DNA from: Candidatus Poribacteria bacterium
Lineage (GTDB): Bacteria > Poribacteria > WGA-4E > PCPOR2b
Direction: 5' to 3'
Assembly (NCBI GenBank): GCA_022822785.1
Contig: JAJEAL010000144.1
Span: 1-64,000, forward strand
DNA: 64,000 nt
Shown: positions 1 through 64,000 of the stretch, one piece after another
Layout of the letters: each line of letters opens with the position of its first letter
Numbering within the stretch: position 1 is the first letter of the stretch
Position numbers and translations under genes: made by a program
The notes under the pieces: model-generated
Databases searched by the model: none
Told to the model about the DNA's origin: nothing
Seen by the model: only the letters and a program-made list of their open reading frames with translations

Positions 1-572
1 CCTTCACTCTCGCTTCGATACATCCAGAAATCCGGTTCACGGAGACCGGGCTTCACCTGAATCGTGACAAGTCGCGCTTCCATGTCTAGCAACCGTCCGA
101 GTGCGCCGGCGTCAATCAGGCGCTTCATCTCAATTGGTACGGGGTGATGAGGCCATGGATAGCCCACCTGTGTTACTAATTCTTTGTTGGCAACGAGATT
201 GCAAAGTTCTCGCATATCCGAGGCTGTACGCGCAGCCTGTTTCTCAATAAAGAGATGCTTGCCTGACTCCGCCAGACGCAACGCTGCGGGTGTCGCCTCA
301 TTGGGTGGCAGCATAATGACAGCAAAGTCGAAATCATCATTCGCCATCAGGTCATCAAAATCGGCGTAGATGCGGGCATCTGGATCGGCGAGACGGATTT
401 CATCTAGTGCTTCCGCCTGATCGAGTGAAGATTCGCAGTACGCTACAATTTCAACGCCTCCCTGCGCTTTGAAGGACTTGAGCAAACCGTGGCTTTTATC
501 AGGGTCCAGACTTCCGGCATGGATGTGAAGACCTACCACTGCGGCTTTAAGGGGCAGTTCTTGTATGACCAT
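1..572 (-). CDS. Gfo/Idh/MocA-family oxidoreductase, N-terminal part (cut by window edge)
   Basis: The reverse strand from the ATG at 572 stays open to the window edge, giving about 190 N-terminal residues. They form a Rossmann-type NAD(P)-binding domain: a beta strand AAVVGLHIHAG near residue 10, an acidic patch (DPDARIYADFDDLM, about 63-76), and LFIEKQA at 107-113. The last stands where the family has its EKP motif, and the lysine (K111) is kept. The nucleotide loop GLHIHAG departs from the usual GxGxxG. The family oxidises or reduces sugars and cyclitols; the substrate here cannot be told. The C-terminal substrate domain lies outside the window. It precedes no obvious operon partner within view. 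Confidence 0.85.
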   Translation of the reverse strand, partial: MVIQELPLKAAVVGLHIHAGSLDPDKSHGLLKSFKAQGGVEIVAYCESSLDQAEALDEIRLADPDARIYADFDDLMANDDFDFAVIMLPPNEATPAALRLAESGKHLFIEKQAARTASDMRELCNLVANKELVTQVGYPWPHHPVPIEMKRLIDAGALGRLLDMEARLVTIQVKPGLREPDFWMYRSESE

Positions 573-609
573 TTATTTTACTCTGTCTGAAGGGACATAT
601 CATCAGCGA

Positions 610-2049
610 TCAGCTGCGTTTGGTCAACGTCCGTTCCGCCTCTTTATAGATCGGAGCGTAAATTTTATCACGGGGAACGCAACCGGCGGCGAATTGTCCA
701 AGCGGATTTGCTTTCGCACGCATCAACGCAGTGCAGTAACTGACAGCGACGCAAACCTTTCTCCTGACCATCGCCCCCGTCTCAATCGTATCCCGCGCAT
801 AGTCAGGATATGCCAATGCCCCACGTCCCACTGCGACAAAACTCACCCGCCCATCCCGAACGTTCGCCTCACCGGCGTTAACAAGATATTGCTGCAACCA
901 ACTGTAACCGGTGCCGACAACTGGCATGTCTGGATGGGCCTGCTGGATTTCTCCCGTCAATCGAATATGCCGATCGACACCAATTAGGGGGTGTTCTGGA
1001 GTTTCGTAACCGTCAATTGGTGGACGCTCAAACGGCCGGCCGATATGTGGGTTGAAATATGGACTTCCCGCGGTGACGTTAACGAGTTTAATTCCAAGGT
1101 CCTTGAGGAGACCAACCAACTTGATTGGTTCAGTCATATCCGGTTGTGGTGGATTATCTTCATCGACACCGAAACCGTAGGGATAGGGAGTTGGGATGTC
1201 CCGCGGAATCCCTACCGTCGTCTCTGGATCTTCCATGTAAGCTACTCCGTCGTAGACATTGAGGCGGGTGGCAAGGATGAGTTCATCTCCAACCGCTGCC
1301 CGAATCTTGCCGATGATATTACGGATGAACCGGGTGCGATTCTCAAAGCTGCCGCCGTACTTTCCCTCCCGTGTTTTGGCTGCCAAGAGCTCTGAAAGCA
1401 GGTAGGTATGGCACTGTTTTAGATCAACGAAGTCAAACCCAATTTTCCACGCCAATTTCGCTGCATCCACAAAGGTATCTTCTAGACCTTCCAGATCATC
1501 ATCGGTCAGAACGGGGTAGTCATCAGGGATAGGAATCTTGTTTTTCTTATCAATAAGCGTAGCCTTGTCAACAACAGGATGACGAAAAGCGATTAACGGT
1601 TTCTGATAGCTATACCGCCCCGAATGGGTCAACTGCATACCAACGATGACCTCTTCATTTGAACCAAATTCCTCTCTGTGAGCGTTGCGTGTTAAATTGA
1701 GGATCGACTCCATCGAACCCGCTGTCTCATCATTAATCACCAATTGACGACTATTTGACTTCACTTCGTCAAAGAGTGCAGTCGCTTCACCCCATATCAA
1801 CTTCGCCCCACCCCGTCCGAATCGCTCCCAGCGGCGGATGGTCAGCTCGCTGGGTTTGCCGTCAAGTGTACCGTCACATCCCTCCATCGGGTGGATACCG
1901 AATGCGTTACCCGCAAACTTGTGTCCAATCTGGACGGGTTCTAACAGTTTTTCAATCTTTTCCTCAAGACGGAGGCTGAGTCCGAGCTCAGCAATCTCAG
2001 TCCGCAACGCCTCAATGTCCCTGTAACGAAAATGTTTCTTTTTTAGCAT
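610..2049 (-). CDS. NADH:flavin oxidoreductase, old yellow enzyme family
   Basis: This 479-residue protein has a TIM-barrel flavin reductase core after a roughly 40-residue N-terminal extension. Family marks are GMQLTHSGRYS (137-147), a KQCHTYLLSELL segment (211-222) that matches the usual active-site HG.YLL..FL region, and YGGSFENRTRF (231-241). The family uses FMN and NAD(P)H to reduce activated double bonds. The C-terminus has cysteines (VCVAVSYC and a later GC) that recall the 4Fe-4S motif of 2,4-dienoyl-CoA reductase-like members, but the spacing is unusual, so a cluster is uncertain. There is no C-terminal Rossmann half, so it is the short form. It lies 37 bp downstream of the Gfo/Idh gene start, on the same strand and transcribed ahead of it, so they may be co-transcribed. 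Confidence 0.85.
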   Translation of the reverse strand: MLKKKHFRYRDIEALRTEIAELGLSLRLEEKIEKLLEPVQIGHKFAGNAFGIHPMEGCDGTLDGKPSELTIRRWERFGRGGAKLIWGEATALFDEVKSNSRQLVINDETAGSMESILNLTRNAHREEFGSNEEVIVGMQLTHSGRYSYQKPLIAFRHPVVDKATLIDKKNKIPIPDDYPVLTDDDLEGLEDTFVDAAKLAWKIGFDFVDLKQCHTYLLSELLAAKTREGKYGGSFENRTRFIRNIIGKIRAAVGDELILATRLNVYDGVAYMEDPETTVGIPRDIPTPYPYGFGVDEDNPPQPDMTEPIKLVGLLKDLGIKLVNVTAGSPYFNPHIGRPFERPPIDGYETPEHPLIGVDRHIRLTGEIQQAHPDMPVVGTGYSWLQQYLVNAGEANVRDGRVSFVAVGRGALAYPDYARDTIETGAMVRRKVCVAVSYCTALMRAKANPLGQFAAGCVPRDKIYAPIYKEAERTLTKRS

Positions 2050-2078
2050 TGGTCACGCCTCTCTACATTTGCCTGCTT

Positions 2079-3065
2079 TTACTGCACGGCCAGGTTCCAT
2101 AGTTTCACCGTTTTGTCAGCGCTGCCGCTCGCCAGCATTTTACCATCAGGCGAGAAAACTACGGAAAAGACTGCGTTACTATGTCCACTCAAGGTATCTT
2201 TAAAGCTACCTGTCTGTGTGTCCCATAACTTCACCGCCCGGTCCCAACCGCCACTCGCCAGCGTTTTGCCATCGGGTGAAAAAACTATGGAAGTCACCTC
2301 CTGCCTATGCCCCGTGAGTGCCCGAACCAACTCCCATGTCTGGGCGTTCCAAAGACGTATTGTATTTTCTTCGGGACGACTGCTCCCGTTTGCTAAGGTC
2401 AACCCATCAGGAGAAAAAGTTATCGCTTTCACAGCATCAACCCGACGCCATTTCAGCGTTCTCTCCAATTCCCCAGTCTGTACATCCCACAACCTGACGA
2501 CGGTGTTCTCAAGTTCGCCTCCACTCGCTAGCATTCTATCGTCGGGCGAAAAGGCTAGCGCAAACACTGGACCATCGCTCCCTGTTAGCGTCTGTCTCAA
2601 CTTACCTGTTCGTCCGTTCCATAAGCGTATCGTTTCGTCAGCAGCTCCACTCGCAAGTATTGCCCCATCCCCTGAGAGCGCTAGTATATACACACGGCCC
2701 GTATGTCCGGTTAGCACGGCCTTCTGTCTTCCCGTCCCCGCATCCCACAACCTCACGGTTTGGTCCCAGCTCCCGCTTGCCAGCGTCTTCCCGTCCGATG
2801 AGAAAACGACTGTGGTCACCATCTCGTTGTGTCCCGTCAGGGTGCGTTTCAGCTGTCGGGTCCGCACGTCCCATAACCTGATCGTCTTATCGCTGCTGCC
2901 GCTCGCCAACATTTCACCATCAGGCGCAAAGGTTACACAAAATACCGAACCATCGTGTCCTTTCAGTGTGACAACCTCCATGGCGATACCTTCATCAGCG
3001 CCGTAGGCGCTCGTCAAACCTACAAGAGACAAAAGGACAACGAAATATGATTTCCGTTTGGACAT
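2079..3065 (-). CDS. Secreted WD40-repeat protein (seven blades)
   Basis: A 328-residue protein with an N-terminal signal peptide (basic start, hydrophobic core to about residue 21, AYG-A cleavage site). The rest is seven consecutive WD40 repeats of the form GH..V..V.FSPDGK.LASGS.D.T.(R/K)LW(D/N), exactly one seven-bladed propeller with no other domain. Such propellers are protein-interaction scaffolds; export suggests a periplasmic or surface role. The fifth blade is the most divergent. It lies 29 bp upstream of the flavin reductase gene on the same strand, which could mean co-transcription. The partner is unknown. Confidence 0.9.
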   Translation of the reverse strand: MSKRKSYFVVLLSLVGLTSAYGADEGIAMEVVTLKGHDGSVFCVTFAPDGEMLASGSSDKTIRLWDVRTRQLKRTLTGHNEMVTTVVFSSDGKTLASGSWDQTVRLWDAGTGRQKAVLTGHTGRVYILALSGDGAILASGAADETIRLWNGRTGKLRQTLTGSDGPVFALAFSPDDRMLASGGELENTVVRLWDVQTGELERTLKWRRVDAVKAITFSPDGLTLANGSSRPEENTIRLWNAQTWELVRALTGHRQEVTSIVFSPDGKTLASGGWDRAVKLWDTQTGSFKDTLSGHSNAVFSVVFSPDGKMLASGSADKTVKLWNLAVQ

Positions 3066-3397
3066 AGCACTGTCCTCAATACGTTTTGGGTTATGATAGC
3101 TTTTTATAAGAAACTCGGTTTTTGACGCTCGATTTATCAGCTAGCACTCTAGGGTATTATATCAGATTAACCGAATCTTGTCATCAGAAAGTATTGTGTT
3201 GACAAATGGACGAATTTTTGCAACACTATAAAGTGAAGGCAAAATCGGATTGGAGTTTCCAGCTATTTTTCCGATATAATCAAGTGCAGCATGATGCTTC
3301 AAACATAAGAAACCCGCGCTTTCACCGGGTATCAGGCGCACATCGCTAAAGCAGCCTCTTATAGATAGAGTTAAGCCGGAATAGGAGAAGTTATCAT
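3066..3397. other. Intergenic region with half of a palindromic repeat
   Basis: Divergent spacer between the WD40 and NHL genes. It contains one half (3109-3126, AGAAACTCGGTTTTTGACG-like) of the AGAAACCGAGTTTTT palindrome family found complete elsewhere in the window. Small open frames here lack ribosome sites and recognisable products. I see no convincing promoter pair. Confidence 0.5.
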
Positions 3398-4249
3398 ATG
3401 GCATCTCACACAGACCTTGGATATCGAGTTGTAGAGGGGTGGGGACAACTTCCTGAAGGGTGGGAGTTCACACAGGTGGCTGGCGTTGCTGTTGATTCCC
3501 AAGATCGAATTTACGTCTATAATCGTGGAGAGCACCCCATGATTATTTTCGACAGTGACGGCAACTTGCTGAACACCTGGGGAGAAGGCTTCCTAAAACA
3601 TGCACACGGCATTTTCATTGACTCCGCAGATATAATCTATCTGGTTGACCGGTGGTTACATGCGGTCTTGAAGTATACGCCGGAGGGCGAACTTCTGATG
3701 ACGATAGGCACGCTTGACCAACCATCTACAAACGGCGAACCGTTTAATCATCCAACGGATGTCGCGCTGTCATCATCAGGCGAAATCTATGTTTCTGATG
3801 GTTACGGAAATACACGGATGCACAAATTCTCTGCCGAAGGAGAACACCTGCTCTCGTGGGGCACCCCCGGCGATGGTGCCGGTGAATTCAATCTACCTCA
3901 TAGCGTCTGGGTAGATAGCAACGACCGTGTCTATGTCGCAGACAGGGAAAATCATCGTATTCAGATTTTCGACCCGCAAGGCACGTTTATTGATCAGTGG
4001 ACCGGCTTCCGCCAACCCACCGATTTCTTCCTCGATTCGGCTGGACGCTTGTATGTTGCTGAGTTACAACACCGGGTCAGCATCCTCAACCTCGACGGAG
4101 AACTTCTAGAGCGGATGGGTGGAGAATCAAGTCACGCGCCGGGAGAATTTGTCGCCCCCCACGCGGTCTGGACAGATTCGCAAGATGCCCTTTATGTAGG
4201 TGAGGTATTAGAAGGGCAACGGATACAGAAGTTTGTGCGGGCTGCATAA
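3398..4249 (+). CDS. NHL-repeat beta-propeller protein
   Basis: A 283-residue protein made almost wholly of about six NHL repeats, with recurring motifs such as GVAVDSQDRIYVYNRGEH, PTDVALSSSGEIYVSDGYGN and PHSVWVDSNDRVYVADRENH. It has no signal peptide, so it is probably cytoplasmic unless exported otherwise. The blade pattern is like that of peptidyl-alpha-hydroxyglycine amidating lyase-like proteins, but the catalytic domain residues cannot be confirmed. A GGAG ribosome site precedes the ATG. NHL propellers bind proteins, nucleic acids or sugars; the specific role is unknown. Confidence 0.85.
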   Translation: MASHTDLGYRVVEGWGQLPEGWEFTQVAGVAVDSQDRIYVYNRGEHPMIIFDSDGNLLNTWGEGFLKHAHGIFIDSADIIYLVDRWLHAVLKYTPEGELLMTIGTLDQPSTNGEPFNHPTDVALSSSGEIYVSDGYGNTRMHKFSAEGEHLLSWGTPGDGAGEFNLPHSVWVDSNDRVYVADRENHRIQIFDPQGTFIDQWTGFRQPTDFFLDSAGRLYVAELQHRVSILNLDGELLERMGGESSHAPGEFVAPHAVWTDSQDALYVGEVLEGQRIQKFVRAA

Positions 4250-4503
4250 AACGTGATACGTCATATTGGGAGACTGATCGTTTGGTCAAAGCGATCCAAT
4301 TTGACGCAATGTACATCTGTCTTGCAGATTAAGTATTGATGTGTTTTATGGTAATATGATAGAATTGATAGCAAACACCGGTCAAGCTGTTAGCAAAAAC
4401 CGCTAAAATTTCGGCGATATCGACAATCCCCGGTATTTGACTCGAACCTCTTTGATTTGAAGCGTTAGGGTTAAAAAGCTAAAACTATAAAAACTCTCTG
4501 CAA

Positions 4504-5826
4504 ATGATTAAAAGGAAAATCGAAGATCAAACTGCATATGCGGGTGTCATTGGACTTGGCTATGTCGGCCTTCCACTGGCGGTCACCATGGCGAAAGCCG
4601 GCTTTTCTGTTATCGGGATTGATGTAGACCCTCGCAAGGTCGAAGGCATTCAGGGTGGGATTTCGGTTGTCTCCGATGTGCCCTCAGCGGATCTGGCATC
4701 TTTCATCCATCGCGGGCAGATTCAAGCGACGACGGACTATCGGATTCTGAAGGAATTAGATACAATTAATATTTGCGTCCCGACACCGTTGCGTAAGAGC
4801 AAAGATCCGGATATGAGCTTTATTATCTCAGCGGTGGACGAAATTGCACACTATTTACGCAAAGGTCAGCTGATTATTTTGGAGAGTACAACTTACCCCG
4901 GCACAACAGAGGAGATTGTGCTGCCGAAACTTGAAAAGAGTGGCCTGCGGGTAGGTGAAGATTTTTTTCTCGCTTTTTCCCCTGAACGAATCGATCCGGG
5001 GAATGCGATATATTCCACTGCAAATACGACGAAAATCGTTGGCGGGATAACAGCTGCATGTACACAGGTCGCTCAACTGTTTTATAGGCAGTTTATTCAG
5101 GAAGTTCATGCGGTCTCCTCGACAAGGGTAGCAGAAATGGTCAAGCTGCTGGAAAATACCTTTCGGAGTGTCAACATCGGGCTTGTCAACGAACTGGCAC
5201 TGATGTGCGATCAGATGGGACTAGACGTATGGGAAATTGTTGACGCTGCCGCGACAAAACCGTTTGGATTTATGCCGTTCTATCCGGGGCCAGGGTTAGG
5301 GGGACACTGTATCCCTGTCGATCCGCACTATCTGTCGTGGAAAGCAAAAACGTATGAGTTTCACGCCCGCTTTATCGAGCTTGCAAGTGAGATTAATGGC
5401 TCAATGCCAGCGTATGTACTCGGCAAAATTATTGATGCACTCAACCAACACCACAAAGCTATCAACGGGTCGAAAATCTTGATCATGGGCGTTGCCTACA
5501 AGAGAAATGTCGGCGATGTCCGCGAATCGCCGGCTATTGATGTGATTCGGATGCTTGTGCGACGCGGCGGTGAAATCCTATACCACGACCCGTATGTACC
5601 GGAATTGGAAGTTGAAGAGGTGGATGCCAGAAACAGGCAGCCCGTGCGCTATTCCTGTGCGGAATTGACCACGGAATTGGCACAGCATGTTGATTGTGTG
5701 GTGATTATGACAGATCACGCCGATATCGATTACTGCTGGGTGGTCGATCATGCTGCTATAGTCGTAGACACACGAAATGCGACAAAATCGATTACAAAAA
5801 ACCAGAACAAAGTTGTAAAAATTTAA
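4504..5826 (+). CDS. Nucleotide-sugar dehydrogenase (UDP-GlcNAc/UDP-ManNAc 6-dehydrogenase type)
   Basis: A 440-residue UDP-glucose/GDP-mannose dehydrogenase family enzyme. The N-terminal Rossmann domain has GLGYVGLPLA (from about residue 17); the catalytic cysteine is C269 in PGPGLGGHCIPVDPHY; the C-terminal domain carries GVAYKRNVGDVRESPA. These enzymes oxidise C6 of a UDP-sugar twice with NAD+ to the uronate used in surface polysaccharides. GGHCIPVDPHYL and overall length fit the WbpA/WecC-like branch rather than UDP-glucose dehydrogenase. No other polysaccharide gene is adjacent, so the sugar is not settled. Confidence 0.9.
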   Translation: MIKRKIEDQTAYAGVIGLGYVGLPLAVTMAKAGFSVIGIDVDPRKVEGIQGGISVVSDVPSADLASFIHRGQIQATTDYRILKELDTINICVPTPLRKSKDPDMSFIISAVDEIAHYLRKGQLIILESTTYPGTTEEIVLPKLEKSGLRVGEDFFLAFSPERIDPGNAIYSTANTTKIVGGITAACTQVAQLFYRQFIQEVHAVSSTRVAEMVKLLENTFRSVNIGLVNELALMCDQMGLDVWEIVDAAATKPFGFMPFYPGPGLGGHCIPVDPHYLSWKAKTYEFHARFIELASEINGSMPAYVLGKIIDALNQHHKAINGSKILIMGVAYKRNVGDVRESPAIDVIRMLVRRGGEILYHDPYVPELEVEEVDARNRQPVRYSCAELTTELAQHVDCVVIMTDHADIDYCWVVDHAAIVVDTRNATKSITKNQNKVVKI

Positions 5827-5833
5827 CAACCCA

Positions 5834-5974
5834 TAGGAGTTACGCACTTCAGATTGTAGTTGCCTGATTTATCAGGCGTTAGCAACGGTGTCCAGTGGTG
5901 ATGAATCGCCGAACTACCCCCTTGATAAGGGGGGCAGGGGGGTTGGTTTTGACCATTCAACTGCGTAAGTCCTA
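5834..5974. mobile_element. MITE-like element, family 1, copy a
   Basis: A 141-bp noncoding unit bounded by 13-bp terminal inverted repeats: TAGGAGTTACGCA at 5834-5846 and TGCGTAAGTCCTA at 5962-5974. The interior holds short complementary stretches (TGCCTGATTTATCAGGCG, GATGAATCGCC) and a reversed copy of the CCCCCT...AGGGGG hairpin (5912-5944). The same ends occur at 26066-26196 and 30186-30285, and in decayed form at 16925-17030 and 55741-55867. It encodes no protein and is probably moved in trans by an absent transposase. Confidence 0.7.
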
Positions 5975-6013
5975 AACCCATAAAAATATAGAGGAAAGTT
6001 CGGGAGATTTACC

Positions 6014-7627
6014 ATGCTTTCAGTAAAGACACATATTGCTACCCACCAACTCGCTTGGATTATTACGGACTGCTTCGGCGAGGCAGAGATTAATAGAATC
6101 GCGACGCAGTGCGGTCTCCTCCACAATGATCAACGGATGACCAAGCGATCCAAAGATTGGATTGCCTACGATTTGGCAATATGTTTTTTTGATGGACCCT
6201 CGGCTGAAAACATCGTGAGTCGCCATCTAGCAAAGAAAGCAGAACAGGCTGCTCGAAGAGTTCAGTTCATGAATCTAAAGGAAATTCAAGTTTTCCTAAC
6301 CAGCACTGAACAACTTCAGGAGGAAGGCGAATTTGGCGAGATTTTATGGGCGCTTTTGGTTGATTCGCGTGAAGATGTACAAAAACATGGTCACAGGCTG
6401 CTTGCCGATCACGAGCAATCCCACCCGCCCGCCACCTTCTGTCCACCTGAAGAGCGGAGCTACGCTCGCTCATCGGACACTACAAAAGCGATGGACAAGT
6501 CAGAATCGGATAGGGTGGATTTGAGCACCTCACCACCCCCCCATGATGAAGCACCGATTTCCGACTCTACGGCGGCCGGGGCCGCTTCATCTACCAGCGA
6601 GTATCTTCAGATTATACCCATTCCTGAGACAGACTTAGCTCCAAGACAGGAAACTAATCTAAGCGATGAATTAAAACAGAACCAACGGCAAATTGATAAA
6701 CTCTACAGCGCGCTCTCCGAACTGAAAAATGGATATACAATTTTACAAAGCGAAAATGACAGATTGAAAGAAAAAATAACGGGATTGATCGAAGAAAACC
6801 GGGGGTTACAGGAGAGAGAGGGGCTGTATAAGAACAATGAGCTCCGTATTGATCAACTCAACCGTGAGAATAGAAACCTCAAACGGACTATGGCAAAATT
6901 CGCAGATCAACTCTGTGAGTTTCACGAGCTTCAGGCAGAAAAAGAAAAGATAATAGTGGAATTGAAAGCGGTTGAGGAGATGGCACATCATTCGCAACAA
7001 GTGCTTCAGCAGATGCAATCCAATTTCTATTCCCAATTCTCCTATTTGCAGGGAATCAATGAGGAATACAAGACCTCCACCATACGGGCACGGCAGAAAA
7101 TTACAGACCTTACGGGACCGCGAAGCATCTCAGGCACTAACCATATGTTATCAGAGCAGCCACGCGTTGGTGTCTTTGTCGATGTGCAGAACATGTTCTA
7201 TGCTGCGAAAGATCGCTACGCCGGCCGTCTCGATTATATCAAGTTACTCGATCTTATTGTAGGGCCCCGGAATCTAGTTGCGGCTTACGCTTATGTTGTT
7301 CAAATCCCCGAAATTAATCAAGCTGGATTCCTATCGCTCCTTGAACATAACGGGTATACGATTAAGAGCAAAGATTTGCGAATGCGCGGCGACGGTTCTG
7401 CTAAAGGGGACTGGGATGTCGGAATTGCTATCGATATTGTGTCTATGCTTGATGCCTTAGATGTCGTGATTTTAGCAAGTGGAGATGGTGATTTCTGTGC
7501 ACTTGCAGAACTGATACAACAACACGGTAAGCGCATCGAGATAGCGGCTTTTGAACACAATACGTCAATGGATTTGCAGCGTATTGCCGATCAGTTTTTC
7601 CCGATCGGGGATGAAATGCTGATTTGA
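6014..7627 (+). CDS. NYN-domain (LabA/DUF88-like) protein with long coiled coil
   Basis: A 537-residue protein in three parts. Residues 1-125 are an alpha-rich domain I do not recognise. Residues 125-210 are a low-complexity Ser/Thr/Pro linker. Residues 210-350 are a charged coiled coil. Residues 385-537 are a NYN domain, a PIN-fold predicted ribonuclease: GVFVDVQNMFYAA with D390, then GDWDVGIAIDIVSML and ASGDGDFCALAELI supplying the acidic metal-binding residues. A GGGAG ribosome site precedes the ATG. It ends 20 bp before the TPR-kinase gene on the same strand, so the two are likely an operon. The RNA target is unknown. Confidence 0.85.
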   Translation: MLSVKTHIATHQLAWIITDCFGEAEINRIATQCGLLHNDQRMTKRSKDWIAYDLAICFFDGPSAENIVSRHLAKKAEQAARRVQFMNLKEIQVFLTSTEQLQEEGEFGEILWALLVDSREDVQKHGHRLLADHEQSHPPATFCPPEERSYARSSDTTKAMDKSESDRVDLSTSPPPHDEAPISDSTAAGAASSTSEYLQIIPIPETDLAPRQETNLSDELKQNQRQIDKLYSALSELKNGYTILQSENDRLKEKITGLIEENRGLQEREGLYKNNELRIDQLNRENRNLKRTMAKFADQLCEFHELQAEKEKIIVELKAVEEMAHHSQQVLQQMQSNFYSQFSYLQGINEEYKTSTIRARQKITDLTGPRSISGTNHMLSEQPRVGVFVDVQNMFYAAKDRYAGRLDYIKLLDLIVGPRNLVAAYAYVVQIPEINQAGFLSLLEHNGYTIKSKDLRMRGDGSAKGDWDVGIAIDIVSMLDALDVVILASGDGDFCALAELIQQHGKRIEIAAFEHNTSMDLQRIADQFFPIGDEMLI

Positions 7628-7646
7628 CTGCTCAAGGTGATGCACC

Positions 7647-9641
7647 ATGTCCAACGCAAAGCCCGTCGTAAAATCACCGTTCCAGGGACATGAACTTCAC
7701 GAACCTTCACCCGATCCAGATGAAGATGTGGAGGCGCCCGTCTCCACGACCGAGTCTACCCTACCAACCTCAAAGGAAGCACGAGATCAGTATGCACTCG
7801 GCAATTGGTATTTAGAACCTGCCCAACGCCAATATTCTCTTGCAATTAATGCCTATAAACGGGCGCTTGAGTTGGATCCAGATTGTGCGGCGGTCCACCA
7901 TAGCCTCGGTTTTGCGTACTACAAGGAAGGCGAGTTCGATCTCGCGCGGGACGCGCTCCAAAAAGCAATTGAACTGAACCCACTGAACGCGAATTATCAT
8001 TACGTTTTTGGACAGTTGCTAGAAGATTGGACGGAACTTGAAGGGGCGTGGGAGCAAGCAATTCGAGAGTTTACTCGTACAATTGAGTTGAATCCATCGT
8101 ATATTGAGGCATGGTATAATCGGGGTTTACTTTACGAGAAGCTGGGGAGTTTTGAAAAGGCGTGTGATGATTTCAGACAGGTTATTAGCCGTGAACCGAC
8201 GTTTTATGCCGCCCGTCATAACCTTGGTATTCTCTACATCAAACAGCAACAGTGGGAAGATGCAGAGCGGGTTTTTGAAGACCTCCTTACCGTCGAGCCG
8301 CGGGAGCCAGATACCCATTATCATCTTGCGGAGATTTACTTAAATCGATACGGCGATATGAATCGAGCGATCAACTGCTTGCAGTACGCAATTGAACGCG
8401 ATCCGGATCACTTGGATGCCCGTTTTGAGCTTGGCTTGCTTTATGCAAAGCATCGGTATACACGACCAGAATTTCGTCAACAGGCGATAGATCAATTCAT
8501 CGCCTTAATCAAGCGCAACGACGAATTACAGACCTTTGAACCGATCGATCGGGTGTTCTTTGTACTCGGTAGCCTGTACGATGATCATCCCGAAGATGCA
8601 GACCTTGCAATTTATGCCTACAAAGCTGGCTTGGAACATGCCCCGTCTCCACAAGCACAAAATAATCTCGGACTCCTCTATCTTCAGAAGAATATGGTTG
8701 ATAAAGCTGCCGAAGTCTTCAAGCAGACTATTCAACTTTACCCGGATTATGAATTGCCCTATCAGCACCTCGCCAAGCTCTACTTCTACGAGCGGGATGA
8801 AGAAATCCTGAAAGACCTCCAAGCGTGGCTATCGACAGAACCGCAGACAGCTGCGCGCATCATCTTTCACCTCACCCTATCATTGATGGATGTTGCACGG
8901 GCGGAAGCCTACCAAAGTCTCTACTCTCATCTACACCGTGTAAAAAACTTAATTAGCGCAACCGGTGGGCAACTTCGATTGGCATCTCGCCGAACGGAAC
9001 CAGATTCTGAGCTACACACCGCACTCAATCAGATCTTTACGCAACATCAGGAATGCTATAATGAGATGGTTACACTTTTGCAGCAGTTGCGTACAGACGA
9101 GCCGGTCTTTGGGTTGATTGATATTAACAGGCTGCTTGACACGCTGTTGCGAAACCTAATGCCCGTTCTAGAAGCCAAAGAGATAGATTGCCAGCAAATT
9201 TTCGACACGCGTCTGCCCCCTGTCAAAGGCGACTCTAGCCAGTTGAAAGAAGCGTTTAACAATCTGATCATCAACGCTGTTGATGCGATGGAAGGGGGCG
9301 GTTTCCTTCAGATTAAAACCGCCTATCTACCGGAGTCCTCCCAGATCCACATCTCCTTTATTGATACGGGGGTGGGCATCCCGTATGACCTTCGCGGTCA
9401 GCTCTACCAACCCGGATACACCCTTAAACAACACGGGAGCGGATTCGGTCTGAATATCGTCCAGCGCACGGTTCGCGATCACCGGGGCAGAATAGAACTC
9501 CACAGCGAAGAGGGACGGGGGACAACGTTCTCAATCTATCTGCCTGTTGATCTGGAAGTAACGCCTATTCAGACGAATTTGCAGATGCGCCCCATCTTCT
9601 ACGAATCTCCCCACGAGTTGGGTTTTGAGGAGCTGGTGTAG
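7647..9641 (+). CDS. TPR-repeat histidine kinase (cytoplasmic)
   Basis: A 664-residue protein: an acidic N-terminus, tandem TPR repeats over about residues 50-400 (for example AVHHSLGFAYYKEGEFDLARDAL-type units), then a kinase module. HRVKNLIS at about 430 matches the HHRVKNNLQ-type phosphoacceptor box of HisKA_2 kinases. The ATPase part has NLIINAVDAME (N-box, N538), DTGVGIP (G1) and GSGFGLNIVQ (G2). No transmembrane segment is visible, so the TPR region is probably the sensor that binds a protein partner, perhaps the NYN protein encoded 20 bp upstream. No response regulator lies next to it. Confidence 0.85.
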   Translation: MSNAKPVVKSPFQGHELHEPSPDPDEDVEAPVSTTESTLPTSKEARDQYALGNWYLEPAQRQYSLAINAYKRALELDPDCAAVHHSLGFAYYKEGEFDLARDALQKAIELNPLNANYHYVFGQLLEDWTELEGAWEQAIREFTRTIELNPSYIEAWYNRGLLYEKLGSFEKACDDFRQVISREPTFYAARHNLGILYIKQQQWEDAERVFEDLLTVEPREPDTHYHLAEIYLNRYGDMNRAINCLQYAIERDPDHLDARFELGLLYAKHRYTRPEFRQQAIDQFIALIKRNDELQTFEPIDRVFFVLGSLYDDHPEDADLAIYAYKAGLEHAPSPQAQNNLGLLYLQKNMVDKAAEVFKQTIQLYPDYELPYQHLAKLYFYERDEEILKDLQAWLSTEPQTAARIIFHLTLSLMDVARAEAYQSLYSHLHRVKNLISATGGQLRLASRRTEPDSELHTALNQIFTQHQECYNEMVTLLQQLRTDEPVFGLIDINRLLDTLLRNLMPVLEAKEIDCQQIFDTRLPPVKGDSSQLKEAFNNLIINAVDAMEGGGFLQIKTAYLPESSQIHISFIDTGVGIPYDLRGQLYQPGYTLKQHGSGFGLNIVQRTVRDHRGRIELHSEEGRGTTFSIYLPVDLEVTPIQTNLQMRPIFYESPHELGFEELV

Positions 9642-9681
9642 GCAGGGAAGTGCCGGGTGAGCGCGTCGGCGTGTAGACAAG

Positions 9682-9709
9682 AAAAAGCCCTTTCCACAAT
9701 GGAAAGGGC
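9682..9709 (-). terminator. Rho-independent terminator after the tRNA-Lys/tRNA-Glu unit
   Basis: On the minus strand a perfect 9-bp stem GCCCTTTCC / GGAAAGGGC with a 5-nt loop is followed by TTTTTC. It lies just 3' of tRNA-Glu, as expected for the end of that transcript. On the plus strand no T-run follows. Confidence 0.85.
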
Positions 9710-9715
9710 AAAAAA

Positions 9716-9790
<75 letters not shown>

Positions 9791-9796
9791 AACAAG

Positions 9797-9869
9797 TGAG
9801 CCGTACAGGAATCGAACCTGTGACCACCTGATTAAAAGTCAGATGCTCTACCTACTGAGCTAACGGCTC
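9797..9869 (-). tRNA. tRNA-Lys (anticodon TTT)
   Basis: The reverse complement has acceptor GAGCCGT / ACGGCTC, D-arm TAGCTCAGTAGGTAGAGC, anticodon loop CTTTTAA (anticodon TTT) and T-arm CAGGTTCGATTCCTG. CCA is not encoded. It is the first tRNA after the promoter at 9902-9930. Confidence 0.95.
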
Positions 9870-9901
9870 TAAATAAAGGTATCTCAGGCAAACAGCGGAA
9901 A

Positions 9902-9930
9902 ATGATACCCAATACGCTAGCAATTGTCAA
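9902..9930 (-). promoter_or_regulatory. Sigma-70 promoter for the tRNA-Lys/tRNA-Glu unit
   Basis: On the minus strand TTGACA (9930-9925), a 17-bp spacer, then TATCAT (9907-9902). Initiation would fall near 9895, about 26 nt before the tRNA-Lys 5' end. Confidence 0.75.
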
Positions 9931-9964
9931 CCTTAAAATCTAACTGTTATCCCTCCACTGAAAA

Positions 9965-11257
9965 TCAAGTTGCAGACAAAATAGTCTCATCACAGATTAT
10001 GGTTTGGGTTCTCTCCGGTCCAACAGAAATAATGGTAACCGGCGTATCAAGAAATTCGGAGATGTAGGCATTATATCGCTTTGCATTTTCTGGCAGGTCT
10101 TCGTATCGCCGCACATCCATCGTTGGCGTCTTCCAGCCGGGTAGCGTTTCGTAGACCGGCTCACACTCCTCAAGGGCGTGCAAGCTGGTTGGAAATGTGG
10201 TTATAATCTCGCCACGACGCCGATACGCACTGCAGACCTGAATCTCATCAAGGTGATCGAAGACATCGAATTTCGTTAAAACCAAGTCGGTGAAGCCGTT
10301 AATTTGGGCGGCATAGCGCAAAGCAACGAGGTCGAGCCAACCGCAGCGGCGTGCACGTTGTGTCGTCGCGCCGTATTCCTGACCAATCTCGCGAATCTCC
10401 TCGTCGAGGTCCGGCGGCATCTCTGTTGGGAAAGGGCCTGTACCGACACGAGTTACATAAGCCTTTGAAACCCCGAGCACCCGATCTATTGCCTGCGGGC
10501 CAACACCTAGCCCTGTGCAAACCGCACCGATGGTGGTGTTGGACGACGTGACATAAGGGTATGTCCCGAAATCGATGTCTAGCATCGTTCCCTGCGCGCC
10601 CTCGTAAAGTATCCGCTTCCCAGCTTTGAGCGCACCGTTCATAAACTCAGAAGTATCCGCCACATAAGGAGCAAGCCGCTGTGCATAGGCGTGATATTCT
10701 TCCAACAGAGCGGCTCTATCGATTTCGCCGCCAATCTGATCGAGGATATGGCCTTTTGCCCCTAGATTGAAGTCGAGCTTCTTTTGAAATAGGTCAAACT
10801 CAAGTAGATCCGCAACCCGTATGCCTGCATGACGATTCATCTTATCGGAGTATGTTGGCCCAATGCCTCGTGAAGTTGTTCCGAGCTTCAACGAACTTCC
10901 AAGGTCGTCCCACGACTCCATAATCTTGTGATAAGGCAGAATTAGGTGTGCCCGGGTGCTAATCTTGAGACGGTCGGCAATTTCGATTCCACCCGCCTGT
11001 AAGTTATCAATTTCGTTGAAAAGCGTCTCTAGATTGATAACTACACCGTTGCCAATTACATTCACTGTATGAGGATAGAGCACCCCAGAAGGGAGCAGAT
11101 GGAAGATAAACTTCTCTTCGCCAACAACGATGGTATGCCCCGCGTTGTCACCGCCTTGATACCTGGCGACAATGTCGGCATTTTCAGCAAGGAAATCGGT
11201 TGTTCCTCCCTTGCTTTCATCTCCCCACTGTGCCCCTAATATGACAATGTTTGCCAC
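9965..11257 (-). CDS. purA: Adenylosuccinate synthetase
   Basis: A 430-residue enzyme of the usual length that joins IMP and aspartate with GTP in AMP synthesis. Conserved marks include GAQWGDE at the start, NAGHT (N38, H41), TTSRGIGPTYSDKMNRHAG, LYEGAQGTMLDIDFGTYPYVTSSNT and TRVGTGPFPTE. The GTP loop is odd: the family's GDEGKGK reads GDESKGG here, so G15 is Ser and K18 is Gly, while D13, K16 and H41 are kept. The gene follows rpsI by 52 bp on the same strand, and the whole run rplM-rpsI-purA may be one transcript. Confidence 0.95.
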   Translation of the reverse strand: MANIVILGAQWGDESKGGTTDFLAENADIVARYQGGDNAGHTIVVGEEKFIFHLLPSGVLYPHTVNVIGNGVVINLETLFNEIDNLQAGGIEIADRLKISTRAHLILPYHKIMESWDDLGSSLKLGTTSRGIGPTYSDKMNRHAGIRVADLLEFDLFQKKLDFNLGAKGHILDQIGGEIDRAALLEEYHAYAQRLAPYVADTSEFMNGALKAGKRILYEGAQGTMLDIDFGTYPYVTSSNTTIGAVCTGLGVGPQAIDRVLGVSKAYVTRVGTGPFPTEMPPDLDEEIREIGQEYGATTQRARRCGWLDLVALRYAAQINGFTDLVLTKFDVFDHLDEIQVCSAYRRRGEIITTFPTSLHALEECEPVYETLPGWKTPTMDVRRYEDLPENAKRYNAYISEFLDTPVTIISVGPERTQTIICDETILSAT

Positions 11258-11309
11258 AATTTGTATCCTCGAAATCGTTTAGAAACCCAATCTGTAGTCG
11301 GGTTGACCG

Positions 11310-11705
11310 TTAACGCTTGGAAAATTGGAACCGTGCTCGCGCCCCTTTTTGTCCATATTTTTTCCGCTCAACCATACGGGAATCACGGGTAAGAAATCCG
11401 GCTTTTTTCAAAGTAGGTTTCAAAGATTCGTCCGCTTTAACAAGCGCGCGAGAGAGACCGTGTAAAATAGCGCCGGCTTGTCCTGAAATACCACCCCCAC
11501 GGGCGTTGACAAATACATCATACGCGCTACTTTTATTGGTTAATTCTGTCGGTTGTTTAGCCAATTGGATTAAGTCGGGCCGATCAAAGTAATCGTCGAT
11601 CGGTTTTTTATTGACAACGAATTGGCCAGATCCCCCTGGAATCACACGCACACGTGCAACGGAGGTTTTGCGTCTCCCCGTTCCCCAATACTGTTGTACA
11701 GCCAT
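11310..11705 (-). CDS. rpsI: 30S ribosomal protein S9
   Basis: A 131-residue protein of normal length. It begins [16 protein letters not shown] and ends with the basic tail [17 protein letters not shown], whose last Lys-Arg reaches into the decoding site. [19 protein letters not shown] is the conserved middle motif. It is 18 bp downstream of rplM, the classic bacterial L13-S9 pair. Confidence 0.98.
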
Positions 11706-11723
11706 ACTTCCTCCTCTAAAGAA

Positions 11724-12158
11724 TTACACCTCTACCACTTCCGGACGCTGCGCTTGGTGCGGATGGTTTGGACCGACATAGATTTTGAGTTTTCTAATCA
11801 GTTTACGCCCTAGGCGATTTTTCGGGAGCATCCCTTTGACAGCGTGTCGTAGGATTTCTTCCGGCTTTCTCTGCATCTGCTCTTCAAAGGTTCTGACTTT
11901 CCCACCGCCGGGGTAACCGCTATAGCGAAAATACGTTTTGTCTGTTGCTTTGTTTCCGGTGACAACGATTTTTTCAGCGTTAATCACAGCCACACGATAA
12001 CCCATATCGGCGTGTGGGGTGAAAGTCGGGTGATGTTTCCCTCGAAGCATCATCGCAATTTGCGTAGCTAAACGTCCAAGGACCTTCCCCTCCGCATCCA
12101 CAACACACCATTTAATATCTGTATCAGATCCAACAAAAGATGTTTTCATTGCAAGCAT
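11724..12158 (-). CDS. rplM: 50S ribosomal protein L13
   Basis: A 144-residue protein with the L13 core: WCVVDAEGKVLGRLATQIA, LRGKHHPTFTPHADMGYRVAVINAEKI, and AVKGMLPKNRLGRKLIRKLKIY. The start may be the second Met (MKTSFVG), the usual L13 start; the first Met gives only three more residues. It is the first gene of the rplM-rpsI unit, with a roughly 300-nt leader. Confidence 0.98.
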   Translation of the reverse strand: MLAMKTSFVGSDTDIKWCVVDAEGKVLGRLATQIAMMLRGKHHPTFTPHADMGYRVAVINAEKIVVTGNKATDKTYFRYSGYPGGGKVRTFEEQMQRKPEEILRHAVKGMLPKNRLGRKLIRKLKIYVGPNHPHQAQRPEVVEV

Positions 12159-12465
12159 GATTTTACCTTCAACAACTTCCCACCGTATCGTGGTAGGAGA
12201 TTTCCGACAACTACCTTAATTCAATTTGCTGCCTACTCCCATAACGACAGGAGAGGCAGGTTTTGTTGACATTTGACAGATTAGCCCCATTTACGTTCCG
12301 AGACCCCTCGACCTAATGCCCGACAAGTCGATTGCCGACAATCATTTCGGTTTTTAGACCGTAGCACGATGGCTATAGCGTCTCCCAAATTGATGACAAC
12401 GAAATGTCAACCTGTTCTAGCAACTTGCGTTAGTACATCTCAGATGCTAGGCACAACAGCCTGAA
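12159..12465 (-). promoter_or_regulatory. Long 5' leader of rplM-rpsI, with hairpin and MITE remnant
   Basis: From the promoter at 12466-12495 the transcript would carry about 300 nt before rplM. The leader has a hairpin at 12229-12259 (CTGCCTACTCC pairing with GGAGAGGCAG, one A-A mismatch). It also has inverted copies of GTTGACATTT (12265-12274 and 12402-12411) that match the ends of MITE family 2, including the outer GCAACTTGCGTTAG flank. Autoregulatory L13 leaders are known in other bacteria; whether this hairpin is one cannot be judged by eye. Confidence 0.5.
12265..12432. mobile_element. MITE-like element, family 2, decayed copy in the rplM leader
   Basis: The right end AAATGTCAACCTGTTCTAG followed by CAACTTGCGTTAG is the reverse complement of the family 2 left end (compare 43720-43752 and 55889-55923). 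The left end keeps only GTTGACATTT at 12265-12274. The interior is noncoding. The element has become transcribed as part of the ribosomal operon leader. Confidence 0.55.
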
Positions 12466-12495
12466 ATAGTATCATCAAAGAACTGGTTTTGTCAA
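12466..12495 (-). promoter_or_regulatory. Sigma-70 promoter of the rplM-rpsI-purA unit
   Basis: On the minus strand TTGACA (12495-12490), an 18-bp spacer, then TACTAT (12471-12466). It is the only strong hexamer pair in the spacer on that strand. Confidence 0.7.
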
Positions 12496-12628
12496 GGTTT
12501 GATGCCGACAAATTTAGATAAATCAACGGATTCCAGCATTTTTTGCTTTGTTCTCCATGATGCGTAAGAATCTCGTTACACTCAAGCCTAATCTTTTTGA
12601 GTCCGGTAGCAGATTCAGGAAAGTGTGC

Positions 12629-12657
12629 TTGACAAAAAGTGGTATATCGTTTAGAAT
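12629..12657 (+). promoter_or_regulatory. Sigma-70 promoter of the STAS gene
   Basis: TTGACA (12629-12634), a 17-bp spacer, then TAGAAT (12652-12657). It lies about 80 bp before the ATG at 12739. Confidence 0.75.
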
Positions 12658-12738
12658 GAATGGCAGATTAAAAACAGTGAATCTGCACTTTTCAAAACAA
12701 TCGGCTTTTTGCCGAACAATATTTCAGGAGAAGAACCG

Positions 12739-13083
12739 ATGGATGTCAGTGTTGAAACGAGAGATGGTGTTATCATCTTGAAACTGGGAGGAAGAATCGT
12801 GGGGCTTGCGGGCGGTGAGCTCAGAGAGGTGATTGAAGAGCAGCTGAAAGACGCCCCGGAATCTCCTAAATTTCTATTTGATTTTGCCGATGTCTCCCGG
12901 ATGGACAGTTCCGGGCTTGGGACCCTGATAGGATTGCACGTATCCGTTGCGCGTAAGAACGGGCGGATCGGGGTGATTAACGTTAGCAATAATATCAACA
13001 ACCTGCTTGTGATAGGAAGGCTAATTACGATTTTTGAACACTTTGATAGCGAAGACGAAGCCATCGCTGATCTACAAGCATAA
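12739..13083 (+). CDS. STAS-domain anti-sigma factor antagonist (SpoIIAA/RsbV-like)
   Basis: A 114-residue single STAS domain. The ATG at 12739 (MDVSVETRDG) was chosen over an upstream in-frame start because AGGAG sits 8 bp before it. The key loop is DVSRMDSSGLGTLIGLH, with the serine pair where SpoIIAA-type proteins are phosphorylated. Such proteins bind anti-sigma kinases and free a sigma factor in a partner-switching circuit. No anti-sigma kinase or sigma factor gene is adjacent, so the partner lies elsewhere. It has its own promoter. Confidence 0.9.
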   Translation: MDVSVETRDGVIILKLGGRIVGLAGGELREVIEEQLKDAPESPKFLFDFADVSRMDSSGLGTLIGLHVSVARKNGRIGVINVSNNINNLLVIGRLITIFEHFDSEDEAIADLQA

Positions 13084-13156
13084 GGGATATTTAAGCCTAC
13101 CATTATACAACGGAATTGTGGATTGTATATGGTGCCGGCAAGTTGCTTACTACCTA

Positions 13157-14464
13157 TCAAAGGCTGTCCACACGAAACGTCTCTGGAAGTAGTTCGTGGA
13201 CAGCACGGATAATCATATCTTCTACCGCCGGTGCGAAGCGCGTTGGGCGATCATAGTAAATCATCGCCCCTTCGCCTTCGTAACCACCCTCTTTCAAAAT
13301 GCGCTTCGACGGGATGTAACACGGCACATCGTTACAGTACGCGTTGACCCACAGGCGCGATGCGTCACACTCACGTTTAAGACGAATTGAGTAATCAACA
13401 ACCACCTCGCCGGGAAGAAACACAACCGCAAGTTCATCTGCAAAATTCCAGATCTGAACGGGATAGGAGAGCGTTGTTTGAAGGGACTCGCCGCGGTTTA
13501 GCCGGTCAAGTTGTGCCTGAGCGTGGTAGCCGATTGCTCCGCCTTGCGCGACCCGTTCTTCCCACTCCTGACGGGCGGGTATTTTGTCAAACGGCAAGTC
13601 AATGCGCTTGACCTGTCCTCGAAGTCTTCCTCGTATCGTGGCAAGGTCGCTACCCAGGAGTCGATTCACTTCCGCAGCGATCGCATGGCCATGTTGCCTC
13701 GCAAAGTTCAACCCCGCACGCGGTGCTGGGTTTGCGTCCCCTGCACACCCGATTGCCACCAGTGCGGTTGCGTCTGGATAGTCCGCTTCGATGTAACTGC
13801 TCGCATAACCCGCCCAGTCCCCGCAAACAGCGTTGAAATCACCGCCTAGTGTGGTACAATGACAGGCGTAACTGGTGAGAACTGCACGCAGTTCGCCGTC
13901 GGCTCCCACGGCGCGGAGCATCGGTAGGGCGTGGTCAACGGGACCGCCCTCCGTCCGCCGATTATTCGCGAATCCAACCCTTCCTTCCCCCCAAGCAAGA
14001 GAGGCGGGACAGAGGTCAGCAAGTGCCGATTTTGCCACCTGTTTCAGCTTGTCAGTCAATTCGTGGGTGTAGCGATCAATGTTCCCCTGATGTGCTTCGG
14101 GAACGGGCACCCCAAACAACGTCCTCAGCACACCGGCAAGATACGGTGCACTGTGGGTATGCGTTGAGCAGATTACAAACTGTTCGCGGGGGATGTCGGC
14201 GTTTTGCTCTAACTCCGCTGCGACATCTTCGGTGATATAGTCCGGCACACCACAGTTATCCACGGTTATCAATACCGCAGGACTTTCGGCGCCGTTGCGA
14301 ATCGCCAACGCTTTCGCCCAGATCCGCTGTTCAACGGTATCCGCCTCATCTCGTCGTACGCCATAGCCGCTGAGGCGGACCGGAAAATTAGGTGTGATAT
14401 CAATTTTGGCGGCACCAACGTGGTAATCTGTTGCACTCACGATTTCACCCCTTCTGTAACGCAC
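13157..14464 (-). CDS. Neutral/alkaline ceramidase N-domain-like hydrolase
   Basis: A 435-residue protein that matches the N-terminal domain of neutral/alkaline ceramidases. It opens with VGAAKIDITPNFPVRLSGYG, then has VICSTHTHSAPY (Zn ligand histidines), SYACHCTTLGGDF and VAIGCAGDANP. Full ceramidases are about 650-700 residues with a C-terminal immunoglobulin-like domain; that part is absent, as in many environmental short homologues. No signal peptide is seen. The substrate is therefore uncertain: an amide of a lipid or another small molecule. It is 6 bp downstream of the aldo/keto reductase gene, almost surely co-transcribed. Confidence 0.75.
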   Translation of the reverse strand: MRYRRGEIVSATDYHVGAAKIDITPNFPVRLSGYGVRRDEADTVEQRIWAKALAIRNGAESPAVLITVDNCGVPDYITEDVAAELEQNADIPREQFVICSTHTHSAPYLAGVLRTLFGVPVPEAHQGNIDRYTHELTDKLKQVAKSALADLCPASLAWGEGRVGFANNRRTEGGPVDHALPMLRAVGADGELRAVLTSYACHCTTLGGDFNAVCGDWAGYASSYIEADYPDATALVAIGCAGDANPAPRAGLNFARQHGHAIAAEVNRLLGSDLATIRGRLRGQVKRIDLPFDKIPARQEWEERVAQGGAIGYHAQAQLDRLNRGESLQTTLSYPVQIWNFADELAVVFLPGEVVVDYSIRLKRECDASRLWVNAYCNDVPCYIPSKRILKEGGYEGEGAMIYYDRPTRFAPAVEDMIIRAVHELLPETFRVDSL

Positions 14465-14470
14465 TGAATA

Positions 14471-15502
14471 TCACAGCGCCAGTGTCGGCATATCCACTGC
14501 CCCCGCTCGTCGCTCGTGGATATTCAACTCCATCGAATCCGGGTAACGCATTGGTGGGGCAGATGCTTCGTTCAATTTGGCTAACGCATCGGCAGGCAGG
14601 CTCCAACCTGAACAACCGATATTATCGCGCAGTTGGTCCACCTTCCTCGATCCAACGATAACTGAAGTGATTCCCTCCTGTTCTAGAATCCACCGCAAAG
14701 CCACCTGTGCCATACTCTTGCCCAGCGCTTGTGCTACGTCCTGGAGCGTCTCTAGGATTTTCTGTACTCGCGGGTTAAGGTATCGATCCATTGAAGAATC
14801 CGACCTTTGAGCAAATCGGGAATCTTCGGGGGGCGGTTCACCCGGCCTATATTTCCCAGTTAAATATCCCGACGCCAATGGGCCCCAAACATAGACACCG
14901 ACCCCTTTATCACGACAGAGCGGCAAGATTTCTTCTTCGATGTCGCGTGTTAGGAGATTGTACTGGGGCTGGAGCGCTTCATAACGGGTTAAATTTTTTA
15001 CCTCGCTAATCCATAGCGCATCACACAACCGCCAAGCGTACTCGTTGCTACACCCGATGTAGCGGACTTTGCCTTGATGCACGAGATCGTCAAGTGCACG
15101 CAAACGTTCCTCGGTTGGCGTCTCCCTATCGACATGATGGATAAGGTAGAGGTCAATATAATCGATTTGCAGGCGTCGCAAGCTGTCCTCGACCGCTCTC
15201 ATGATATGCCCGCGTGAGGTGCCGGAATCGTTGATGTCCGTGCCCATCGGGTTGAACACCTTGGTAGCGATAATAAGTTTGTCCCGCTTCCCTTTCATGA
15301 TCCGTCCCAAAATCGTCTCTGACTGACCTTCAGCGTAGGAGTTGGCGACATCATAAAAATTAATGCCGGCATCCAACGCGCAGTTGAAGACTGCATCGGA
15401 TTCGGCTTCGTCGCTGCCCCAACCGGCTGCCCCAAAAGTCATCGTTCCGAGACAGACCTCTGAAACTTTGAGCCCGGTTCTTCCTAAACGTCTATATTGC
15501 AT
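14471..15502 (-). CDS. Aldo/keto reductase
   Basis: A 343-residue TIM-barrel NADPH-dependent oxidoreductase. It starts MQYRRLGRTGLKVSEVCLG and has the catalytic set: D in NFYDVANSYAEG with Y in the same motif, K in IATKVFNP, and H in LYLIHHVD. The C-terminal NADP motif is VIVGSRKVDQLRDN. GAAGGAGAG precedes the ATG. Such enzymes reduce sugar or ketone carbonyls. Its neighbour is the ceramidase-like gene, 6 bp downstream. Confidence 0.92.
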   Translation of the reverse strand: MQYRRLGRTGLKVSEVCLGTMTFGAAGWGSDEAESDAVFNCALDAGINFYDVANSYAEGQSETILGRIMKGKRDKLIIATKVFNPMGTDINDSGTSRGHIMRAVEDSLRRLQIDYIDLYLIHHVDRETPTEERLRALDDLVHQGKVRYIGCSNEYAWRLCDALWISEVKNLTRYEALQPQYNLLTRDIEEEILPLCRDKGVGVYVWGPLASGYLTGKYRPGEPPPEDSRFAQRSDSSMDRYLNPRVQKILETLQDVAQALGKSMAQVALRWILEQEGITSVIVGSRKVDQLRDNIGCSGWSLPADALAKLNEASAPPMRYPDSMELNIHERRAGAVDMPTLAL

Positions 15503-15593
15503 ATTCCTCTCCTTCGTATAATTTGGTCTGATTCTATTGTGTCATTTTATCATATTCTCCTGCTACGATACAACGCCAAACATCAATTAAGCC

Positions 15594-15621
15594 TTGTATT
15601 TCTTTCGTTATCCTGTATAAT
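15594..15621 (+). promoter_or_regulatory. Candidate sigma-70 promoter for the MFS gene
   Basis: TTGTAT (15594-15599), a 16-bp spacer, then a consensus TATAAT (15616-15621), about 120 bp before the MFS start. Confidence 0.55.
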
Positions 15622-15741
15622 GAATCGCTGACCGTGGAGTCATTCTCGAATGCTTATCACGATTTAGTTTGCTGTAACAGATAGTAAGGATATGCCTATG
15701 TGTACCTCACCTGAAAATCGACAGAGACAGGTGCCCATCTG

Positions 15742-16917
15742 ATGTGGAATCGCCAATTTATCTCATTGTGCCTCATTCTACTGGCAGCGGGACTTGTCAC
15801 GGCGCCCATCGAGCTCCTCTTCCCCGTCTATGTGGAAGAAGCCTTAAAGAAAACGGTGTGGTTTGCTGCGTTATTACGAGCACTCCCAATCGCTCTCGGC
15901 GGTTTGTTCGCTTTGGTGGGCGGTGCATTAAGCGACAGATTGGGCAGAAAATCCACGTTAATCTTGGGTATGACAGGGGCCCTAGTTGTAGGGGTTGTGT
16001 TCATAAGCGAACAGCCGTTGTTAATCTGGGGAGTGCTGTGCTATCAAGGGATCGCTTCCGGCTTCCGAACAGCGGGTGGACAATCATATCTCATCAGCGC
16101 GGTTGATGCGAACCGGCTCGGCTTAGCTGCCGCTGTCTACTTCCTGACGTATACATTTGGCGGTGCAATGGGCAGTGCGGTTGGCGGCGAGTTAATAGAT
16201 CGCTTCAACTATGGGGTCGTTGGCGGCGGAACGATTGTTGTCATGGCGCTGCTCATTTTAGTAGCACTTATCTTGCTACCTCGACTGCCGCGTGGGACCG
16301 GTGAGCGGAAATCTTTTACACAGATGCTTGCTGGATATGGCACAATGCTTCGGCGCCGGGAGGTACGCTTACTGCTCGGCATGCGTTTTCTGCCGACCTA
16401 CTATTGGGGAACGGTTAGCCTCCTGCTGCCGGTCCTGATTGCACGTTCTACAGGTGTTCGGTTAGCGGGATATTACGGTGCATCGAGAGATCTGTTTGCC
16501 GCCTGTTGCCAGCTGATATCGGGTCGCATTTGTGACGCTGCCGGTCCTAAAGCCACCGCTCTGGTAGCCACCTGCCTTGTCGCACTGACCGCGATTTTAA
16601 TTACGTTGAACACAGACTCAACAATTCTTCTATTTGCGCTGGGAGTTTTGAGTGCTGGAGCGGCGTGGTCGGTTTCTATTACAATGCCTCGTCTTATCGA
16701 TGAATTTTTTGAAGCGGAGGAGAAGGGACGCGGTGTTGGAATCACCCATCTCGCGTGGAGTTCGGGGTTCCTTTCCGGACACATGGTCGGCGGCAGACTC
16801 GAATCGGTGGCTATTCACTTGCCGTTTGCTGTGGCTGGTGGCATGGTCGTTATTTCAGCGATACTCGCGTTTCGACTTTGGCAAATTGGGGAAACCAAAA
16901 AAGCGGTTACCCATTGA
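15742..16917 (+). CDS. Major facilitator superfamily transporter
   Basis: A 391-residue inner-membrane protein with about 12 hydrophobic helices. The MFS motif A appears between helices 2 and 3 as GGALSDRLGRKSTL, and a degenerate repeat (SGRICDAAGPKATAL) marks the second half. The length is typical of drug or sugar efflux types. It starts the plus-strand run that leads to the phosphonate-type genes, but 280 bp and a MITE remnant separate them. The substrate is unknown. Confidence 0.88.
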   Translation: MWNRQFISLCLILLAAGLVTAPIELLFPVYVEEALKKTVWFAALLRALPIALGGLFALVGGALSDRLGRKSTLILGMTGALVVGVVFISEQPLLIWGVLCYQGIASGFRTAGGQSYLISAVDANRLGLAAAVYFLTYTFGGAMGSAVGGELIDRFNYGVVGGGTIVVMALLILVALILLPRLPRGTGERKSFTQMLAGYGTMLRRREVRLLLGMRFLPTYYWGTVSLLLPVLIARSTGVRLAGYYGASRDLFAACCQLISGRICDAAGPKATALVATCLVALTAILITLNTDSTILLFALGVLSAGAAWSVSITMPRLIDEFFEAEEKGRGVGITHLAWSSGFLSGHMVGGRLESVAIHLPFAVAGGMVVISAILAFRLWQIGETKKAVTH

Positions 16918-16924
16918 TATGGTC

Positions 16925-17030
16925 AGGGCTTACGCATCTCGATTGTAGTTGCCCGATTCATCGGGCGATGGGAACGATGTCCTTCGGCGATTCATCGCCG
17001 AAGATGCCAGGACTTTTGCGCTATAGTCCT
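16925..17030. mobile_element. MITE-like element, family 1, decayed copy b
   Basis: The left end AGGGCTTACGCA (16925-16936) and right end TGCGCTATAGTCCT (17017-17030) are degenerate versions of the family 1 ends. The interior shares GATTGTAGTTGCCCGATTCA with copy a, and has a hairpin CTTCGGCGATTCATCGCCGAAG. Confidence 0.55.
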
Positions 17031-17039
17031 GGCTCAACC

Positions 17040-17165
17040 AGTCCGGACTCTGAACTTTTGTTAGCATTGATAGACCAACATGCCAAACAACATGGTGAAA
17101 CCCGATCAAGATTTATTGCACAGGCAGCGATGGAGTTTATCGCAAGTCATAGCACCGCTGAATAA
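17040..17165 (+). pseudogene. Remnant of a HicB-like antitoxin C-terminus
   Basis: A 41-residue open stretch ending in TAA reads ELLLALIDQHAKQHGETR, then SRFIAQAAMEFIAS. This is the ribbon-helix-helix C-terminal pattern of HicB antitoxins (LD..AK..GE.RS.F...AA...I). The antitoxin N-terminal domain is missing; upstream sequence is the family 1 MITE remnant, ending 9 bp before it. No hicA is nearby. Confidence 0.5.
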
Positions 17166-17197
17166 GCAGACCGTGCAGGGATTGAAAGGAAAATTTT

Positions 17198-18307
17198 ATG
17201 CGTCAGCGGGCGTCGATTTCACTCTTTCACGGCGCAGGTCAACCGTTTGAACTCTGCGAACGGAACATCCCAACACCGAATACAGATGAGGTACTGGTTC
17301 AAGTCTCGTTGGCAACTATCTGTGGTTCGGATCTACACACCTGCACAGGTCGACGGACTGCACCAACACCGTGTGTATTAGGTCACGAAGCGGTTGGGCG
17401 TATTGCTGCCCCAACGGAGGTCCGTGATGCGTATGGCGAACCTTTGCACGAAGGTGACCGTGTGACGTGGAGCATCATGGCTGCGTGCGGTCAGTGCGAA
17501 TACTGTAACAAACGGAATCTACCACAGAAGTGTGAGCGACTGTTTAAGTATGGTCACGCTCAGAGTGCTGCCCCCCATTTCTTCAACGGCGGTTTCGCGG
17601 AGCAGATTTGTCTTCGACCGGGAACAGCAATCTATCGTATCCCCGATACCGTTAGCGACGTTGAAGCAGCGCCACTCAACTGTGCCCTCTCCACCGTTTT
17701 AGGTGGATTAACCACCCTTGAACCCGTAGAAGGATATAGCGCGGTTGTTCAAGGTGCGGGTATGCTAGGCATTTATGCTGCGTGCTGCTTACGTGAACGT
17801 GGGTTTGAAATTGTCGCTTGTGTGGACCGTGTCGCTGAACGTCTCCGCGTCGCAGAGGCCTTCGGAGCAACGCACACGTTTAATCTTTCCAAAGATTCCG
17901 CAACTGAAATCGGGGACGCCTTACACGATTTAACAGGGGGACGCGGGGTGGATTACGCTGTCGAGGTGAGCGGGGCAGCGGCTGCGCTAGTCAACTCTCT
18001 CGATTGGGTGGGAGTCGGTGGAAGCTGTTTGACGCTCGGTTATGTTTTCCCGCACGCCGATGTCACGATAGACGCCCACCAGATTGTAACAAAATGCCTG
18101 ACGGTGCGCGGAAACCACAATTATCATCCGTCTGTGCTAGGAGACGCACTTCGGTTTGTCGAAGAAACGCGAGACCGGTATCCATTCGAGGATTTGGTCG
18201 GTGCGGTCTATCCGCTAGTGGAAATCGACGCTGCATTTGACCGAGCACTACAGGGAGATCTAATCCGAGTTGGCATTAATCCAACCGTGGAAGGGGACGC
18301 ATTTTGA
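17198..18307 (+). CDS. Zinc-binding alcohol dehydrogenase, phosphonate-catabolism-associated type
   Basis: A 369-residue medium-chain dehydrogenase. Catalytic zinc ligands are the Cys of ATICGSDLHT and the His-Glu of VLGHEAVG. Structural zinc cysteines are in CGQCEYCNKRNLPQKC. The NAD loop reads VVQGAGMLGIYAA. The sequence around GRRTAPTPCVLGHE resembles dehydrogenases found beside phosphonate degradation genes. The next gene starts inside its stop codon (TTGA overlap), so translation is coupled. I infer a role making or using phosphonoacetaldehyde or a related aldehyde; that is not shown directly. Confidence 0.8.
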   Translation: MRQRASISLFHGAGQPFELCERNIPTPNTDEVLVQVSLATICGSDLHTCTGRRTAPTPCVLGHEAVGRIAAPTEVRDAYGEPLHEGDRVTWSIMAACGQCEYCNKRNLPQKCERLFKYGHAQSAAPHFFNGGFAEQICLRPGTAIYRIPDTVSDVEAAPLNCALSTVLGGLTTLEPVEGYSAVVQGAGMLGIYAACCLRERGFEIVACVDRVAERLRVAEAFGATHTFNLSKDSATEIGDALHDLTGGRGVDYAVEVSGAAAALVNSLDWVGVGGSCLTLGYVFPHADVTIDAHQIVTKCLTVRGNHNYHPSVLGDALRFVEETRDRYPFEDLVGAVYPLVEIDAAFDRALQGDLIRVGINPTVEGDAF

Positions 18308-19425
18308 GCCAACGCAAAGTTTTAATTATCTGCATCGACGCCGGCGGGCACGACTACCTCGCCGCTAGCGATATACCAAATATCGAAAGGCTAGCGGAAG
18401 CTGGCTTTTATCAATACGCCAAGTCAGTTATTCCTTCAGTCACCAATGTCAACAACGTAAGCCTTGCAACCGGGACTTTCCCGGAGATACACGGCATCAC
18501 AACTAACTACCACGTTGACCGGGAGACGGGGAAAGGGGAGTTTATTGAGGATAGTCGCTTTCTGCTCGCACCGACATTATTTGAACGCGCGAAACTGTCA
18601 GGCTTTGCCGAGAAAACTGCCCTGCTCGTCACGAAGCGAAAGCTGTTACGGATGCTTGAGGGTGGAACCGATATCGCTATCGCTGCGGAAGACCCACCCC
18701 CTGAATACATTGAGACGGTTGGACCGGTTGAGGATATCTATTCGTCAGAGATTAATTGGTGGTTGCTGCGGGCGCTGCGTGAGGTATTGCGCGAGCATGA
18801 CCCACAACTCGCCTACTGTTCAACAACAGATTGGAACCAGCACAAATACGCCCCAACGGAGGAACATTCGCTGCGACATATCGCTGAACTGGATCGGCTC
18901 ATTGGAGCGATTGTGGACGACAATCCGGGACGGGAGATTTATATCACCGCAGATCACGCGATGTTGCCGAAGACGCGTGCACTCGATCCCGGTCGTTGGT
19001 TGACCGAGCATGGTGTCCCGTCAAGTGCTATCCCGATCATCAAAGATCGGTATGTCGCACATCACGGTAATTTGGGAGGGGCAGCGTATGTTTTTCTACA
19101 GAAACCGGAGGATCTTCCGAAGGCGATAGAAACGTTAAGCATTGCGCCGGGCGTCGAAGAGGTTTATGCCTCCAATGAAGCAGCGGGTCAATTTCGGCTC
19201 CACCCGGACCGGATTGGGGATATTTTCGTCCTTGCGGATCGGGATACTGTCTTCGGCGAAATGACCGAAACAGAAACACCCGTCGATATTAGATCCCACG
19301 GTTCACGGCATGAGAGCGAGGTCCCGGTCATCGGTTACAATAGTCCGTGGCGCGCGGGTGATTTCGCATATAATCTTGATATCGGTCGTCTGCTCCTGAA
19401 AAGCCTTGGGGAAAGCTGCAATTAA
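18304..19425 (+). CDS. phnA: Phosphonoacetate hydrolase (PhnA-like), alkaline phosphatase superfamily
   Basis: A 373-residue enzyme of the alkaline phosphatase superfamily that starts at a TTG overlapping the upstream stop. Metal and nucleophile motifs match phosphonoacetate hydrolase: IICIDAGGHDYL (D12), the nucleophile loop IPSVTNVNNVSLATG (T47), STTDWNQHKYAP, and ITADHAM. It would cleave phosphonoacetate to acetate and phosphate, using zinc. Together with the coupled dehydrogenase this gives a short phosphonate use route. An alternative is a nucleotide pyrophosphatase relative, but the TN.NN and TD..QHKYAP motifs argue for PhnA. Confidence 0.8.
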   Translation: MSQRKVLIICIDAGGHDYLAASDIPNIERLAEAGFYQYAKSVIPSVTNVNNVSLATGTFPEIHGITTNYHVDRETGKGEFIEDSRFLLAPTLFERAKLSGFAEKTALLVTKRKLLRMLEGGTDIAIAAEDPPPEYIETVGPVEDIYSSEINWWLLRALREVLREHDPQLAYCSTTDWNQHKYAPTEEHSLRHIAELDRLIGAIVDDNPGREIYITADHAMLPKTRALDPGRWLTEHGVPSSAIPIIKDRYVAHHGNLGGAAYVFLQKPEDLPKAIETLSIAPGVEEVYASNEAAGQFRLHPDRIGDIFVLADRDTVFGEMTETETPVDIRSHGSRHESEVPVIGYNSPWRAGDFAYNLDIGRLLLKSLGESCN

Positions 19426-19499
19426 CCGCAGCATAGATTAGATGAGTAGATTTTTAGGGTTAGGAATCTATCCACAGTAAACAACAATAGGAGACTATC

Positions 19500-19967
19500 A
19501 TGGCACAAAAAGGGTCACCGCCGAAAAAACGGCGAAAACCGCTTAATAATCTGAGGACGCCTGATTTTTCAAATCAGTATTGGTCGGAAGTGGCTGACAG
19601 TTTGCTTTGGCTCTTCGAGCTGACGCGAGTCAACCAGAATTTCATAGAAGAGTGCACGGATCCGATCCTTTTAGAAATTACCGATTTCCTGAAGGCGACA
19701 TTGGATCCGCTGAGTGAGTCTGGAAAATGGTTTGCGAATCTTCACGAAGTAGTGATCAGTCAGCGCCCAGAGATTGAGGAGGAAGCGGAAAAAGAGATTT
19801 CTCGGCTGCTTGGATCAAATAAACAGGTATCAGAAAGCACTCAGCAGGAGATTTTCTTTTTCTTAGCGGATCACTTGTATAGGTATTTTCTAACGGGCCT
19901 CCTTGAAGGATTGAACGGGTCCAATTTGAAGGAGAAGCTCTCTACACAAAAGATGGAAAGTGTGTAA
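19500..19967 (+). CDS. Hypothetical protein, helical and acidic
   Basis: A 155-residue protein I do not recognise. It has a basic N-terminus (KKRRKP) then predicted helices, with no signal peptide or membrane segment. AGGAG precedes its ATG and it lies 74 bp after the phosphonoacetate hydrolase gene, so it may be part of that transcript. The segment FFFLADHLYRYFL is strongly hydrophobic and may pack against a partner. Confidence 0.65.
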   Translation: MAQKGSPPKKRRKPLNNLRTPDFSNQYWSEVADSLLWLFELTRVNQNFIEECTDPILLEITDFLKATLDPLSESGKWFANLHEVVISQRPEIEEEAEKEISRLLGSNKQVSESTQQEIFFFLADHLYRYFLTGLLEGLNGSNLKEKLSTQKMESV

Positions 19968-20123
19968 AACAACAGGAAACGACTCGACTTGAACCAAAAG
20001 CGAGCACAGAGCGATAAGAACATAAAACACGAAAACGAGTTGTTCATTTACGGTTTGCGTACCACGATTTCTTAAGATCGGTCATCGACTTTAACAGCAA
20101 TTAGGAAATGGAGAGATAACAGT

Positions 20124-21485
20124 ATGGCAAGAACTTCAGACCGCCCCAACGTTATTGTATTTTTTACAGACCAGCAGCGGTGGGATACAACGGGTGTCCA
20201 CGGCAATCCGCTGGAGCTCACGCCGAATTTTGATCGGATGGCGCAACACGGGACACATGCTTATCACTCGTTCACATGTCAGCCCGTCTGTGGTCCTGCG
20301 CGGTCCTGCTTGCAGACCGGGCTTTACGCCACCGAGACCGGCTGCCACCGCAACGGTATCCCCCTGTCATCAGATCTGCGGACGCTTGCCCATCATTTCC
20401 GTGAAAACGACTACACAACCGGTTATATCGGCAAATGGCATCTCTACGGCAGAGGGGTCCTTGGGCCGGTGCCTGAATCGGAGCGCGGTGGTTATGAATA
20501 TTGGCTTGCCTCCAACGTGCTTGAATTCACCTCTGACGCCTACCACACTGTCCTCTATAACAATGATAACCAACCTGTCACACTTCCCGGCTATCGAGTG
20601 GACGCGGTTACCGATGCGATGATTCGTTACATTGACGCGAATCAGGACGATCCATTTTACCTCTTCACCTCGTACATCGAACCGCACCACCAGAACCACC
20701 TCGACGATTACCCACCGCCCGATGGCTATCGTGAACGTTACACAGGGAGGTGGATCCCGCCAGATTTGGCTGCGTTGGGCGGCTCAACGCAGCAGCATAT
20801 CGGCGGCTACTACGGCATGGTTAAACGCCTTGACGAAGCACTTGGTAGGGTGTTAGACGCCCTTAAGAGTCTCAACCTACTCGATAACACCATCCTGCTA
20901 TTCACATCGGATCACGGTTGTCACTTCAAGACGCGAAACGCAGAATACAAACGGTCCTGTCATGAGAGCTCTATCCGTACTCCAACCGCACTGCACGGTG
21001 CCGATTTCAACGGCGGAGGGCAGCTGCAACAACTGGTCAGCCTCGTTGATCTGCCGCCGACGCTTCTCGATGCTGCGGGGATTCCCGTCCCCGGAGAGAT
21101 GCAAGGCCGCTCAATCCTTCCATTGACGAGAGGCGAAACGGAGGGGTGGCCCGAAGAGGTGTTTGTTCAGGTAAGTGAATCACAGGTGGGACGTGCCGTC
21201 CGGACCCACCGATGGAAGTACGGTGTCACTGCGCCGGGGGGACGTGGCGCACCGGGTGCCGGGTCGGATGTGTATGTTGAGGAATACCTCTACGATTTGC
21301 AAGCAGATCCCTACGAGTTGGCGAATTTAGTTGGACGGGAGTCACATCAGGAGGTCGCTGCGGTGATGCAGGAACGCCTCCTCCGTCGTATGGTTGAGGC
21401 AGGTGAGACGGCACCGACGATCGAAGCTGCCCCAACGGAGGCGAGCGGGCAGCGTCGAGTTTCCCCTGAAGAAGCACGCGCCTAG
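20124..21485 (+). CDS. Sulfatase (type I, formylglycine-dependent)
   Basis: A 453-residue sulfatase. The CxPxR signature is CGPARSCLQTG with C56 as the residue oxidised to formylglycine. Metal ligands are in VIVFFTDQQ (D16, Q17) and TSDHGCH. A signal peptide is not visible, so it is probably cytoplasmic. It would remove sulfate from carbohydrates or small esters. Its 3' end faces that of another sulfatase, 13 bp away. Confidence 0.92.
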   Translation: MARTSDRPNVIVFFTDQQRWDTTGVHGNPLELTPNFDRMAQHGTHAYHSFTCQPVCGPARSCLQTGLYATETGCHRNGIPLSSDLRTLAHHFRENDYTTGYIGKWHLYGRGVLGPVPESERGGYEYWLASNVLEFTSDAYHTVLYNNDNQPVTLPGYRVDAVTDAMIRYIDANQDDPFYLFTSYIEPHHQNHLDDYPPPDGYRERYTGRWIPPDLAALGGSTQQHIGGYYGMVKRLDEALGRVLDALKSLNLLDNTILLFTSDHGCHFKTRNAEYKRSCHESSIRTPTALHGADFNGGGQLQQLVSLVDLPPTLLDAAGIPVPGEMQGRSILPLTRGETEGWPEEVFVQVSESQVGRAVRTHRWKYGVTAPGGRGAPGAGSDVYVEEYLYDLQADPYELANLVGRESHQEVAAVMQERLLRRMVEAGETAPTIEAAPTEASGQRRVSPEEARA

Positions 21486-21498
21486 ACCTGCCACCTCT

Positions 21499-22965
21499 CT
21501 ACAGTTCGTCACGGAAGGCATCGGCGGGGCCCCACGGCGCAAAGGCCACCGTCGCATACGGGTTGAAGACGATGTCGTCCTCGCGTCCGGCGAACCGCCA
21601 CATCCGACGCACGAGGTCACGTTTCACTTCCTGATAATCGGGGTGGTCGCTGAGGTTCACCATCTCGTGCGGGTCGTTCCGTAGATCATACACCTCGTCG
21701 AAATCGAAACCGTTGTAGACATATTTGAATTCCTTGGTGCTGACAACACGCTGACTGTAATATAGCTCAACCCCGTTGAACTGCGTGTAGAAAGCGTCGG
21801 TCCAGTCGGTGGGGGTGTCGTCTTTCAGGAACGGTACAAGGCTCTTACCCGTCAGATCTTCCGGCGGGGATTCCCCTGCCAACTCGATGAAGGTGGGAGC
21901 GAAATCGGCGAGACTGACAAATTCATCAACTTCGCGGTTGGGGTTGGCAATCCCTTGGGGCCAACGGGCAATCGTGGGGATATGATAAGCCTCACGGAAC
22001 GCGGGCACCCCTTTGAGATACAAGCCGTGTGCGCCACAGTAATCGCCGTGATCACTCATTCGCAACACAAGGGTGTTCTCCGCCTGCCCTGTCTCGTCTA
22101 ACGCGTCAAGCACCTCACCGAACATCGCGTCCTCCATTGTGCAGAACCCCCAATAGTGCTGGATGGACTCGCGCACTTCGTCTTCCGAGAGTTGTCCCCA
22201 ATACTGCTGACGTGCCCGTTGATATACGCGGGGTTTGTCTTCGAGGGTGTCGCCAAAGTTTGGCGGCAGCGGAATCTCTTTCGGGTCGTACATCTGGGCA
22301 AATCGCTCCGGCACAACAAACGGGTCGTGGGGGCCGCTCGGTCCGATATATAGGCACCACGGGGCGTCGCCTTGCGATAGTCGCTGCAACGCCTCCACCC
22401 CCGACTGCACAACCTGATAGTCTCGGTGATCCTCATAGCCTTTCGGTGTGTCGGTTGGATAGGATCGGTATAGCTGATAGTGTCCCCATCCGGGACGGAG
22501 GATTTGCCCACGTTGGCGTTCCGTCGATTCGGGCTGTTTGGCACTCTCCTGCCACTGTGCAACGGAACGGTGCATGTAACTGCCTTTGCCCGCGGTGATG
22601 TGCAGATCCTCCCACCCCCGGTCGGACGGGTTTTCAGCGTCGGTAACGTGCCATTTCCCGGCGTATGCGAGATCATAGCCCGATGATCGGAGGGTCTCAC
22701 TGAACATCCCAACACCGTCATAGAGTTCATGATGGATAGCGGTAGGATTGCTGACATTGTTATAGACGCCGTGCCGACTTGGATACAAGCCTGTCATGAA
22801 GGTCGCCCGTGAGGGACAACAGTGCGCCGTTGGACAGAATGAACGGCGGAAGAGAACGCCTTCCTGCGCCAATCTCGTCGCGTTTGGTGTGATACAGGGG
22901 TGGTCTGGATGTAGCACATCGGCTTGTTCTTGGTCGGTCATAAAGATAAGAATGTTAGGTCTCAT
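21499..22965 (-). CDS. Sulfatase (type I, formylglycine-dependent)
   Basis: A 488-residue sulfatase convergent with the preceding one. Marks are NILIFMTDQEQADVL, the signature CCPSRATFMTG with C49 as the modified cysteine, RMSDHGDYCGAHGL and WHVTDAENPSDRGW. No signal peptide is seen. The two genes are only distantly alike, so this is not a recent duplication. A sulfated-polysaccharide or sulfate-ester scavenging role is inferred from the family. Confidence 0.92.
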   Translation of the reverse strand: MRPNILIFMTDQEQADVLHPDHPCITPNATRLAQEGVLFRRSFCPTAHCCPSRATFMTGLYPSRHGVYNNVSNPTAIHHELYDGVGMFSETLRSSGYDLAYAGKWHVTDAENPSDRGWEDLHITAGKGSYMHRSVAQWQESAKQPESTERQRGQILRPGWGHYQLYRSYPTDTPKGYEDHRDYQVVQSGVEALQRLSQGDAPWCLYIGPSGPHDPFVVPERFAQMYDPKEIPLPPNFGDTLEDKPRVYQRARQQYWGQLSEDEVRESIQHYWGFCTMEDAMFGEVLDALDETGQAENTLVLRMSDHGDYCGAHGLYLKGVPAFREAYHIPTIARWPQGIANPNREVDEFVSLADFAPTFIELAGESPPEDLTGKSLVPFLKDDTPTDWTDAFYTQFNGVELYYSQRVVSTKEFKYVYNGFDFDEVYDLRNDPHEMVNLSDHPDYQEVKRDLVRRMWRFAGREDDIVFNPYATVAFAPWGPADAFRDEL

Positions 22966-22988
22966 GTATCCTCCATGCGAAGATTGTT

Positions 22989-23185
22989 TTAACGGTCTAC
23001 CGGTAAAAATGCGTCGCGTGTTCCAATCTGTGCTGTTTCTTCGAGTTGAATGTCGATAACCTCAAGGAGATTTTTCTTGCTTCCTCAACATCCCTTCCGC
23101 AACTCGCAACATCTAACTCCGGGCAATAGGCGGTGTACATATTGCCCTCTTTCCAGGTTTCTTCTGTGACAACGAGGTTTTTCAT
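22989..23185 (-). pseudogene. HicB-family antitoxin with a single-base frameshift
   Basis: From ATG 23185 (AGAAGG six bases before it) the frame reads MKNLVVTEETWKEGNMYTAY, then CPELDVASCGRDVEEARK, a HicB N-terminal domain. At the five-base homopolymer 23071-23075 the family pattern jumps frame: adding one base restores NLLEVIDIQLEETAQIGTRD, ending AFLPVDR and a stop at 22989. As read, the zero frame gives an unrelated tail. It may be a decayed gene, a sequencing error or a real slippage site. No hicA toxin gene is adjacent. Confidence 0.7.
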
Positions 23186-23227
23186 TGTAGCCTTCTTATT
23201 AACAAAGTATTCCTTTTCCAAACCGCC

Positions 23228-23260
23228 AGAAACCGAGTTTTTGTCAAAAACTCGGTTTCT
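23228..23260. repeat. 33-bp palindrome, AGAAACCGAG family, copy 1
   Basis: Perfect 15-bp arms AGAAACCGAGTTTTT and AAAAACTCGGTTTCT with a 3-nt spacer. It lies just 3' of the TonB receptor gene and may end its transcript. Other copies are at 29229-29262, 29783-29816 and 48151-48185. Confidence 0.8.
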
Positions 23261-23311
23261 CTATGATAGATACGAACTGAGGTATTTCCAGTTCCATTTC
23301 CTCAATAGCTG

Positions 23312-25555
23312 TTAAAACTCGGTGGTAATCCCTAAGTAGGGGATGATTGGGAATTGGTAGATTTCGCTCTGTTCTGTATAGTCGTCGTTGTAACTATAAT
23401 CGAGCAGGTTTCCACGATTGTAGGCGTTCAACAGTTCAAGAAAGAGGCTCATCTCCCAACTGTTAAATAGAAACGCTTTGCTGAGTCTCATATCCAAGCG
23501 ATGATAGGGTGGAAGCCGCCCTGAATTTGTTTCCGCGTAAATCGGGCGGTAAGACACTTCGCCGTTACGCGGGTCGGTTCGTTCAGTTGCGCCTTCTATA
23601 GGGGTATAGGGGTTGCCGGTGCGGTACTGCCATTTTAGGCCAATCTCCCAAGTCGGCGTAAGTCTGTAGGTCGCTGCCAAGGTTGCAACATGCGTCTGAT
23701 CAAAAGAGTAATATCGATACGGTTCGCTTGGCCGGTCGCGGCGTTTAGAGAGCCCATACGCGTATGCGCCCCACCCCAAGAATCGATCCCCCACGCGATG
23801 GCGTAGGAACACCTCAGTGCCTTGTGCGAATCCAACCCCTTGATTCAGATAGACCACATCATCGTCGGTTGTTACCAAGTTCTGAAGGTCTTTGTAATAG
23901 CCTGCAAATTTGAATTCTGTTGATGGCGAAACTTGGCGGGTGAACTCTAATACGTAGTGGTCGGCTTGGCTTGTGCCCAGATTCGGGTTCCCAAGTGTTT
24001 CAGAGAGTTGGGCGGGTTGAGGTTCCTGATAATAGCTGCCGTAAGAGAGCTGGAGCTGCGAACCTTCCATAATGTCTAACAGGATACTCCCGCGCGGTTG
24101 GATGGAAAGTTCGTTAACGCGACTAAAGTAGTCCGCTCGTAAACCGAGCACGACCGACAAGAATGGTAACACCCTATACCGGTCCTGCAGATAGATTTCT
24201 GTCCGTTGTCCGAACACAGATTCATCGAACGACTGCTCCTCTAGGTTGTCTGGATCATAATCGACTTCGCCTTCAACGGGTGTGCGGAAAAATCTACCGG
24301 TAGCTCTACCGGGCTCAAACCCAAGTATCACACCGGATTCGAGTTGATGTTCCGGTGTTAGGGTGTAGATGAGGTCCTCACGGAGGACATACTGTGGGGC
24401 ATCAATCGTGAGAGAGAGTTCAGGACCGGCATTGACATCGAATTCAAAGTAGGAACGGGTCAGGGATAAGATGGAGGTCAATCGGTCGGAGAAAAAGGAG
24501 CGCAGATGAATACCGCCCCCTTCAAAGCCGCTTCCGAAGCTAACGTTCCCTCTAATATCTTCGTCTATATCTTCGCCATCGAGTTTGAGTGCAAAACCGT
24601 CACCGGAGGCGAATAGGTTCATTGAGAGCTGATGTTTTTCGCCGAAGTCATACCCACCCTTCACCTGATAATCCCAGAATCGGGGGAAAGCGGTAATTTC
24701 TCCGCTATCAAACACCAATGAGCCGAGGAATAGGTCAATGTAACTCCGCCGTCCGGCGGCATACCAGTACCCGTGATCACCGATTCGTCCTTCAAGCAAC
24801 CCTTCGGAGTACAGCACGTTCAGGTTTAATTTTGTACGGAACCCGTCGGTGTTCTTATTCCGGGAGTAGATGTCAATCACTGCCTGCGAACCGACGCCGA
24901 ACTCGGCACCGTAACCGCCGGCGTAGACATCGATCCGCTCAATCACCTCGGAACTGAGCGATGAAACGATTCCACCGAAATGGTAGGGATAGCCGATGGG
25001 CACCCGATCAAAGTAGTATAGATTGTCGTCGTCCGATCCGCCGCGGATATAGAGGGCGCCGCTAAAGTCGTTTGCGACACCGACACTGGGCAAGGACTGT
25101 AGGGCACGCAGGGCATCCCCGACAGCGCCGGGGACACGTTTAATCTCTGAGGCACCGAGCGTCTGTTTGCCAACGGGTGCCGCCGCCCGTTCTTCCGTCA
25201 CCTCTACTTCGTCAAGCAGCACGGTAACCCGTTCCAGCGCAATGTTCAGTTCGGTCGTCTCTCCCGGCTTCACAGTGACGGCGATACCGGTTAGCAGACG
25301 GTAATCGGTAGCGGATGCGGTGAGGGTATAGTCCCCGGCGGGCAGGTCCCGGAATCGAAATTCGCCGTTTGGATCGGTGGTGGCGAATTGGTTTGTCCCT
25401 ACGATACGTATCTGTGCCGATTCGACTCGCTGCTCAATATCTTTTTGAGAGACTATGCCGTAAATTTCTCCGGTGGGGGCTGGAAGTTGTTGTCCAAACG
25501 CAGGAATAGGATAGATGGATAAGATAAACAAAAAACAGATTGAAAACTTCTTCAT
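23312..25555 (-). CDS. TonB-dependent outer-membrane receptor with carboxypeptidase-regulatory-like domain
   Basis: A 747-residue outer-membrane protein. A signal peptide (to about residue 21, ...AFG) leads to a CarboxypepD_reg-like fold (about 27-110: GEIYGIVSQKDIEQRVESA). A plug domain follows (about 130-230: GALYIRGGSDDDNLYYFD). The rest is a 22-strand barrel ending in an aromatic residue (LGITTEF). Such SusC/CirA-like receptors import siderophores, cobalamin or oligosaccharides with TonB energy. No SusD-like partner is present. AAGGAGAG precedes the start. The sulfatases nearby would fit oligosaccharide uptake, but this is only an inference. Confidence 0.9.
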   Translation of the reverse strand: MKKFSICFLFILSIYPIPAFGQQLPAPTGEIYGIVSQKDIEQRVESAQIRIVGTNQFATTDPNGEFRFRDLPAGDYTLTASATDYRLLTGIAVTVKPGETTELNIALERVTVLLDEVEVTEERAAAPVGKQTLGASEIKRVPGAVGDALRALQSLPSVGVANDFSGALYIRGGSDDDNLYYFDRVPIGYPYHFGGIVSSLSSEVIERIDVYAGGYGAEFGVGSQAVIDIYSRNKNTDGFRTKLNLNVLYSEGLLEGRIGDHGYWYAAGRRSYIDLFLGSLVFDSGEITAFPRFWDYQVKGGYDFGEKHQLSMNLFASGDGFALKLDGEDIDEDIRGNVSFGSGFEGGGIHLRSFFSDRLTSILSLTRSYFEFDVNAGPELSLTIDAPQYVLREDLIYTLTPEHQLESGVILGFEPGRATGRFFRTPVEGEVDYDPDNLEEQSFDESVFGQRTEIYLQDRYRVLPFLSVVLGLRADYFSRVNELSIQPRGSILLDIMEGSQLQLSYGSYYQEPQPAQLSETLGNPNLGTSQADHYVLEFTRQVSPSTEFKFAGYYKDLQNLVTTDDDVVYLNQGVGFAQGTEVFLRHRVGDRFLGWGAYAYGLSKRRDRPSEPYRYYSFDQTHVATLAATYRLTPTWEIGLKWQYRTGNPYTPIEGATERTDPRNGEVSYRPIYAETNSGRLPPYHRLDMRLSKAFLFNSWEMSLFLELLNAYNRGNLLDYSYNDDYTEQSEIYQFPIIPYLGITTEF

Positions 25556-25720
25556 GTGCTGCAGCTCTCCTTTGGTATTTTAGGTCTATCTCTTTGACGG
25601 AAATATTTAGATTTGAGTTGACATTTTGGAGAGAAATAAAGCGAGAAAAGGTGGAAGGATGGCAGGGATTAATCGCTGATTATTCAGTTTAGCTTATCTT
25701 CGCGTTATACACTTTACCTT

Positions 25721-26041
25721 TTACATACGCCACGTTTGTAAATTGTGCTGGCGTTCCTCCCAATCGGGGAGGTAGGCGGACATGAAACTTTTGAATACTC
25801 TGCCGTGATTTGGGGCGAGGAGATGGACTAATTCGTGGACGATGACAAATTCTCCTAACGCTGCCGGTAGGTCGAGTAGATCGGTGTTGAGGGTCAAGCG
25901 TCCGTTTGTCGATATGGACGCCCACTTTTTTCGCATGTCGCGTAGATGCACTTCTCGCACGGTGACACCGATGCGGTCTGCCCAACCCTGCACGGCACCT
26001 TTCAAATCCTCCGAGTCGTTCCAACCATTTTCGGCCTTCAT
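25721..26041 (-). CDS. Short M48/YgjP-like zinc metallopeptidase next to hsdR
   Basis: A 106-residue protein with the zinc site VHELVHLLAPNHGRVFKSFM (HExxH plus a downstream His) and an upstream MRKKWASIST strand. It equals the C-terminal half of YgjP-like (DUF45) peptidases. Short forms of this length beside type I restriction hsdR genes are known, so it need not be a truncation. It is 275 bp downstream of hsdR on the same strand; a family 1 MITE has landed in that gap (26066-26196). Its role in restriction is unknown. Confidence 0.75.
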   Translation of the reverse strand: MKAENGWNDSEDLKGAVQGWADRIGVTVREVHLRDMRKKWASISTNGRLTLNTDLLDLPAALGEFVIVHELVHLLAPNHGRVFKSFMSAYLPDWEERQHNLQTWRM

Positions 26042-26065
26042 CAGCGTTGTATCTCCAATAAGATA

Positions 26066-26196
26066 TAGAAGTTACGCACTTTAGTTCGTAGTAGCGCAAT
26101 TCAGTGCGCGTCCAGACGGGCGATAAATCGCCCTACTACAAACCGAGGGACTTATTGCGGAACGGAGCCTTCAAGTGTTTAACTGCGTAAGTCCTA
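26066..26196. mobile_element. MITE-like element, family 1, copy c
   Basis: Ends TAGAAGTTACGCA (26066-26078) and TGCGTAAGTCCTA (26184-26196). The interior holds TAGTAGCGCAATTCAGTGCG and GGGCGATAAATCGCC hairpin-like stretches. It sits between hsdR and the metallopeptidase gene. Confidence 0.65.
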
Positions 26197-26316
26197 ATTC
26201 TATAGACATGCTCTGCTGGAGCGGAAAACTTAACAAACAAAACGACCGAGCTAGCAAGCCTCTCCTACAAGCAGGCAGGAACGGCGCGGGATTCAGAGCA
26301 ATATGACTACTACTTT

Positions 26317-29184
26317 TCAGATCCGTTGTATCTCCAGTAAGGCATTTGTTGGCGTCATAAGCCCATGCGTAACGATTGGTCTCAAGATACGGTAGAACTG
26401 AATCCTTAAATCACGTTCCTGCTGTTCGTTCCATTGATAATCGGGAAATTGGTCAAATAGGCTATTGATCTCTCGCGCTCCCTCTGGGGTAATGTCTTCC
26501 GCAAATTCCTTAAGAACCGTATAAACTGCGTAGGCATTCTCGTCTAGGTCCATTTGGTTACGTTCGCTCGACGCCTGTTCGTATTCCTCGACTAATTCTC
26601 CATACGCAGTTAATGCCTCTTGCGTGGTCAGTTGACGGTTCTCGTAAGCTTCTGCGAGTGCCTCCGCTCGCTCTCCGATCGAAATCAGAAACGGTCTTAA
26701 CCCGCTTTCGTCTATCACCGCTTGCCTCAATACCTTTCGCAAATTTAACACTTTCACCAGATCGGATACATCGCTATTTCCAACCTCCCTCAATGTGTTT
26801 GCGTTCAATTCCTGAATGGAACCGGGCAGCGCAAACGGATCGGTGCCTGTATGCTCCTGTAGCAGCGCTCGTGTCTTGGCGGTCAACTCCTTATCGACGT
26901 AAACATGGTCAGCGTAGGCGTTACGGATTAACCCATAGAGTGCTGCGAGTGCCTGATAATCCCCAATAAACGGATGTAGAAAGGCATCGGGTGAAAGGAT
27001 GGTATAGATATTCTGCAGCTGTTTGAAGAATCTGAAAAACGTCTCTCTGTCCGTGACCTCCTCGAAATGCTCAATCGCCTCCTCTTTCGCCCTATCGTCC
27101 CACCCACTCGCAAAAGGCAGATACTGTGCCGCGTCCTCCTGAATTAGCTTGGCAAACAGTTCCTTGAGCACGCAAATATTCCGAATCACACTCCCCACCT
27201 CTTCTGAATCAAAGGCGAGGGCTTTCTCCAGATCTCCAAAGATACCGACAAAATCCAAGACAAACCCGTACGGTTTGACGAGTCCGTCGTCGTCCTCGTA
27301 GGGACGGTTGACGCGGGCGATTGCCTGTAGCAGGACATGGTCACGCATCGGCTTATCAAGGTAGATGCAGTAGAGGATTGGCGCATCAAAACCGGTCAGG
27401 AGCTTTTGCGTCACAATTAGAATCTTCGGATGCTCGTTTTTATCGGTGAATTTCTTACGAATCTCCTTCTCTTCGTCATCGGTATGCCAATGCGCTTTCA
27501 TGGCATCGGAGTCTTGATGGTACGGGGAATAGACCACCTCCGAATACGTCGATGGCAGATGTCTGTCGAGTGCCCCCTTATACAAAGCACACGCCTCACG
27601 GTCAACAGCGACTAGAAACGCTTTGAATCCCATCGGCTCTACGTTTTCCTGAAAATGTTCGGCAACCGCTGCGGCGACATTATCCACCCGATCGGGGGCT
27701 TTCATTATCGCCTTCAGCTGGACTGCCCGGTCTAGAATGGCGTGCAGCTCCTCAAAGTCACTCACGCCCGACCTCACTGCATACTTGAAAAATTCCTCCT
27801 CCAACGTTTCACGATCGACCTGTAAATCGGAGGGGGCAAGGGCATAATTCAACGGGACGGTGGTACCGTCTTCAATGGATTCCACTATGGCGTATTTGTC
27901 CAGATACCCCTGCTCGTCGTCGGCACCGAACACTTTGAAGGTTCCTCTCCCTTGAGAGAGTTTGTCGATGGGGGTGCCGGTGAAACCGATATAGGTCGCA
28001 TTGGGGAGGGCTGCCATCAGGTAGTTGCCCAGATCGCCGCCGGTGGTTCGGTGCGCTTCGTCAACTAGGACAGTTACTCCTTCGCGGGTATTGATATTCT
28101 CTGGTATACCGTCAAACTTATGGATCATTGAGACAATCAAGCCACGATAATCGGAGGATAGAATCTTTTGTAGGCTCCGCTTGCTCCCTGCAACTTCGAG
28201 CGAGTTAATGCCGTAGCCGGTGATATTCTTGAAAAGCTGGCTCTCTAGCTCATTGCGGTCAATCAGCATCAGCACCGTCGGTTTTTCTGTCTCTCCACCG
28301 CCGCGCAATAGACGGGCGGCAACTGTTATCATGGTGAGGGTTTTGCCGCTGCCCTGCGTGTGCCAGATGAGTCCGCGCTGCCTGTTTGGGTCGTGAACTC
28401 GCTCAACCACCTTCTCCACCGCACGGGTCTGGTGCTGGCGCAACACCACTTTGGTCAGGGCGTCGTCTTTGCTCTGGAAAATGATTGACTCTCGTACCAC
28501 TTTAAGGAATCTGTCCCGGTCAAAGAAGGTTTTGACTTTCGCTTCGTAGCTTGTGGGTTCGTCGGTCCTCCAGTTAAACAGGTTTTTGCGACTGACGTTC
28601 CAGGTCACGCCATACAGAAAGTGGTGCATGTGCGTGACGCCGAACAGCTGGGCGGTGGTAAACATCTCCGGCGTTTCGCCCTGGTAGCGACGGATTTGTT
28701 CCACCCCTTCTTCTAATCCGTCCCGCTTGTTAGCGGACTTGGTTTCTACGATTGCCACCGGAATCCCGTTAATCAGAAACAGGACATCGGCGCGGTTGCG
28801 GTGGACTGTCCCTCGCTGCGTCCATTCATCGGTCACATGAAATAGGTTATTGTCAGGGTTCTCAAAATCGATCAGGGTGACATTCCGCTCACGGTTCTCC
28901 GCTAGGACAAAAATCGATCGCTCTCCGCGCAACCAGGAGAGGGCATCCTGATTTCCTTCAAGTGTCGGTCTGAGTAGATTTAGTTGTCGAATAATCTCAT
29001 CGCAGCGAGATTGATCCAGTATGCCGCCGTTGAGCCTCAACAGTTGTGCTTTTAGTACGTCAACGAAGTAAAGTCCCGTATCACCGCGGCGCATCCGCAT
29101 AGCTTCCGATCGAGAAACAGATTTCCAGCCAATTTCATCGGCGTATTCGAGCATTGGGTCTTGTACTGCAGCACGTTCAGCCAT
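26317..29184 (-). CDS. hsdR: Type I restriction endonuclease, subunit R
   Basis: A 955-residue motor-nuclease subunit. The N-terminal PD-(D/E)xK nuclease has RADVLFLINGIPVAIVETKS (D...ExK). The helicase core has WHTQGSGKTLTM (Walker A), VLVDEAHRT (DEAH box), GFTGTPI (motif III) and ILLQAIARVNRPY-like motif VI (VLLQAIARVNRP). The C-terminal alpha-helical part binds the methylase complex. It cuts unmodified DNA far from the site after ATP-driven translocation, working with hsdM and hsdS found upstream. It appears intact. Confidence 0.95.
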   Translation of the reverse strand: MAERAAVQDPMLEYADEIGWKSVSRSEAMRMRRGDTGLYFVDVLKAQLLRLNGGILDQSRCDEIIRQLNLLRPTLEGNQDALSWLRGERSIFVLAENRERNVTLIDFENPDNNLFHVTDEWTQRGTVHRNRADVLFLINGIPVAIVETKSANKRDGLEEGVEQIRRYQGETPEMFTTAQLFGVTHMHHFLYGVTWNVSRKNLFNWRTDEPTSYEAKVKTFFDRDRFLKVVRESIIFQSKDDALTKVVLRQHQTRAVEKVVERVHDPNRQRGLIWHTQGSGKTLTMITVAARLLRGGGETEKPTVLMLIDRNELESQLFKNITGYGINSLEVAGSKRSLQKILSSDYRGLIVSMIHKFDGIPENINTREGVTVLVDEAHRTTGGDLGNYLMAALPNATYIGFTGTPIDKLSQGRGTFKVFGADDEQGYLDKYAIVESIEDGTTVPLNYALAPSDLQVDRETLEEEFFKYAVRSGVSDFEELHAILDRAVQLKAIMKAPDRVDNVAAAVAEHFQENVEPMGFKAFLVAVDREACALYKGALDRHLPSTYSEVVYSPYHQDSDAMKAHWHTDDEEKEIRKKFTDKNEHPKILIVTQKLLTGFDAPILYCIYLDKPMRDHVLLQAIARVNRPYEDDDGLVKPYGFVLDFVGIFGDLEKALAFDSEEVGSVIRNICVLKELFAKLIQEDAAQYLPFASGWDDRAKEEAIEHFEEVTDRETFFRFFKQLQNIYTILSPDAFLHPFIGDYQALAALYGLIRNAYADHVYVDKELTAKTRALLQEHTGTDPFALPGSIQELNANTLREVGNSDVSDLVKVLNLRKVLRQAVIDESGLRPFLISIGERAEALAEAYENRQLTTQEALTAYGELVEEYEQASSERNQMDLDENAYAVYTVLKEFAEDITPEGAREINSLFDQFPDYQWNEQQERDLRIQFYRILRPIVTHGLMTPTNALLEIQRI

Positions 29185-29228
29185 AGTTTTCTCCGAACCG
29201 TTGGCAAACCGTATTAAAACAGTGCAAC

Positions 29229-29262
29229 AGAAACCGAGTTTTTTCTTGAAAACTCGGTTTCT
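29229..29262. repeat. Palindrome, AGAAACCGAG family, copy 2
   Basis: Arms AGAAACCGAGTTTT and AAAACTCGGTTTCT around a 6-nt loop, 45 bp upstream of the hsdR start. Confidence 0.75.
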
Positions 29263-29475
29263 CTTCGCATTCTACACTCTCTTTTTGCATGCATGATTTC
29301 TGAAAATTTCAGGGTTTTCAGAGTAAATACGAAAATTCGATAGAGACAAAAAGGGTGGAAACTTAGGCTATGACTGTGTTCTGGGGGATTTGCACAGAAA
29401 GCACCTCGGAAGTTACTCGGAACCTTGCGTTACCCTCTTAGGCGTTACATATAAAATGGCGCCCGGCGTTAGATG

Positions 29476-29610
29476 TCACAAAATGTCACATATTCTCACA
29501 TATTTTGCATATTTTCGTTAGTCTAGTGGCAGAACGTTGATGGGCATTAGCTTTGCTTGTGATGAGGAGGTCACAGATTCTCACGGATTCTCACATTTCC
29601 TCACATATTT
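29476..29610. repeat. Two clusters of 10-bp-phased TCACA iterons
   Basis: TCACA starts at 29476, 29486 and 29496, and TCAC(A/G) at 29571, 29581, 29591 and 29601. Within each cluster the period is exactly 10 bp, so all sites face one side of the helix. The consensus unit is TCACANATTC. The clusters lie 290-425 bp upstream of hsdR on its promoter side. This looks like a cooperative binding array; the protein is unknown. Confidence 0.65.
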
Positions 29611-29704
29611 TTGATCTGAGTGTGCGTTTTTGTGCGTTTTAGTGAGGTGGTCTGTCTATGTAGAGGCGCGCATATTGTCTGAGTCAGGAGGCTCAGGATT
29701 ATAG

Positions 29705-29886
29705 CTAGGTTCTGTTGACATTTCATCGTAATCAGATAATAGAGAAGCACAAATCGGTTCACTAAGGTAGACCCCCTAGAAAAGAAACCGAGTTTTGAAG
29801 AAAAAACTCGGTTTCTGGCAGCTTTTTCAGTGACTTGAGCGTTTTTGGCAACAGCAACAGCAACAGCAAAATGTTAACACGCCCTA
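29705..29886. mobile_element. MITE-like element, family 2, copy 2
   Basis: Left end CTAGGTTCTGTTGACATTT (29705-29723) and right end AAATGTTAACACGCCCTA (29869-29886) are inverted versions of each other and of the ends at 55905 and 56066. A complete AGAAACCGAG palindrome (29783-29816) is nested inside, so one repeat family has inserted into another. Confidence 0.65.
29783..29816. repeat. Palindrome, AGAAACCGAG family, copy 3
   Basis: Arms AGAAACCGAGTTTT and AAAACTCGGTTTCT with a 6-nt loop, nested within MITE family 2 copy 2. Confidence 0.75.
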
Positions 29887-30028
29887 ATAACTCTTCGGTC
29901 AATATGTGATTATCATTTTAACATATCGGAATAACATATTGCAAACAAAAAGTTAATCATTCTGCCTAGGCTTTGGACAGTTGGAGGCTCAAGCCCTTCA
30001 ATGCAGAGATTGGGGATCAAAGCAACCC

Positions 30029-30060
30029 AACCCCCTAAATCCCCCTTATCAGGGGGACTT
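30029..30060. repeat. CCCCCT...AGGGGG hairpin repeat
   Basis: ACCCCCTAAATCCCCCTTAT followed by CAGGGGGACTT. Near-identical copies are at 30230-30262 and 51268-51300, and a reversed one at 5912-5944. Confidence 0.75.
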
Positions 30061-30185
30061 TGGCTCAATGTAGCGGTCCCATCGGGACTTAGACATGCCG
30101 AGAATCCTTGACAGGTCGGGAGATGCAAAGCCATCTGAATCACGGATTAAACGGAGGACGCGGATCGCACGGATTCTACATCAAC

Positions 30186-30285
30186 AGGACTTACTCAAAT
30201 TTAGCGCAGGGGGTAGATTTTTTGACTTTTAACCCCCTAAATCCCCCTTATCAGGGGGACTTATGAGCGTGCTGCGTAGGTCCTA
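30186..30285. mobile_element. MITE-like element, family 1, copy d, supplying the hsdS stop codon
   Basis: Left end AGGACTTACTCA (30186-30197) and right end TGCGTAGGTCCTA (30273-30285). The interior carries a CCCCCT...AGGGGG hairpin (30230-30262). The hsdS stop codon TAG (30285-30283 on the minus strand) is part of the terminal repeat, so the insertion may define the present hsdS 3' end. Confidence 0.65.
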
Positions 30286-31530
30286 ATCAATTAGTGATAT
30301 GGCAGATCTCTTTCCTGTCATTAGTTCGTCGAGCATCGCATGAAACAGTTCGTCCAAATGCTTCGCTTCCCCTTCAAGGGCGACGATTTTGGCATCACAA
30401 GCCTCTAGAATTGCAGAGATTTCTTGTTGTTCATTGAGAGAAGGAATGGGGATCTCTAATCGCTTAACATCTCGAACATTCAAATGCTTTGCAGTTACCC
30501 CTCGCCCAAGTGATAACATCTTAGTACGTAGTGGGGTCACATAAAAACTCTGAACTAAAAAATAGGCATTCAACATCAAACGATTTACTCTCAATAACAT
30601 CATTCTTTGTCCCAAACTCAACCTTGTACTTGGTGGAATAAGACAGGCTTCACCAATTGGAGCTTCACGACTAAATAAAACATCGCCTTCTTGTGGAATT
30701 AATCTTTTAACCCGTTCTAAGTATTCTGCCTCAGAAATATAAGAGGCTGGTTCTCTGACATAAATGCCTGAACGAATATTGAAATTTCGGGCGCAAAGCA
30801 CCCCAGACTCAAGAAACTTTGGAGTCGAGTGTGGACAATCAACAATCTTGGAACAAACTTCATTTAACTCAACCACTTCCCAACTCTCAGGGATCTCACC
30901 GATTTCGGTTTGTTTGCGGGGTTCGTCCTTTGTGCCGTGTGAAAAGAGGTGATCCATTAACGCCGCTTTGCGTTCTCGCTCTAATTCAATCTCGCGTTGC
31001 CGTGCGGCTTTCGCCTCTTGGATTGTCTGTAAAATGTGGGCGATGGCGCGTTGTTCGGGAAGTGGGGGCAGGAGGATTTCAACATTCAGTAGCGTTCCCT
31101 TTGTAATTTCCTTGAATGTGCTACCATGTGCAAGATTTATCAACCTCTTTTTGATATATCTCAGATAGTAAGCAAGATAGACATTCAATAGCATTTCCCT
31201 GCAAATAAAATTAGCAAACCCTTGATTCGTTGCCATTGGAATGGTTGTAATCGCAGTTTCACCGATTGTCGCTCGGCTTGTTAATAAAACCGTTCCCGTT
31301 GGCAGAAGCCGTGCAGCACTTTTACCGAGTGCTTCCTCTGAAATATGGGTATCCGTATCATCAATATACAAAGCAGAATCCAAAGCCGTAATGTCGGTGG
31401 GTATTGCCCAAGGAATATCGCCTTGAAAATATTTCTCCACACTACGCTTCGGAGTGCCACCCTTGAAAATATCGGTGACATCTCCTAATCTAGCCATTTG
31501 CCAATGCGCTGGCCAATTCATCTCAGGCAT
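30283..31530 (-). CDS. hsdS: Type I restriction-modification specificity subunit
   Basis: A 415-residue DNA recognition subunit with two target recognition domains (about 1-150 and 215-370). Each is followed by a helical spacer: LLPPLPEQRAIAHILQTIQE and IPIPSLNEQQEISAILEACD. The repeated P.L.EQ..I..IL motif is diagnostic. The half-sites it reads cannot be predicted. The stop codon is provided by a family 1 MITE end, so the last residues may differ from the ancestral protein. hsdM is 2.2 kb upstream, separated by an inserted cassette. Confidence 0.92.
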   Translation of the reverse strand: MPEMNWPAHWQMARLGDVTDIFKGGTPKRSVEKYFQGDIPWAIPTDITALDSALYIDDTDTHISEEALGKSAARLLPTGTVLLTSRATIGETAITTIPMATNQGFANFICREMLLNVYLAYYLRYIKKRLINLAHGSTFKEITKGTLLNVEILLPPLPEQRAIAHILQTIQEAKAARQREIELERERKAALMDHLFSHGTKDEPRKQTEIGEIPESWEVVELNEVCSKIVDCPHSTPKFLESGVLCARNFNIRSGIYVREPASYISEAEYLERVKRLIPQEGDVLFSREAPIGEACLIPPSTRLSLGQRMMLLRVNRLMLNAYFLVQSFYVTPLRTKMLSLGRGVTAKHLNVRDVKRLEIPIPSLNEQQEISAILEACDAKIVALEGEAKHLDELFHAMLDELMTGKRSAISLID

Positions 31531-32008
31531 TATGACCCTTTCCTATTAAACTCAAGTTCAAACTTCCTTTGTTCATGAGGTATCACTTCCTTTCTAAAAA
31601 GGATTCTGATACTTTGAACACTCCTCCGCAATATATATTGTAGCAAAAGCATTCAATAAACTTGCCGCAAAAAAACCTTCTAAGGTGCATCAACACCTGA
31701 GTGGGATAAGAGCAATACAATTTCGGCAATTTCTTGGGGGTAGGTTCACTTCCCTGCAGCATCAGCGATTTTAGCGAGTTCTTCGGCAACGATTCAGACG
31801 ACATCTTCTTCGGTGAGTTCGGGTTCGGTGGGATTATCGGCACAGCCGAAAAAGGATAGTAATAGGAGGTGAGTAGGGCAATGAGGGTTGGGGTTTTGGG
31901 TTGCATGGTCTTTCGGATTGGCCGTGGTCAGATGACCAATGTGGACCCTGCTTTGAGGCGAAAGGCAGGTCGTAGTAATTACCGCGACCGATAGTTGGCT
32001 TAAGATTG
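31531..32008. other. Spacer between hsdS and the HEPN cassette
   Basis: Apart from the lipoprotein gene remnant at 31746-31906, I see no supported gene, promoter or repeat in this 478-bp stretch. Confidence 0.5.
31746..31906 (-). pseudogene. Decayed lipoprotein N-terminus
   Basis: From the ATG at 31906 the frame reads MQPKTPTLIALLTSYY, a signal-like start. One base over, the frame continues LSFFGCADNPTEPELTEEDV, a lipobox cysteine and acidic linker, then a TGA, then IVAEELAKIADAAGK and a stop. A frameshift and a nonsense codon thus break a short lipoprotein-type signal region, with nothing after it. Confidence 0.5.
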
Positions 32009-32374
32009 CTATATTAACGGTTTTATGTGGCTAATTACTGATTTTAGATCTATCTCAAGTAACCTTTTGACTTCATTGGGCCTATTCTTGTAAGTTTTCG
32101 GATCATATCGAGCTGACCGACTTGCATCGTAGAGTCTCTTATAATTTTTCTTTATTACCTTGAGATCTGCATCGTTCCTGACTTCCCAATTGCGGTTCCC
32201 ATGGTTGGAGGGATGGCGTTGCGTTTTAGCAAGAAAGGCGTCAACCCAATGCAATGCCTGATAGAATGCGGTAATAACTATCCAATCTGGATGATCGTTT
32301 GGGGCATTTTTTAACGCAAGTTGGGCGTCTTCAGCAATGCTGCGTTTAGAGCGGTGTACTTGGTCATTTGGCAT
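32009..32374 (-). CDS. HEPN-like small protein, last gene of a three-gene cassette
   Basis: A 121-residue, mainly helical protein. The segment WIVITAFYQALHWVDAFLAK, then RHPSNH, resembles HEPN-fold proteins and includes an Rx4H pattern (R53, H58) of the kind that forms the RNase centre in HEPN toxins. The C-terminal half is basic (KKNYKRLYDASRSARYD). Its ATG lies 2 bp after the stop of the 172-residue gene, so translation is tightly linked. A toxin or RNA-cleaving effector is inferred, not shown. Location inside a restriction locus supports a defence role. Confidence 0.6.
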   Translation of the reverse strand: MPNDQVHRSKRSIAEDAQLALKNAPNDHPDWIVITAFYQALHWVDAFLAKTQRHPSNHGNRNWEVRNDADLKVIKKNYKRLYDASRSARYDPKTYKNRPNEVKRLLEIDLKSVISHIKPLI

Positions 32375-32376
32375 TG

Positions 32377-32895
32377 TTAGTCGCGAGCGAAAAGTTCAAT
32401 GTATGTCTGCTGGAATTGTTGAGAAGAGATATGATGCCCTACATATTCAAAATCAAATATCCAATTGGGGTAATCATCTTCCAACTGATCTTCTATTTCA
32501 CCTAACTTATCGGAGAGATCTCGACTCATATCATCAAGGGCGAGAATGAATTGTATTTCTCTTTGATTTTGTTTGCACAGAACTTGCTGAACTTCTGGTA
32601 TTTTGGTAATTTTTTCTTTATACTGACTCTTAACCTGTTCGAGTTCGCTGCTCAACTGCTGGCTCGTATCTTCTGACTTAGATAGTTTGTCAGATAACAC
32701 CTTTATTTCTGAGTCCCTGGCAGCCAATTGTTCTGTATAGTATTCTACCATTATGCGAAAGATCGTATCCGGTATGTGATAGGATGGGGTAATAGGTCCC
32801 GCAGTATCTCCAAAATGGTTAGGAAAATTCGTTGGCTCATTCGGTTGAGGATTTGACAGTTCATTTAAGTTTAAAGGTGTCGATTGTTGTCGCAT
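32377..32895 (-). CDS. Hypothetical coiled-coil protein, middle gene of the cassette
   Basis: A 172-residue protein I do not recognise. Residues 1-40 are Pro/Asn-rich and probably unfolded. Residues 50-140 form a charged coiled coil (EQLAARDSEIKVLSDKLSKS onward), and the C-terminus is aromatic (DDYPNWIFDFEYVGHH). The gene starts 1 bp after the stop of the 200-residue gene and ends 2 bp before the HEPN-like gene. It could bridge the two other products. Confidence 0.7.
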   Translation of the reverse strand: MRQQSTPLNLNELSNPQPNEPTNFPNHFGDTAGPITPSYHIPDTIFRIMVEYYTEQLAARDSEIKVLSDKLSKSEDTSQQLSSELEQVKSQYKEKITKIPEVQQVLCKQNQREIQFILALDDMSRDLSDKLGEIEDQLEDDYPNWIFDFEYVGHHISSQQFQQTYIELFARD

Positions 32896-32896
32896 T

Positions 32897-33499
32897 TTAA
32901 CCTCCTAACAAATTCCTTGCAGTATTACGGGCATGTCCTATCGTTTGAACAAAAGAGGAGATTATTTCACTTAGTTGATCAAAATTGCTAATGTTAAGGT
33001 GATAATTAAAATTTGCGTGGATTTGCTCGTTTTGCGGAGTTATTGTTAGTTGAACCCGAAAGCCATTGTATTTGTAATATACGATTCCGCCAATATTGTA
33101 GTTTGCTTCACCACGGAAGTTTTCGTCGAATCGTGCTTTATCCACCACAAACTTATTCTTTAAGAAATTAGGATCTGTCTGTGGAATATACCACGTGGAA
33201 TTAAGACCTATTGCGTTGTATGATACATTTGGAAGTGCTTTAACATATCGCCTAGTTATACCTTGCAAACGTTTTAGCATTTCTCCATCCAAATTTCGCG
33301 CAGCAATTGTTACCTGTTGTTGCACTACATTTATTGAGAAGTTTGTGGTATCAACTAGCGAGAAGTTTTGATGGTGAACAAAGTTAATAGCAGCTTCATT
33401 AAGAATGCCTTTCTGGTTAAGCCATTCTTTAGAAACAACTTCAGGTCTATGATCCGGCGCAACTAAGACGATGTTGCCTTGGATAAGTTCTGGTTCCAT
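32897..33499 (-). CDS. Hypothetical protein, first gene of the cassette
   Basis: A 200-residue protein I do not recognise. It is mixed alpha/beta with alternating beta-type segments (FSINVVQQQVTIAARNL; YNIGGIVYYKYNGFRVQLTI; NFNYHLNISNF) and a C-terminal helix. No signal peptide or membrane helix. AAGGAG lies before the ATG. An imperfect 22-bp palindrome 70-90 bp upstream (33568-33589) may be an operator. It leads a three-gene unit with 1-2 bp gaps placed between hsdM and hsdS. Confidence 0.7.
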   Translation of the reverse strand: MEPELIQGNIVLVAPDHRPEVVSKEWLNQKGILNEAAINFVHHQNFSLVDTTNFSINVVQQQVTIAARNLDGEMLKRLQGITRRYVKALPNVSYNAIGLNSTWYIPQTDPNFLKNKFVVDKARFDENFRGEANYNIGGIVYYKYNGFRVQLTITPQNEQIHANFNYHLNISNFDQLSEIISSFVQTIGHARNTARNLLGG

Positions 33500-33567
33500 T
33501 GAGTTCTCCTTGTATAGAGCCAGTTATGCTCTTTTTCAGAGTGAATTACATTATATGAAATATGATA

Positions 33568-33589
33568 GCATTATATCATGATATTATGC
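33568..33589. promoter_or_regulatory. Imperfect palindrome upstream of the three-gene cassette
   Basis: GCATTATATCATGATATTAT followed by GC on the plus strand is nearly its own reverse complement and includes a TATAAT hexamer on the minus strand. It lies 69-90 bp upstream of the first cassette gene. It is a candidate operator over a weak promoter; no good -35 hexamer is at 17 bp. Confidence 0.4.
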
Positions 33590-33722
33590 CAGTTTTTTTC
33601 CAATAATAAAAAGCGTAAAAATTAAGGCACTACTCAGTCCCTTAATATAACCTGCGATTAATGGAACTTCACTCAAGTTGTAAACGCGACTCATGGTCTC
33701 ATCTCCTAGCCATTGAGTTGTA

Positions 33723-35366
33723 TTACAGTCTTTCCCCGTTCAATCCAAGCCGTGTCAACACATCTTCCAACGCCTTATCCGCCCTTTCACGGGTGATACG
33801 TGCTTCGGTCAGGTCCGCCAGAATCTCAGAGACGGGCCGGTGCTCAACCTTATCTCCAACGTCCACGAATTGGGAAGGGCTCAGGTTATAATCGGTTTTT
33901 TGGGTATCTTCGAGTGTGATAACTGCGCTCAGCTGCTCGCGGGATTCCCACGCCTGATATACCTCCGCTGCGACATCAATCCCCTCATCAGTCAGGACAT
34001 TTTTCGGTTTCTGGTTGATGAAATATTTGGAGAGGTTGATGAGCAGGATTTGTCCTTCGCGCTCCGCTGGTTTGCTGCAGTTTAGCAGCAGAATGATTCC
34101 CGGTGCGCTTGTGTTATAGAATAGGTTTTCGGGCAGAAGGATCACGGCTTCAACCAGGTCATTCTCCACAAACCCTCTGCGGATATCGCGCTCCCGATTG
34201 CTCTGCTTGCTGCCGGAGCCACGAGAGACCGCACCGGTGTCGAGAACGATTGCAGCGCGTCCATTCTCTTTCAGGGAGGCGCATATATGCTGGGTCCATG
34301 CCCAATCTGCGGAGGAGTTTGGCGGGACGCCGTAGGTGAAGCGTCCATAGCTATCGTTGGCGTAGAAGGTCTCGTTATACTCCTTCTGATTCCACATCGG
34401 ATTGGCGAGTACGTAATCGAAGCGTTGTAGACTCGAATCGTCCGTAACAAAGCCCGGATTGCGGAAGGTGTCGCCGATACGCAGATCGGCACGGATGAAA
34501 TCGTGGAGAAAGGCGTTCATCTTCGCCATGGCGAAGGTGGTCGCGGTCCACTCCTGTCCATAGATTCTTGGCACTGCACCCTGTTGGTCCGGGTGCGTTT
34601 TCTTAAATAGGAGGCGGGGTTTGATAAGTAGACCGCCTGAACCGCAGGCGGGGTCGTAGATGGTGGTGTGTGGTTCGGGATCGATGAGGCGTGCCATTAA
34701 CCAACCCACCTCTTTCGGCGTGTAGAATTCGCCCGCGCTCTGTCCCTGTCCTTCGGCAAATTTCCGCAGCAGGTATTCGTAGGCGCGCCCTAGGATGTCT
34801 GGCTCTGTGTCTTGCAGTCCAAGCCGATGTCCACTGATGACCTCAATCAGCCTCTCCAGTCTGCCGTCGTCGATGGTGCGCTGTCCGCTCTGGCGTTCGT
34901 TGAAGTCTTCGACATCCAGAACACCCTGCAACAGTGGGTTGAGACGAGCAACCTCGCGCATCGCTTCGGTGACAAACTCTCCTAAGTGACCATCTGCAGG
35001 ACGGTTGCGAAGTGCTTCCCAACGATACTTTTGAGGGATGTAGAAACGGACAATCAGCGCGGAGCGTCCGCTTTTGAGGGCGTCCTGATGGTCCTCATCT
35101 ACTATTTCCCGTGTCCCTTCCTCGTCACCGCCGTATTTCTCGACCAGATTTGCAACTTCATCGTCGAATACATCGGATAGCCGTTTGTAGAAAATTAGGG
35201 GTAGGATGAAATCTTTGAATTTCGGGGCATCGGTCGCGCCACGGATGACACAGGCGGCGTCCCATAGCCATGTTTCCAGGGTGGAGATGTCTAATTGTGC
35301 CTCGTCTGGGGAGGAGAAGGGGATTGAGGTTTGTGGGGTGTCGGTTGCGGCGTTATTTTTTGGCAA
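33723..35366 (-). CDS. hsdM: Type I restriction-modification methyltransferase subunit
   Basis: A 547-residue N6-adenine methylase. The N-terminal helical HsdM_N domain (LDISTLETWLWDAACVIRGA, about 26-45) leads to the SAM motif TIYDPACGSGGLLIK and the catalytic motif IV YVLANPMWNQKEYNE. NPMW replaces the more common NPPF, a variant I recall from one HsdM branch. It methylates the site chosen by HsdS and protects self DNA. A 78-bp near-copy of its 5' coding region occurs at 40314-40391. Confidence 0.95.
   Translation of the reverse strand: MPKNNAATDTPQTSIPFSSPDEAQLDISTLETWLWDAACVIRGATDAPKFKDFILPLIFYKRLSDVFDDEVANLVEKYGGDEEGTREIVDEDHQDALKSGRSALIVRFYIPQKYRWEALRNRPADGHLGEFVTEAMREVARLNPLLQGVLDVEDFNERQSGQRTIDDGRLERLIEVISGHRLGLQDTEPDILGRAYEYLLRKFAEGQGQSAGEFYTPKEVGWLMARLIDPEPHTTIYDPACGSGGLLIKPRLLFKKTHPDQQGAVPRIYGQEWTATTFAMAKMNAFLHDFIRADLRIGDTFRNPGFVTDDSSLQRFDYVLANPMWNQKEYNETFYANDSYGRFTYGVPPNSSADWAWTQHICASLKENGRAAIVLDTGAVSRGSGSKQSNRERDIRRGFVENDLVEAVILLPENLFYNTSAPGIILLLNCSKPAEREGQILLINLSKYFINQKPKNVLTDEGIDVAAEVYQAWESREQLSAVITLEDTQKTDYNLSPSQFVDVGDKVEHRPVSEILADLTEARITRERADKALEDVLTRLGLNGERL
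35256..35333. repeat. hsdM 5' segment repeated at 40314-40391
   Basis: These 78 bp of the hsdM N-terminal coding region match 40314-40391 in the same orientation at about 90% identity without gaps. The differences fall mostly at third codon positions, so the second copy comes from a related hsdM gene rather than a fresh duplication. Confidence 0.75.
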
Positions 35367-35393
35367 TGGTTATGCTCCTGTTTTTGTTTTTAA

Positions 35394-35666
35394 CTAGTTT
35401 GCAAAAGCAATCAATTTCTTTTTAGGCCACCAGATAGGCGAACTATCGTGTTCAGGATATTTGGTGAATTGACGAAGTTGTTTCCGATTAAGGGTCATCC
35501 GGTAAATTTGACCATTTCCACCGCGGTTGGACATAAACACAACCTTTGTTTCAGCGGGTGGTGTTAGAGTGCTTGATGTTAGGAATAGATTTACAACTAT
35601 AGACAATAGACCTCCGTAAAGATAGCCTGTTTGTGTTCTACGTCCCCAAGACATCTTTTTCATCAT
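35394..35666 (-). pseudogene. Truncated TolB/PD40-like beta-propeller protein
   Basis: Start chosen at 35666 (AGGAGAG two bases before a double ATG). About 90 residues: a signal-like hydrophobic stretch (YLYGGLLSIVVNLFLTSSTL) and a single PD40 blade (VVFMSNRGGNGQIYRMTL, then SSPIWWPKKKLIAFAN). TolB-like proteins have several such blades; here the gene stops after one. It is probably a truncation left beside the inserted defence genes, though a tiny exported protein cannot be excluded. Confidence 0.55.
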
Positions 35667-35981
35667 AGCTCTCCTTTCTTTATTAGATTTGCCCAAACCG
35701 GAACAACATTCGTCGAACCCGCCACGCCTAAGTGGCGCTTGGGCTACTACCCCAGGGGTAGAGCTGTCCTAAAAGTCGTGTTGCCTTCAACAAGAAAAGT
35801 GCTCAGTCTTTAGGTGTAAAATAGTAGCACTTTTCGGGGTGGTTTGTTATAATTTCGGTATCGAAACACAAAGGGGTTAGAAGATGCGATAAGCAGGGGA
35901 ATATATCGTGGCTTGATCCTTATGTGACTTGCTATCCTCTTATCCTCCGATATTCGCTTGATTAGTTTATGGAGGTAAAAA

Positions 35982-37103
35982 TTGGCGCGTAGACCGCGAA
36001 GACTAAAGAACAAACATCCGCAGCTACAAGAACGGATGGAAAAACTGCTCAATTCGCCGCTCCATGAATTAGCCTCGGAATTAAAGCAGCTCACTAAGTT
36101 TAAACATGAGCAGATTATTGAGTATGTTTCTAAATTGTTGGAACGTCTGCCCGAAGAATTCGATCGTCGTTTCTACTTTGATGCTTGGATGATACAGTCG
36201 ATCGTGCAAAGTTGGAGCAACGATTTAACTCCGAACTCTCGTATGATTATCCCCACCCACTATAATGAATGGGGATATGAACCGCCTTCTATTCTCACCA
36301 ACCCTACAGTGAACACAAGTTTTGCAGTGAGTTTCATCCACATTCCATCTGAAGTGACTGAAATTCCATCACTTCTAGATTATCCTTGGCTATGTCATGA
36401 GTTAGGACATCATTTGTTTTCGATGCCCAAGCATAAACAGATGCTGTTTGATAAATTTCATTCGCATGTTGAAGAGTTGATTTCAAAACTGAAAATAATG
36501 TCAATTTCAGATCACGGACTTGCCAAAATCAGATCTCAAGCCACGATAGACGAAATTAATACAAAATGGAGAGATTCAAAATGGGTTGAGGAACTGGCAA
36601 TTGACGTCATCGCCCTCTGGACATGTGGTCCTGCATATCTGGCAGCTTTTCAAGACGAACATGAGCAAGTTGAAGACCCCTTTATAATCGAACTAACTCA
36701 TCCACCTGTTGAACTCAGAACCTATGCACTATTACATGCTGCCCGAAAATTAGGTTGGCACAAGTATCTTAAAGAGTTAGAGCAGATACAAAAGGACTGG
36801 TATAGGAGAGTACCATCATCAATTGGAAACCAATATCGGTTATTGCATAATCATGAACTTGTAACTCAATGCGTTGATGCAGCACTAGCTTACTGTAAAA
36901 GTTCAAGAATACCTCGTCTTAAACTTGAAGATCTCAATAAAATGCGTCTGAATTTGCAGCGAGAAAATGATTTCTCGGAGGGCATCGAACTTATCGTCGC
37001 TGCATGGTTAGTCTATCATGAAAACGAAGAATGTTACGATGATTGGGAAGAACAAACTTTTAACAAACTAGCTGATGAGATCATGAGGAACTCCGTTAAA
37101 TAG
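35982..37103 (+). CDS. HELGHH zinc-metallopeptidase-like protein convergent with Argonaute
   Basis: A 373-residue protein I cannot name. It starts at TTG 35982 with a strong GGAGG six bases before it. A zinc-peptidase motif CHELGHHLFS has H139, E140 and H143; a downstream acidic run (WVEELAIDVIALWTCGPAYL, with E203, E204 and D208) could give the third ligand. The N-terminus is basic. No signal peptide or membrane helix. Its last 8 bp overlap the 3' end of the Argonaute gene on the other strand. This pairing and the restriction locus nearby suggest a defence or stress protease, which is an inference. Confidence 0.7.
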   Translation: MARRPRRLKNKHPQLQERMEKLLNSPLHELASELKQLTKFKHEQIIEYVSKLLERLPEEFDRRFYFDAWMIQSIVQSWSNDLTPNSRMIIPTHYNEWGYEPPSILTNPTVNTSFAVSFIHIPSEVTEIPSLLDYPWLCHELGHHLFSMPKHKQMLFDKFHSHVEELISKLKIMSISDHGLAKIRSQATIDEINTKWRDSKWVEELAIDVIALWTCGPAYLAAFQDEHEQVEDPFIIELTHPPVELRTYALLHAARKLGWHKYLKELEQIQKDWYRRVPSSIGNQYRLLHNHELVTQCVDAALAYCKSSRIPRLKLEDLNKMRLNLQRENDFSEGIELIVAAWLVYHENEECYDDWEEQTFNKLADEIMRNSVK

Positions 37104-39468
37104 TGATGCCCGTGATTTTATAGGCTTTCGACAATTGTAAAGCTCCTCCATTAGCAACATGCAGAACCCACGGAAGTTTCGTTCCCGTGTCAATTTTGGA
37201 AAAGCACATATCGGTTTCCCAGAACAGGTCGCGTAAGGCATCTTCGGGATTAGCTGTGCCGTAAATATTGTGAACGTGGATGAGCAGCGGTGAGGCAGTG
37301 CCTTGACGAGGGAGATATGGCTCGCCTGTCGTACATATAATCGCTGTATTTTTATCAAGAAATGGGAAGGTACATCTTCCAACGGTGGGATTCTCAACGG
37401 TGTTATTGTGACTTCTACGGAGGACCCTCCAAAAAGCAGCTCTTTTAGAAATTTCTAATGCTGTCCAAAGGGCATTATCATCAATCCACCCCCATCGATG
37501 TAGTTCTTTATGTAATCTATCAAGTGTTTCCTTCTCATTCCAATGGTCACCTTGTCCACCTAACTTGCCATCACGGAAAAACAGGAGACTATTAAAATTC
37601 GGTTTCTCAATACCGGCGTCAACCAGATTGTGGTATAGCTCCTCAAGCAAGGAGAGAAGACCGCTGTAAAAGTCACGGTCAGGAATTGGCTCGGCTTTCT
37701 GCGTTTGGATATTCACCTCTTTAGGCAGAAATGTAAGCCCATCAGCAGGTTGTGCGAAACCATATCCAGCGCATACCATGACGCGATTGTTATGTACACC
37801 ACCAACATCAATCCCCAAGTGAACGTTGTAATGAAAAGGTTCGGCCGGTGCAAACGGAACCCAGTGATGTTTAACCAGTAGGTTTAAGAGACACTGTTGG
37901 TAGTGATCTCGAATCTCGCGGGCTTTATGTGGCTGCGCTGCCTTGAATTCTCTCGGACGTCGATCTACCCACTCTTGAGGCAGGGTATTATCGTGGTGAA
38001 TACACTGTGAGGGAATTGAGATTTCCTGTTTAATTTTCTCATGCATGTCTGTATCAAAGTATTTTTTATGGCGTCCTTCGGGAAGCACAGCAAATAAGGT
38101 ATCGTATTTTCCTTTTTCAACTTCACGCTTTATATCATAGACTGTCTGGTAACCGCATTGCCTCTCAAACTGGAAATTTAACCCATTCTGAGTCACCAAC
38201 CAATTAAGGTCACTTTTCAGGCGTCTTGCACATTCTTCTCCAAAATTTTGAGGATATACCAAGAGCGGATTTATGGGTCTTTGTTGCAAGTATCCGTTGT
38301 TACGGATATGATTGGCCAGCCTCTTTCGTCGGAGATTCAACTCCCGAGGTGAGCCATTCTTTGGTCCGGAAATACGATTAATACCGTTTGGAGAAGGATA
38401 AACACAAAGTGCTGGAGGTTTGAATTGGAGGCAGTCAAAATTCCGGATAGCAAAGGGGCGTTCAGCCAAATTGATTGTTTTTTTATAAGCGTCTAATCCA
38501 TTGAGGAAATCGCGCAGTATATCATACCAATTGGTTCTTTCATCTGGGGGAATAATTGTTTCTTGATGGCGTTCCTGGGCAATGCCGGTCTCAGGTATAA
38601 GTCGAATCTCATTTAAAGGAACAGAGATGGGCGGTTTCTTGTATTGTTTGCAGAGAAGTGTTTGATCAGCCAAGTCAATTTGGTCAATTTTATCAAGCAT
38701 TGCATGGGTAATAATTTCGTCGGGATTGTCTAATTCGAGTACGGTAGCTGCGACATCCCCTAGAGAACGCCAAATTCGAATTTCTGGGTGCTTGTTTTGC
38801 CGCGTTAAGCGGTTTTCTCGTTTGAGTCGAATCAACTCCGCCAACTGTTTAACCTCGCCGCTACGATAATAGTCTGCAAAGGTCCGCCCATCAATGCTTG
38901 GAGTGGTGACTGCAATTTGTAGTACCCAACAATTATCTTCAAGAAGCTCGGGAGAAACATGAAACTTACGATAGTAAATGATATCTTGGTCTGACTGCGT
39001 TAAGTCAGGCATTTGGCAAAAGTCATTGTAGTCTTGCCAGAACGGTCCAATTTTACTGAAAGAGCCATTATCCTTAAAATGTCGCTTAATGCTTTCTCGC
39101 AAAATTCCTGTGACAATTACCCTATGGTTCGGATTGCTCATTTGGGCTTTGAGCTCGTGGTCACGTGTAACTCGGTATCCCTTGAAGTCGTCCTCCTGAG
39201 GAATATTCCAATTTTTGGGTATAGCCACCGTTGTTTTATCTACATCAAGAATAAAGCCGTAGCTGGGACACTGCCCCGCGTACTGCCGACGCAAGTCCCA
39301 CATAATGTCTTTTATTTTTCCTCGATCCTCGTTTTTTGATTGATTACCGTTCAGTTGAACGATTTTGTAGATTGCAACCTCCCAACTTAGATCTTCTAGG
39401 TCAAGGATACTATAAGCATTAAGAAACTCCGTGTTCTTGGAATCGGTAATTTTTTTATTTTCTCCCAT
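37096..39468 (-). CDS. Long prokaryotic Argonaute with predicted DEDN catalytic tetrad
   Basis: A 790-residue prokaryotic Argonaute. Residues 1 to about 430 would hold the N, linker and PAZ-type regions, too divergent to split by eye. The MID domain (about 440-545) has YDTLFAVLPEG, IPSQCIHHDNTLP and LLNLLVKHHWVPF, the usual IPSQ and K-GG-PW region. The PIWI domain follows: VHLGIDVGGVHNNR (D554), KAEPIPDRDF (E593), LLFFRDGKLG (D633) and LPWVLHVANGGA (N773). Aligned by eye with Thermus Argonaute this gives D-E-D-N, an allowed form of DEDX, so nuclease activity is plausible. Its start overlaps the upstream membrane-protein gene by 14 bp, so translation is coupled. It would use short guides to target invading DNA or RNA. 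Confidence 0.85.
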   Translation of the reverse strand: MGENKKITDSKNTEFLNAYSILDLEDLSWEVAIYKIVQLNGNQSKNEDRGKIKDIMWDLRRQYAGQCPSYGFILDVDKTTVAIPKNWNIPQEDDFKGYRVTRDHELKAQMSNPNHRVIVTGILRESIKRHFKDNGSFSKIGPFWQDYNDFCQMPDLTQSDQDIIYYRKFHVSPELLEDNCWVLQIAVTTPSIDGRTFADYYRSGEVKQLAELIRLKRENRLTRQNKHPEIRIWRSLGDVAATVLELDNPDEIITHAMLDKIDQIDLADQTLLCKQYKKPPISVPLNEIRLIPETGIAQERHQETIIPPDERTNWYDILRDFLNGLDAYKKTINLAERPFAIRNFDCLQFKPPALCVYPSPNGINRISGPKNGSPRELNLRRKRLANHIRNNGYLQQRPINPLLVYPQNFGEECARRLKSDLNWLVTQNGLNFQFERQCGYQTVYDIKREVEKGKYDTLFAVLPEGRHKKYFDTDMHEKIKQEISIPSQCIHHDNTLPQEWVDRRPREFKAAQPHKAREIRDHYQQCLLNLLVKHHWVPFAPAEPFHYNVHLGIDVGGVHNNRVMVCAGYGFAQPADGLTFLPKEVNIQTQKAEPIPDRDFYSGLLSLLEELYHNLVDAGIEKPNFNSLLFFRDGKLGGQGDHWNEKETLDRLHKELHRWGWIDDNALWTALEISKRAAFWRVLRRSHNNTVENPTVGRCTFPFLDKNTAIICTTGEPYLPRQGTASPLLIHVHNIYGTANPEDALRDLFWETDMCFSKIDTGTKLPWVLHVANGGALQLSKAYKITGITI

Positions 39469-39832
39469 TGCGTTCCCTCGTAAAAAAATATGTTACGGCG
39501 GCCGCTGCGAGTCCAGAGATGACGGGCAGCCATGCACTGAAAGTCTGTTCGACGATCTTCAGCGCATCGGTTTTATCCTGGGCAGCTAACCAAGCCATAA
39601 CTCCATAGTGGATTACAAAAGATCCGCCAAGTATACTGATTAGCAGATATGCGAGCCACCTTGTGGTAGTCGCTTTATGTTTTTCAATTAGATTGTAGGA
39701 CGGGTCAGGTTCAAGGGAAATGGTGCCGCCATCTATGTCAACTCCAGTGGTTTCGCTATCTTCGGAACTTGGCTCATCATTAAGTTCCAAAGTTGTTTCT
39801 TCAGCATTATCACTGTTTTTTTCTCTTTCCAC
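39455..39832 (-). CDS. Two-helix membrane protein in the Argonaute operon
   Basis: A 125-residue protein. Residues 1-50 are acidic and probably unstructured; two hydrophobic helices follow (WLAYLLISILGGSFVIHYGV and WLPVISGLAAAAVTYFF), and the end is basic (RERNGRK). No signal peptide cleavage site. The gene starts 2 bp after the ribbon-helix-helix gene and overlaps the Argonaute gene by 14 bp. Membrane proteins act as effectors in some known Argonaute systems, so a membrane-disrupting or anchoring role is possible. I do not recognise the family. Confidence 0.75.
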   Translation of the reverse strand: MEREKNSDNAEETTLELNDEPSSEDSETTGVDIDGGTISLEPDPSYNLIEKHKATTTRWLAYLLISILGGSFVIHYGVMAWLAAQDKTDALKIVEQTFSAWLPVISGLAAAAVTYFFTRERNGRK

Positions 39833-39834
39833 AA

Positions 39835-40089
39835 TTACTTACCTTTTCGAGAAAGTGACTGTAATGAAGGAATAACAAGGACCCGTTCATTTCCAGTCTC
39901 AGGGTCTCGCACAATAATTTCGTTGTATCCTTTTTTGGCTTGTGTTTGTAGTGCCCGGTTGATTTGCAGGGAATCACGCACAGTTTCAGCCAGAGAGGAG
40001 TAATGTCCTTCTTCTTTCATCTCTTCTAAAGCTTCTAGACTATTCACATCAAATGTGAATGCTACCCGCTTACTATCCTTTCTTGCCAT
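39835..40089 (-). CDS. Ribbon-helix-helix protein, likely autorepressor of the Argonaute operon
   Basis: An 84-residue protein. The N-terminal RHH fold reads KRVAFTFDVNSLEALEEM, a beta strand and helix, with SSLAETVRDSL as the second helix. The tail is NEIIVRDPETGNERVLVIPS. AGGAGG lies 8 bp before the ATG. It is the first gene of the operon, and two tandem 11-bp repeats overlap its promoter, which fits an RHH dimer binding there. It has no toxin partner in the usual sense; the downstream genes may be what it controls. Confidence 0.75.
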   Translation of the reverse strand: MARKDSKRVAFTFDVNSLEALEEMKEEGHYSSLAETVRDSLQINRALQTQAKKGYNEIIVRDPETGNERVLVIPSLQSLSRKGK

Positions 40090-40135
40090 TGTTTTTGCCT
40101 CCTGATTTTTATAATAGATCTAACAATGTGACAAA

Positions 40136-40157
40136 CATACCATAAGCATACCATAAA
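40136..40157. promoter_or_regulatory. Tandem 11-bp repeats, probable operator of the Argonaute operon
   Basis: CATACCATAAG (40136-40146) and CATACCATAAA (40147-40157) abut exactly, one helical turn apart. They cover the -10 hexamer and the region just downstream of it. This geometry suits repression by the RHH protein encoded first in the operon. Confidence 0.65.
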
Positions 40158-40174
40158 ATACATATTATTGTCAA
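40145..40174 (-). promoter_or_regulatory. Sigma-70 promoter of the Argonaute operon
   Basis: On the minus strand TTGACA (40174-40169), an 18-bp spacer, then TATGCT (40150-40145), followed by the RHH gene start at 40089 with AGGAGG. Confidence 0.7.
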
Positions 40175-40257
40175 CAAATTTTACATCATATATGCTGCAT
40201 ATTTGATGCCGTTTATACATCAATATATATGTCGCATTTATAACTATCTGAATTTTT

Positions 40258-40316
40258 AGACCCGTCCGGGAAATTCTTTTTCGCAGATACGCATGAAACG
40301 GAACTTCCCCGCTGGC
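40258..40316 (-). pseudogene. Remnant of a second PhyH dioxygenase C-terminus
   Basis: The minus strand reads PAGKFRFMRICEKEFPGRV and a stop, almost the same as the end of the intact PhyH protein (PRGKFRFMPIRGKEFPGRV). The DNA aligns ungapped with 40978-41036 at about 80% identity. Its 5' part is replaced by an hsdM fragment, out of frame by one base. Confidence 0.7.
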
Positions 40317-40405
40317 GTCCCATAGCCATGTTTCAAGGGTGGAGATGTCTAATTGTTCCTCGTCTGGGGAGGAAAATGGAATTGTGGTTTGGGTTGCATC
40401 TGCTG
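40314..40405 (-). pseudogene. Remnant of an hsdM N-terminus fused to the PhyH remnant
   Basis: The minus strand reads QTTIPFSSPDEEQLDIST, then LETWLWDA, matching hsdM residues about 11-36 (QTSIPFSSPDEAQLDIST). The homology may reach to 40405 (SADATQTT against AATDTPQT). It joins the PhyH C-terminal remnant at 40314-40316. Confidence 0.7.
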
Positions 40406-40667
40406 AATCTGCGATTCGGGCTTAACCGCCCAACCGAACCTACATTTATCCGCGTAATCTGCTAAATCCGTTTTAATCTGCGATTCAGACAAAGGACACA
40501 TGTCGCCCCGCTGAGGCTTTGGTATGTGTGATACCCATATTCTATAAACATGCCGCCCCGCTGGGGCTTCAAAAACAAGAAAACAGATGGAGCGAAAGAC
40601 AGTGTTTTGTCGAGATATGAATCTCGACCTACAGGTTGAACGTAGCAAAATCCCGATCTATAGAGGC
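40406..40667. repeat. Spacer with two short repeat families
   Basis: ACATGYCGCCCCGCTGRGGC occurs at about 40498 and 40549. GTCGAGATATGAATCTCGAC lies at 40609-40628 and again at 42085-42104. Nothing here looks coding. Confidence 0.5.
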
Positions 40668-40934
40668 TCAGATAAACGCTTTTCTTGCATTCGCGAGCGA
40701 TTCTTCGAGTTCGTCAGGTGTTTCTCCAAAAGGTGAAAGACCGTGCTCACCGACAAGATATATAAATGTGGAGCGTGACACTCCCGCAAGTTGAGCGGCG
40801 AGTCCGGTACTGAGTTTGCCTGTTTCGTAATATTTCAACGCTAGTAGTAAACGAGCTTCCTCCTCAAATTCTTCCGGCTCTTTTCCGAGTGCCGATAGAA
40901 TTTCGGTTGGGTATTGAATAGCTTGCCTCGCCAT
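40668..40934 (-). CDS. UPF0175 family protein (small HTH, antitoxin-like)
   Basis: An 88-residue protein of the UPF0175 family. It has LLLALKYYETGKLSTGLAAQ, then LAGVSRSTFIYLVGEHGLSP, the helix-turn-helix core. Relatives are often partners of PIN or DUF3368 toxins, but no such gene lies downstream. It ends about 500 bp before the Argonaute operon, 43 bp from the PhyH gene, on the same strand. It may be a solitary regulator. Confidence 0.8.
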   Translation of the reverse strand: MARQAIQYPTEILSALGKEPEEFEEEARLLLALKYYETGKLSTGLAAQLAGVSRSTFIYLVGEHGLSPFGETPDELEESLANARKAFI

Positions 40935-40977
40935 TTTATGGTCCCTCCGTTAATTTACCAATTCTGCATCAAACGGT

Positions 40978-41766
40978 TCAGACCCGTCCGGGGAACTCTT
41001 TGCCTCGGATGGGCATGAACCGGAATTTTCCGCGTGGCATTTCGCATTCGGTGCGGAGGCGGGACTCTTCGTCTGCGATGCCGAGGTACTTGGTCTCAGC
41101 ATGGAGGTAGTGTAACGCGAGGCCGCGGCGCCGGTTCGGCGTTGGGTTGGCACCGGTGCGGTGGAAGTTTAGCCCGTGGTGGAACATGCAGTGTCCTGCC
41201 TTCAATTCGACGGGGGTCGGCTTGGCGATTTCGGGATCGTCGATAAACCGCTGTTTATATTCGCGGGTGACGGGGCCCCATTTGTGGCTGCCGGGGATGA
41301 CGGTCATGCAGCCGTTTTCGACGGTGGCATCGTCCAAAGCGACCCAACAGGTCACATGGTCTTGTGGGACGAAGAAGGGCCAGGCGGGTGAGTCTTGGTG
41401 CCAGTCGGTCACTGTCCCGTTATAGCGGGGTTTCATCATGAGCTGGTCGGTATAGAGCTTGATGTTGGGGCCTAGGAGATCTTCGATGACATCTACAATC
41501 TCCGGTTTCTTAGCAGCTGCTTGGAACAGGTCGTCGAAGTAGCAGAGCTGTGTCATCTTGCGGACGGTGTCGATACGGGGTGCGGCGTCAGCGCGGAACG
41601 CTGCCTCAAGCTGGATGTAGCGGGACGGCACATGCGTTGTGCGTCCTTCGGCGATGTCTTCGCTTCGCTGACGGAGCGCCGCGACTTCCTCGTCAGACAG
41701 CACCCGCGTGTAAGGCAGATAACCGTATTCCTGAAAGAACGCTTTCTGATCGGTTGTTAAAGCCAT
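40978..41766 (-). CDS. Phytanoyl-CoA dioxygenase (PhyH) family protein
   Basis: A 262-residue Fe(II)/2-oxoglutarate dioxygenase. Start set at 41766 (MALTTDQKAF) because GGAGAG lies six bases before it. The iron ligands are in VTDWHQDSPAWPF (HxD) and FHHGLNFHRTGAN (distal His), and RRRGLALHY binds 2-oxoglutarate. The family hydroxylates diverse small molecules and is common in multiple copies in sponge-associated bacteria. The substrate is unknown. A remnant of a second PhyH gene lies at 40258-40316. Confidence 0.9.
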   Translation of the reverse strand: MALTTDQKAFFQEYGYLPYTRVLSDEEVAALRQRSEDIAEGRTTHVPSRYIQLEAAFRADAAPRIDTVRKMTQLCYFDDLFQAAAKKPEIVDVIEDLLGPNIKLYTDQLMMKPRYNGTVTDWHQDSPAWPFFVPQDHVTCWVALDDATVENGCMTVIPGSHKWGPVTREYKQRFIDDPEIAKPTPVELKAGHCMFHHGLNFHRTGANPTPNRRRGLALHYLHAETKYLGIADEESRLRTECEMPRGKFRFMPIRGKEFPGRV

Positions 41767-41877
41767 ATAGTCTCTCCTTTGCTGTGCTGTAATCATCTGT
41801 TGAGATATATGTCGTTTTGGCGTATAATATATGTTGTTTCAACATGCGATGTAATAAATAGACACTTTCATTACTCA

Positions 41878-42071
41878 TGTTTGGTAAGCACTGTTTTCAA
41901 CTGCGCCGATGCTGTGCGGTTGGAAACCGCACCTACCGTTCCCCTGTTTGGTAAGCACTGTTTTCAACTGCGCCGATGTTGTGCGGTTGGAAACCGCACC
42001 TACCGTTCCCCTGTTTGGTAGGCGCTGTTTTCAACTGCGCCGATGTTGTGCGGTTGGAAACCGCACCTACC
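41878..42071. repeat. 67-bp tandem repeat, three units
   Basis: Units start at 41878, 41945 and 42012 with an exact 67-bp period; the third is cut at about 60 bp. Each includes GTGCGGTTGGAAACCGCAC, a hairpin. Only a few substitutions separate the units. The region is intergenic, between the PhyH and NtrC-like genes. Confidence 0.85.
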
Positions 42072-42165
42072 GGGGAGCGCAAGCGTCGAGATATGAATCT
42101 CGACCTACTCAATTTAGTGAGGGGTCGGGATTGGGAAATCCCTCCTACGGGAAAAGTAAATGCCG

Positions 42166-43650
42166 TTAATCAGGTGGTTCATTTTCTTGGTCGTTTTTGT
42201 TCATCCAACCGTAAGCTTCCAGTTTGCGATAAAGTGTCCGCAACCCGATTCCGAGTATTTCCGCCGTTCGCTTCTTGTTATTGCCGGTTTCGGTTAGAGT
42301 CTTACCGATAGCCTCTTTCTCAATCTCATCCATTGTCATACCAACGGTTCCCACCTTCTCATCCTCCGAATCGGTAGACACCGCAGGTTTGTCTTCTGCA
42401 TCTACGCCGCCATCCGGGCCGTCAGGATAGACAGGAATCCCCATCTGAAAATCGGTGACGGGGGCAGCATCTGTGAAGCCTGTTTGAAATTCGGAGGAGA
42501 AATCGTCAATTTGGAGGGTTTCTGTCCTCGCTAAGATGATAGCGGTTTCGATGACATTGCGTAATTCACGGACATTTCCATCCCACGCGGCATTTTTCAG
42601 GTATTCCATCGCTTGGGAGGTGATACCGGCAATCGGCCGCTCATGTTCCTTGCTGAACTCCTTGATGAACGCGTTGACTAGCAGAGGGATATCCTCTCGT
42701 CGCTCTCTTAACGGAGGCACTCGAATCGGAAAGCGGTTGATACGGTGATAGAGATCGCTGCGGAACTTTCCATTTTTCACCGCTTCCTCAAGATTTGCGT
42801 TAGTAGCAGCGATGATACGGACATCGGCTTTGGTGGGCGTACTTCCGCCGAGGGGTGTGAACTCATGCCCTTCCAGTACGCGGAGGAATTTCACCTGCGT
42901 TTCAATCCCCATCTCGCCGACCTCGTCTAGCAGCAAGGTGCCGCCGTTGGTCTGCTCAAACACGCCTAGTTTCCGGGCGGTCGCCCCGGTGAAAGCACCC
43001 CGTTCATGACCAAATAGCTCGCTTTCGAGGAGTTCACGATAGAGCGCGCCACAGTTAATTGTTCGATACGGTTTATCCTTTCGGCGGCTATGGTTATGGA
43101 TTGCGTGTGCAATTAACTCTTTCCCAACGCCGCTTTCGCCGCGGATAAGGACCGTCGCATTGGTGGGGGCAACGAGTCGTATCATGCGGAATAGCTCAAG
43201 CATCGGTTTTGACGTGCCGATAATGTTTGCAAATCCGAACTTGTCATCAAGCTGTTCACGCAGATTGACGTTTTGGAGGAGGAGCGCTCGTTTTTCGAGT
43301 GCGTTTTTCGTTGTTTGGCGCAGGATATTAATTTTTATGGGTTTTTCGAGGTAACCGTCTGCGCCCGCTTTCGTGGCTTCAACCGCGCTATCAATTGAGC
43401 CGTAACCGGTTAAGATAATGGCTTGTGTGTACGGGTAGTTGTCTTTTACATGCTTGAGTAGGTCGATTCCACTGAGATCGGGCATCTTTTCATCGGTAAT
43501 GACGACCCCAACATCTTCAGCGGCTAAAATCTCCAATGCCTCGTGTCCGCCTGACGCTGCTAGCAGCTCATAGCCTTCGCGCCCAAGCACATCGACGACG
43601 GCTTCGACGCTCCCCCGATCATCATCTACAACAAGGATTTTTGAGTTCAT
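42166..43650 (-). CDS. Sigma-54-dependent response regulator (NtrC family)
   Basis: A 494-residue protein: receiver domain 1-120 (ILVVDDDRGS, phosphoacceptor D in VVITDEKMPD, K in GYLEKPI), AAA+ domain about 140-380 (GESGVGKELIA, GAFTGA for sigma-54 contact, LLLDEVGEM), and a C-terminal Fis-type HTH (RTAEILGIGLRTLYRKLEAY). It activates sigma-54 promoters on phosphorylation. The histidine kinase encoded 111 bp upstream is its likely partner. The target genes cannot be named. Confidence 0.94.
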   Translation of the reverse strand: MNSKILVVDDDRGSVEAVVDVLGREGYELLAASGGHEALEILAAEDVGVVITDEKMPDLSGIDLLKHVKDNYPYTQAIILTGYGSIDSAVEATKAGADGYLEKPIKINILRQTTKNALEKRALLLQNVNLREQLDDKFGFANIIGTSKPMLELFRMIRLVAPTNATVLIRGESGVGKELIAHAIHNHSRRKDKPYRTINCGALYRELLESELFGHERGAFTGATARKLGVFEQTNGGTLLLDEVGEMGIETQVKFLRVLEGHEFTPLGGSTPTKADVRIIAATNANLEEAVKNGKFRSDLYHRINRFPIRVPPLRERREDIPLLVNAFIKEFSKEHERPIAGITSQAMEYLKNAAWDGNVRELRNVIETAIILARTETLQIDDFSSEFQTGFTDAAPVTDFQMGIPVYPDGPDGGVDAEDKPAVSTDSEDEKVGTVGMTMDEIEKEAIGKTLTETGNNKKRTAEILGIGLRTLYRKLEAYGWMNKNDQENEPPD

Positions 43651-43719
43651 TTTATCACCTGCTGCGGCTCACGCAGATAAGGACGCAGATTTTTACGGAT
43701 ACAGATAGAGTTAATTATA

Positions 43720-43760
43720 GCTAACGCAAGTTGCTAAGTTCTGTTGACATTTCATCGTAT
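43720..43760. mobile_element. Solo end of MITE family 2 between the kinase and regulator genes
   Basis: GCTAACGCAAGTTGCTAAGT leads on to TCTGTTGACATTTCATCGTA, which matches the left end of copy 2 (29705 onward) and the flank of copies 1 and 4. No right end is found. It touches the 3' end of the kinase gene. Confidence 0.5.
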
Positions 43761-43761
43761 T

Positions 43762-44556
43762 TCACTGGACGGGCAGCACAATAGAGAATTTTGTGCCTTG
43801 TCCGGGCGTACTGTCCACGTTTATCTGACCGCCATGCCCTTCGATAACCTGTTTTACGATTGCGAGACCGACCCCGGTGCCCTCCTCTTTTGTGGAGAAG
43901 AACAGATCGAATATTTTATCGACCTGCTCTGGCGGAATGCCTTGACCGGTATCTTCGACCTCGATCTGTATACCCCCGTTCGACGGTTTTGCGCGAACGG
44001 AAAGTGTGCCGCCCTCCTCGATCGCCTGCACCGCATTGATAATCAGATTCAGTAACGCCTGCTTGAATTGCGACGGATCGAGTTGAACAGCTGGCAGCTT
44101 TTGGATTTCACGGTTGACCTGAACGTTCTGCCGCTGCGCTTCCGGTTCGTTGAAGTCCAAGACCTCCTCGATCAGCAGCGCGAGGTTGCAGGTTTCAAAT
44201 GTCAACGGCGGCAAGTTGGCGTAGCGCCGGAAATCGGTCAATATCCGATCCAGGCGCTCCACTTCCGCACGAACACGCCGGACTCTACTCTGTAAATCCG
44301 CTGGGGCACTGCGATTATCAACCGATAGATCTTCCTCCAGAATTTGGAGGTTAAGGCTAATGCTGTTCAGCGGGTTGCGAATTTCATGGATTAACTGGCG
44401 GGTGAGTAGATGGGGCGGTTTATCGGAGTCACTATTAAGTTTTTGAGCACGCAGCCATCTCCGCCGCTGAGCTGCGACAGTTAGAATACCAACGGCGAGA
44501 ATCAGAACAGTACCACTTGGAATCAGCCACCAGGTGACATCCATACCATTTGACAA
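43762..44556 (-). CDS. Sensor histidine kinase (NtrB-like)
   Basis: A 264-residue kinase. One N-terminal transmembrane helix (WWLIPSGTVLILAVGILTVA) leads directly to the HisKA box (HEIRNPLNSISLNLQ) and an ATPase domain (NLIINAVQAIEEGG N-box, DTGQGIP, GTGVGLAIVKQ). It has no periplasmic or PAS sensor, so the membrane helix or a partner must sense the signal. It is encoded just upstream of the NtrC-like regulator, its likely target. Confidence 0.93.
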   Translation of the reverse strand: MSNGMDVTWWLIPSGTVLILAVGILTVAAQRRRWLRAQKLNSDSDKPPHLLTRQLIHEIRNPLNSISLNLQILEEDLSVDNRSAPADLQSRVRRVRAEVERLDRILTDFRRYANLPPLTFETCNLALLIEEVLDFNEPEAQRQNVQVNREIQKLPAVQLDPSQFKQALLNLIINAVQAIEEGGTLSVRAKPSNGGIQIEVEDTGQGIPPEQVDKIFDLFFSTKEEGTGVGLAIVKQVIEGHGGQINVDSTPGQGTKFSIVLPVQ

Positions 44557-44704
44557 GGAAGGTTTTAAGAGACAGAAACAGGGAAGGGTAGGAGGGAAAG
44601 AAGGGCGAAAGACAGTAATCCCGCCCCCTTCACGGTTTGCCCTCAGCTTTCAGGGTTCTATGAGGGCAATGGACCGAGCCTCCAACCCCTCCGAAAATAG
44701 ACGG

Positions 44705-47700
44705 CTAGGCAGTGCTTTCCTGTACCTCTTGGACTTCTACATTCCGATTTTTTAAGTGCCAGAGATATATGATTGGACTCGCGATGAAAATAGACGAATA
44801 GGTTCCAACGATGACCCCCACAATCAACGCTAACGCGAAGGTGTTGATCTCTTGGCCCGGCGCTGTTTGGAGGAAAATAATGAGGACAACAAAGAGTGTG
44901 GTCAAAGAAGTCACCACGGTACGGCTCAAAGATTGATTGATGCTTCTGTTAATAACTTGAGCAAAATCGGTGCCCCTGAGCAGTGTGCTATTCTCACGAA
45001 TACGATCAAACACAACAATCGTATCGTTCAAAGAGTAACCGATAATTGTGAGAAATGCCGCAACGGTTGGCAGGTTAATTTCCTTGACGAACACCGAAAA
45101 AACGCCCAATGTAATCAGCACATCGTGAACGAGAGCGGCGATGGCACCGATAGCGAAACGAAATTCGAAGCGCCAAGAGATATAGAGCAGCAAAATAACG
45201 ATTGACCAGAGCACAGACCACAGCGCCGCCCATTTAAGGTCTTTGCCGACACTGGGTCCCACCTCATTCACGCTTACCGCACGTGGGAGCGCGTGCCAGT
45301 CTCCGCCCCCTTGTAGCAGGGCATCGGTGAGAATCTGCCCGACGCTTGCCTGTGTCTGTACTTCAGCGGCTTGTGTCAGGTCGGATCCGATTTCGTTTGC
45401 GAGTACGAAAGTAACTGTATCCTCCTCCTCTACAATTTCGGCAATCTCATTTCTCAACCGCTGCTCGCCCTCGATTAGTTGAACGACATCTCCGGGACGG
45501 AAGACATGCACCCTCTCCTGCGTGGCGCTCACCTGAACGCTTTGCGCTGTTGCATCGCCGGGATCTGCGATCAACGGCGCAACGACCCTCTGGCTATCAA
45601 ATTCCGCTTCGTAGCCGATATCAATCGATGCTTCCTGTTTCGATGCATCCACCTGAATTTTTGGACGATCATAGCCTAGGTCCGCCAATTTAGCGGAGAG
45701 TTCGGGTTGAGTGACGACACGATTGAATTTAGCGTAGGTCTTGACCCCACCGCGAAAGTCAATCCCGAAATTGGGTCCGTTATGAAGCACTAATGAAACA
45801 ATCCCGATAATAATGAGGATTGAAGACAGAACAAATCCGCCTCGTCTTCTGCTGAGGAAACCGACGGTTGTGTCTCTGATGACCTCACGTCCGATACTTA
45901 ATTTTTGGACATCTCGACTGCCGAGCACCCAGCTGTAAATCTCTCGGGTGACGACAATAGCGGTAAACATACTGGCAAAGATACCGATTCCCAATGTGAC
46001 AGCAAATCCTTTGATGGGGCCGGTTCCGAAATGGTAAAGCACTGCTGCAACCGCTAAGGTCGTTACATTGGCATCGAGGATGGTCCAGAAGGCTTTCTGA
46101 TAGCCGGTCTCGATTGCCGACCATACGGTTTTGCCGGTGCGTAGCTCTTCACGGATACGCTCAAAAATAAGTACATTCGCATCAACCGCCATTCCGATGG
46201 TCAGGACAAGTCCTGCGAGTCCGGGCAGTGTCAGCGCGGCGCCAAATCCGGCAAGGGCGCCCAGAATAATCAGCATATTAAATACTAGTGCAATAATTGC
46301 AACGATACCTGAGAACCGGTAGTAGATTAGCATGAAGATTAGAACAACCCCCATACCGATAACAGCGGCACGGACACCGTCGTCAATCGCTTCTTGCCCT
46401 AGAGTTGGTCCCACGGTCCGTTCTTCGGCAATTTTCACACCGACGGGGAACGCCCCGGCTTTGAGAATATTCGCTAGATATTGGGCTTCCTCAAAGGTAA
46501 AATCTCCAGAGATTTGGGCATTTCCGCCGAGAATGGGTTCATTAATTCGTGGTGCAGATTGCACCTTTCCATCGAGCAGAATGGCTAACAGTTCACCGAC
46601 ATGGTTGGTGGTTACTTCACCGAACTTCCGGGTGCCTTGCGAGTCAAACCCCATAGACACAACAATCTCGAAGCTGGTACTGCCTTGGGTTTCCCGTGCA
46701 CTCCGAATCCGATCGCCGCTCAGCAAGACAGGGCTCTGTACAACATACCAGCTATTCGCCAGCGCTGTTCCATCGTCGTTATGGTATCGGATTTCGGTGC
46801 CTTCGGGAATATCGTCAGGCGGTGGGGTATCCGCCGATCCGGTCCACGCAGTTGTACCGGCAGGACTTTTTTCTACTAGCTTAAATTCGAGGCGTCCCAT
46901 CGTTTTAACGATTTGGAGAGGTCTTGACGAATCCTTTGCACCGGGCAGCTCCACAATAATTCGGGGACGGTTGGCTTCGCGTCGGATTGATGGTTCAGCA
47001 ACACCGAACGCATCAATGCGGTTTCGCAGCACCACCATCACTTGATCGATGGCTTGCTCGCTGTACTGCGCTAAGCCGGACTCATCCAAGCGAATCTGAT
47101 AGGTGACCTCGGTGTCGGTCCTATTAATCTCGTAAGGCGCATCAAAGAACTCCAGATCTTGGAGGCTGTCCTGCGCTTTCTTAAGATATTCCGCCCGTTC
47201 GTTTGGATCCGAAAGGCGTTTGGGGATACCTACAACGACGTTTAGCGCATTCGCTTCAAGGACAGGTTGCGCCTCTCTGCAATGAATCTTATCTGATCGC
47301 AGCCGTTCAGGAATCGAGGAAGCGCGTCCGTTCAGCAATTCGACTTTGGACTCCTCAAGGTCGACCTCAAGCACAAGGTGCACCCCGCCTCTGAGGTCGA
47401 GTCCGAGCTTCAGGCGGTTATCCGGTATCAGACGACGGACGAGAGTCGGGATGCTCCCGTACAGATGCAAGTTCTCCAGAACATTTTCCAAATCGGTTTT
47501 ACGCTGTGGCGAAAGGAAATTGACGAGGAACTCGCCGCCTTCTGTCGTATCAAATTGGTAATCTACCCCCTCCGTAAACCCATTAGCCTGCAACCTGTTC
47601 TGCAAAATTTCCCTGAGCTCCGTTGTCGCATCTTGAAAATTGACGCCCTCTGGATATACAACGTCTTGCAAGCTTACCTTTAATGCGTTCTCCTCGGTTG

Positions 47701-47851
47701 CTTCAAATTTGGGGAGTTTCTCTTGCATCCAGAGCGACAAATTTCCGTATAGGGGATTGTAGAGGTCTTCTGGAGTGGGAATGAGGTACAATGCTGAAAA
47801 CAGGAGTACCACAATAATTAAAATGAGTTTCCACACACTAACGCTACGCAT
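44705..47851 (-). CDS. secDF: SecD-SecF fusion, protein export accessory subunit
   Basis: A 1048-residue inner-membrane protein joining SecD (about 1-630) and SecF (about 690-1030) in one chain. SecD marks are LGLDLRGGVHLVLEVDL and the helix-4 region GMAVDANVLIFERIREE; SecF has NFGIDFRGGVK and GYSLNDTIVVFDRIREN. It uses the proton gradient to complete Sec-dependent export. The large SecD periplasmic loop has a strongly acidic insertion. The RBS GGAG lies before the ATG. Confidence 0.97.
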   Translation of the reverse strand: MRSVSVWKLILIIVVLLFSALYLIPTPEDLYNPLYGNLSLWMQEKLPKFEATEENALKVSLQDVVYPEGVNFQDATTELREILQNRLQANGFTEGVDYQFDTTEGGEFLVNFLSPQRKTDLENVLENLHLYGSIPTLVRRLIPDNRLKLGLDLRGGVHLVLEVDLEESKVELLNGRASSIPERLRSDKIHCREAQPVLEANALNVVVGIPKRLSDPNERAEYLKKAQDSLQDLEFFDAPYEINRTDTEVTYQIRLDESGLAQYSEQAIDQVMVVLRNRIDAFGVAEPSIRREANRPRIIVELPGAKDSSRPLQIVKTMGRLEFKLVEKSPAGTTAWTGSADTPPPDDIPEGTEIRYHNDDGTALANSWYVVQSPVLLSGDRIRSARETQGSTSFEIVVSMGFDSQGTRKFGEVTTNHVGELLAILLDGKVQSAPRINEPILGGNAQISGDFTFEEAQYLANILKAGAFPVGVKIAEERTVGPTLGQEAIDDGVRAAVIGMGVVLIFMLIYYRFSGIVAIIALVFNMLIILGALAGFGAALTLPGLAGLVLTIGMAVDANVLIFERIREELRTGKTVWSAIETGYQKAFWTILDANVTTLAVAAVLYHFGTGPIKGFAVTLGIGIFASMFTAIVVTREIYSWVLGSRDVQKLSIGREVIRDTTVGFLSRRRGGFVLSSILIIIGIVSLVLHNGPNFGIDFRGGVKTYAKFNRVVTQPELSAKLADLGYDRPKIQVDASKQEASIDIGYEAEFDSQRVVAPLIADPGDATAQSVQVSATQERVHVFRPGDVVQLIEGEQRLRNEIAEIVEEEDTVTFVLANEIGSDLTQAAEVQTQASVGQILTDALLQGGGDWHALPRAVSVNEVGPSVGKDLKWAALWSVLWSIVILLLYISWRFEFRFAIGAIAALVHDVLITLGVFSVFVKEINLPTVAAFLTIIGYSLNDTIVVFDRIRENSTLLRGTDFAQVINRSINQSLSRTVVTSLTTLFVVLIIFLQTAPGQEINTFALALIVGVIVGTYSSIFIASPIIYLWHLKNRNVEVQEVQESTA

Positions 47852-48150
47852 TCATTTCTCCTAAAAATAACTTAAGTTGCTGGTTGACTTATCATACAAC
47901 ACACCTGTCACTTCAGTGGGGCCATGTTGGTTCACCGGTTCATTAGTTCATTAAGACAATCGTCCCAAATCGCTTCTAGTTGCTTGAAATCCCGATCTTC
48001 TCAGTGCACTTCAGATTAGGCCAATATGGCAGTTATTCACAACTACCGAAGAGAATCTAACACCTGTGACGAAACTGATAAAATCTCAGGGCTAATATAA
48101 AAAAGTACAAGTCCAGATCTATCGAGGATTCCGCCGTGCGGAGCACGAAT
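47852..48150. other. Spacer upstream of secDF
   Basis: About 300 bp between secDF and the palindrome copy at 48151. Nothing recognisable was found. Confidence 0.4.
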
Positions 48151-48185
48151 AGAAACCGAGTTTTTCCGAAAAAGCTCGGTTTTTG
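48151..48185. repeat. Palindrome, AGAAACCGAG family, copy 4
   Basis: AGAAACCGAGTTTTT, 3-nt loop, then AAAAAGCTCGGTTTTT; one arm has two substitutions. It lies 18 bp 3' of tRNA-Arg on the minus strand and may end its transcript. Confidence 0.7.
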
Positions 48186-48202
48186 CTAGACTGTTTCTTA
48201 AA

Positions 48203-48278
48203 TGGTGCGCCTGGGAGGATTCGAACCCCCGACACGAGGCTTAGGAAGCCCCTGCTCTATCCCCTGAGCTACAGGCGC
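48203..48278 (-). tRNA. tRNA-Arg (anticodon CCT)
   Basis: The reverse complement has acceptor GCGCCTG / CAGGCGC, D-arm TAGCTCAGGGGATAGAGC, anticodon loop TTCCTAA (anticodon CCT) and T-arm GGGGGTTCGAATCCTCC. Unlike the other two tRNAs here, the CCA end is encoded. Confidence 0.95.
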
Positions 48279-48301
48279 GGCTCGGCAAACAACAAAAGAA
48301 T

Positions 48302-48330
48302 AGTATAGCATATCGAAGGTTAAAATTCAA
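48302..48330 (-). promoter_or_regulatory. Sigma-70 promoter of tRNA-Arg
   Basis: On the minus strand TTGAAT (48330-48325), a 17-bp spacer, then TATACT (48307-48302), 24 bp before the tRNA 5' end. The -35 hexamer lies within the last codons of apt. Confidence 0.65.
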
Positions 48331-48835
48331 TTAGAGAAAAAATATCGCGATCCGGAAATTTCTCGCGCCCATTGAGAAAAGTCAGTTCAATCAGGACCGC
48401 GATGCCGGCGACCTCACTGCCAAGTTTCTCAACGAGCTCAATGGACGCAGCAATTGTTCCCCCCGTTGCGATCACATCATCGCAGATGAGGACACGGCTT
48501 CCGCGGGGAAAAGCGTCCTGATGAATAGCAAGGGTATCAACTCCATATTCTAGTTCATAACTCGCTTCATGGGTATGGTAGGGGAGTTTTCCGCTTTTGC
48601 GGACAGGAACAAAGCTGACACCGAGGCGATAGGCAAGGGCACTGCCGAAGATGAAGCCGCGCGCATCAATTCCAACGATTGCGTCAATATCTTTCGGCTT
48701 GTAGTGGGCTGCCATCTTATCCACCGTATCGCGGAAGGCGTGTGGGGTCTGGAGCAGCGGGGTAATATCCTTGAACAGGATTCCCGGCTCCGGAAAATCG
48801 GGAACCTCCCGAATAAATTTGGAAAAATCGGTCAT
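48320..48835 (-). CDS. apt: Adenine phosphoribosyltransferase
   Basis: A 171-residue enzyme of normal length. The start MTDFSKFIREVPDFPEPGI at 48835 is preferred over a Met seven codons upstream. Key parts are FKDITPLL, the adenine-pocket loop GIDARGFIFG, FVPVRKSGKLP and the PRPP motif RVLICDDVIATGGT. It makes AMP from adenine and PRPP in the cytoplasm, salvaging the base. It stands alone in its orientation apart from tRNA-Arg. Confidence 0.97.
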   Translation of the reverse strand: MTDFSKFIREVPDFPEPGILFKDITPLLQTPHAFRDTVDKMAAHYKPKDIDAIVGIDARGFIFGSALAYRLGVSFVPVRKSGKLPYHTHEASYELEYGVDTLAIHQDAFPRGSRVLICDDVIATGGTIAASIELVEKLGSEVAGIAVLIELTFLNGREKFPDRDIFSLIEF

Positions 48836-48922
48836 ATATTCACTCCAATCTCTCAAATATTTTTTCGGACAAGATTATTCAAAAGTTGCTATACAAAAGC
48901 AATAACATACGTTTAAAATCAC

Positions 48923-48951
48923 TTGACTTATTTCAACTGTCTGGGTAAAAT
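48923..48951 (+). promoter_or_regulatory. Sigma-70 promoter of the small membrane-protein pair
   Basis: TTGACT (48923-48928), a 17-bp spacer, then TAAAAT (48946-48951), about 55 bp before the ATG at 49006. Confidence 0.65.
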
Positions 48952-49005
48952 TATTTTGTGTTTTGCTGATTGCCCTGAAAAGCTGGGCAGAAACCAGGTA
49001 TCCAA

Positions 49006-49383
49006 ATGATTGTATGGCTATTCTACAATACGGTAATTCCTTTACTGCCAGTTCCTCTTGTGCTTCTTGGTTCCTGGCTAGTCGGAGCCAATCGAAATAT
49101 TCTCTCACTGCTTAGAGATGGGCAGTTATGCTTTTACTGCACGGCACTGTCTGCGGTCGCTATTCGTGATGTTATGCTGAATAGCACAGAAGAAGGAATA
49201 TCAATCGAAATTCCGTTAGTTGGCCTTCTTTTCTGCATAATTTTCTCTACCTTCACCTATGGGATAGCAGTTACCCATGATCAAGCTAAAGATTGGAAAC
49301 TTGCTTTAACTTCAATTTTCACAACTATTGTAACGATAATTATCGTTGCCGGCACCCGCCAAACAATGGGACTCTTGAAATGA
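49006..49383 (+). CDS. Small four-helix membrane protein of unknown function
   Basis: A 125-residue protein with four hydrophobic segments (IVWLFYNTVIPLLPVPLVLL; LCFYCTALSAVAI; IPLVGLLFCIIFSTFTYGIA; LTSIFTTIVTIIIVAG) and few polar loops. I do not recognise the family. The next gene starts within its stop codon (ATGA), so their translation is coupled. A strong promoter lies upstream. The pair could be a transporter-like or toxin/immunity set. Confidence 0.65.
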   Translation: MIVWLFYNTVIPLLPVPLVLLGSWLVGANRNILSLLRDGQLCFYCTALSAVAIRDVMLNSTEEGISIEIPLVGLLFCIIFSTFTYGIAVTHDQAKDWKLALTSIFTTIVTIIIVAGTRQTMGLLK

Positions 49384-49631
49384 TAAATAAAAATCCAAAC
49401 CAAGCAAAAGAAAAGGATACCTCTTGGGTAGTAGATGGTGCCCTGGGTGCCTCCGCAGGGGCAGCAGTGGGAGCAGCGACCAGCGCGGGAGCAACCTCTG
49501 TAATTGGTCTCGCAACTGCCGGTGCCACTATAGGTAGTGCCCTTCTAGTAGCGGGATCAATTGTCGGAGCCGGGATTGGCCTGTTAGCTGCGTGGTGGTA
49601 TACAAAAAAAATAAATAGACAGAAGAACTAG
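49380..49631 (+). CDS. Small glycine-zipper membrane protein
   Basis: An 83-residue protein starting at the ATG that overlaps the preceding stop. A polar N-terminal 20 residues lead to a long Gly/Ala-rich helix pair (GALGASAGAAVGAATSAGAT and ATIGSALLVAGSIVGAGIGL), ending WWYTKKINRQKN. Glycine zippers of this density occur in pore-forming bacteriocins and membrane-associated lipoprotein domains. There is no double-glycine leader and no lipobox, so export is unclear. Confidence 0.6.
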   Translation: MINKNPNQAKEKDTSWVVDGALGASAGAAVGAATSAGATSVIGLATAGATIGSALLVAGSIVGAGIGLLAAWWYTKKINRQKN

Positions 49632-49739
49632 ATCATCAACGCGCTGATAACAATTAAAACGCTTTTTATCAAGTATACTTCTGATTTTGCAGAGGCTCCG
49701 TAGTATGTGCCCAAGCTGCTTACTTTTTTCTCCACCTGT

Positions 49740-50585
49740 TTACGAAACCGGTCGGGTTTCAAAATCCGCGAGCTGGATCAGGTAATCGTAGCTCTGCTGT
49801 GCCGCGTCCTCCGGTTCCATGATTTCGGTGAACGCCTGATGCACCGTCACATAGCCGTCATACCCTATCGCTGCCAAGCCTTCAAATACACTTGAGAAGT
49901 CAATTCCACCTGGGTCCTGCAAGCGGATGGGGTCGTGCGGGACATCGCCGCGAATCCACGTCTCAAGATGTGTCTTCCCGTCGGGACGTCGGATATGGTT
50001 TTGGAGGTAAACGTTAAGCAGGTAAGGTGAAAACCGTTTGAGCGTTTCGGGACCGTAATCCTGTCCACAGAGGTCTAGGTTTGCCGGCTCGTAGATGATT
50101 CCAAAGTTGCGCCTCCCGACCCGTTTGAGGATATCAACTGAACCCTCTACTGTTTCAAAGAGGCTGCGCGTATGCGACTGGTGCGCCAATCGGATACCGC
50201 GCTCAAAGGCTTCATCGGACGCACGTTTTGCCCAGATGATGTCCTCCTCCTTTTTCATCGCAATCCGAATCAGATTGGCGCCGAGCAGGTCGGTCAGGTC
50301 TAGATAAGGCGTAATGTTCCGTAGCGCATCGGGACCTTGGTCGTTGTTGATTGGAATCGGGAAATCGCCTGTGACCATCGACACGGCGAGATTGAGTTCA
50401 CGGGTTTTCTGGCGGATAGCGGTGACTTGTTGGAGCGGCGTCTGTGTCCCCGCCTGTGACGCTCGCATACAGACTGCGTGGTAACCGAGCTGATCGGCGA
50501 GCGTAGCGATGTCGTCAAAGGATCGGATGGTTTCTTCTTTAGATCCGGGCGCTTCTGCGACCCGGACCGAAAGTGAAAGTTTCAT
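49740..50585 (-). CDS. Sugar phosphate isomerase/epimerase-like TIM barrel
   Basis: A 281-residue member of the xylose-isomerase-like AP endonuclease 2 superfamily. It opens MKLSLSVRVAEAPGSKEETI and contains RRNFGIIYEPANLDLCGQD, with metal ligands typical of the fold, and IGYDGYVTVHQAF near the C-terminus. The barrel isomerises or epimerises sugars or inositols using a divalent metal. The exact substrate is unknown. It lies beside lipoprotein and enolase-superfamily genes that run the same way. Confidence 0.82.
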   Translation of the reverse strand: MKLSLSVRVAEAPGSKEETIRSFDDIATLADQLGYHAVCMRASQAGTQTPLQQVTAIRQKTRELNLAVSMVTGDFPIPINNDQGPDALRNITPYLDLTDLLGANLIRIAMKKEEDIIWAKRASDEAFERGIRLAHQSHTRSLFETVEGSVDILKRVGRRNFGIIYEPANLDLCGQDYGPETLKRFSPYLLNVYLQNHIRRPDGKTHLETWIRGDVPHDPIRLQDPGGIDFSSVFEGLAAIGYDGYVTVHQAFTEIMEPEDAAQQSYDYLIQLADFETRPVS

Positions 50586-50621
50586 AGTTTGGAAATATCT
50601 CCTTTTTCAGTGAGTGCTGCT

Positions 50622-51149
50622 TCAGAACTCGAATGGCACCCCTCTCATTCGCATTCCAAACTCGTCATGGGAACGCCTTCTGAGCACCTCCGGCAGCCGA
50701 AGTTGAGGCAATTCTATATCTTCAAACGCGACCTGTTGATCAGGCGTCAAACCTGCCTTAATATCGTAGATGAGTTGAGAGATTTCTTTGGCGTATTGCC
50801 GTCGTTGTGCGACAAAGCTTCTGAGTTTGGTTCTCAGTTCATGCCACTCAAGTCGAATTCCTCTGTTCAGACGTCCTCCCTCGTATCGGCTCATCGGAGG
50901 CAAGTTTGCCCGGCTGTAGTAACGGCGATATTCTGCCTCCACTTCATCTCGCTCAAATTCGTAATCTTCAACGATGTCCCGGATGAGCGAAATCTTGGGC
51001 TCAATGCTCTTTTGCTGCGCCTTAGATAAGTTAAGCGCAGCGCTGCTTTGGGGCAGATTGGTTAGTTTAACGCCTCCACCACAACCGAGGAGCAGTAGAC
51101 TGAAGATAAACGGTGAGAGCCGTATAAGGCGTGAAATCCATTTGTTCAT
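50622..51149 (-). CDS. Hypothetical lipoprotein
   Basis: Start at 51149 (MNKWISRLIRLSPFIFSLLL), which gives a proper lipoprotein signal with lipobox LLLGC; an earlier Met adds 22 basic residues that do not fit. About 175 residues: after the lipidated Cys a helical, charged region (SLIRDIVEDYEFERDEVEAE) with coiled-coil character. I do not recognise the family. It lies 36 bp upstream of the isomerase-like gene. Confidence 0.7.
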   Translation of the reverse strand: MNKWISRLIRLSPFIFSLLLLGCGGGVKLTNLPQSSAALNLSKAQQKSIEPKISLIRDIVEDYEFERDEVEAEYRRYYSRANLPPMSRYEGGRLNRGIRLEWHELRTKLRSFVAQRRQYAKEISQLIYDIKAGLTPDQQVAFEDIELPQLRLPEVLRRRSHDEFGMRMRGVPFEF

Positions 51150-51267
51150 TGGTTTATTAATGGACGAGTGAATTAATGAGCGAAGCCGGTTTTTTGTTGC
51201 GCGATTTCTTGGCATGGGACGTTACTATGGTAGATTTTAGAGCTGCTTAGACACTCCAAAGGCGCGC

Positions 51268-51300
51268 AACCCCCTAAATCCCCCTTGTCAGGGGGACTTA
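51268..51300. repeat. CCCCCT...AGGGGG hairpin supplying the dehydratase stop codon
   Basis: ACCCCCTAAATCCCCCTTGT then CAGGGGGACTTA; the final TTA is the stop codon (TAA, minus strand) of the enolase-superfamily gene. Confidence 0.7.
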
Positions 51301-52302
51301 TACCCGGCAGTTATCTAGGGCATCCTCATCGAGTTCAATCCCCAATCCCGGCGCATCGGGTACAGTGGCGTAACCATTCTCCATCTGGACAGCCGGCGTA
51401 ACAATGTCAAACGCGCGCAGGCAATTCAGCGTAATTGATGGCATGGTCGCGTTAGGCATTGTGGCGGCGAGATGGATGAGATACGTGGTCGTTATTCCCA
51501 TCCCGACAATCTGAATCCAGAGCGGCAGATGTGCGGAGTCGGAAATTGCTGCCTCACGTTTGGCGTTGGCAGCGCGTGAGTCCGGGTATGCGATAATGAA
51601 GGAATCATTCATGCCTGCCTTAATCGCTTCGACGGGATCGGGATTGCCGAAATGGATTGTAATCGGCATATTGCAGCCACGTCGAATCTCTAAGTATCCG
51701 TCGATATCGCTTTGGGGGATGGGTGTTTCAAACGCCTCAATGTTATAATCCCGAAGCTGCTTCGCGACCTCAATAGACTTCGCGGGAGTCTCAAAGGAGT
51801 CGTTGGGATCGACTCGCATCTTGTAATCGGACGGAACGGCTTCAGCGATTGCCCCCACCTGTTCGACGATATCGTGCCAGGGACGTGCTTTAATCTTGTG
51901 GAGTCGGTATCCGAGCGAATAGGCACGTTTGGCTTCCGCCGCCCATTCTGCGGCCGGCATATCGATAGACCAGTATCCAATCGCCACCCTATCTTGAACC
52001 TTTTCGCCCACGAGTTGATGAACCGGCACACCGAGCGCCTTTCCCATGATGTCGTAGGCAGCTTGCTGGAACGGCGTTGGCATCAGCCCATTTGCGAATT
52101 CAAACGGATTTCTGCCGACGTACTCTTGAAGGCTCTCGTTGGGCTGCTGTCCTTCGGATTCACCGATACCAACGATGCCTGCGTCGGTGTGGACCTTATA
52201 GACGGTGTTCCCTTGGTATAGGTTCCGTTCGACCATCATTTCGTTGATGCCTTCATGATATGGAACTTTGACCGGGATTGCCTCGATTTGGGTAATCTTC
52301 AT
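51298..52302 (-). CDS. Mandelate racemase/muconate lactonizing enzyme family protein
   Basis: A 334-residue enolase-superfamily enzyme. The capping domain covers residues 1-115. The barrel has the catalytic Lys pair in RLHKIKARPWH and metal ligands in MRVDPNDSFETP (D), AFETPIPQSD (E) and PITIHFGNPDP-like positions. Such enzymes remove the alpha proton of acid sugars or other carboxylates. The neighbour FGGY kinase suggests sugar-acid catabolism. The stop codon comes from a CCCCCT...AGGGGG repeat copy. Confidence 0.88.
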   Translation of the reverse strand: MKITQIEAIPVKVPYHEGINEMMVERNLYQGNTVYKVHTDAGIVGIGESEGQQPNESLQEYVGRNPFEFANGLMPTPFQQAAYDIMGKALGVPVHQLVGEKVQDRVAIGYWSIDMPAAEWAAEAKRAYSLGYRLHKIKARPWHDIVEQVGAIAEAVPSDYKMRVDPNDSFETPAKSIEVAKQLRDYNIEAFETPIPQSDIDGYLEIRRGCNMPITIHFGNPDPVEAIKAGMNDSFIIAYPDSRAANAKREAAISDSAHLPLWIQIVGMGITTTYLIHLAATMPNATMPSITLNCLRAFDIVTPAVQMENGYATVPDAPGLGIELDEDALDNCRV

Positions 52303-52360
52303 GGTGTTGTGTCTCCTGTTTGTGGTTTGTCAATTTATGGCTTGCTGATTCACACGGTTG

Positions 52361-53848
52361 TCAACTACGAAACCAATCTTTGAGTGTCGGATACAATTTA
52401 CAATATCGCTGATAGCACGCCTCATATTCGCGCACTCGGTCAGCATTACATCTGACTGTCTCGCCCAACACAATCGCCTTTTCACACGCGGACTCGAAGT
52501 CCCGGAACAGGCCGACACCAACTCCTGCAATTATTGCTGCACCAAGAGCGGAGACCTCCCGTGTTTCCATGATCCGCACATCTTGACCGAAAACATCGGC
52601 TTGAATCGTGCGCCAGAGCTCAGATTTCGCGCCGCCTTCACCGATACGGAGTTCGTCGATTGGGGAACCCAATCGCTTGAAACATTCGAGTGAGTGGCGC
52701 AGGTCAAAGGCGACCCCCTCCATCAGTGCTCGAATCATGTGTGCCTTTGTGTGGTGCAACGTCAAGCCGATCCAGCCGGCGCAGGCGTGGGGGTCGGGGT
52801 TCGGCGTCGCTGCGCCTTGGAACCACGGCATAAAAAACAGCCCGTCGCTGCCCGCAGGCGCGTTTTCAGCCTGTGCAGTCAAGTCTTCAAAACTCTCACC
52901 AAACTGGTCGGCGGTCCACGCCAAACTCCCGCCACCGGTATATGTGCATCCGAGCCAGATGTATTTCCCCGGCACCGCATGACAGATGGGCCAGAGCTGG
53001 TTGTATCCCGCATCACTGACGGTCTCGGCAAAAGCCAGCGCGTGACCCGCCGTGCCGATTCCGACGTTGGCGACCCCCGGTTTGATAACGCCGCCGCCCA
53101 CCGCCATACACGCCATATCGCCCGCACCGGCACATACGGGTGTCCCTGCCGCTAGCCCCGTTTCTGCTGACGCCTCCGCTGTAACTTCACCAACCACGGT
53201 AGACGATTCGACGATGGGCGGGAAAAGATCGCGACGAATGTCGAGCGCGTCTAAAACCTCATCACTCCAATCCCGCGTGTAGATGTCTCCAGCCGCCGAT
53301 ATCGAGGCGTCCGACACGTCTGACACAAAGTTGCCGGTTAGTCGGAAGCGGATCCAATCTTTCTGAATGAGGGCGTACCGGGCATCGGCGTAGAGGTCCG
53401 GTTCGTTGTCGCGTAGCCAGAGAATTTTCCCCAACGTGTTGACGGGGTTAAGGACCTGCATCACCCGTTTGCGAAATAGGTCGCCTGCCCGTTGATTCGC
53501 TTCATCGCACTCTTGCTTCGATCGCCCGTCCAACCAAGCGATCGCACGGCGGATTGGCACCCCACGGGCATCTACGAGCATTGCACTGTTCATCTGTCCC
53601 GAAAGCGATACGCCTTTTATGTCGTGGATCGAATAGGACGGATGGATAGTTTTGAGCGATTGGATGACTTGACGGCTTGTGCCGCACAGGGCGTTCCACC
53701 AATCATCGGGATTTTGTTCCGCCCAGCCGGGGTGTGGTGTCAACAACGGATAGTCCGCACTCGCTATTGACACGATATCCCCCGTCTCGTCCATCAAGAC
53801 GGTTTTGGCGTTCGAGGTACCGAGGTCGATTCCCATAACCAGTGACAC
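52361..53848 (-). CDS. FGGY-family carbohydrate kinase (xylulokinase-like)
   Basis: A 495-residue kinase with both FGGY halves: GIDLGTSNAKTVLMDETG (phosphate loop 1), GVSLSGQMNSAMLVD, then VCAGAGDMACMAVGGGVIKP and LRIGEGGAKSELWRTIQADV. The GQM near residue 87 and the size fit xylulokinase-type members. It phosphorylates a pentulose or related sugar with ATP. It is 58 bp upstream of the enolase-superfamily gene and likely co-transcribed with it. Confidence 0.9.
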   Translation of the reverse strand: MSLVMGIDLGTSNAKTVLMDETGDIVSIASADYPLLTPHPGWAEQNPDDWWNALCGTSRQVIQSLKTIHPSYSIHDIKGVSLSGQMNSAMLVDARGVPIRRAIAWLDGRSKQECDEANQRAGDLFRKRVMQVLNPVNTLGKILWLRDNEPDLYADARYALIQKDWIRFRLTGNFVSDVSDASISAAGDIYTRDWSDEVLDALDIRRDLFPPIVESSTVVGEVTAEASAETGLAAGTPVCAGAGDMACMAVGGGVIKPGVANVGIGTAGHALAFAETVSDAGYNQLWPICHAVPGKYIWLGCTYTGGGSLAWTADQFGESFEDLTAQAENAPAGSDGLFFMPWFQGAATPNPDPHACAGWIGLTLHHTKAHMIRALMEGVAFDLRHSLECFKRLGSPIDELRIGEGGAKSELWRTIQADVFGQDVRIMETREVSALGAAIIAGVGVGLFRDFESACEKAIVLGETVRCNADRVREYEACYQRYCKLYPTLKDWFRS

Positions 53849-54049
53849 GGTTTCTCACCCCTTTGACGTGATGCGTGAAACGTAAGTGATTTATAGTCGA
53901 GGACCTAGCAGTTTGGATATGCCTCAAGGTTGTTGTGCATCCATTGGGTAATGTTAGAGGAAATGTCGTGGATCTAGTATAACTAAAGAAGCGGTCATCA
54001 TGTAACCGAAGCAGGTTGAATTTCACCATGGGTTGGCTGATATCGATCA

Positions 54050-54388
54050 CTAATCATGATGTGTTAGGTGATCGATGTAGTTCTGGTTGAGTTTGCTCAT
54101 CTCCAACCGGACATCACGGATTTCTCCTCGCACGTCGGAGATTTCGGCTTTCACCTCACCAATTCGCTTGTCAATCCGATCTTCTAATCGCTCGCTCTGC
54201 CTTTGTATCTGCTCGGTTAGTTGCTCGCCCTGCTTTTGTATTTGATCCGCTAATTGCTGAATTTCCGTGCTATGCTGTTTTGCTGTTATTTTCAAGTAAG
54301 TTAATATTGCTATCAGTTGCCCACCAAATGCAAGCAGCGTGATGCCAACAAGCAGTGCGTGTGATGGGGACCATGCAGAAAAATCCAT
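54050..54388 (-). CDS. Membrane-anchored coiled-coil protein
   Basis: A 112-residue protein: one N-terminal transmembrane helix (LLVGITLLAFGGQLIAILTY) and then a long heptad-repeat helix (IQQLADQIQKQGEQLTEQIQ, continuing to about residue 100). An AGAGGAG site lies six bases before the ATG. No enzyme motif. It probably tethers a cytoplasmic or periplasmic partner. Function unknown. Confidence 0.7.
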   Translation of the reverse strand: MDFSAWSPSHALLVGITLLAFGGQLIAILTYLKITAKQHSTEIQQLADQIQKQGEQLTEQIQRQSERLEDRIDKRIGEVKAEISDVRGEIRDVRLEMSKLNQNYIDHLTHHD

Positions 54389-54486
54389 AATTGTCTCCTC
54401 TAGTTTTCTTCGGCGGGATGGTGGGTGTAAGTATAAAACTCAAATACGGGTCTAATCTAATTTGTCTGTATCATTTCCCTTGACTT

Positions 54487-55539
54487 TCAATCGTTAGTGT
54501 GTTCTATGCGGGGCTCGTCATATCCGAAATGTTCGGCAAGCCTCCTCACAACCTTTTTTATTTGAGAGGCACTAAAGCACGTATGAATATAAATACCTGT
54601 ATCCCTTATCTGGCGAGGCTCTATAAGATGCTCCGGTTCTCTTGAAAAGTAAGGGCGGCGTTGCCCTAAGTCAAGGGTTAATACCTCTTCAAATCGGTCT
54701 GTGTAAATTCTGGACAAGATTTCACAGAATATGACCAAATATTGTTTCCAAGTCCTGGGCTCGACCCGATGTTGCTCGTTGTTAAACGTAAAGCCTATGG
54801 GTCTTGGGTTAGAATCCGGAGTGTCTTCTTCATCAATTACCGGCGGGAGGTTAATCCCTTCTTTCATAAGCTCGTTTAACGCTCGCTTGATACTGTCTGG
54901 AAGCCGATCTCTCTCCGTTGGTGTCAGTTCACGATTCAAGACAACAGACTGTACAAAATTAACGAATTCGTCAGCAGGTGATTCCACTTGTTGCATTATG
55001 AAATCCTTGATCTCTTTTGAATGCTTCAAATCAATAGCGGCGGCGAGGGTTTTATCTAAATCAAAATTAGGCTTGGTGAACCCCTTGAGTTCATTGGCCA
55101 GAGACTGCTGAATATCAAGCATATCAAACTCAAGAAAAGGCTCTCTATCCATTTTGTTCGATGCTTCTATATCTGCGTAAAATTGATAGAGAACACCGTC
55201 GGTCAAGACAGCAAAAGGGAATTGGGGTTCAACCGCCGAAAAGTAACGAACAAGCTGGGCAACGTGAGTGGCAGACAAATCTTCGCCGTACGGTTTGCAT
55301 TCGACAATCATGGCTGGCTTACTATCTTTAAAAAGGGCATAATCAACCTTTTCACCTTGTCTCGGGGGAACATCAGCGGTAAATTCGAGCTTCACTTCTC
55401 TTGGGTTAGATGTATCATACCCCAACAGATTAATAAAGGGCTCAACAAAGGTATTTTTCGTGGATGCTTCATTCTGAACCAAATCTCTATAACTCTCGAT
55501 TCTAGTGGATAGGTTTCTAAGTTCTTCGATAAAACTCAT
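54487..55539 (-). CDS. Orphan type I restriction HsdR-N-like nuclease domain protein
   Basis: A 350-residue protein; start at 55539 (MSFIEELRNL) with AAGGAG before it. The N-terminal half matches the HsdR N-terminal nuclease domain (HSDR_N_2): NTFVEPFINLLGYDTSNPRE, KVDYALFKDSKPAMIVECKP (D...ExK, the PD-(D/E)xK pattern) and LTDGVLYQFYAD. There is no helicase. The C-terminal half is a distinct alpha/beta region that I do not recognise. Such orphans are scattered in bacterial genomes; the type I locus here has its own full HsdR, so this is not a replacement. Defence or DNA repair is possible. Confidence 0.78.
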   Translation of the reverse strand: MSFIEELRNLSTRIESYRDLVQNEASTKNTFVEPFINLLGYDTSNPREVKLEFTADVPPRQGEKVDYALFKDSKPAMIVECKPYGEDLSATHVAQLVRYFSAVEPQFPFAVLTDGVLYQFYADIEASNKMDREPFLEFDMLDIQQSLANELKGFTKPNFDLDKTLAAAIDLKHSKEIKDFIMQQVESPADEFVNFVQSVVLNRELTPTERDRLPDSIKRALNELMKEGINLPPVIDEEDTPDSNPRPIGFTFNNEQHRVEPRTWKQYLVIFCEILSRIYTDRFEEVLTLDLGQRRPYFSREPEHLIEPRQIRDTGIYIHTCFSASQIKKVVRRLAEHFGYDEPRIEHTND

Positions 55540-55740
55540 TTCAACTCCTTCCACCGCAACTGTCCAATGATAAGAAAACGACTTCAGAACTGAGTAAAAC
55601 AAGGTCAGCGGTTGGCTTTTTAATCTCTGACCCTGTTTCTAGGTAGTCCCTAGGCAAGTTTACACACTCAACGCCCCACTAGATAGGGATTGTGCATCCC
55701 AGTAGTGAACAACGATCGTTGTTCACTACAAAACAGAACC
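55540..55740. other. Spacer with perfect 28-bp palindrome
   Basis: Noncoding. The main feature is the palindrome at 55702-55729; otherwise nothing recognisable. Confidence 0.5.
55702..55729. repeat. Perfect 28-bp palindrome
   Basis: The half-site GTAGTGAACAACGA is followed directly by its reverse complement TCGTTGTTCACTAC with no spacer. Its centre is at 55715/55716. It is a candidate operator or cruciform site, next to the MITE cluster. Confidence 0.7.
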
Positions 55741-55867
55741 GATGCCTAACGCAGAGCAACCACAAGGGTTGCCCCTACAGTTGTCCGATTCATGGGGTGG
55801 AAGTTGTCCTGTGCGGCGATGAATCGCCAAACTACAGGGCTTTGAGTGTTCAGCTGCGTAGGTCCTA
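55741..55867. mobile_element. MITE-like element, family 1, decayed copy e
   Basis: The right end TGCGTAGGTCCTA (55855-55867) is clear, as in copy d; the left end GATGCCTAACGCA (55741-55753) is degenerate. The interior has GGCGATGAATCGCC, shared with other copies. Confidence 0.5.
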
Positions 55868-55888
55868 CTAGAAATAACCAAATTTACT

Positions 55889-56104
55889 AAGATAACGTAA
55901 GTTGCTAGGGCGTGTTGACATTTATGTAAAGGTATTCCTAATCGTAGGGGCGAGGAAACCTCACCCACTCCCAACGCGGGTTGAGGAGCCCAACCCCTAC
56001 GAAGAGTCATGCGTCTGTGCGTCTCCCTTGATTGTTTGACTGCAGTGAAATGTCAACACGCCCTAGTTAATGAGATTTCAATACCTAGCAATTTGAGTTA
56101 TCTT
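55889..56104. mobile_element. MITE-like element, family 2, best copy with nested terminal repeats
   Basis: Inner 19-bp arms match perfectly: CTAGGGCGTGTTGACATTT (55905-55923) and AAATGTCAACACGCCCTAG (56048-56066). Outer arms GATAACGTAAGTTGCTAGG (55891-55909) and CCTAGCAATTTGAGTTATC (56084-56102) are imperfect, with about 18 bp between inner and outer arms on the right. The interior is noncoding. Confidence 0.7.
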
Positions 56105-56148
56105 AACCCAGCCGTAACCTATCCCATAAGTGGTAATTTGGATTAGGC

Positions 56149-56940
56149 TTAATATCCCAACTGCTGGAGATATTTCCGATTGACATCCATCCGCTCTCGA
56201 TCAGATCGGTCTTCGATTTGACCGGGGCAAGCTGTCACCCACCGGTCATATCCAATCTCTTCCAGGGTGGTCATAATTTTTGGAAAGTCCATCACGGTCC
56301 CACTGCCGACATCGACCCAATTGACATCGTAAGACTCGCCTTCACCGCCGGAGTAGCTCGCATAGTCTTGCAGGTGGACGTAGATTAGCTGATCCTTGTA
56401 GCGCTTGATCGATTCGACAGGGTCATATCCCCACAGTGCAGAGTGCGACACGTCAATGCACAGCTTGCACTTTCTGAGGAGACTCATATATTTTGCCCAG
56501 TCCTCAATCGAGTCGATTGTTGTGTTGGTATGGATGTGGTAACATACCTCTAGGTCATACTGTCCGGCGTATTCCGCCCATTCTTCTGACACATCTGCGA
56601 GTGCAGCGATGTCGTCATCATTGACAGGACGGTCCTGCGGTTTGCCGGCGCCCATGAACATGAAACAGTCCGCACCGACCTCAGCAGCGAAGTCCATCCG
56701 CCGTTTGTTCATCTCCATCTGTTCCCAATCCTTGTCTATCGGGAGCCCCCGTGCGGTGACCACGACGACCGGCATACCGACATTATCACAGATCTGTCGG
56801 ACCCGCTTTGGTGTCCCTACCCAATCGAAGGATTGGCGCATCTCCCATCCGTCCCATCCGGCTTCTTTGAGCTCTAACAGAAGCGGTTCGAGGTCAGGTG
56901 TCTGCCAACGTAACGTACTATAACCAAGTTTGAAACCCAT
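56149..56940 (-). CDS. Sugar phosphate isomerase/epimerase-like TIM barrel
   Basis: A 263-residue xylose-isomerase-like protein. Metal-site motifs include VCYHIHTNTTIDS (His), CKLCIDVSHSALWG (Asp and His), YVHLQDYAS and ITTLEEIGYDRWVT-like C-terminal sequence. It is distinct from the isomerase-like gene at 49.7 kb. It would isomerise or epimerise a sugar or inositol derivative; no partner gene fixes the substrate. Confidence 0.82.
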   Translation of the reverse strand: MGFKLGYSTLRWQTPDLEPLLLELKEAGWDGWEMRQSFDWVGTPKRVRQICDNVGMPVVVVTARGLPIDKDWEQMEMNKRRMDFAAEVGADCFMFMGAGKPQDRPVNDDDIAALADVSEEWAEYAGQYDLEVCYHIHTNTTIDSIEDWAKYMSLLRKCKLCIDVSHSALWGYDPVESIKRYKDQLIYVHLQDYASYSGGEGESYDVNWVDVGSGTVMDFPKIMTTLEEIGYDRWVTACPGQIEDRSDRERMDVNRKYLQQLGY

Positions 56941-57009
56941 AATTTAGCCTCCATAATACAATCTGCAAATCGGTTCTAAACGGATGCTTTTAAGCTTCCA
57001 GCGAAAAGA

Positions 57010-57037
57010 TTGACAAATCCACAAACAGGGGTATAAT
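57010..57037 (+). promoter_or_regulatory. Sigma-70 promoter of the M55 peptidase gene
   Basis: TTGACA (57010-57015), a 16-bp spacer, then TATAAT (57032-57037), about 130 bp before the ATG at 57172. Confidence 0.75.
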
Positions 57038-57171
57038 AACCAATTGCGAATTTACGGTAACGCTTTATAGGCTTGTCATCGCCAAGTTTTCGTTGTAAGC
57101 GTTTCGTGAGTTTATTATGAAACAGATATAAGCAGTTGTCAAGCAATTTCTAAGAACAAAGGGAGGGTGAC

Positions 57172-57954
57172 ATGCGAATATTTATACTCGGTGATTTGGA
57201 GGGAACCGCCGGCGTCGTCGATTTTAATCTTCAGACCTATAGCGATGCGAGGTACTATGATCAGGCAAAGCGACTCGCCACCTTGGAGGTGAATGCACTG
57301 GTCGATGGTGTATTGGAAGGTGGGGCAGAGGAGGTGTGGTTCTTAGATGGGCACGGGCCCGGAGGGATCGACTATGAACTGATGCACGAGGAGGCGCAGA
57401 TGATCATCGGTCGTCCAATCGCTGCGCCTTGGGGGTTGGACGAGTCGTTCGATGCGTTTCTGCTTTATGGACATCACTCAATGGACAACACAGAACGCGG
57501 TGTGCTCTGTCACAGCTGGAGCTCGCGCACAATTGCCAACTGTTGGCTAAACGGCGAACTGATTGGGGAGATTGGGTTTAACGCGGCAATCGCAGGGTCA
57601 TTCGGTATCCCAACGGTATTCGTCAGTGGAGACGATACCGCCGTCGCTGAAACGGAGGGGTATGTGCCGAATATCGTGTCGGTTGTCACCAAGAAGGGGA
57701 TTTCGCGGACCAGTGCGTTGTCGCTTGCGCCGTTGAAAGCGAGAGAGCTCTTGCGAATCGGTGGGAAACAGGCGATGGAAAAAATTGGGGAAATTGAACC
57801 GTTCAGTATTGACCCGCCTTACGAGTTTATCACAGAGATGCGTGAGGAAAAAGCGGTCGATACGAAGGCGGAACGGGCGGATGTTGAGCGGCTAGATTCC
57901 CATAGATACAAGATTGTGGGTGAGACGCTGATCGAGATTGCACAGCGCCGGTAG
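57172..57954 (+). CDS. M55 family D-aminopeptidase (DppA-like)
   Basis: A 260-residue zinc peptidase. The ligand set of DppA is present: D8 and E10 in FILGDLEGTAG, H61 in FLDGHGPGG, H101 in LLYGHHSMD, and E133 in GELIGEIGFN. GGGAGG precedes the ATG. DppA releases D-amino acids from small peptides, probably in the cytoplasm, forming a decameric ring. It converges with uppS, 4 bp apart. Confidence 0.92.
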   Translation: MRIFILGDLEGTAGVVDFNLQTYSDARYYDQAKRLATLEVNALVDGVLEGGAEEVWFLDGHGPGGIDYELMHEEAQMIIGRPIAAPWGLDESFDAFLLYGHHSMDNTERGVLCHSWSSRTIANCWLNGELIGEIGFNAAIAGSFGIPTVFVSGDDTAVAETEGYVPNIVSVVTKKGISRTSALSLAPLKARELLRIGGKQAMEKIGEIEPFSIDPPYEFITEMREEKAVDTKAERADVERLDSHRYKIVGETLIEIAQRR

Positions 57955-57958
57955 CTCC

Positions 57959-58819
57959 TTATTTGCCAAATCGTCGTTCCCGATTGCTATAATCCCGGAT
58001 TGCGCGGAGGAAATCGATCTTTCTGAAGCCGGGCCAATAGGTATCGCAGAAGTAGTACTCCGAATAGGCACTCTGCCAGAGCATGAACCCGCTGAGCCGA
58101 ATTTCGCCGCTGGTTCGGATAATCAAATCGGGGTCGGGCAGGTTCGAGGTGTAGAGATACTCGGTAATTTTATCTGCGCTCAGTTCTTCGGCTATTTCGT
58201 CCGGCACTTTACCCTCTGCCAATTCCGATTGTAGGTGGCGCCGGAACGCTTCAACAATCTCCTCGCGTCCGCCGTAAGCGACAGCGACATTGAGGATAAA
58301 CTTATCGTAGTTTTTTGTCGCCTCCTCCACATCGCGGATGGCCTCTTGGAGGCTTGGGGGTAGGAGCTCAAGTTTTCCCATGGGACGCACTTTAATCTGA
58401 TTGGTATGGAGCCCTTCGATAGTCAGGAGAGATCGCATCTTTGTCTCAATGACGTTGAAAATCTCCTCCACCTCCTCCCCCTCTCGATTGGCGAAGTTAT
58501 CGAGCGAGAAGATCCAGATTGAGACAATTTTGACACCCAATTCGTCGCACCAATGGAGTACCTCCTCTAGCTTATCCCCACCTTCGGAGTGACCGTACTG
58601 GCGTCTGATAGCGTCAAAGAACCCTTCCGTCTGCGCGTACCGACGGTTCCCGTCTAGGATGATTCCGATGTGATAAGGGATTTGCCACTGACTTGCCTCC
58701 CGTTCAAGGCGTTTCTGATAGAGGGCGTAAAACAGTTGCTTGGTCTGTCTTTTAATGAATCGCAATGGCTGCATAATGGATAGATGTAGACTAGCGTGAA
58801 TTGTCATCGGGGAGTTCAA
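57959..58819 (-). CDS. uppS: Isoprenyl transferase (undecaprenyl diphosphate synthase type)
   Basis: A 286-residue (or 271 if the Met at 58774 is the start) cis-prenyltransferase. The Mg/substrate Asp is D56 in IGIILDGNRRYA. Conserved motifs are SIWIFSLDNFANR and the C-terminal DPDLIIRTSGEIRLSGFMLW then QSAYSEYYF. It adds isopentenyl units to farnesyl diphosphate to make the lipid carrier for cell-wall polymers. A TTG start overlaps the lipoprotein gene by 29 bp; the later Met would avoid overlap but has no clear ribosome site. Confidence 0.93.
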   Translation of the reverse strand: MNSPMTIHASLHLSIMQPLRFIKRQTKQLFYALYQKRLEREASQWQIPYHIGIILDGNRRYAQTEGFFDAIRRQYGHSEGGDKLEEVLHWCDELGVKIVSIWIFSLDNFANREGEEVEEIFNVIETKMRSLLTIEGLHTNQIKVRPMGKLELLPPSLQEAIRDVEEATKNYDKFILNVAVAYGGREEIVEAFRRHLQSELAEGKVPDEIAEELSADKITEYLYTSNLPDPDLIIRTSGEIRLSGFMLWQSAYSEYYFCDTYWPGFRKIDFLRAIRDYSNRERRFGK

Positions 58820-59753
58820 ACTCGCTCAACTCAAAATCCCCAGAGAAAAGTAGATTTATAGAGGTTCCATCCGTTAAGGTTTCATCGGTCAGTAGATAGG
58901 TATACTGATATTTGACAACACCGATATCTGGGACCACCCAATACGTCGCAGGTTCGTAGGTTGCTGGCTCCAACCGCTGGAAATCGTCAGATAATTTTAA
59001 CGCTGGCAGCTGCGACAGGCCGATGATTTCCTCTTCAATTAGGTAAGCGTTATTGTAACTCCCAGCGGGCACTGTTATCGAGACATCTGCATCGATAACA
59101 CGACGGACAACCTGATGCACCGGCGGCGCTTTGGTCTCGAAGACCGTCCATTCTTTCCCAGCCTGCAAGGGAAAATCCCAGAGCAGGCGCGGCGGGAAAT
59201 GTTTCTGATGCAGCACCGGGTTATCAAGAAAAGAGACGTAAACATCAAACGCTGATTCGGTATACGCTTGCGGTGTTTTCAAGAAGTAGGTTGCAAATAG
59301 CGGCAACTCAAAGTCCAGAAAATCGGAGTCTAAGCGATAGTAGCGGGCATTTGCAGAGAGGTGATCAACCGGGGCGCGGAAGAGTCGCTCCTCCTCGCCG
59401 CTCGGTGTGAGTACGATCGCTCTGATTTCGCTGACAGTCGCCTGCCGGTGGGTGAACCCGCCAATATCCCGCGTGCCTTCAATCCTAATAGTAAAGGTCT
59501 CCTCCTCCACGCCTAAAACCGCTCCTCCTTGTCCAGTGTTATACAAGCCGAATCCCACATTACGATAAGTCCAGGCGGACCCGTTATTTGTGGGTAGGTC
59601 GTAGACTTGAAACCCTTCGACGGACGCAGGCGAAAGTTCGACTTCGCCGTGAGGATCGATTAATCCCTCCTCGCCACATCCGAGAATAGCAAATAGCAGA
59701 AAAGAGACAATCGCTACGATGATCGGATTTTTTGATGGGGTAACGGTGGGCAC
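58791..59753 (-). CDS. Hypothetical lipoprotein
   Basis: A 320-residue lipoprotein: signal PIIVAIVSFLLFAILGC with the lipobox Cys, then beta-rich sequence (FQVYDLPTNNGSAWTYRNVG; IPVPAGSYNNAYLIEEE-like). I recognise no domain. It lies 15 bp after the metalloprotease gene and overlaps uppS, so it belongs to the same transcript. Probably faces the periplasm or the outer membrane. Confidence 0.75.
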   Translation of the reverse strand: MPTVTPSKNPIIVAIVSFLLFAILGCGEEGLIDPHGEVELSPASVEGFQVYDLPTNNGSAWTYRNVGFGLYNTGQGGAVLGVEEETFTIRIEGTRDIGGFTHRQATVSEIRAIVLTPSGEEERLFRAPVDHLSANARYYRLDSDFLDFELPLFATYFLKTPQAYTESAFDVYVSFLDNPVLHQKHFPPRLLWDFPLQAGKEWTVFETKAPPVHQVVRRVIDADVSITVPAGSYNNAYLIEEEIIGLSQLPALKLSDDFQRLEPATYEPATYWVVPDIGVVKYQYTYLLTDETLTDGTSINLLFSGDFELSEFELPDDNSR

Positions 59754-59768
59754 TTACGTTTTACCTCT

Positions 59769-62186
59769 CTATTTCAGGATTGCCATCTTGCGCATGGAGA
59801 CATAATCACCAGCTTTCAGCACATAGAAATAAACACCGCTGGCAGCCCGTTCTCCCGATTGGGTACGTCCATCCCAGTGGATCGCTTTATCCTTAGTGAC
59901 ATACCGCCCACGGTTCTGTATACCGATATGCAATGTCCGTACCAACTGACCGGAGACATTGTAGATTTCCATCGATACAGGGGCATTTTCTGCGAGTTCA
60001 TAAGGGATCCAAACGTCCGGATTGAACGGATTGGGGTAACTTTGGAGCAGCTGAGTCCGCATTGGAGCAGCAGCGGTATCTGGTGGACTGAATACAGGGG
60101 TAATACCGTTGGGGTCAATGCTAGGGGTGCCCATAATGCCAATCGTATCGACAGGCACAACGGCATAAAAGTAGCGGGTGTCCTGCGGATCGAAAAGACC
60201 GCTGTCCGCATCGATATCTTGAAAAATTGTTGTATCCTCGAAGTGTGTATCGGTCGCGTTGACCCATCCGACAATGTTGATGTCACCATTGGGGATGCCA
60301 TCCCCATTCCGGTCTGCGGCGTTCAGCACTTCGGCAGCAGTCTGGAATGGCTGCGGGTCATCAGTTTCGACGGACGAGGTATATCGCTTTCGGACGATAG
60401 CGACCTCACGGATATCGCTTAAATCTTCGAGCTCCCATTGCACACGGACACTCGTCTCCCTCTCTTGTGAGGCGATAGGCGTCGAAAGGGCGCCAGCGGG
60501 CGGACGACCTGCCATATAACTCACAGCACCGCCAAAATAGTCACCGCCGGGGATAACCACCTGCTCGACATCGGGACGCAGATTGATTAGGATGAGCGTA
60601 ATCTTCTGAATATCGCCCCCGAAATCGTTGAATGTGATTTGGCCCTCTTGAGAACGCTGGTAGGTGAACGCCTCTCGGATTTCGTGGGTGCCGTCCCGTT
60701 TTTCAACGATAAACCTTGCCCCCCAACCACGCAAGCCAAAGACGTCGAGTCGATCTAATTCGTTCTGAATTTCAGCCCGGTCTGTGATGCCGAGTGGACT
60801 CATGTCGATTGGGGCGATGTCGGCGCCATCGACCTTGACCGCAAATTCGGGCATTACGACGCCGGGGGTCGGTTCAAAAACAATATAGCGTGACGAGAAC
60901 GGTTCCGGCATCGCCTCTGAATCCCAATCAACGCGGACAGGATAGGTGTTATGCACATCGCTCGGATGAATGAGAACGGGCGGGAAACGGTGTCCATTGA
61001 GGTAGTGCTGTCCGTCATCACGGTCATGCGTAAAGTAGTTCCACTCGGTAAAGGTCTTAAAGGCTTCGACTAGGGTTGTGCCGTGGTTGGTAAAGACATC
61101 CAGAAAGTTGCCGAATTCGCGGTAAGAGCCCTCCGTTGCATCCCCATAAAACTGGCGGACAATATCGACATCGAATCGTTCCGTCATGTAAAACACCCAG
61201 ATCACCGCCGCATATTCGTGCAAACCGACAAGACTGTCGAGCGCGATGTCAGGCTGATCCAAAAAGATACCAAGCTGTCTGGGGTAATAGTCGTAGGCAT
61301 CGGTCTCGCCGATCTCGTCGGGATCGGGAATATCATCGCGATCATCAATCAGTCCACCGTCGTATACTTTTGACTCAATCCATGTCGCTGACGCTTCCAT
61401 GAACCAACGGGGCATTCGTGCGTTGTAGGCGAAGTGAATCCCGTGCATAAATTCGTGTGCAGTAGTTGTTTCCATGAAACGGTTGCCCTCTAACTTGCCG
61501 AAATAGTCGTACAGACGGGAATTTATCGCAAAATAGGGACCGAAGGTCACGACGGTCGGTCGTATCCGTCCATGATACCAGTTGGTCGTTGTAAAGCCGA
61601 GCGCCGGAAACTGAAACAGGTACACATCATATTTATGATTGCCACCGTTGTACGCGTCCCAAAAATCGTCATAAGGCTTTTTGAACCCCATCAGATTGAC
61701 CTCGACATGGTACGATTTCTCGTGTGCTTCAGCACACAGATCAACGTAGTCCGGTACACCGTTCAGCGGATTGATATCTTCGAGCGGCGGTGCATGTGGA
61801 CCGACGGTGGTGTAATGGAATCGGAAGTGGGCGGTGTCAAACTTCTTTGGCAGCTTGACATCACCGTAGGGGCTGCCGGGCTGTCCCGGACGGAGGAAAA
61901 TCCCTTGAAACTCACGCTGATAGACCGCTGGCAGATAATCCCAGTTTTGTGCAAGGGTGTTGAAGGTGTCCGTAAAACACTTCTCAATTTCGCTGGCGGC
62001 ATAGCTCGACTTGGGGTTGACATATTTTCGGGCGGTGCGGATGGCGCTATGCAGCCCTGGATCGGGTAGACGTGCATCGACAATGACAGGTGTGGTAGCG
62101 AAAATTCCAAGGATTAATGATAAGGCTAGGAAAAATTTCAAATGGTTCACGCACATTCCTCTAAATCGCGTTATTTTGGAGTGCAT
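59769..62186 (-). CDS. Secreted zinc metalloprotease with FlgD-type C-terminal domain
   Basis: An 805-residue exported protein. A signal peptide (hydrophobic run FFLALSLILGIFATTPVIV) leads to a peptidase-like domain with TTAHEFMHGIHFAY (HExxH) and PRWFMEASATWIES (E as possible third ligand), about 245-275. A beta-rich middle follows. The C-terminal 90 residues (YPNPFNPDVWIPYELAEN, WDGRTQSGERAASGVYFY) match the FlgD Ig-like domain often used as a type IX-like sorting or surface anchor region. It resembles MXAN_6640-type surface proteases. The substrate is unknown. Confidence 0.82.
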   Translation of the reverse strand: MHSKITRFRGMCVNHLKFFLALSLILGIFATTPVIVDARLPDPGLHSAIRTARKYVNPKSSYAASEIEKCFTDTFNTLAQNWDYLPAVYQREFQGIFLRPGQPGSPYGDVKLPKKFDTAHFRFHYTTVGPHAPPLEDINPLNGVPDYVDLCAEAHEKSYHVEVNLMGFKKPYDDFWDAYNGGNHKYDVYLFQFPALGFTTTNWYHGRIRPTVVTFGPYFAINSRLYDYFGKLEGNRFMETTTAHEFMHGIHFAYNARMPRWFMEASATWIESKVYDGGLIDDRDDIPDPDEIGETDAYDYYPRQLGIFLDQPDIALDSLVGLHEYAAVIWVFYMTERFDVDIVRQFYGDATEGSYREFGNFLDVFTNHGTTLVEAFKTFTEWNYFTHDRDDGQHYLNGHRFPPVLIHPSDVHNTYPVRVDWDSEAMPEPFSSRYIVFEPTPGVVMPEFAVKVDGADIAPIDMSPLGITDRAEIQNELDRLDVFGLRGWGARFIVEKRDGTHEIREAFTYQRSQEGQITFNDFGGDIQKITLILINLRPDVEQVVIPGGDYFGGAVSYMAGRPPAGALSTPIASQERETSVRVQWELEDLSDIREVAIVRKRYTSSVETDDPQPFQTAAEVLNAADRNGDGIPNGDINIVGWVNATDTHFEDTTIFQDIDADSGLFDPQDTRYFYAVVPVDTIGIMGTPSIDPNGITPVFSPPDTAAAPMRTQLLQSYPNPFNPDVWIPYELAENAPVSMEIYNVSGQLVRTLHIGIQNRGRYVTKDKAIHWDGRTQSGERAASGVYFYVLKAGDYVSMRKMAILK

Positions 62187-62217
62187 CGATCGTATTGAGA
62201 CAGGTTATCTATGGGCA

Positions 62218-62247
62218 ATGATAACATCTAGCCTCTCTTTTTGTCAA
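62218..62247 (-). promoter_or_regulatory. Sigma-70 promoter of the protease-lipoprotein-uppS unit
   Basis: On the minus strand TTGACA (62247-62242), an 18-bp spacer, then TATCAT (62223-62218), about 30 bp before the protease start. Confidence 0.75.
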
Positions 62248-62480
62248 CAACTTTGGGGGATAGGTTTTCGCTTTTAGCCATCCACCTTCTGTGCTATAAT
62301 GAGCGTCATCAATTTATTATTTTCGGGAGGGAAAGTGCGCTAATACAAGGCACTAGACTCTATAGACGCCTTGCACATTTAGGGTCAAAAAAGATAGATG
62401 GTTTGTACAACGTAGGGCAACCATCCTAGTTCATTGAAAACACCTAGAAATGGTTCTTACCGGAGGTTACTCCTGAACAA

Positions 62481-63218
62481 TTACGGGATGAATGTCTCAA
62501 GGATGGGAGGCGGTTGGTTATCCCCCAAAAGGGCGAGCGCAGCTGAGATAATCTGATGATGCAGAGTGGGGTTGTTCGGCTCACCAAGTGGGTAGCCGAA
62601 ACCGTACGGCACCGCAAGCGCTCGGGGTGGCTTAACCTGCTCAGTGATATACGGAACCAGCGTAATTGAAACCGTTGAGATGTCCGCTGCCTCGATTGCG
62701 CGTTGGATCAGTCCAACGGACTGATTGCATAGCGGTCAGACAGGGGTCAGAAAGGCGACATGGACGCCATCTGCCTTAAGATGCGCCGCAACTTCTGGGG
62801 CGGTGCGTTTGATTAACCGTCCCGGAGCGGGTTGCGATCCCATAAAGCTGAAATGCCGGTCGTTGAGCTCCCCGATTTTGCCCGTCCGCTCTAGCTCACG
62901 AAAACGATCGAGTGGAAACACCAGATTCCGATCCGCAAAGCTGGCGGTCTGATCGTATACAGTGCTGCTGTGTGCAGTCGTCAACGCTTGGACATCAACG
63001 GTGTTAGGGATTTCACGATAGGAGTAATCGCCGCTCATGAAATGATCATCAAACGGCTCTTGAGACGCTGTATGTAAACCGGCGGTGGTGACCAAGGCAA
63101 CTCGGCATTCCGTTAGTGGTCGCTGCAGCGGGGTATGCGGCGTTGTGTCGTAACGTCGATAGCGATAGAGTTTCATGAAGATGCGAAGTTTTAAGTCGAG
63201 TTCATCAACGGCTGGCAT
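62481..63218 (-). CDS. GrdB-family selenoprotein with in-frame UGA (UxxC motif)
   Basis: A 245-residue protein if UGA at 62738-62736 is read as selenocysteine (residue 161). Before it: TTAGLHTASQEPFDD and VFPLDRFRELERTGKIGELN. Across it: VAFLTPVUPLCNQSVGLIQR. After it: IEAADISTVSITLVPYITEQ, VKPPRALAVPYGFGYPLGEP and a TAA at 62483-62481. The continuation matches the glycine/sarcosine/betaine reductase selenoprotein B-like family. A SECIS-like hairpin lies 10 nt after the UGA. It is a redox protein of unknown substrate. GAGGGA lies before the ATG at 63218, and TTGACA-18-TATTAA upstream is its probable promoter. Confidence 0.85.
62707..62725 (-). promoter_or_regulatory. SECIS-like hairpin
   Basis: On the minus-strand mRNA, 10 nt after the UGA, a perfect 8-bp stem AUCAGUCC / GGACUGAU closes a GUU loop (62725-62707). 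Position and loop G fit bacterial SECIS elements, which lie within the coding region just 3' of the UGA. An alternative stem, GUUGGA / UCCAAC around CUGA, lies six bases later. Confidence 0.65.
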
Positions 63219-63257
63219 GCTGGGTTCCCTCTCTGCATTGTTTAAGTCGTACGCAGA

Positions 63258-63287
63258 TTAATATTTCAGCTATATTCTTCATGTCAA
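63258..63287 (-). promoter_or_regulatory. Probable promoter of the selenoprotein gene
   Basis: On the minus strand TTGACA (63287-63282), an 18-bp spacer, then TATTAA (63263-63258), about 40 bp upstream of the ATG. Confidence 0.5.
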
Positions 63288-63368
63288 TTATAGCATAAAT
63301 TGAGTTGGTGTCAAATGAGCGCCTTCTCACCTGAACACGAACTATTTCCGAAACCGAGGTTTTCGATA

Positions 63369-64000
63369 ATGGCAGATTCAAAACGAATTGAGCACCGTGA
63401 GCTCGTTCAATTTTTCAAAGAGACGTTGATGGCTGTTGGTGCGCCTTCGCAGGTCGCAGAGGTGGAAGCGGAGATTGGTGCCGAGGTTGACCTCTGCGGC
63501 GTCCATTCACACGGCGTTAGGCTCCTGCCGGTGATGGTTGGAAACATACAAACTGGATTGACGAACCCGGATCCGCAAGTAACCATCCTTGCTGAACAAC
63601 CGGCGTCAGTACTCGCCGAGACAGACCGGGGCATCGGGCGTTATATCTCTGCCGTCGCGATGGATATGGCAGTGGAACGTGCCGAAACCTACGGCATCGG
63701 TGCGGTTACCATCCGGGGCGTGGCGCACTGGGGCCGAGGTTATAGCTATGCAGCGCGGGCAGCGCGAGCGGGTATGGTCGGTTTGGCATTCACAAACGCT
63801 ATAATCAACTTTCCGGCGTGGGGCACTTCCGCGGCATCTCTGGGAAATAATCCGATGGCTATCGGTATACCCGTAGAGGATGGGGGTGAGCCTGCGGTGC
63901 TAGACCTCGCCATGACGCAGACCGCTATCGGCCGTGTTCGGGAAGCGGCAGAGGCGGGGCAGCGCGTTCCGCTGGGTTGGGGATTAGATGCAGCGGGACA
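63369..64000 (+). CDS. Ldh-family oxidoreductase (malate/L-lactate dehydrogenase-like), partial
   Basis: About 210 N-terminal residues before the window ends. It is an NAD(P)-dependent Ldh_2 family enzyme: HRELVQFFKETLMAVGAP, VDLCGVHSHGVRLLPVMV, IRGVAHWGRGYSYAARAA and AWGTSAASLGNNPMAIGI. The family reduces 2-oxoacids or cyclic imino acids. The ATG at 63369 is used; an in-frame ATG at 63315 would add 18 residues and has no better ribosome site. It diverges from the selenoprotein gene. Confidence 0.88.
   Translation, partial: MADSKRIEHRELVQFFKETLMAVGAPSQVAEVEAEIGAEVDLCGVHSHGVRLLPVMVGNIQTGLTNPDPQVTILAEQPASVLAETDRGIGRYISAVAMDMAVERAETYGIGAVTIRGVAHWGRGYSYAARAARAGMVGLAFTNAIINFPAWGTSAASLGNNPMAIGIPVEDGGEPAVLDLAMTQTAIGRVREAAEAGQRVPLGWGLDAAG

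Follow-up and report, generated by a model that had tools for sequence, protein, structure and literature searches.

The window analysed in this report, a stretch of 64,000 nucleotides, carries four genes at a single locus, three of them on the minus strand and one facing them on the plus strand. The minus-strand genes encode an RHH-like protein of 84 aa (39835 to 40089), the likely regulator of the operon, which is named from its sub-threshold matches to RHH and NikR; a small membrane protein of 125 aa, here called TM, with a GTG start (39455 to 39832; assigned by hydropathy); and a long Argonaute of 790 aa (37096 to 39468; assigned by PADLOC and hhalign). The ORF list bears out what the original prediction gave as the positions and sizes of these genes, together with the 2-bp spacing between the RHH-like gene and TM and the 14-bp overlap between TM and ago. 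As an account of the operon, the prediction was correct in placing Argonaute, membrane and RHH-like genes together but incomplete, since it missed a convergent fourth gene. This gene, M, occupies 35982 to 37103 on the plus strand in the ORF list, runs towards ago with stop codons overlapping by 8 bp, and encodes a protein of 373 aa that its motifs and homologues mark as zinc-metallopeptidase-like. The Argonaute module sits in a low-GC type I restriction-modification island; a context gene at 33723 to 35366 (minus strand) lies outside the Argonaute unit, and a 78-bp orphan copy of the 5' coding end of hsdM (40314 to 40391, minus strand; 92% identical to 35256-35333) brackets the module on its far side.

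The three-gene order that had been predicted recurs in another phylum, and the neighbours are conserved with the Argonaute. On a Deinococcus plasmid, four homologous genes lie in the order and orientation of the window, with M convergent there too, at identities of 64% for the RHH-like protein, 35% for TM, 36% for the Argonaute and 29% for M. This recurrence shows that the four-gene unit is real, that it crosses phyla and that it did not arise by chance. The RHH-like gene, TM, ago and M very probably form one functional unit, and it is quite probable that this unit serves defence against mobile elements. Two loci of the window type are known, the window itself and the Deinococcus plasmid. Pattern-based scans of genome contigs and viral contigs found no relatives of the Argonaute or of M, a weak negative because only a few short peptides served as patterns, and tblastn against phages found no relatives.

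The 790-aa protein had been predicted to carry MID and PIWI motifs, and its PIWI match stands far above noise both in PADLOC (pAgo, E=3.5e-25; PprPIWI, 2.6e-24; pAgo_II, 9e-22) and against solved Argonautes, where a two-sequence profile matched 8xih and 9wmd at E about 2.6e-18 and a single sequence as query matched PliAgo (7r8f) at E=9.6e-6; none of the Pfam models matches the protein. Its homologue on the Deinococcus plasmid is 35.6% identical over 98% of the Argonaute. Alignment with TtAgo and others places the DEDX tetrad, intact, at D554, E593, D633 and N773 (minus-strand codons 37809-37807, 37692-37690, 37572-37570 and 37152-37150), and the D, E, D and N/D residues are present in every Argonaute compared. 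Likewise, H476, K480, Q488 and K533 align with R418, K422, Q433 and K457 of TtAgo, which gives an HKQK pocket; (Y/H/R)KQK is the motif of the MID 5'-end pocket (PMC9360449). As regards the N, PAZ, MID and PIWI architecture of long Argonautes, the profile alignment with D-R Argonautes (see below) covers residues 13-775, and an AlphaFold model built from a shallow, distant alignment had a mean pLDDT of 33. The protein is a true prokaryotic Argonaute of the long type, and one that the intact tetrad predicts to be catalytically competent.

TM has an acidic N-terminal tail of about 55 aa, two predicted helices and a basic C-terminus. The two membrane helices claimed for it show up in the hydropathy profile as maxima at residues 60-78 and 100-118; in the Deinococcus homologue (35% identity, E 8e-17) the second maximum is less pronounced. 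No other TM homologue was found in PLSDB plasmids or 85 genomes of the phylum, the search returning two marginal matches with E about 0.003 and stops inside; a Pfam DctQ match of TM, also at E 0.003 and under the cut-off, was rejected as generic hydrophobicity. We found no description in the literature of a membrane protein paired with an Argonaute that, like this one, is predicted to be catalytically competent.

The prediction that the operon is headed by an RHH protein held in part: an RHH-like gene does head it and the sequence pattern is typical, but the matches are sub-threshold (Pfam RHH_1, E=0.08 and 13.3 bits against a cut-off of 20.5; N-terminal domain of NikR, E=0.13), so that the resemblance is one of pattern, with no family match above cut-off, and the protein is not peculiar to Argonaute loci. 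Homologues are known at 64% identity from Deinococcus and at 65% and 61% from two relatives. In a genome of the same family the homologue adjoins hsdM on its upstream side, without the other three genes of the unit intervening, and in another genome it is followed by an HTH gene and a DNA methylase; on these two findings we rejected the idea that the RHH-like protein is dedicated to the Argonaute. Upstream of the RHH-TM-ago genes lies a candidate promoter (40133 to 40174, minus strand) read from the sequence as TTGACA-18-TATGCT with an extended -10, the -35 region of which is conserved in one relative (G006). It contains two tandem 11-bp repeats, ATGGTATGYTT (40154-40133, minus strand), a candidate RHH operator whose repeat score was reached in 7 of 2000 shuffles in a post hoc test.

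M carries three motifs, H139-E140-x-x-H143 (36396-36410), E204-x3-D208 (36591-36605) and H240-P-x4-R246 (36699-36719), and the residues H139, E140, H143, E204, D208, H240 and R246 are invariant in all 15 M sequences; HExxH and a candidate downstream Glu ligand within ExxxD are the pattern of gluzincin-type zinc peptidases. The order of the motifs, HExxH followed by ExxxD and then H(P)xxxxR, is that of M48, one of the gluzincin families, while the profile match is low: M scored 29.5 against the M48 profile, compared with 20.3 or less in 60 column shuffles, and hhalign gave a probability of just 9-12%. Though the score exceeds that of the shuffled controls, membership of M48 was not accepted, given the hhalign probability and the lack of a Pfam match. 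Indeed, none of the 15 members has a Pfam match and no NCBIfam or PDB family was found for M, so that its reading as a protease rests on the motifs. A search for a zincin fold with an AlphaFold model of M from a shallow, distant alignment (mean pLDDT 48) gave no Foldseek match below E 1 at this low model confidence. Most members are without membrane helices. On balance, the motifs make it somewhat probable that M is a working metallopeptidase.

In order to place the locus among known systems, we compared it with the D-R Argonautes, which are DNA-guided and RNA-cleaving and comprise the PliAgo group (PliAgo, RslAgo) and the PnyAgo group (PnyAgo, HpeAgo, MpaAgo) (PMC9360449). The window Argonaute is homologous to them over its full length (hhalign, residues 13-775, probability 99.9, E 2.2e-33), the catalytic tetrad is intact in both, and in the tree the two form one group to the exclusion of the sampled long-A Argonautes (100/99). 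The published pocket motifs of D-R are RHSY in the PliAgo group and HKQK in the PnyAgo group (PMC9360449); the window shares the latter, which is also the canonical type and is therefore not diagnostic for D-R. The operons differ, however. D-R operons have a Cas4-like PD-(D/E)XK nuclease immediately upstream and a small protein S, whereas the window has the RHH-like protein and TM and no S gene; the nuclease is absent from the window locus and has no match in the whole draft assembly. D-R Argonautes conserve a Lys at the third position ahead of the last residue of the tetrad (K759 in PliAgo); this position is His in the window (H770) and in Deinococcus, while RslAgo and every other M-linked Argonaute have Lys. 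As both the Cas4-like nuclease and the diagnostic Lys are missing, we do not accept the window Argonaute as a member of D-R.

What the window does share with D-R operons, that of RslAgo included, is a homologue of M, convergent in the window and co-directional in D-R. Such homologues adjoin the Argonaute in the D-R operons of Runella (RslAgo), Rhizobium, Spirosoma, Emticicia and a cyanobacterium, and M also stands beside an Argonaute of another lineage at five loci in the phylum of the window. The M tree and the Argonaute tree recover the same three groups, namely D-R, the lineage of the phylum itself and the window type, and M is the sole partner common to these related Argonaute operons. M is thus co-inherited with the Argonaute, and the broader set of M-linked Argonautes, D-R among them, has the window type as its third lineage. 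In the open-access literature we found no published description of the M-Argonaute association, and nothing relevant on an Argonaute with a metallopeptidase, a metalloprotease or a ribbon-helix-helix protein. S and M genes persist without an Argonaute in two relatives (L027, L028), which indicates that M may also have an Argonaute-independent role.

Two further systems resemble the locus in part. BPAM, a known membrane-effector system of the kind cited by analogy in the original prediction, consists of catalytically inactive long-B Argonautes with a TM gene downstream, the membrane protein being bAgaM (og_100) (PMC10620215); like the window locus it combines a long Argonaute with a membrane protein in a small operon, and it is set apart by catalysis and gene order, the window tetrad being intact (DEDN) and the TM gene lying upstream and overlapping ago. 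APAP, a haloarchaeal catalytic long-A Argonaute with a PLD protein (PMC11442185), also joins a catalytically competent long Argonaute to an accessory protein, but this accessory is a PLD nuclease and neither a membrane nor a peptidase-like protein, and the Natrinema Argonaute lies across the tree from that of the window.

The best explanation of these data as a whole is a four-gene Argonaute system with M as a convergent zinc-peptidase-like partner, to which we give a probability of about 55%. The Argonaute would load short guides via its canonical pocket and cut or bind complementary invader nucleic acid, whether RNA or DNA. M, as the core partner, would cleave a protein and either turn recognition into a second response or regulate that response, the membrane protein, as the variable partner, would execute or localise it, and RHH would repress the operon via the tandem promoter repeats. 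A specific order of action from the Argonaute to M to the membrane protein can be proposed only tentatively. It is unlikely, if conceivable, that target recognition by the Argonaute switches on M, which in turn cleaves and activates a partner, the acidic tail of TM being removed to cause membrane damage and S or the Cas4-like nuclease being the M substrate in D-R; this would amount to guide-controlled proteolytic immunity. In known nuclease-protease antiviral pairs a trypsin-like protease activates its partner (PMC12799240); the parallel is one of concept, with no homology claimed, and cleavage of a partner by M would be by analogy.

Alternatively, M could be a switch protease that cleaves the DNA-binding protein of its operon (RHH in the window type, HTH or another regulator in D-R) and so releases expression on stress, leaving the membrane protein as the lone effector. 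An HExxH peptidase and a repressor form an established regulatory pair, in which peptidases of the ImmA/IrrE type cleave their repressors, and wherever the upstream end of a locus is present, its operon includes a DNA-binding regulator: an HTH protein in Rhizobium, in Runella and at the loci from the phylum of the window, a sigma factor together with a conserved upstream protein in Spirosoma and Emticicia, and RHH in the window type. These regulators come from unrelated families, however, whereas M and the Argonaute are the constant pair, which makes a conserved regulator substrate less likely, and in the window type M has a separate, convergent transcription unit. We consider this alternative doubtful. 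Another arrangement, in which the Argonaute acts by itself as a guide-directed nuclease on the DNA or RNA of invaders, TM just anchors it at the membrane and M is a neighbour in the defence island that has a housekeeping role or can be dispensed with, would agree with the intact tetrad and with the many catalytically active long Argonautes that act without an effector (PMC11442185). It is improbable in view of M, which is kept beside three deeply diverged Argonaute lineages, co-diverges with them and has invariant motif residues; such retention across phyla would not be expected of a neutral neighbour. Finally, RHH proteins often head toxin-antitoxin operons, the Deinococcus copy is on a plasmid and the window copy is bracketed by the 78-bp hsdM repeat, but a selfish, addiction-type unit in the restriction-modification island, in which TM is a toxin that some other component restrains and the host dies once the unit is lost, is very improbable, since a plain toxin-antitoxin pair leaves M and a conserved 790-aa Argonaute with an intact active site unexplained.

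We know of no established cellular role for the D-R Argonautes. Of the neighbours in their operons, the published work named just the nuclease and a transcription factor (PMC9360449). The presence of M beside RNA-cutting Argonautes suggests that a connection between Argonautes and proteolysis has been overlooked. The motifs offer single-residue mutants in E140A of M and D554A of the Argonaute. As the one partner kept across D-R, the second lineage and the TM-bearing lineage, the HExxH protein indicates where the missing function might be sought.

The three minus-strand genes of the original prediction lie exactly where it placed them, and encode an 84-aa RHH-like protein (RHH, 40089-39835), a 125-aa small membrane protein with a GTG start (TM, 39832-39455) and a 790-aa protein (39468-37096), with 2 bp between RHH and TM, a 14-bp overlap between TM and the Argonaute gene (ago), and a Shine-Dalgarno-like AGGAGG 5' of the RHH gene. 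The 790-aa protein is an Argonaute, as had been proposed: its residues 441-773 match Argonaute in the PADLOC models (E 3.5e-25), while Pfam and NCBIfam searches gave no Argonaute match. What had been overlooked is a fourth gene, on the plus strand at 35982-37103, which is convergent with ago, overlaps its end by 8 bp and encodes a 373-aa zinc-metallopeptidase-like protein with an HELGH motif (M). Using tblastn against PLSDB plasmids we found one full-length Argonaute homologue, encoded by a plasmid from Deinococcus, whose 35% identity extends over 98% (E 2e-149). That plasmid carries, in order, genes for an RHH-like protein of 79 aa, a membrane protein of 149 aa and the Argonaute, followed by a convergent gene of 369 aa. 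As this order matches that of the window, with pairwise identities of 64% (RHH), 35% (TM), 36% (Argonaute) and 29% (M), the four-gene unit is conserved, orientation included, across two phyla.

Among solved structures, those nearest to the window Argonaute are PliAgo (7r8f) and the Piwi-domain proteins 8xih and 9wmd, which a two-sequence profile matched at E about 2.6e-18. Aligned with TtAgo and other Argonautes, the protein has D554, E593 and D633 at catalytic positions, the fourth being N773 in the window and Asp in the Deinococcus homologue, which DEDX permits; H476, K480, Q488 and K533 correspond to the canonical (Y/H/R)KQK pocket (PMC9360449). Because the catalytic and pocket residues match, we predict that the protein is competent as a nuclease and binds 5' ends in the canonical way.

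M was not recognized by any family library searched. H139, E140, H143, E204, D208, H240 and R246 are invariant in all 15 M proteins, a layout like that of gluzincin-type zinc peptidases, with the motifs in an M48-like order. Profile comparison with M48 scored 29.5, against a maximum of 20.3 in 60 column-shuffled controls, yet the probability was just 9-12%, and we therefore do not claim M48 kinship.

Distant plasmid Argonautes of Rhizobium, Spirosoma, Emticicia and a cyanobacterium also share their operons with an M homologue, alongside a regulator, a PD-(D/E)XK nuclease and a small protein, S. RslAgo, a biochemically characterized member of the DNA-guided, RNA-cleaving (D-R) Argonautes, shares this set of neighbors. 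Within the window's phylum, a profile search found M in 9 of 85 genomes; besides the window, Argonaute and nuclease adjoin M in five loci, one locus lies at a contig start, and two hold S-M without Argonaute. These last two also lack the nuclease: in one (L027, 1580-4005) S-M follows an HTH gene by 0.46 kb, and in the other (L028, 6522-8270) repetitive ORFs precede it. They are either decay products or pairs with an independent S-M function.

The Argonaute tree sets three M-linked lineages (the window type, shared with Deinococcus, the D-R type and an own-phylum type) apart from the sampled long-A Argonautes with support of 100/99, with no settled branching order among the three, and the M tree recovers the same groups; both trees are limited by long branches and few sequences. 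In profile comparisons the window and D-R types are homologous for both Argonaute and M. They differ in that RHH and TM stand where D-R systems hold nuclease and S: the window locus has no S gene, and the D-R systems' Cas4-like nuclease is absent from the locus and had no match in the rest of the draft assembly. The window type also has His where D-R Argonautes have a conserved Lys (PMC9360449). A convincing TM was found only in the window and Deinococcus loci. The long-B BPAM systems likewise have a membrane partner, but their Argonautes are inactive and their gene order is unlike the window's. The published description of D-R operons (PMC9360449) names nuclease, HTH or sigma factor and Argonaute and contains no word starting with "metallo", and the main text of a survey (PMC6299218) mentions neither peptidases nor proteases. 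The Argonaute-M link thus appears undescribed in searchable open-access papers (subscription papers, preprints and supplementary tables aside).

A type I restriction-modification island houses the module, with hsdR at 29184-26317, hsdS at 31530-30283 and hsdM at 35366-33723; GC in the island is below that of the surroundings. On the module's far side, at 40314-40391, 78 bp of the hsdM 5' coding end recur as a direct repeat, 92% identical to 35256-35333, so that M-ago-TM-RHH is bracketed by hsdM sequence, suggesting how it entered the island. Another genome from the same family has a syntenic island whose hsdR and hsdM align at 75-78% DNA identity, and there RHH and its promoter region lie 0.37 kb upstream of hsdM; in the window this distance is 4.5 kb and takes in TM, ago and M. 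Elsewhere in the island, three small minus-strand genes between hsdM and hsdS (32009-33499), encoding 200, 172 and 121 aa, are possibly an inserted accessory module; the 121-aa product weakly matches HEPN (E 0.006). A 100-aa minus-strand ORF between M and hsdM (35394-35696), with a marginal beta-propeller (PD40) repeat, is probably a gene fragment. Just upstream of the module lies a minus-strand UPF0175-family gene (40668-40934, E 1.7e-20; weak PADLOC PDC-S70 match).

In relatives, close RHH homologues head hsdM (65%; L074, 9534-9788, minus) or precede an HTH gene and a DNA methylase (61%; L075, 763-1110, plus), both without TM, ago and M, and RHH therefore looks like a regulator common to exchangeable defence modules. 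A candidate promoter (40174-40145) overlaps two tandem 11-bp repeats, a plausible candidate RHH operator (post hoc test, 7/2000 shuffles).

The unit is conserved, its motifs are intact and M is co-inherited with the Argonaute. Rival readings are that M could be a regulator protease, that the Argonaute could act alone, or that the module could be an addiction-type unit. In the mechanism that we propose, the Argonaute would recognize or cut invader nucleic acid under guidance, M would contribute a proteolytic step, TM would mediate a response at the membrane, and RHH may autoregulate the operon.

Follow-up and report, generated by a model that had tools for sequence, protein, structure and literature searches.

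In the window (the whole stretch of 64,000 nucleotides that was analysed), a gene for a predicted orphan PrdB-like selenoprotein lies on the minus strand at 62481..63218. It starts with ATG at 63218, ends with TAA at 62483-62481 and would encode 245 residues when an in-frame UGA is read as selenocysteine (Sec). This UGA (62736..62738, minus strand) is predicted to specify Sec161 of a UxxC motif, UPLC, with Cys164 as the resolving cysteine, an assignment based on the TGA/Cys pattern in homologues. The conventional ORF (table 11) has 160 residues. Readthrough adds 84 residues past the UGA and gives the motif TPVUPLCNQSVGLIQR. The first-pass annotation of this DNA had placed the gene correctly at 62481-63218 and left its strand, which is minus, unstated. 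When the sequence was re-read, the in-frame TGA at 62738-62736, the 84 further residues and TPVUPLC were all as claimed, and standard gene calling did end at 160 residues. Standard callers thus cut the PrdB-like protein at a point where the active site is lost. The gene is present in one copy in the genome.

Downstream of the UGA, a putative SECIS apical stem-loop, AUCAGUCC-GUU-GGACUGAU, occupies 62707..62725 on the minus strand. It has 8 bp and a 3-nt loop with G first, and the distance from UGA to loop is 18 nt. In DNA letters it reads ATCAGTCC-GTT-GGACTGAT (62725-62707), the same perfect 8-bp hairpin, starting 10 nt after the UGA, that had been reported before. Upstream of the gene, a Shine-Dalgarno-like GAGAGGG (63227..63233, minus strand) was read from the sequence 8 nt 5' of the ATG. 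A candidate sigma-70-type promoter, TTGACA-16-TATAAT (63287..63314, minus strand), lies 68 nt upstream of the ATG; it agrees at 12 of 12 positions and has TG before the -10 element, and is a consensus match only. An Rfam scan of 60000-64000 gave no match.

Neighbourhood of the gene

An Ldh_2-family oxidoreductase gene (63300..64000, plus strand) is divergent to the PrdB-like gene and continues beyond the end of the window. In the four genomes of the genus for which the region was fetched, the PrdB-like gene stands alone beside this divergent oxidoreductase, which has 373 residues in one of them (L054). We considered Ldh_2 as a partner and rejected it: all four of the genus genomes that were looked at retain the gene, yet nothing ties the two functions together. 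No prd genes were found near the PrdB-like gene. A neighbour of the PrdB-like gene in sister species (L055:3265-5616) encodes a secreted protein that has a TIG domain and a sorting tail for type IX secretion.

The arrangement in the related family f3 is different. There, 36 of 41 genomes encode a Gfo/Idh/MocA dehydrogenase less than 50 bp upstream of the PrdB-like gene and in the same orientation, and the two genes are a probable operon. In three more f3 genomes, from two genera, the Gfo/Idh/MocA and PrdB-like genes are separated by a Type ISP restriction-modification gene. This gene was assigned by Pfam in one case (L062:3211-6828) and by clustering in the other two (L064:7191-10490 and L072:3564-6767). 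The Gfo/Idh/MocA orthologue is absent from the window's own genus (best match 31%), so the dehydrogenase is not an obligate partner.

The window contains one other long extension past a TGA, 437 codons within 15502-13157 on the minus strand, which served as a negative control for recoding. It was rejected as a recoding candidate. An aldo/keto reductase gene ends there in TGA and is followed, in the same frame, by a gene of the neutral ceramidase family, so that two separate genes share one frame.

Reading of the in-frame UGA

To assess the coding sense after the TGA, the protein was scored with the PrdB model, TIGR04483. The 160-residue ORF scored 99.9 bits and the readthrough product 153 bits, in agreement with the coding sense first claimed for the downstream frame. 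A PrdB-like homologue was present in 72 of the 118 relatives searched. Among homologues from the order, all that span the site retain the TGA, at identities of 45-90%. One broken homologue match (genome G005) is explained by a stretch of Ns in that assembly. Downstream of the TGA, pairs within the genus differ by 0.07-0.12 at codon positions 1+2 versus 0.36-0.45 at position 3; beyond the TAA, all three codon positions differ by about 0.7-0.8 between close relatives. Residues E176, T182, P198, R199, G208 and G212, all downstream of the UGA, are invariant.

Cysteine stands at the aligned UGA site in four homologues: one from a distant genome (L071) and three from alphaproteobacteria (L074, L075 and L077, the last from Roseomonas). 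A contig search with Cys codons at the Sec position returned, on account of those codons, only two Cys homologues. Judged from the aligned sequences, the four Cys-for-Sec homologues pass the classical Sec/Cys pair test. Separately, the homologue in genome G077 (L068, near 7188) has two in-frame TGAs. The first lies in LPID*LAEL, at a position where relatives carry R or something else; it may reflect an error or mark a second site of recoding.

The hairpin was compared with the bacterial SECIS (bSECIS) rules as quoted from PMC13188914: a loop of 3-9 nt, a stem of 4-16 bp, G in the first two loop bases, a UGA-to-loop distance of 16-37 nt and an MFE of at most -7.5. The hairpin has values of 3 nt, 8 bp, GUU, 18 nt and -14.1 kcal/mol (49-nt stretch), all within these published constraints; a check of this kind had been proposed in the first-pass annotation. 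We also scanned the 2268 TGAs of the window on both strands and in any frame. Two were followed by an 8-bp Watson-Crick stem with the spacing and the loop G, and both matches are the PrdB-like hairpin itself, once counted from a TGA 11 nt upstream. The hairpin is beyond chance.

Compared with dinucleotide shuffles, the hairpin fold alone was only moderately better (z -1.81). In an alignment of 23 distinct sequences, 96.7% of cells were paired, and both sides had changed at three hairpin pairs (UA to CG, GC to AU and UA to AU). The covariation score was higher than that of 500 of 500 shuffles and of every slid version. Because the protein is highly conserved at the hairpin, protein-preserving synonymous shuffles were added as a comparison. 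Their mean z was -1.32 at the UGA, compared with -0.77 to +0.63 in other windows of the gene; this signal sits in the set of sequences, and individual sequences are not all significant. The best fold of three sequences (L025, L030 and L066) differs from the PrdB-like hairpin. The comparative evidence is the strong part of the case for the hairpin, as against the isolated fold.

The genome has the machinery for Sec insertion. On contig C141, selA, selB and tRNA-Sec (anticodon UCA) lie in a row. The selB model match scored 366.6 bits against a cut-off of 242. While selB, tRNA-Sec and selD were found by models, selA was assigned by reading the sequence of the ORF that immediately precedes selB. 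Of 59 order genomes, 55 have a tRNA-Sec. Genome G040 has two tRNA-Sec matches (C225 and C127), both at contig ends, which are probably one gene assembled twice. The selD of the window's own genome (L021, G000:C25, minus strand, TGA upstream of 2349) also contains a UGA, in CGUAAK, and is itself a predicted selenoprotein. Its apical stem, CAGUCC-AGUU-GGACUG, is nearly identical to the PrdB-like SECIS.

Taken together, the conserved TGA, the SECIS, the conservation of the downstream coding sequence, the sel machinery and the Cys homologues aligned at U161 uphold the selenoprotein reading. With high confidence, the gene would encode a Sec-containing, stand-alone PrdB-like protein of 245 residues. 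Three other readings of the UGA were weighed. Were it a genuine stop, the protein would end at 160 residues, and what follows in frame would be a remnant, decaying or untranslated. Standard calling does give a 160-residue ORF, and readthrough of UGA at Sec codons tends to be incomplete. Yet protein-type conservation extends past the UGA over 45-90% identity, with invariant residues downstream, and the Cys in four homologues and the compensatory SECIS changes also argue against a stop, which we regard as very improbable. A sequencing or assembly error for TGC or TGT is a thought raised by a single draft genome, and the first-pass annotation had named it, together with a lack of selB or selC, as what would speak against its reading. 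Instead, the genome has selA, selB, selC and selD, and the identical TGA occurs in dozens of independent genomes, single-contig assemblies among them, by which the error is already refuted and its probability is negligible. Readthrough in the PrdB-like gene would also be seen if the genome-wide code had changed and UGA meant Trp or another residue. However, UGA is the commonest terminator among window ORFs of at least 150 residues (19 of 51), tRNA-Sec (UCA) and SelB are present, and at the UGA position homologues show Cys rather than Trp. A code change has next to no probability.

Family placement and candidate chemistry

The first-pass annotation had assigned the protein to the GrdB family. 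This holds at the level of the Pfam superfamily, where the GRDB model (PF07355), with a gathering score of 22, gave 49.5 bits. The finer label is PrdB-like (TIGR04483, 153 bits) rather than GrdB. The GrdB, GrdF and GrdH models gave 50-69 bits. Scores of 50 bits for TIGR01917 (cut-off 602) and 55.9 for TIGR01918 (cut-off 65.45) do not place it in GrdB proper, and its motif is UPLCNQS, not the UxxCxxC of GrdB proper. The GRDB model found no second family member in the order genomes searched. A PDB sequence search returned one chance match only. An AlphaFold model built from three sequences was too poor to use (pLDDT 49.6), and a Foldseek search with it returned no match at E < 0.001.

Could the protein be the true PrdB of a D-proline reductase, with PrdA diverged or lost in an assembly gap? 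PrdB is its best family match, identity to clostridial PrdB is 36-37%, and the genome is a draft of 147 contigs. The score of 153 bits, however, is about half of the equivalog cut-off of 300, and three genuine PrdBs scored 310-424. The PrdA model found nothing in any of 30 order genomes, the window's own and single-contig ones included; in the positive control, Peptoclostridium, it detected PrdA at 556 bits and GrdE-type paralogues at 85 and 77 bits. In the tree, canonical PrdB and GrdB-type proteins group together, apart from the PrdB-like clade, a placement to be read with caution owing to long branches and a midpoint root only. Furthermore, prdB adjoins prdA in Enterococcus, Terrisporobacter and Ligilactobacillus, and no such neighbour occurs here. 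A true PrdB is therefore very unlikely. GrdA was not detected in eight order genomes, the window's own included (positive control, 263 bits). With PrdA/GrdE-type proteins and GrdA not found in these searches, the matches do not add up to a two-subunit proline or glycine reductase. By sequence, the protein is classified as an orphan PrdB-like selenoenzyme, the equivalog of neither PrdB nor GrdB.

We propose that SelB with its Sec-tRNA binds to the SECIS hairpin and that Sec is inserted at UGA161 to form the UPLC (UxxC) active site, a step with strong support. The product would be a stand-alone relative of PrdB that works with neither GrdA nor pyruvoyl subunits of the PrdA/GrdE type. Going by the chemistry of PrdB and GrdB and by the UxxC motif, the Sec161 selenolate would most likely attack a small electrophilic or oxidised substrate. 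Cys164 would then resolve the intermediate to a selenenylsulfide, which a donor of the thioredoxin type would reduce again. The reaction would be a reduction driven by thiols and distinct from the full D-proline or glycine reductase reaction, presumably on a substrate that is neither D-proline nor glycine. In family f3, the PrdB-like protein probably acts in one pathway with the Gfo/Idh/MocA dehydrogenase encoded just upstream.

The substrate-reductase chemistry, taken alone, is argued by analogy and is moderately favoured. One rival shares the Sec reading and differs in chemistry only: instead of a PrdB-like substrate reductase, the protein would be a general redox protein of thiol-disulfide or peroxide type. 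The UxxC motif and the lack of partner subunits in our searches fit such a protein, which is possible though on the unlikely side: residues conserved throughout the PrdB/GrdB-type domain suggest a dedicated substrate pocket, and the f3 neighbour is a metabolic Gfo/Idh/MocA dehydrogenase. The stand-alone form offers a tractable single-gene target in the search for a new Sec-dependent reaction.

Comparison with known systems

PrdB is the Sec subunit of D-proline reductase (Kabisch et al. 1999, as cited in PMC13188914). Like PrdB (TIGR04483), the present protein has a single domain of about 240 residues and a UGA-encoded Sec in UxxC at the aligned place, and PrdB is its best model match, over residues 28-231. 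Unlike PrdB, it stays at 153 of 300 bits, has the motif UPLCNQS in place of UGTCHR and is without a prdA, prdC, prdD operon.

GrdB, GrdF and GrdH, the selenoprotein B of glycine, sarcosine and betaine reductases (PF07355, TIGR01917/TIGR01918), have the same Pfam domain with an aligned Sec; the earlier statement that the family uses Sec at this place is borne out in both these proteins and PrdB. They differ in their length of about 430 residues, an extra N-terminal region, UxxCxxC, and GrdE-type and GrdA/GrdC partners. The PrdB-like protein matches only their C-terminal part, and GrdE-type and GrdA genes were not found where searched. Also stand-alone and PrdB-like are alphaproteobacterial proteins annotated as 'glycine/sarcosine/betaine reductase selenoprotein B family protein' (Rhizobiales, Chelatococcus, Roseomonas); the Roseomonas record has no prd genes annotated nearby. 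In these, Cys (NCPVCHQ) replaces Sec, and identity to the present protein is about 32%.

Literature searches that combined selenoproteins with a suspected phylum turned up nothing on the PrdB-like gene. Reports of PrdB-type UxxC selenoproteins from marine metagenomes go back to 2005, and these proteins are among the commonest in the sea according to PMC1088965 and PMC2398784, so the kind is already known, and the orphan context is the noteworthy part. The Sargasso Sea metagenome yielded 42 PrdB-type selenoprotein genes (PMC1088965), and Global Ocean Sampling yielded 235 PrdB-type selenoproteins and 110 Cys homologues (PMC2398784). As described there, these proteins share pfam07355, UxxC and a Sec with a bacterial SECIS with the present one; they are read-level predictions named by homology. 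The marine set probably includes the present type. We lean slightly towards the view that the orphan PrdB-like proteins form a separate Sec-dependent family without a pyruvoyl/GrdA partner, with a substrate of their own and, in some lineages, alongside a Gfo/Idh/MocA dehydrogenase, and that the ocean 'PrdB' counts may represent such an enzyme instead of proline reductase. Labels of proline reductase given by homology can cover orphans that lack the catalytic partner, and PrdB counts in metagenomes therefore need not mean proline fermentation.
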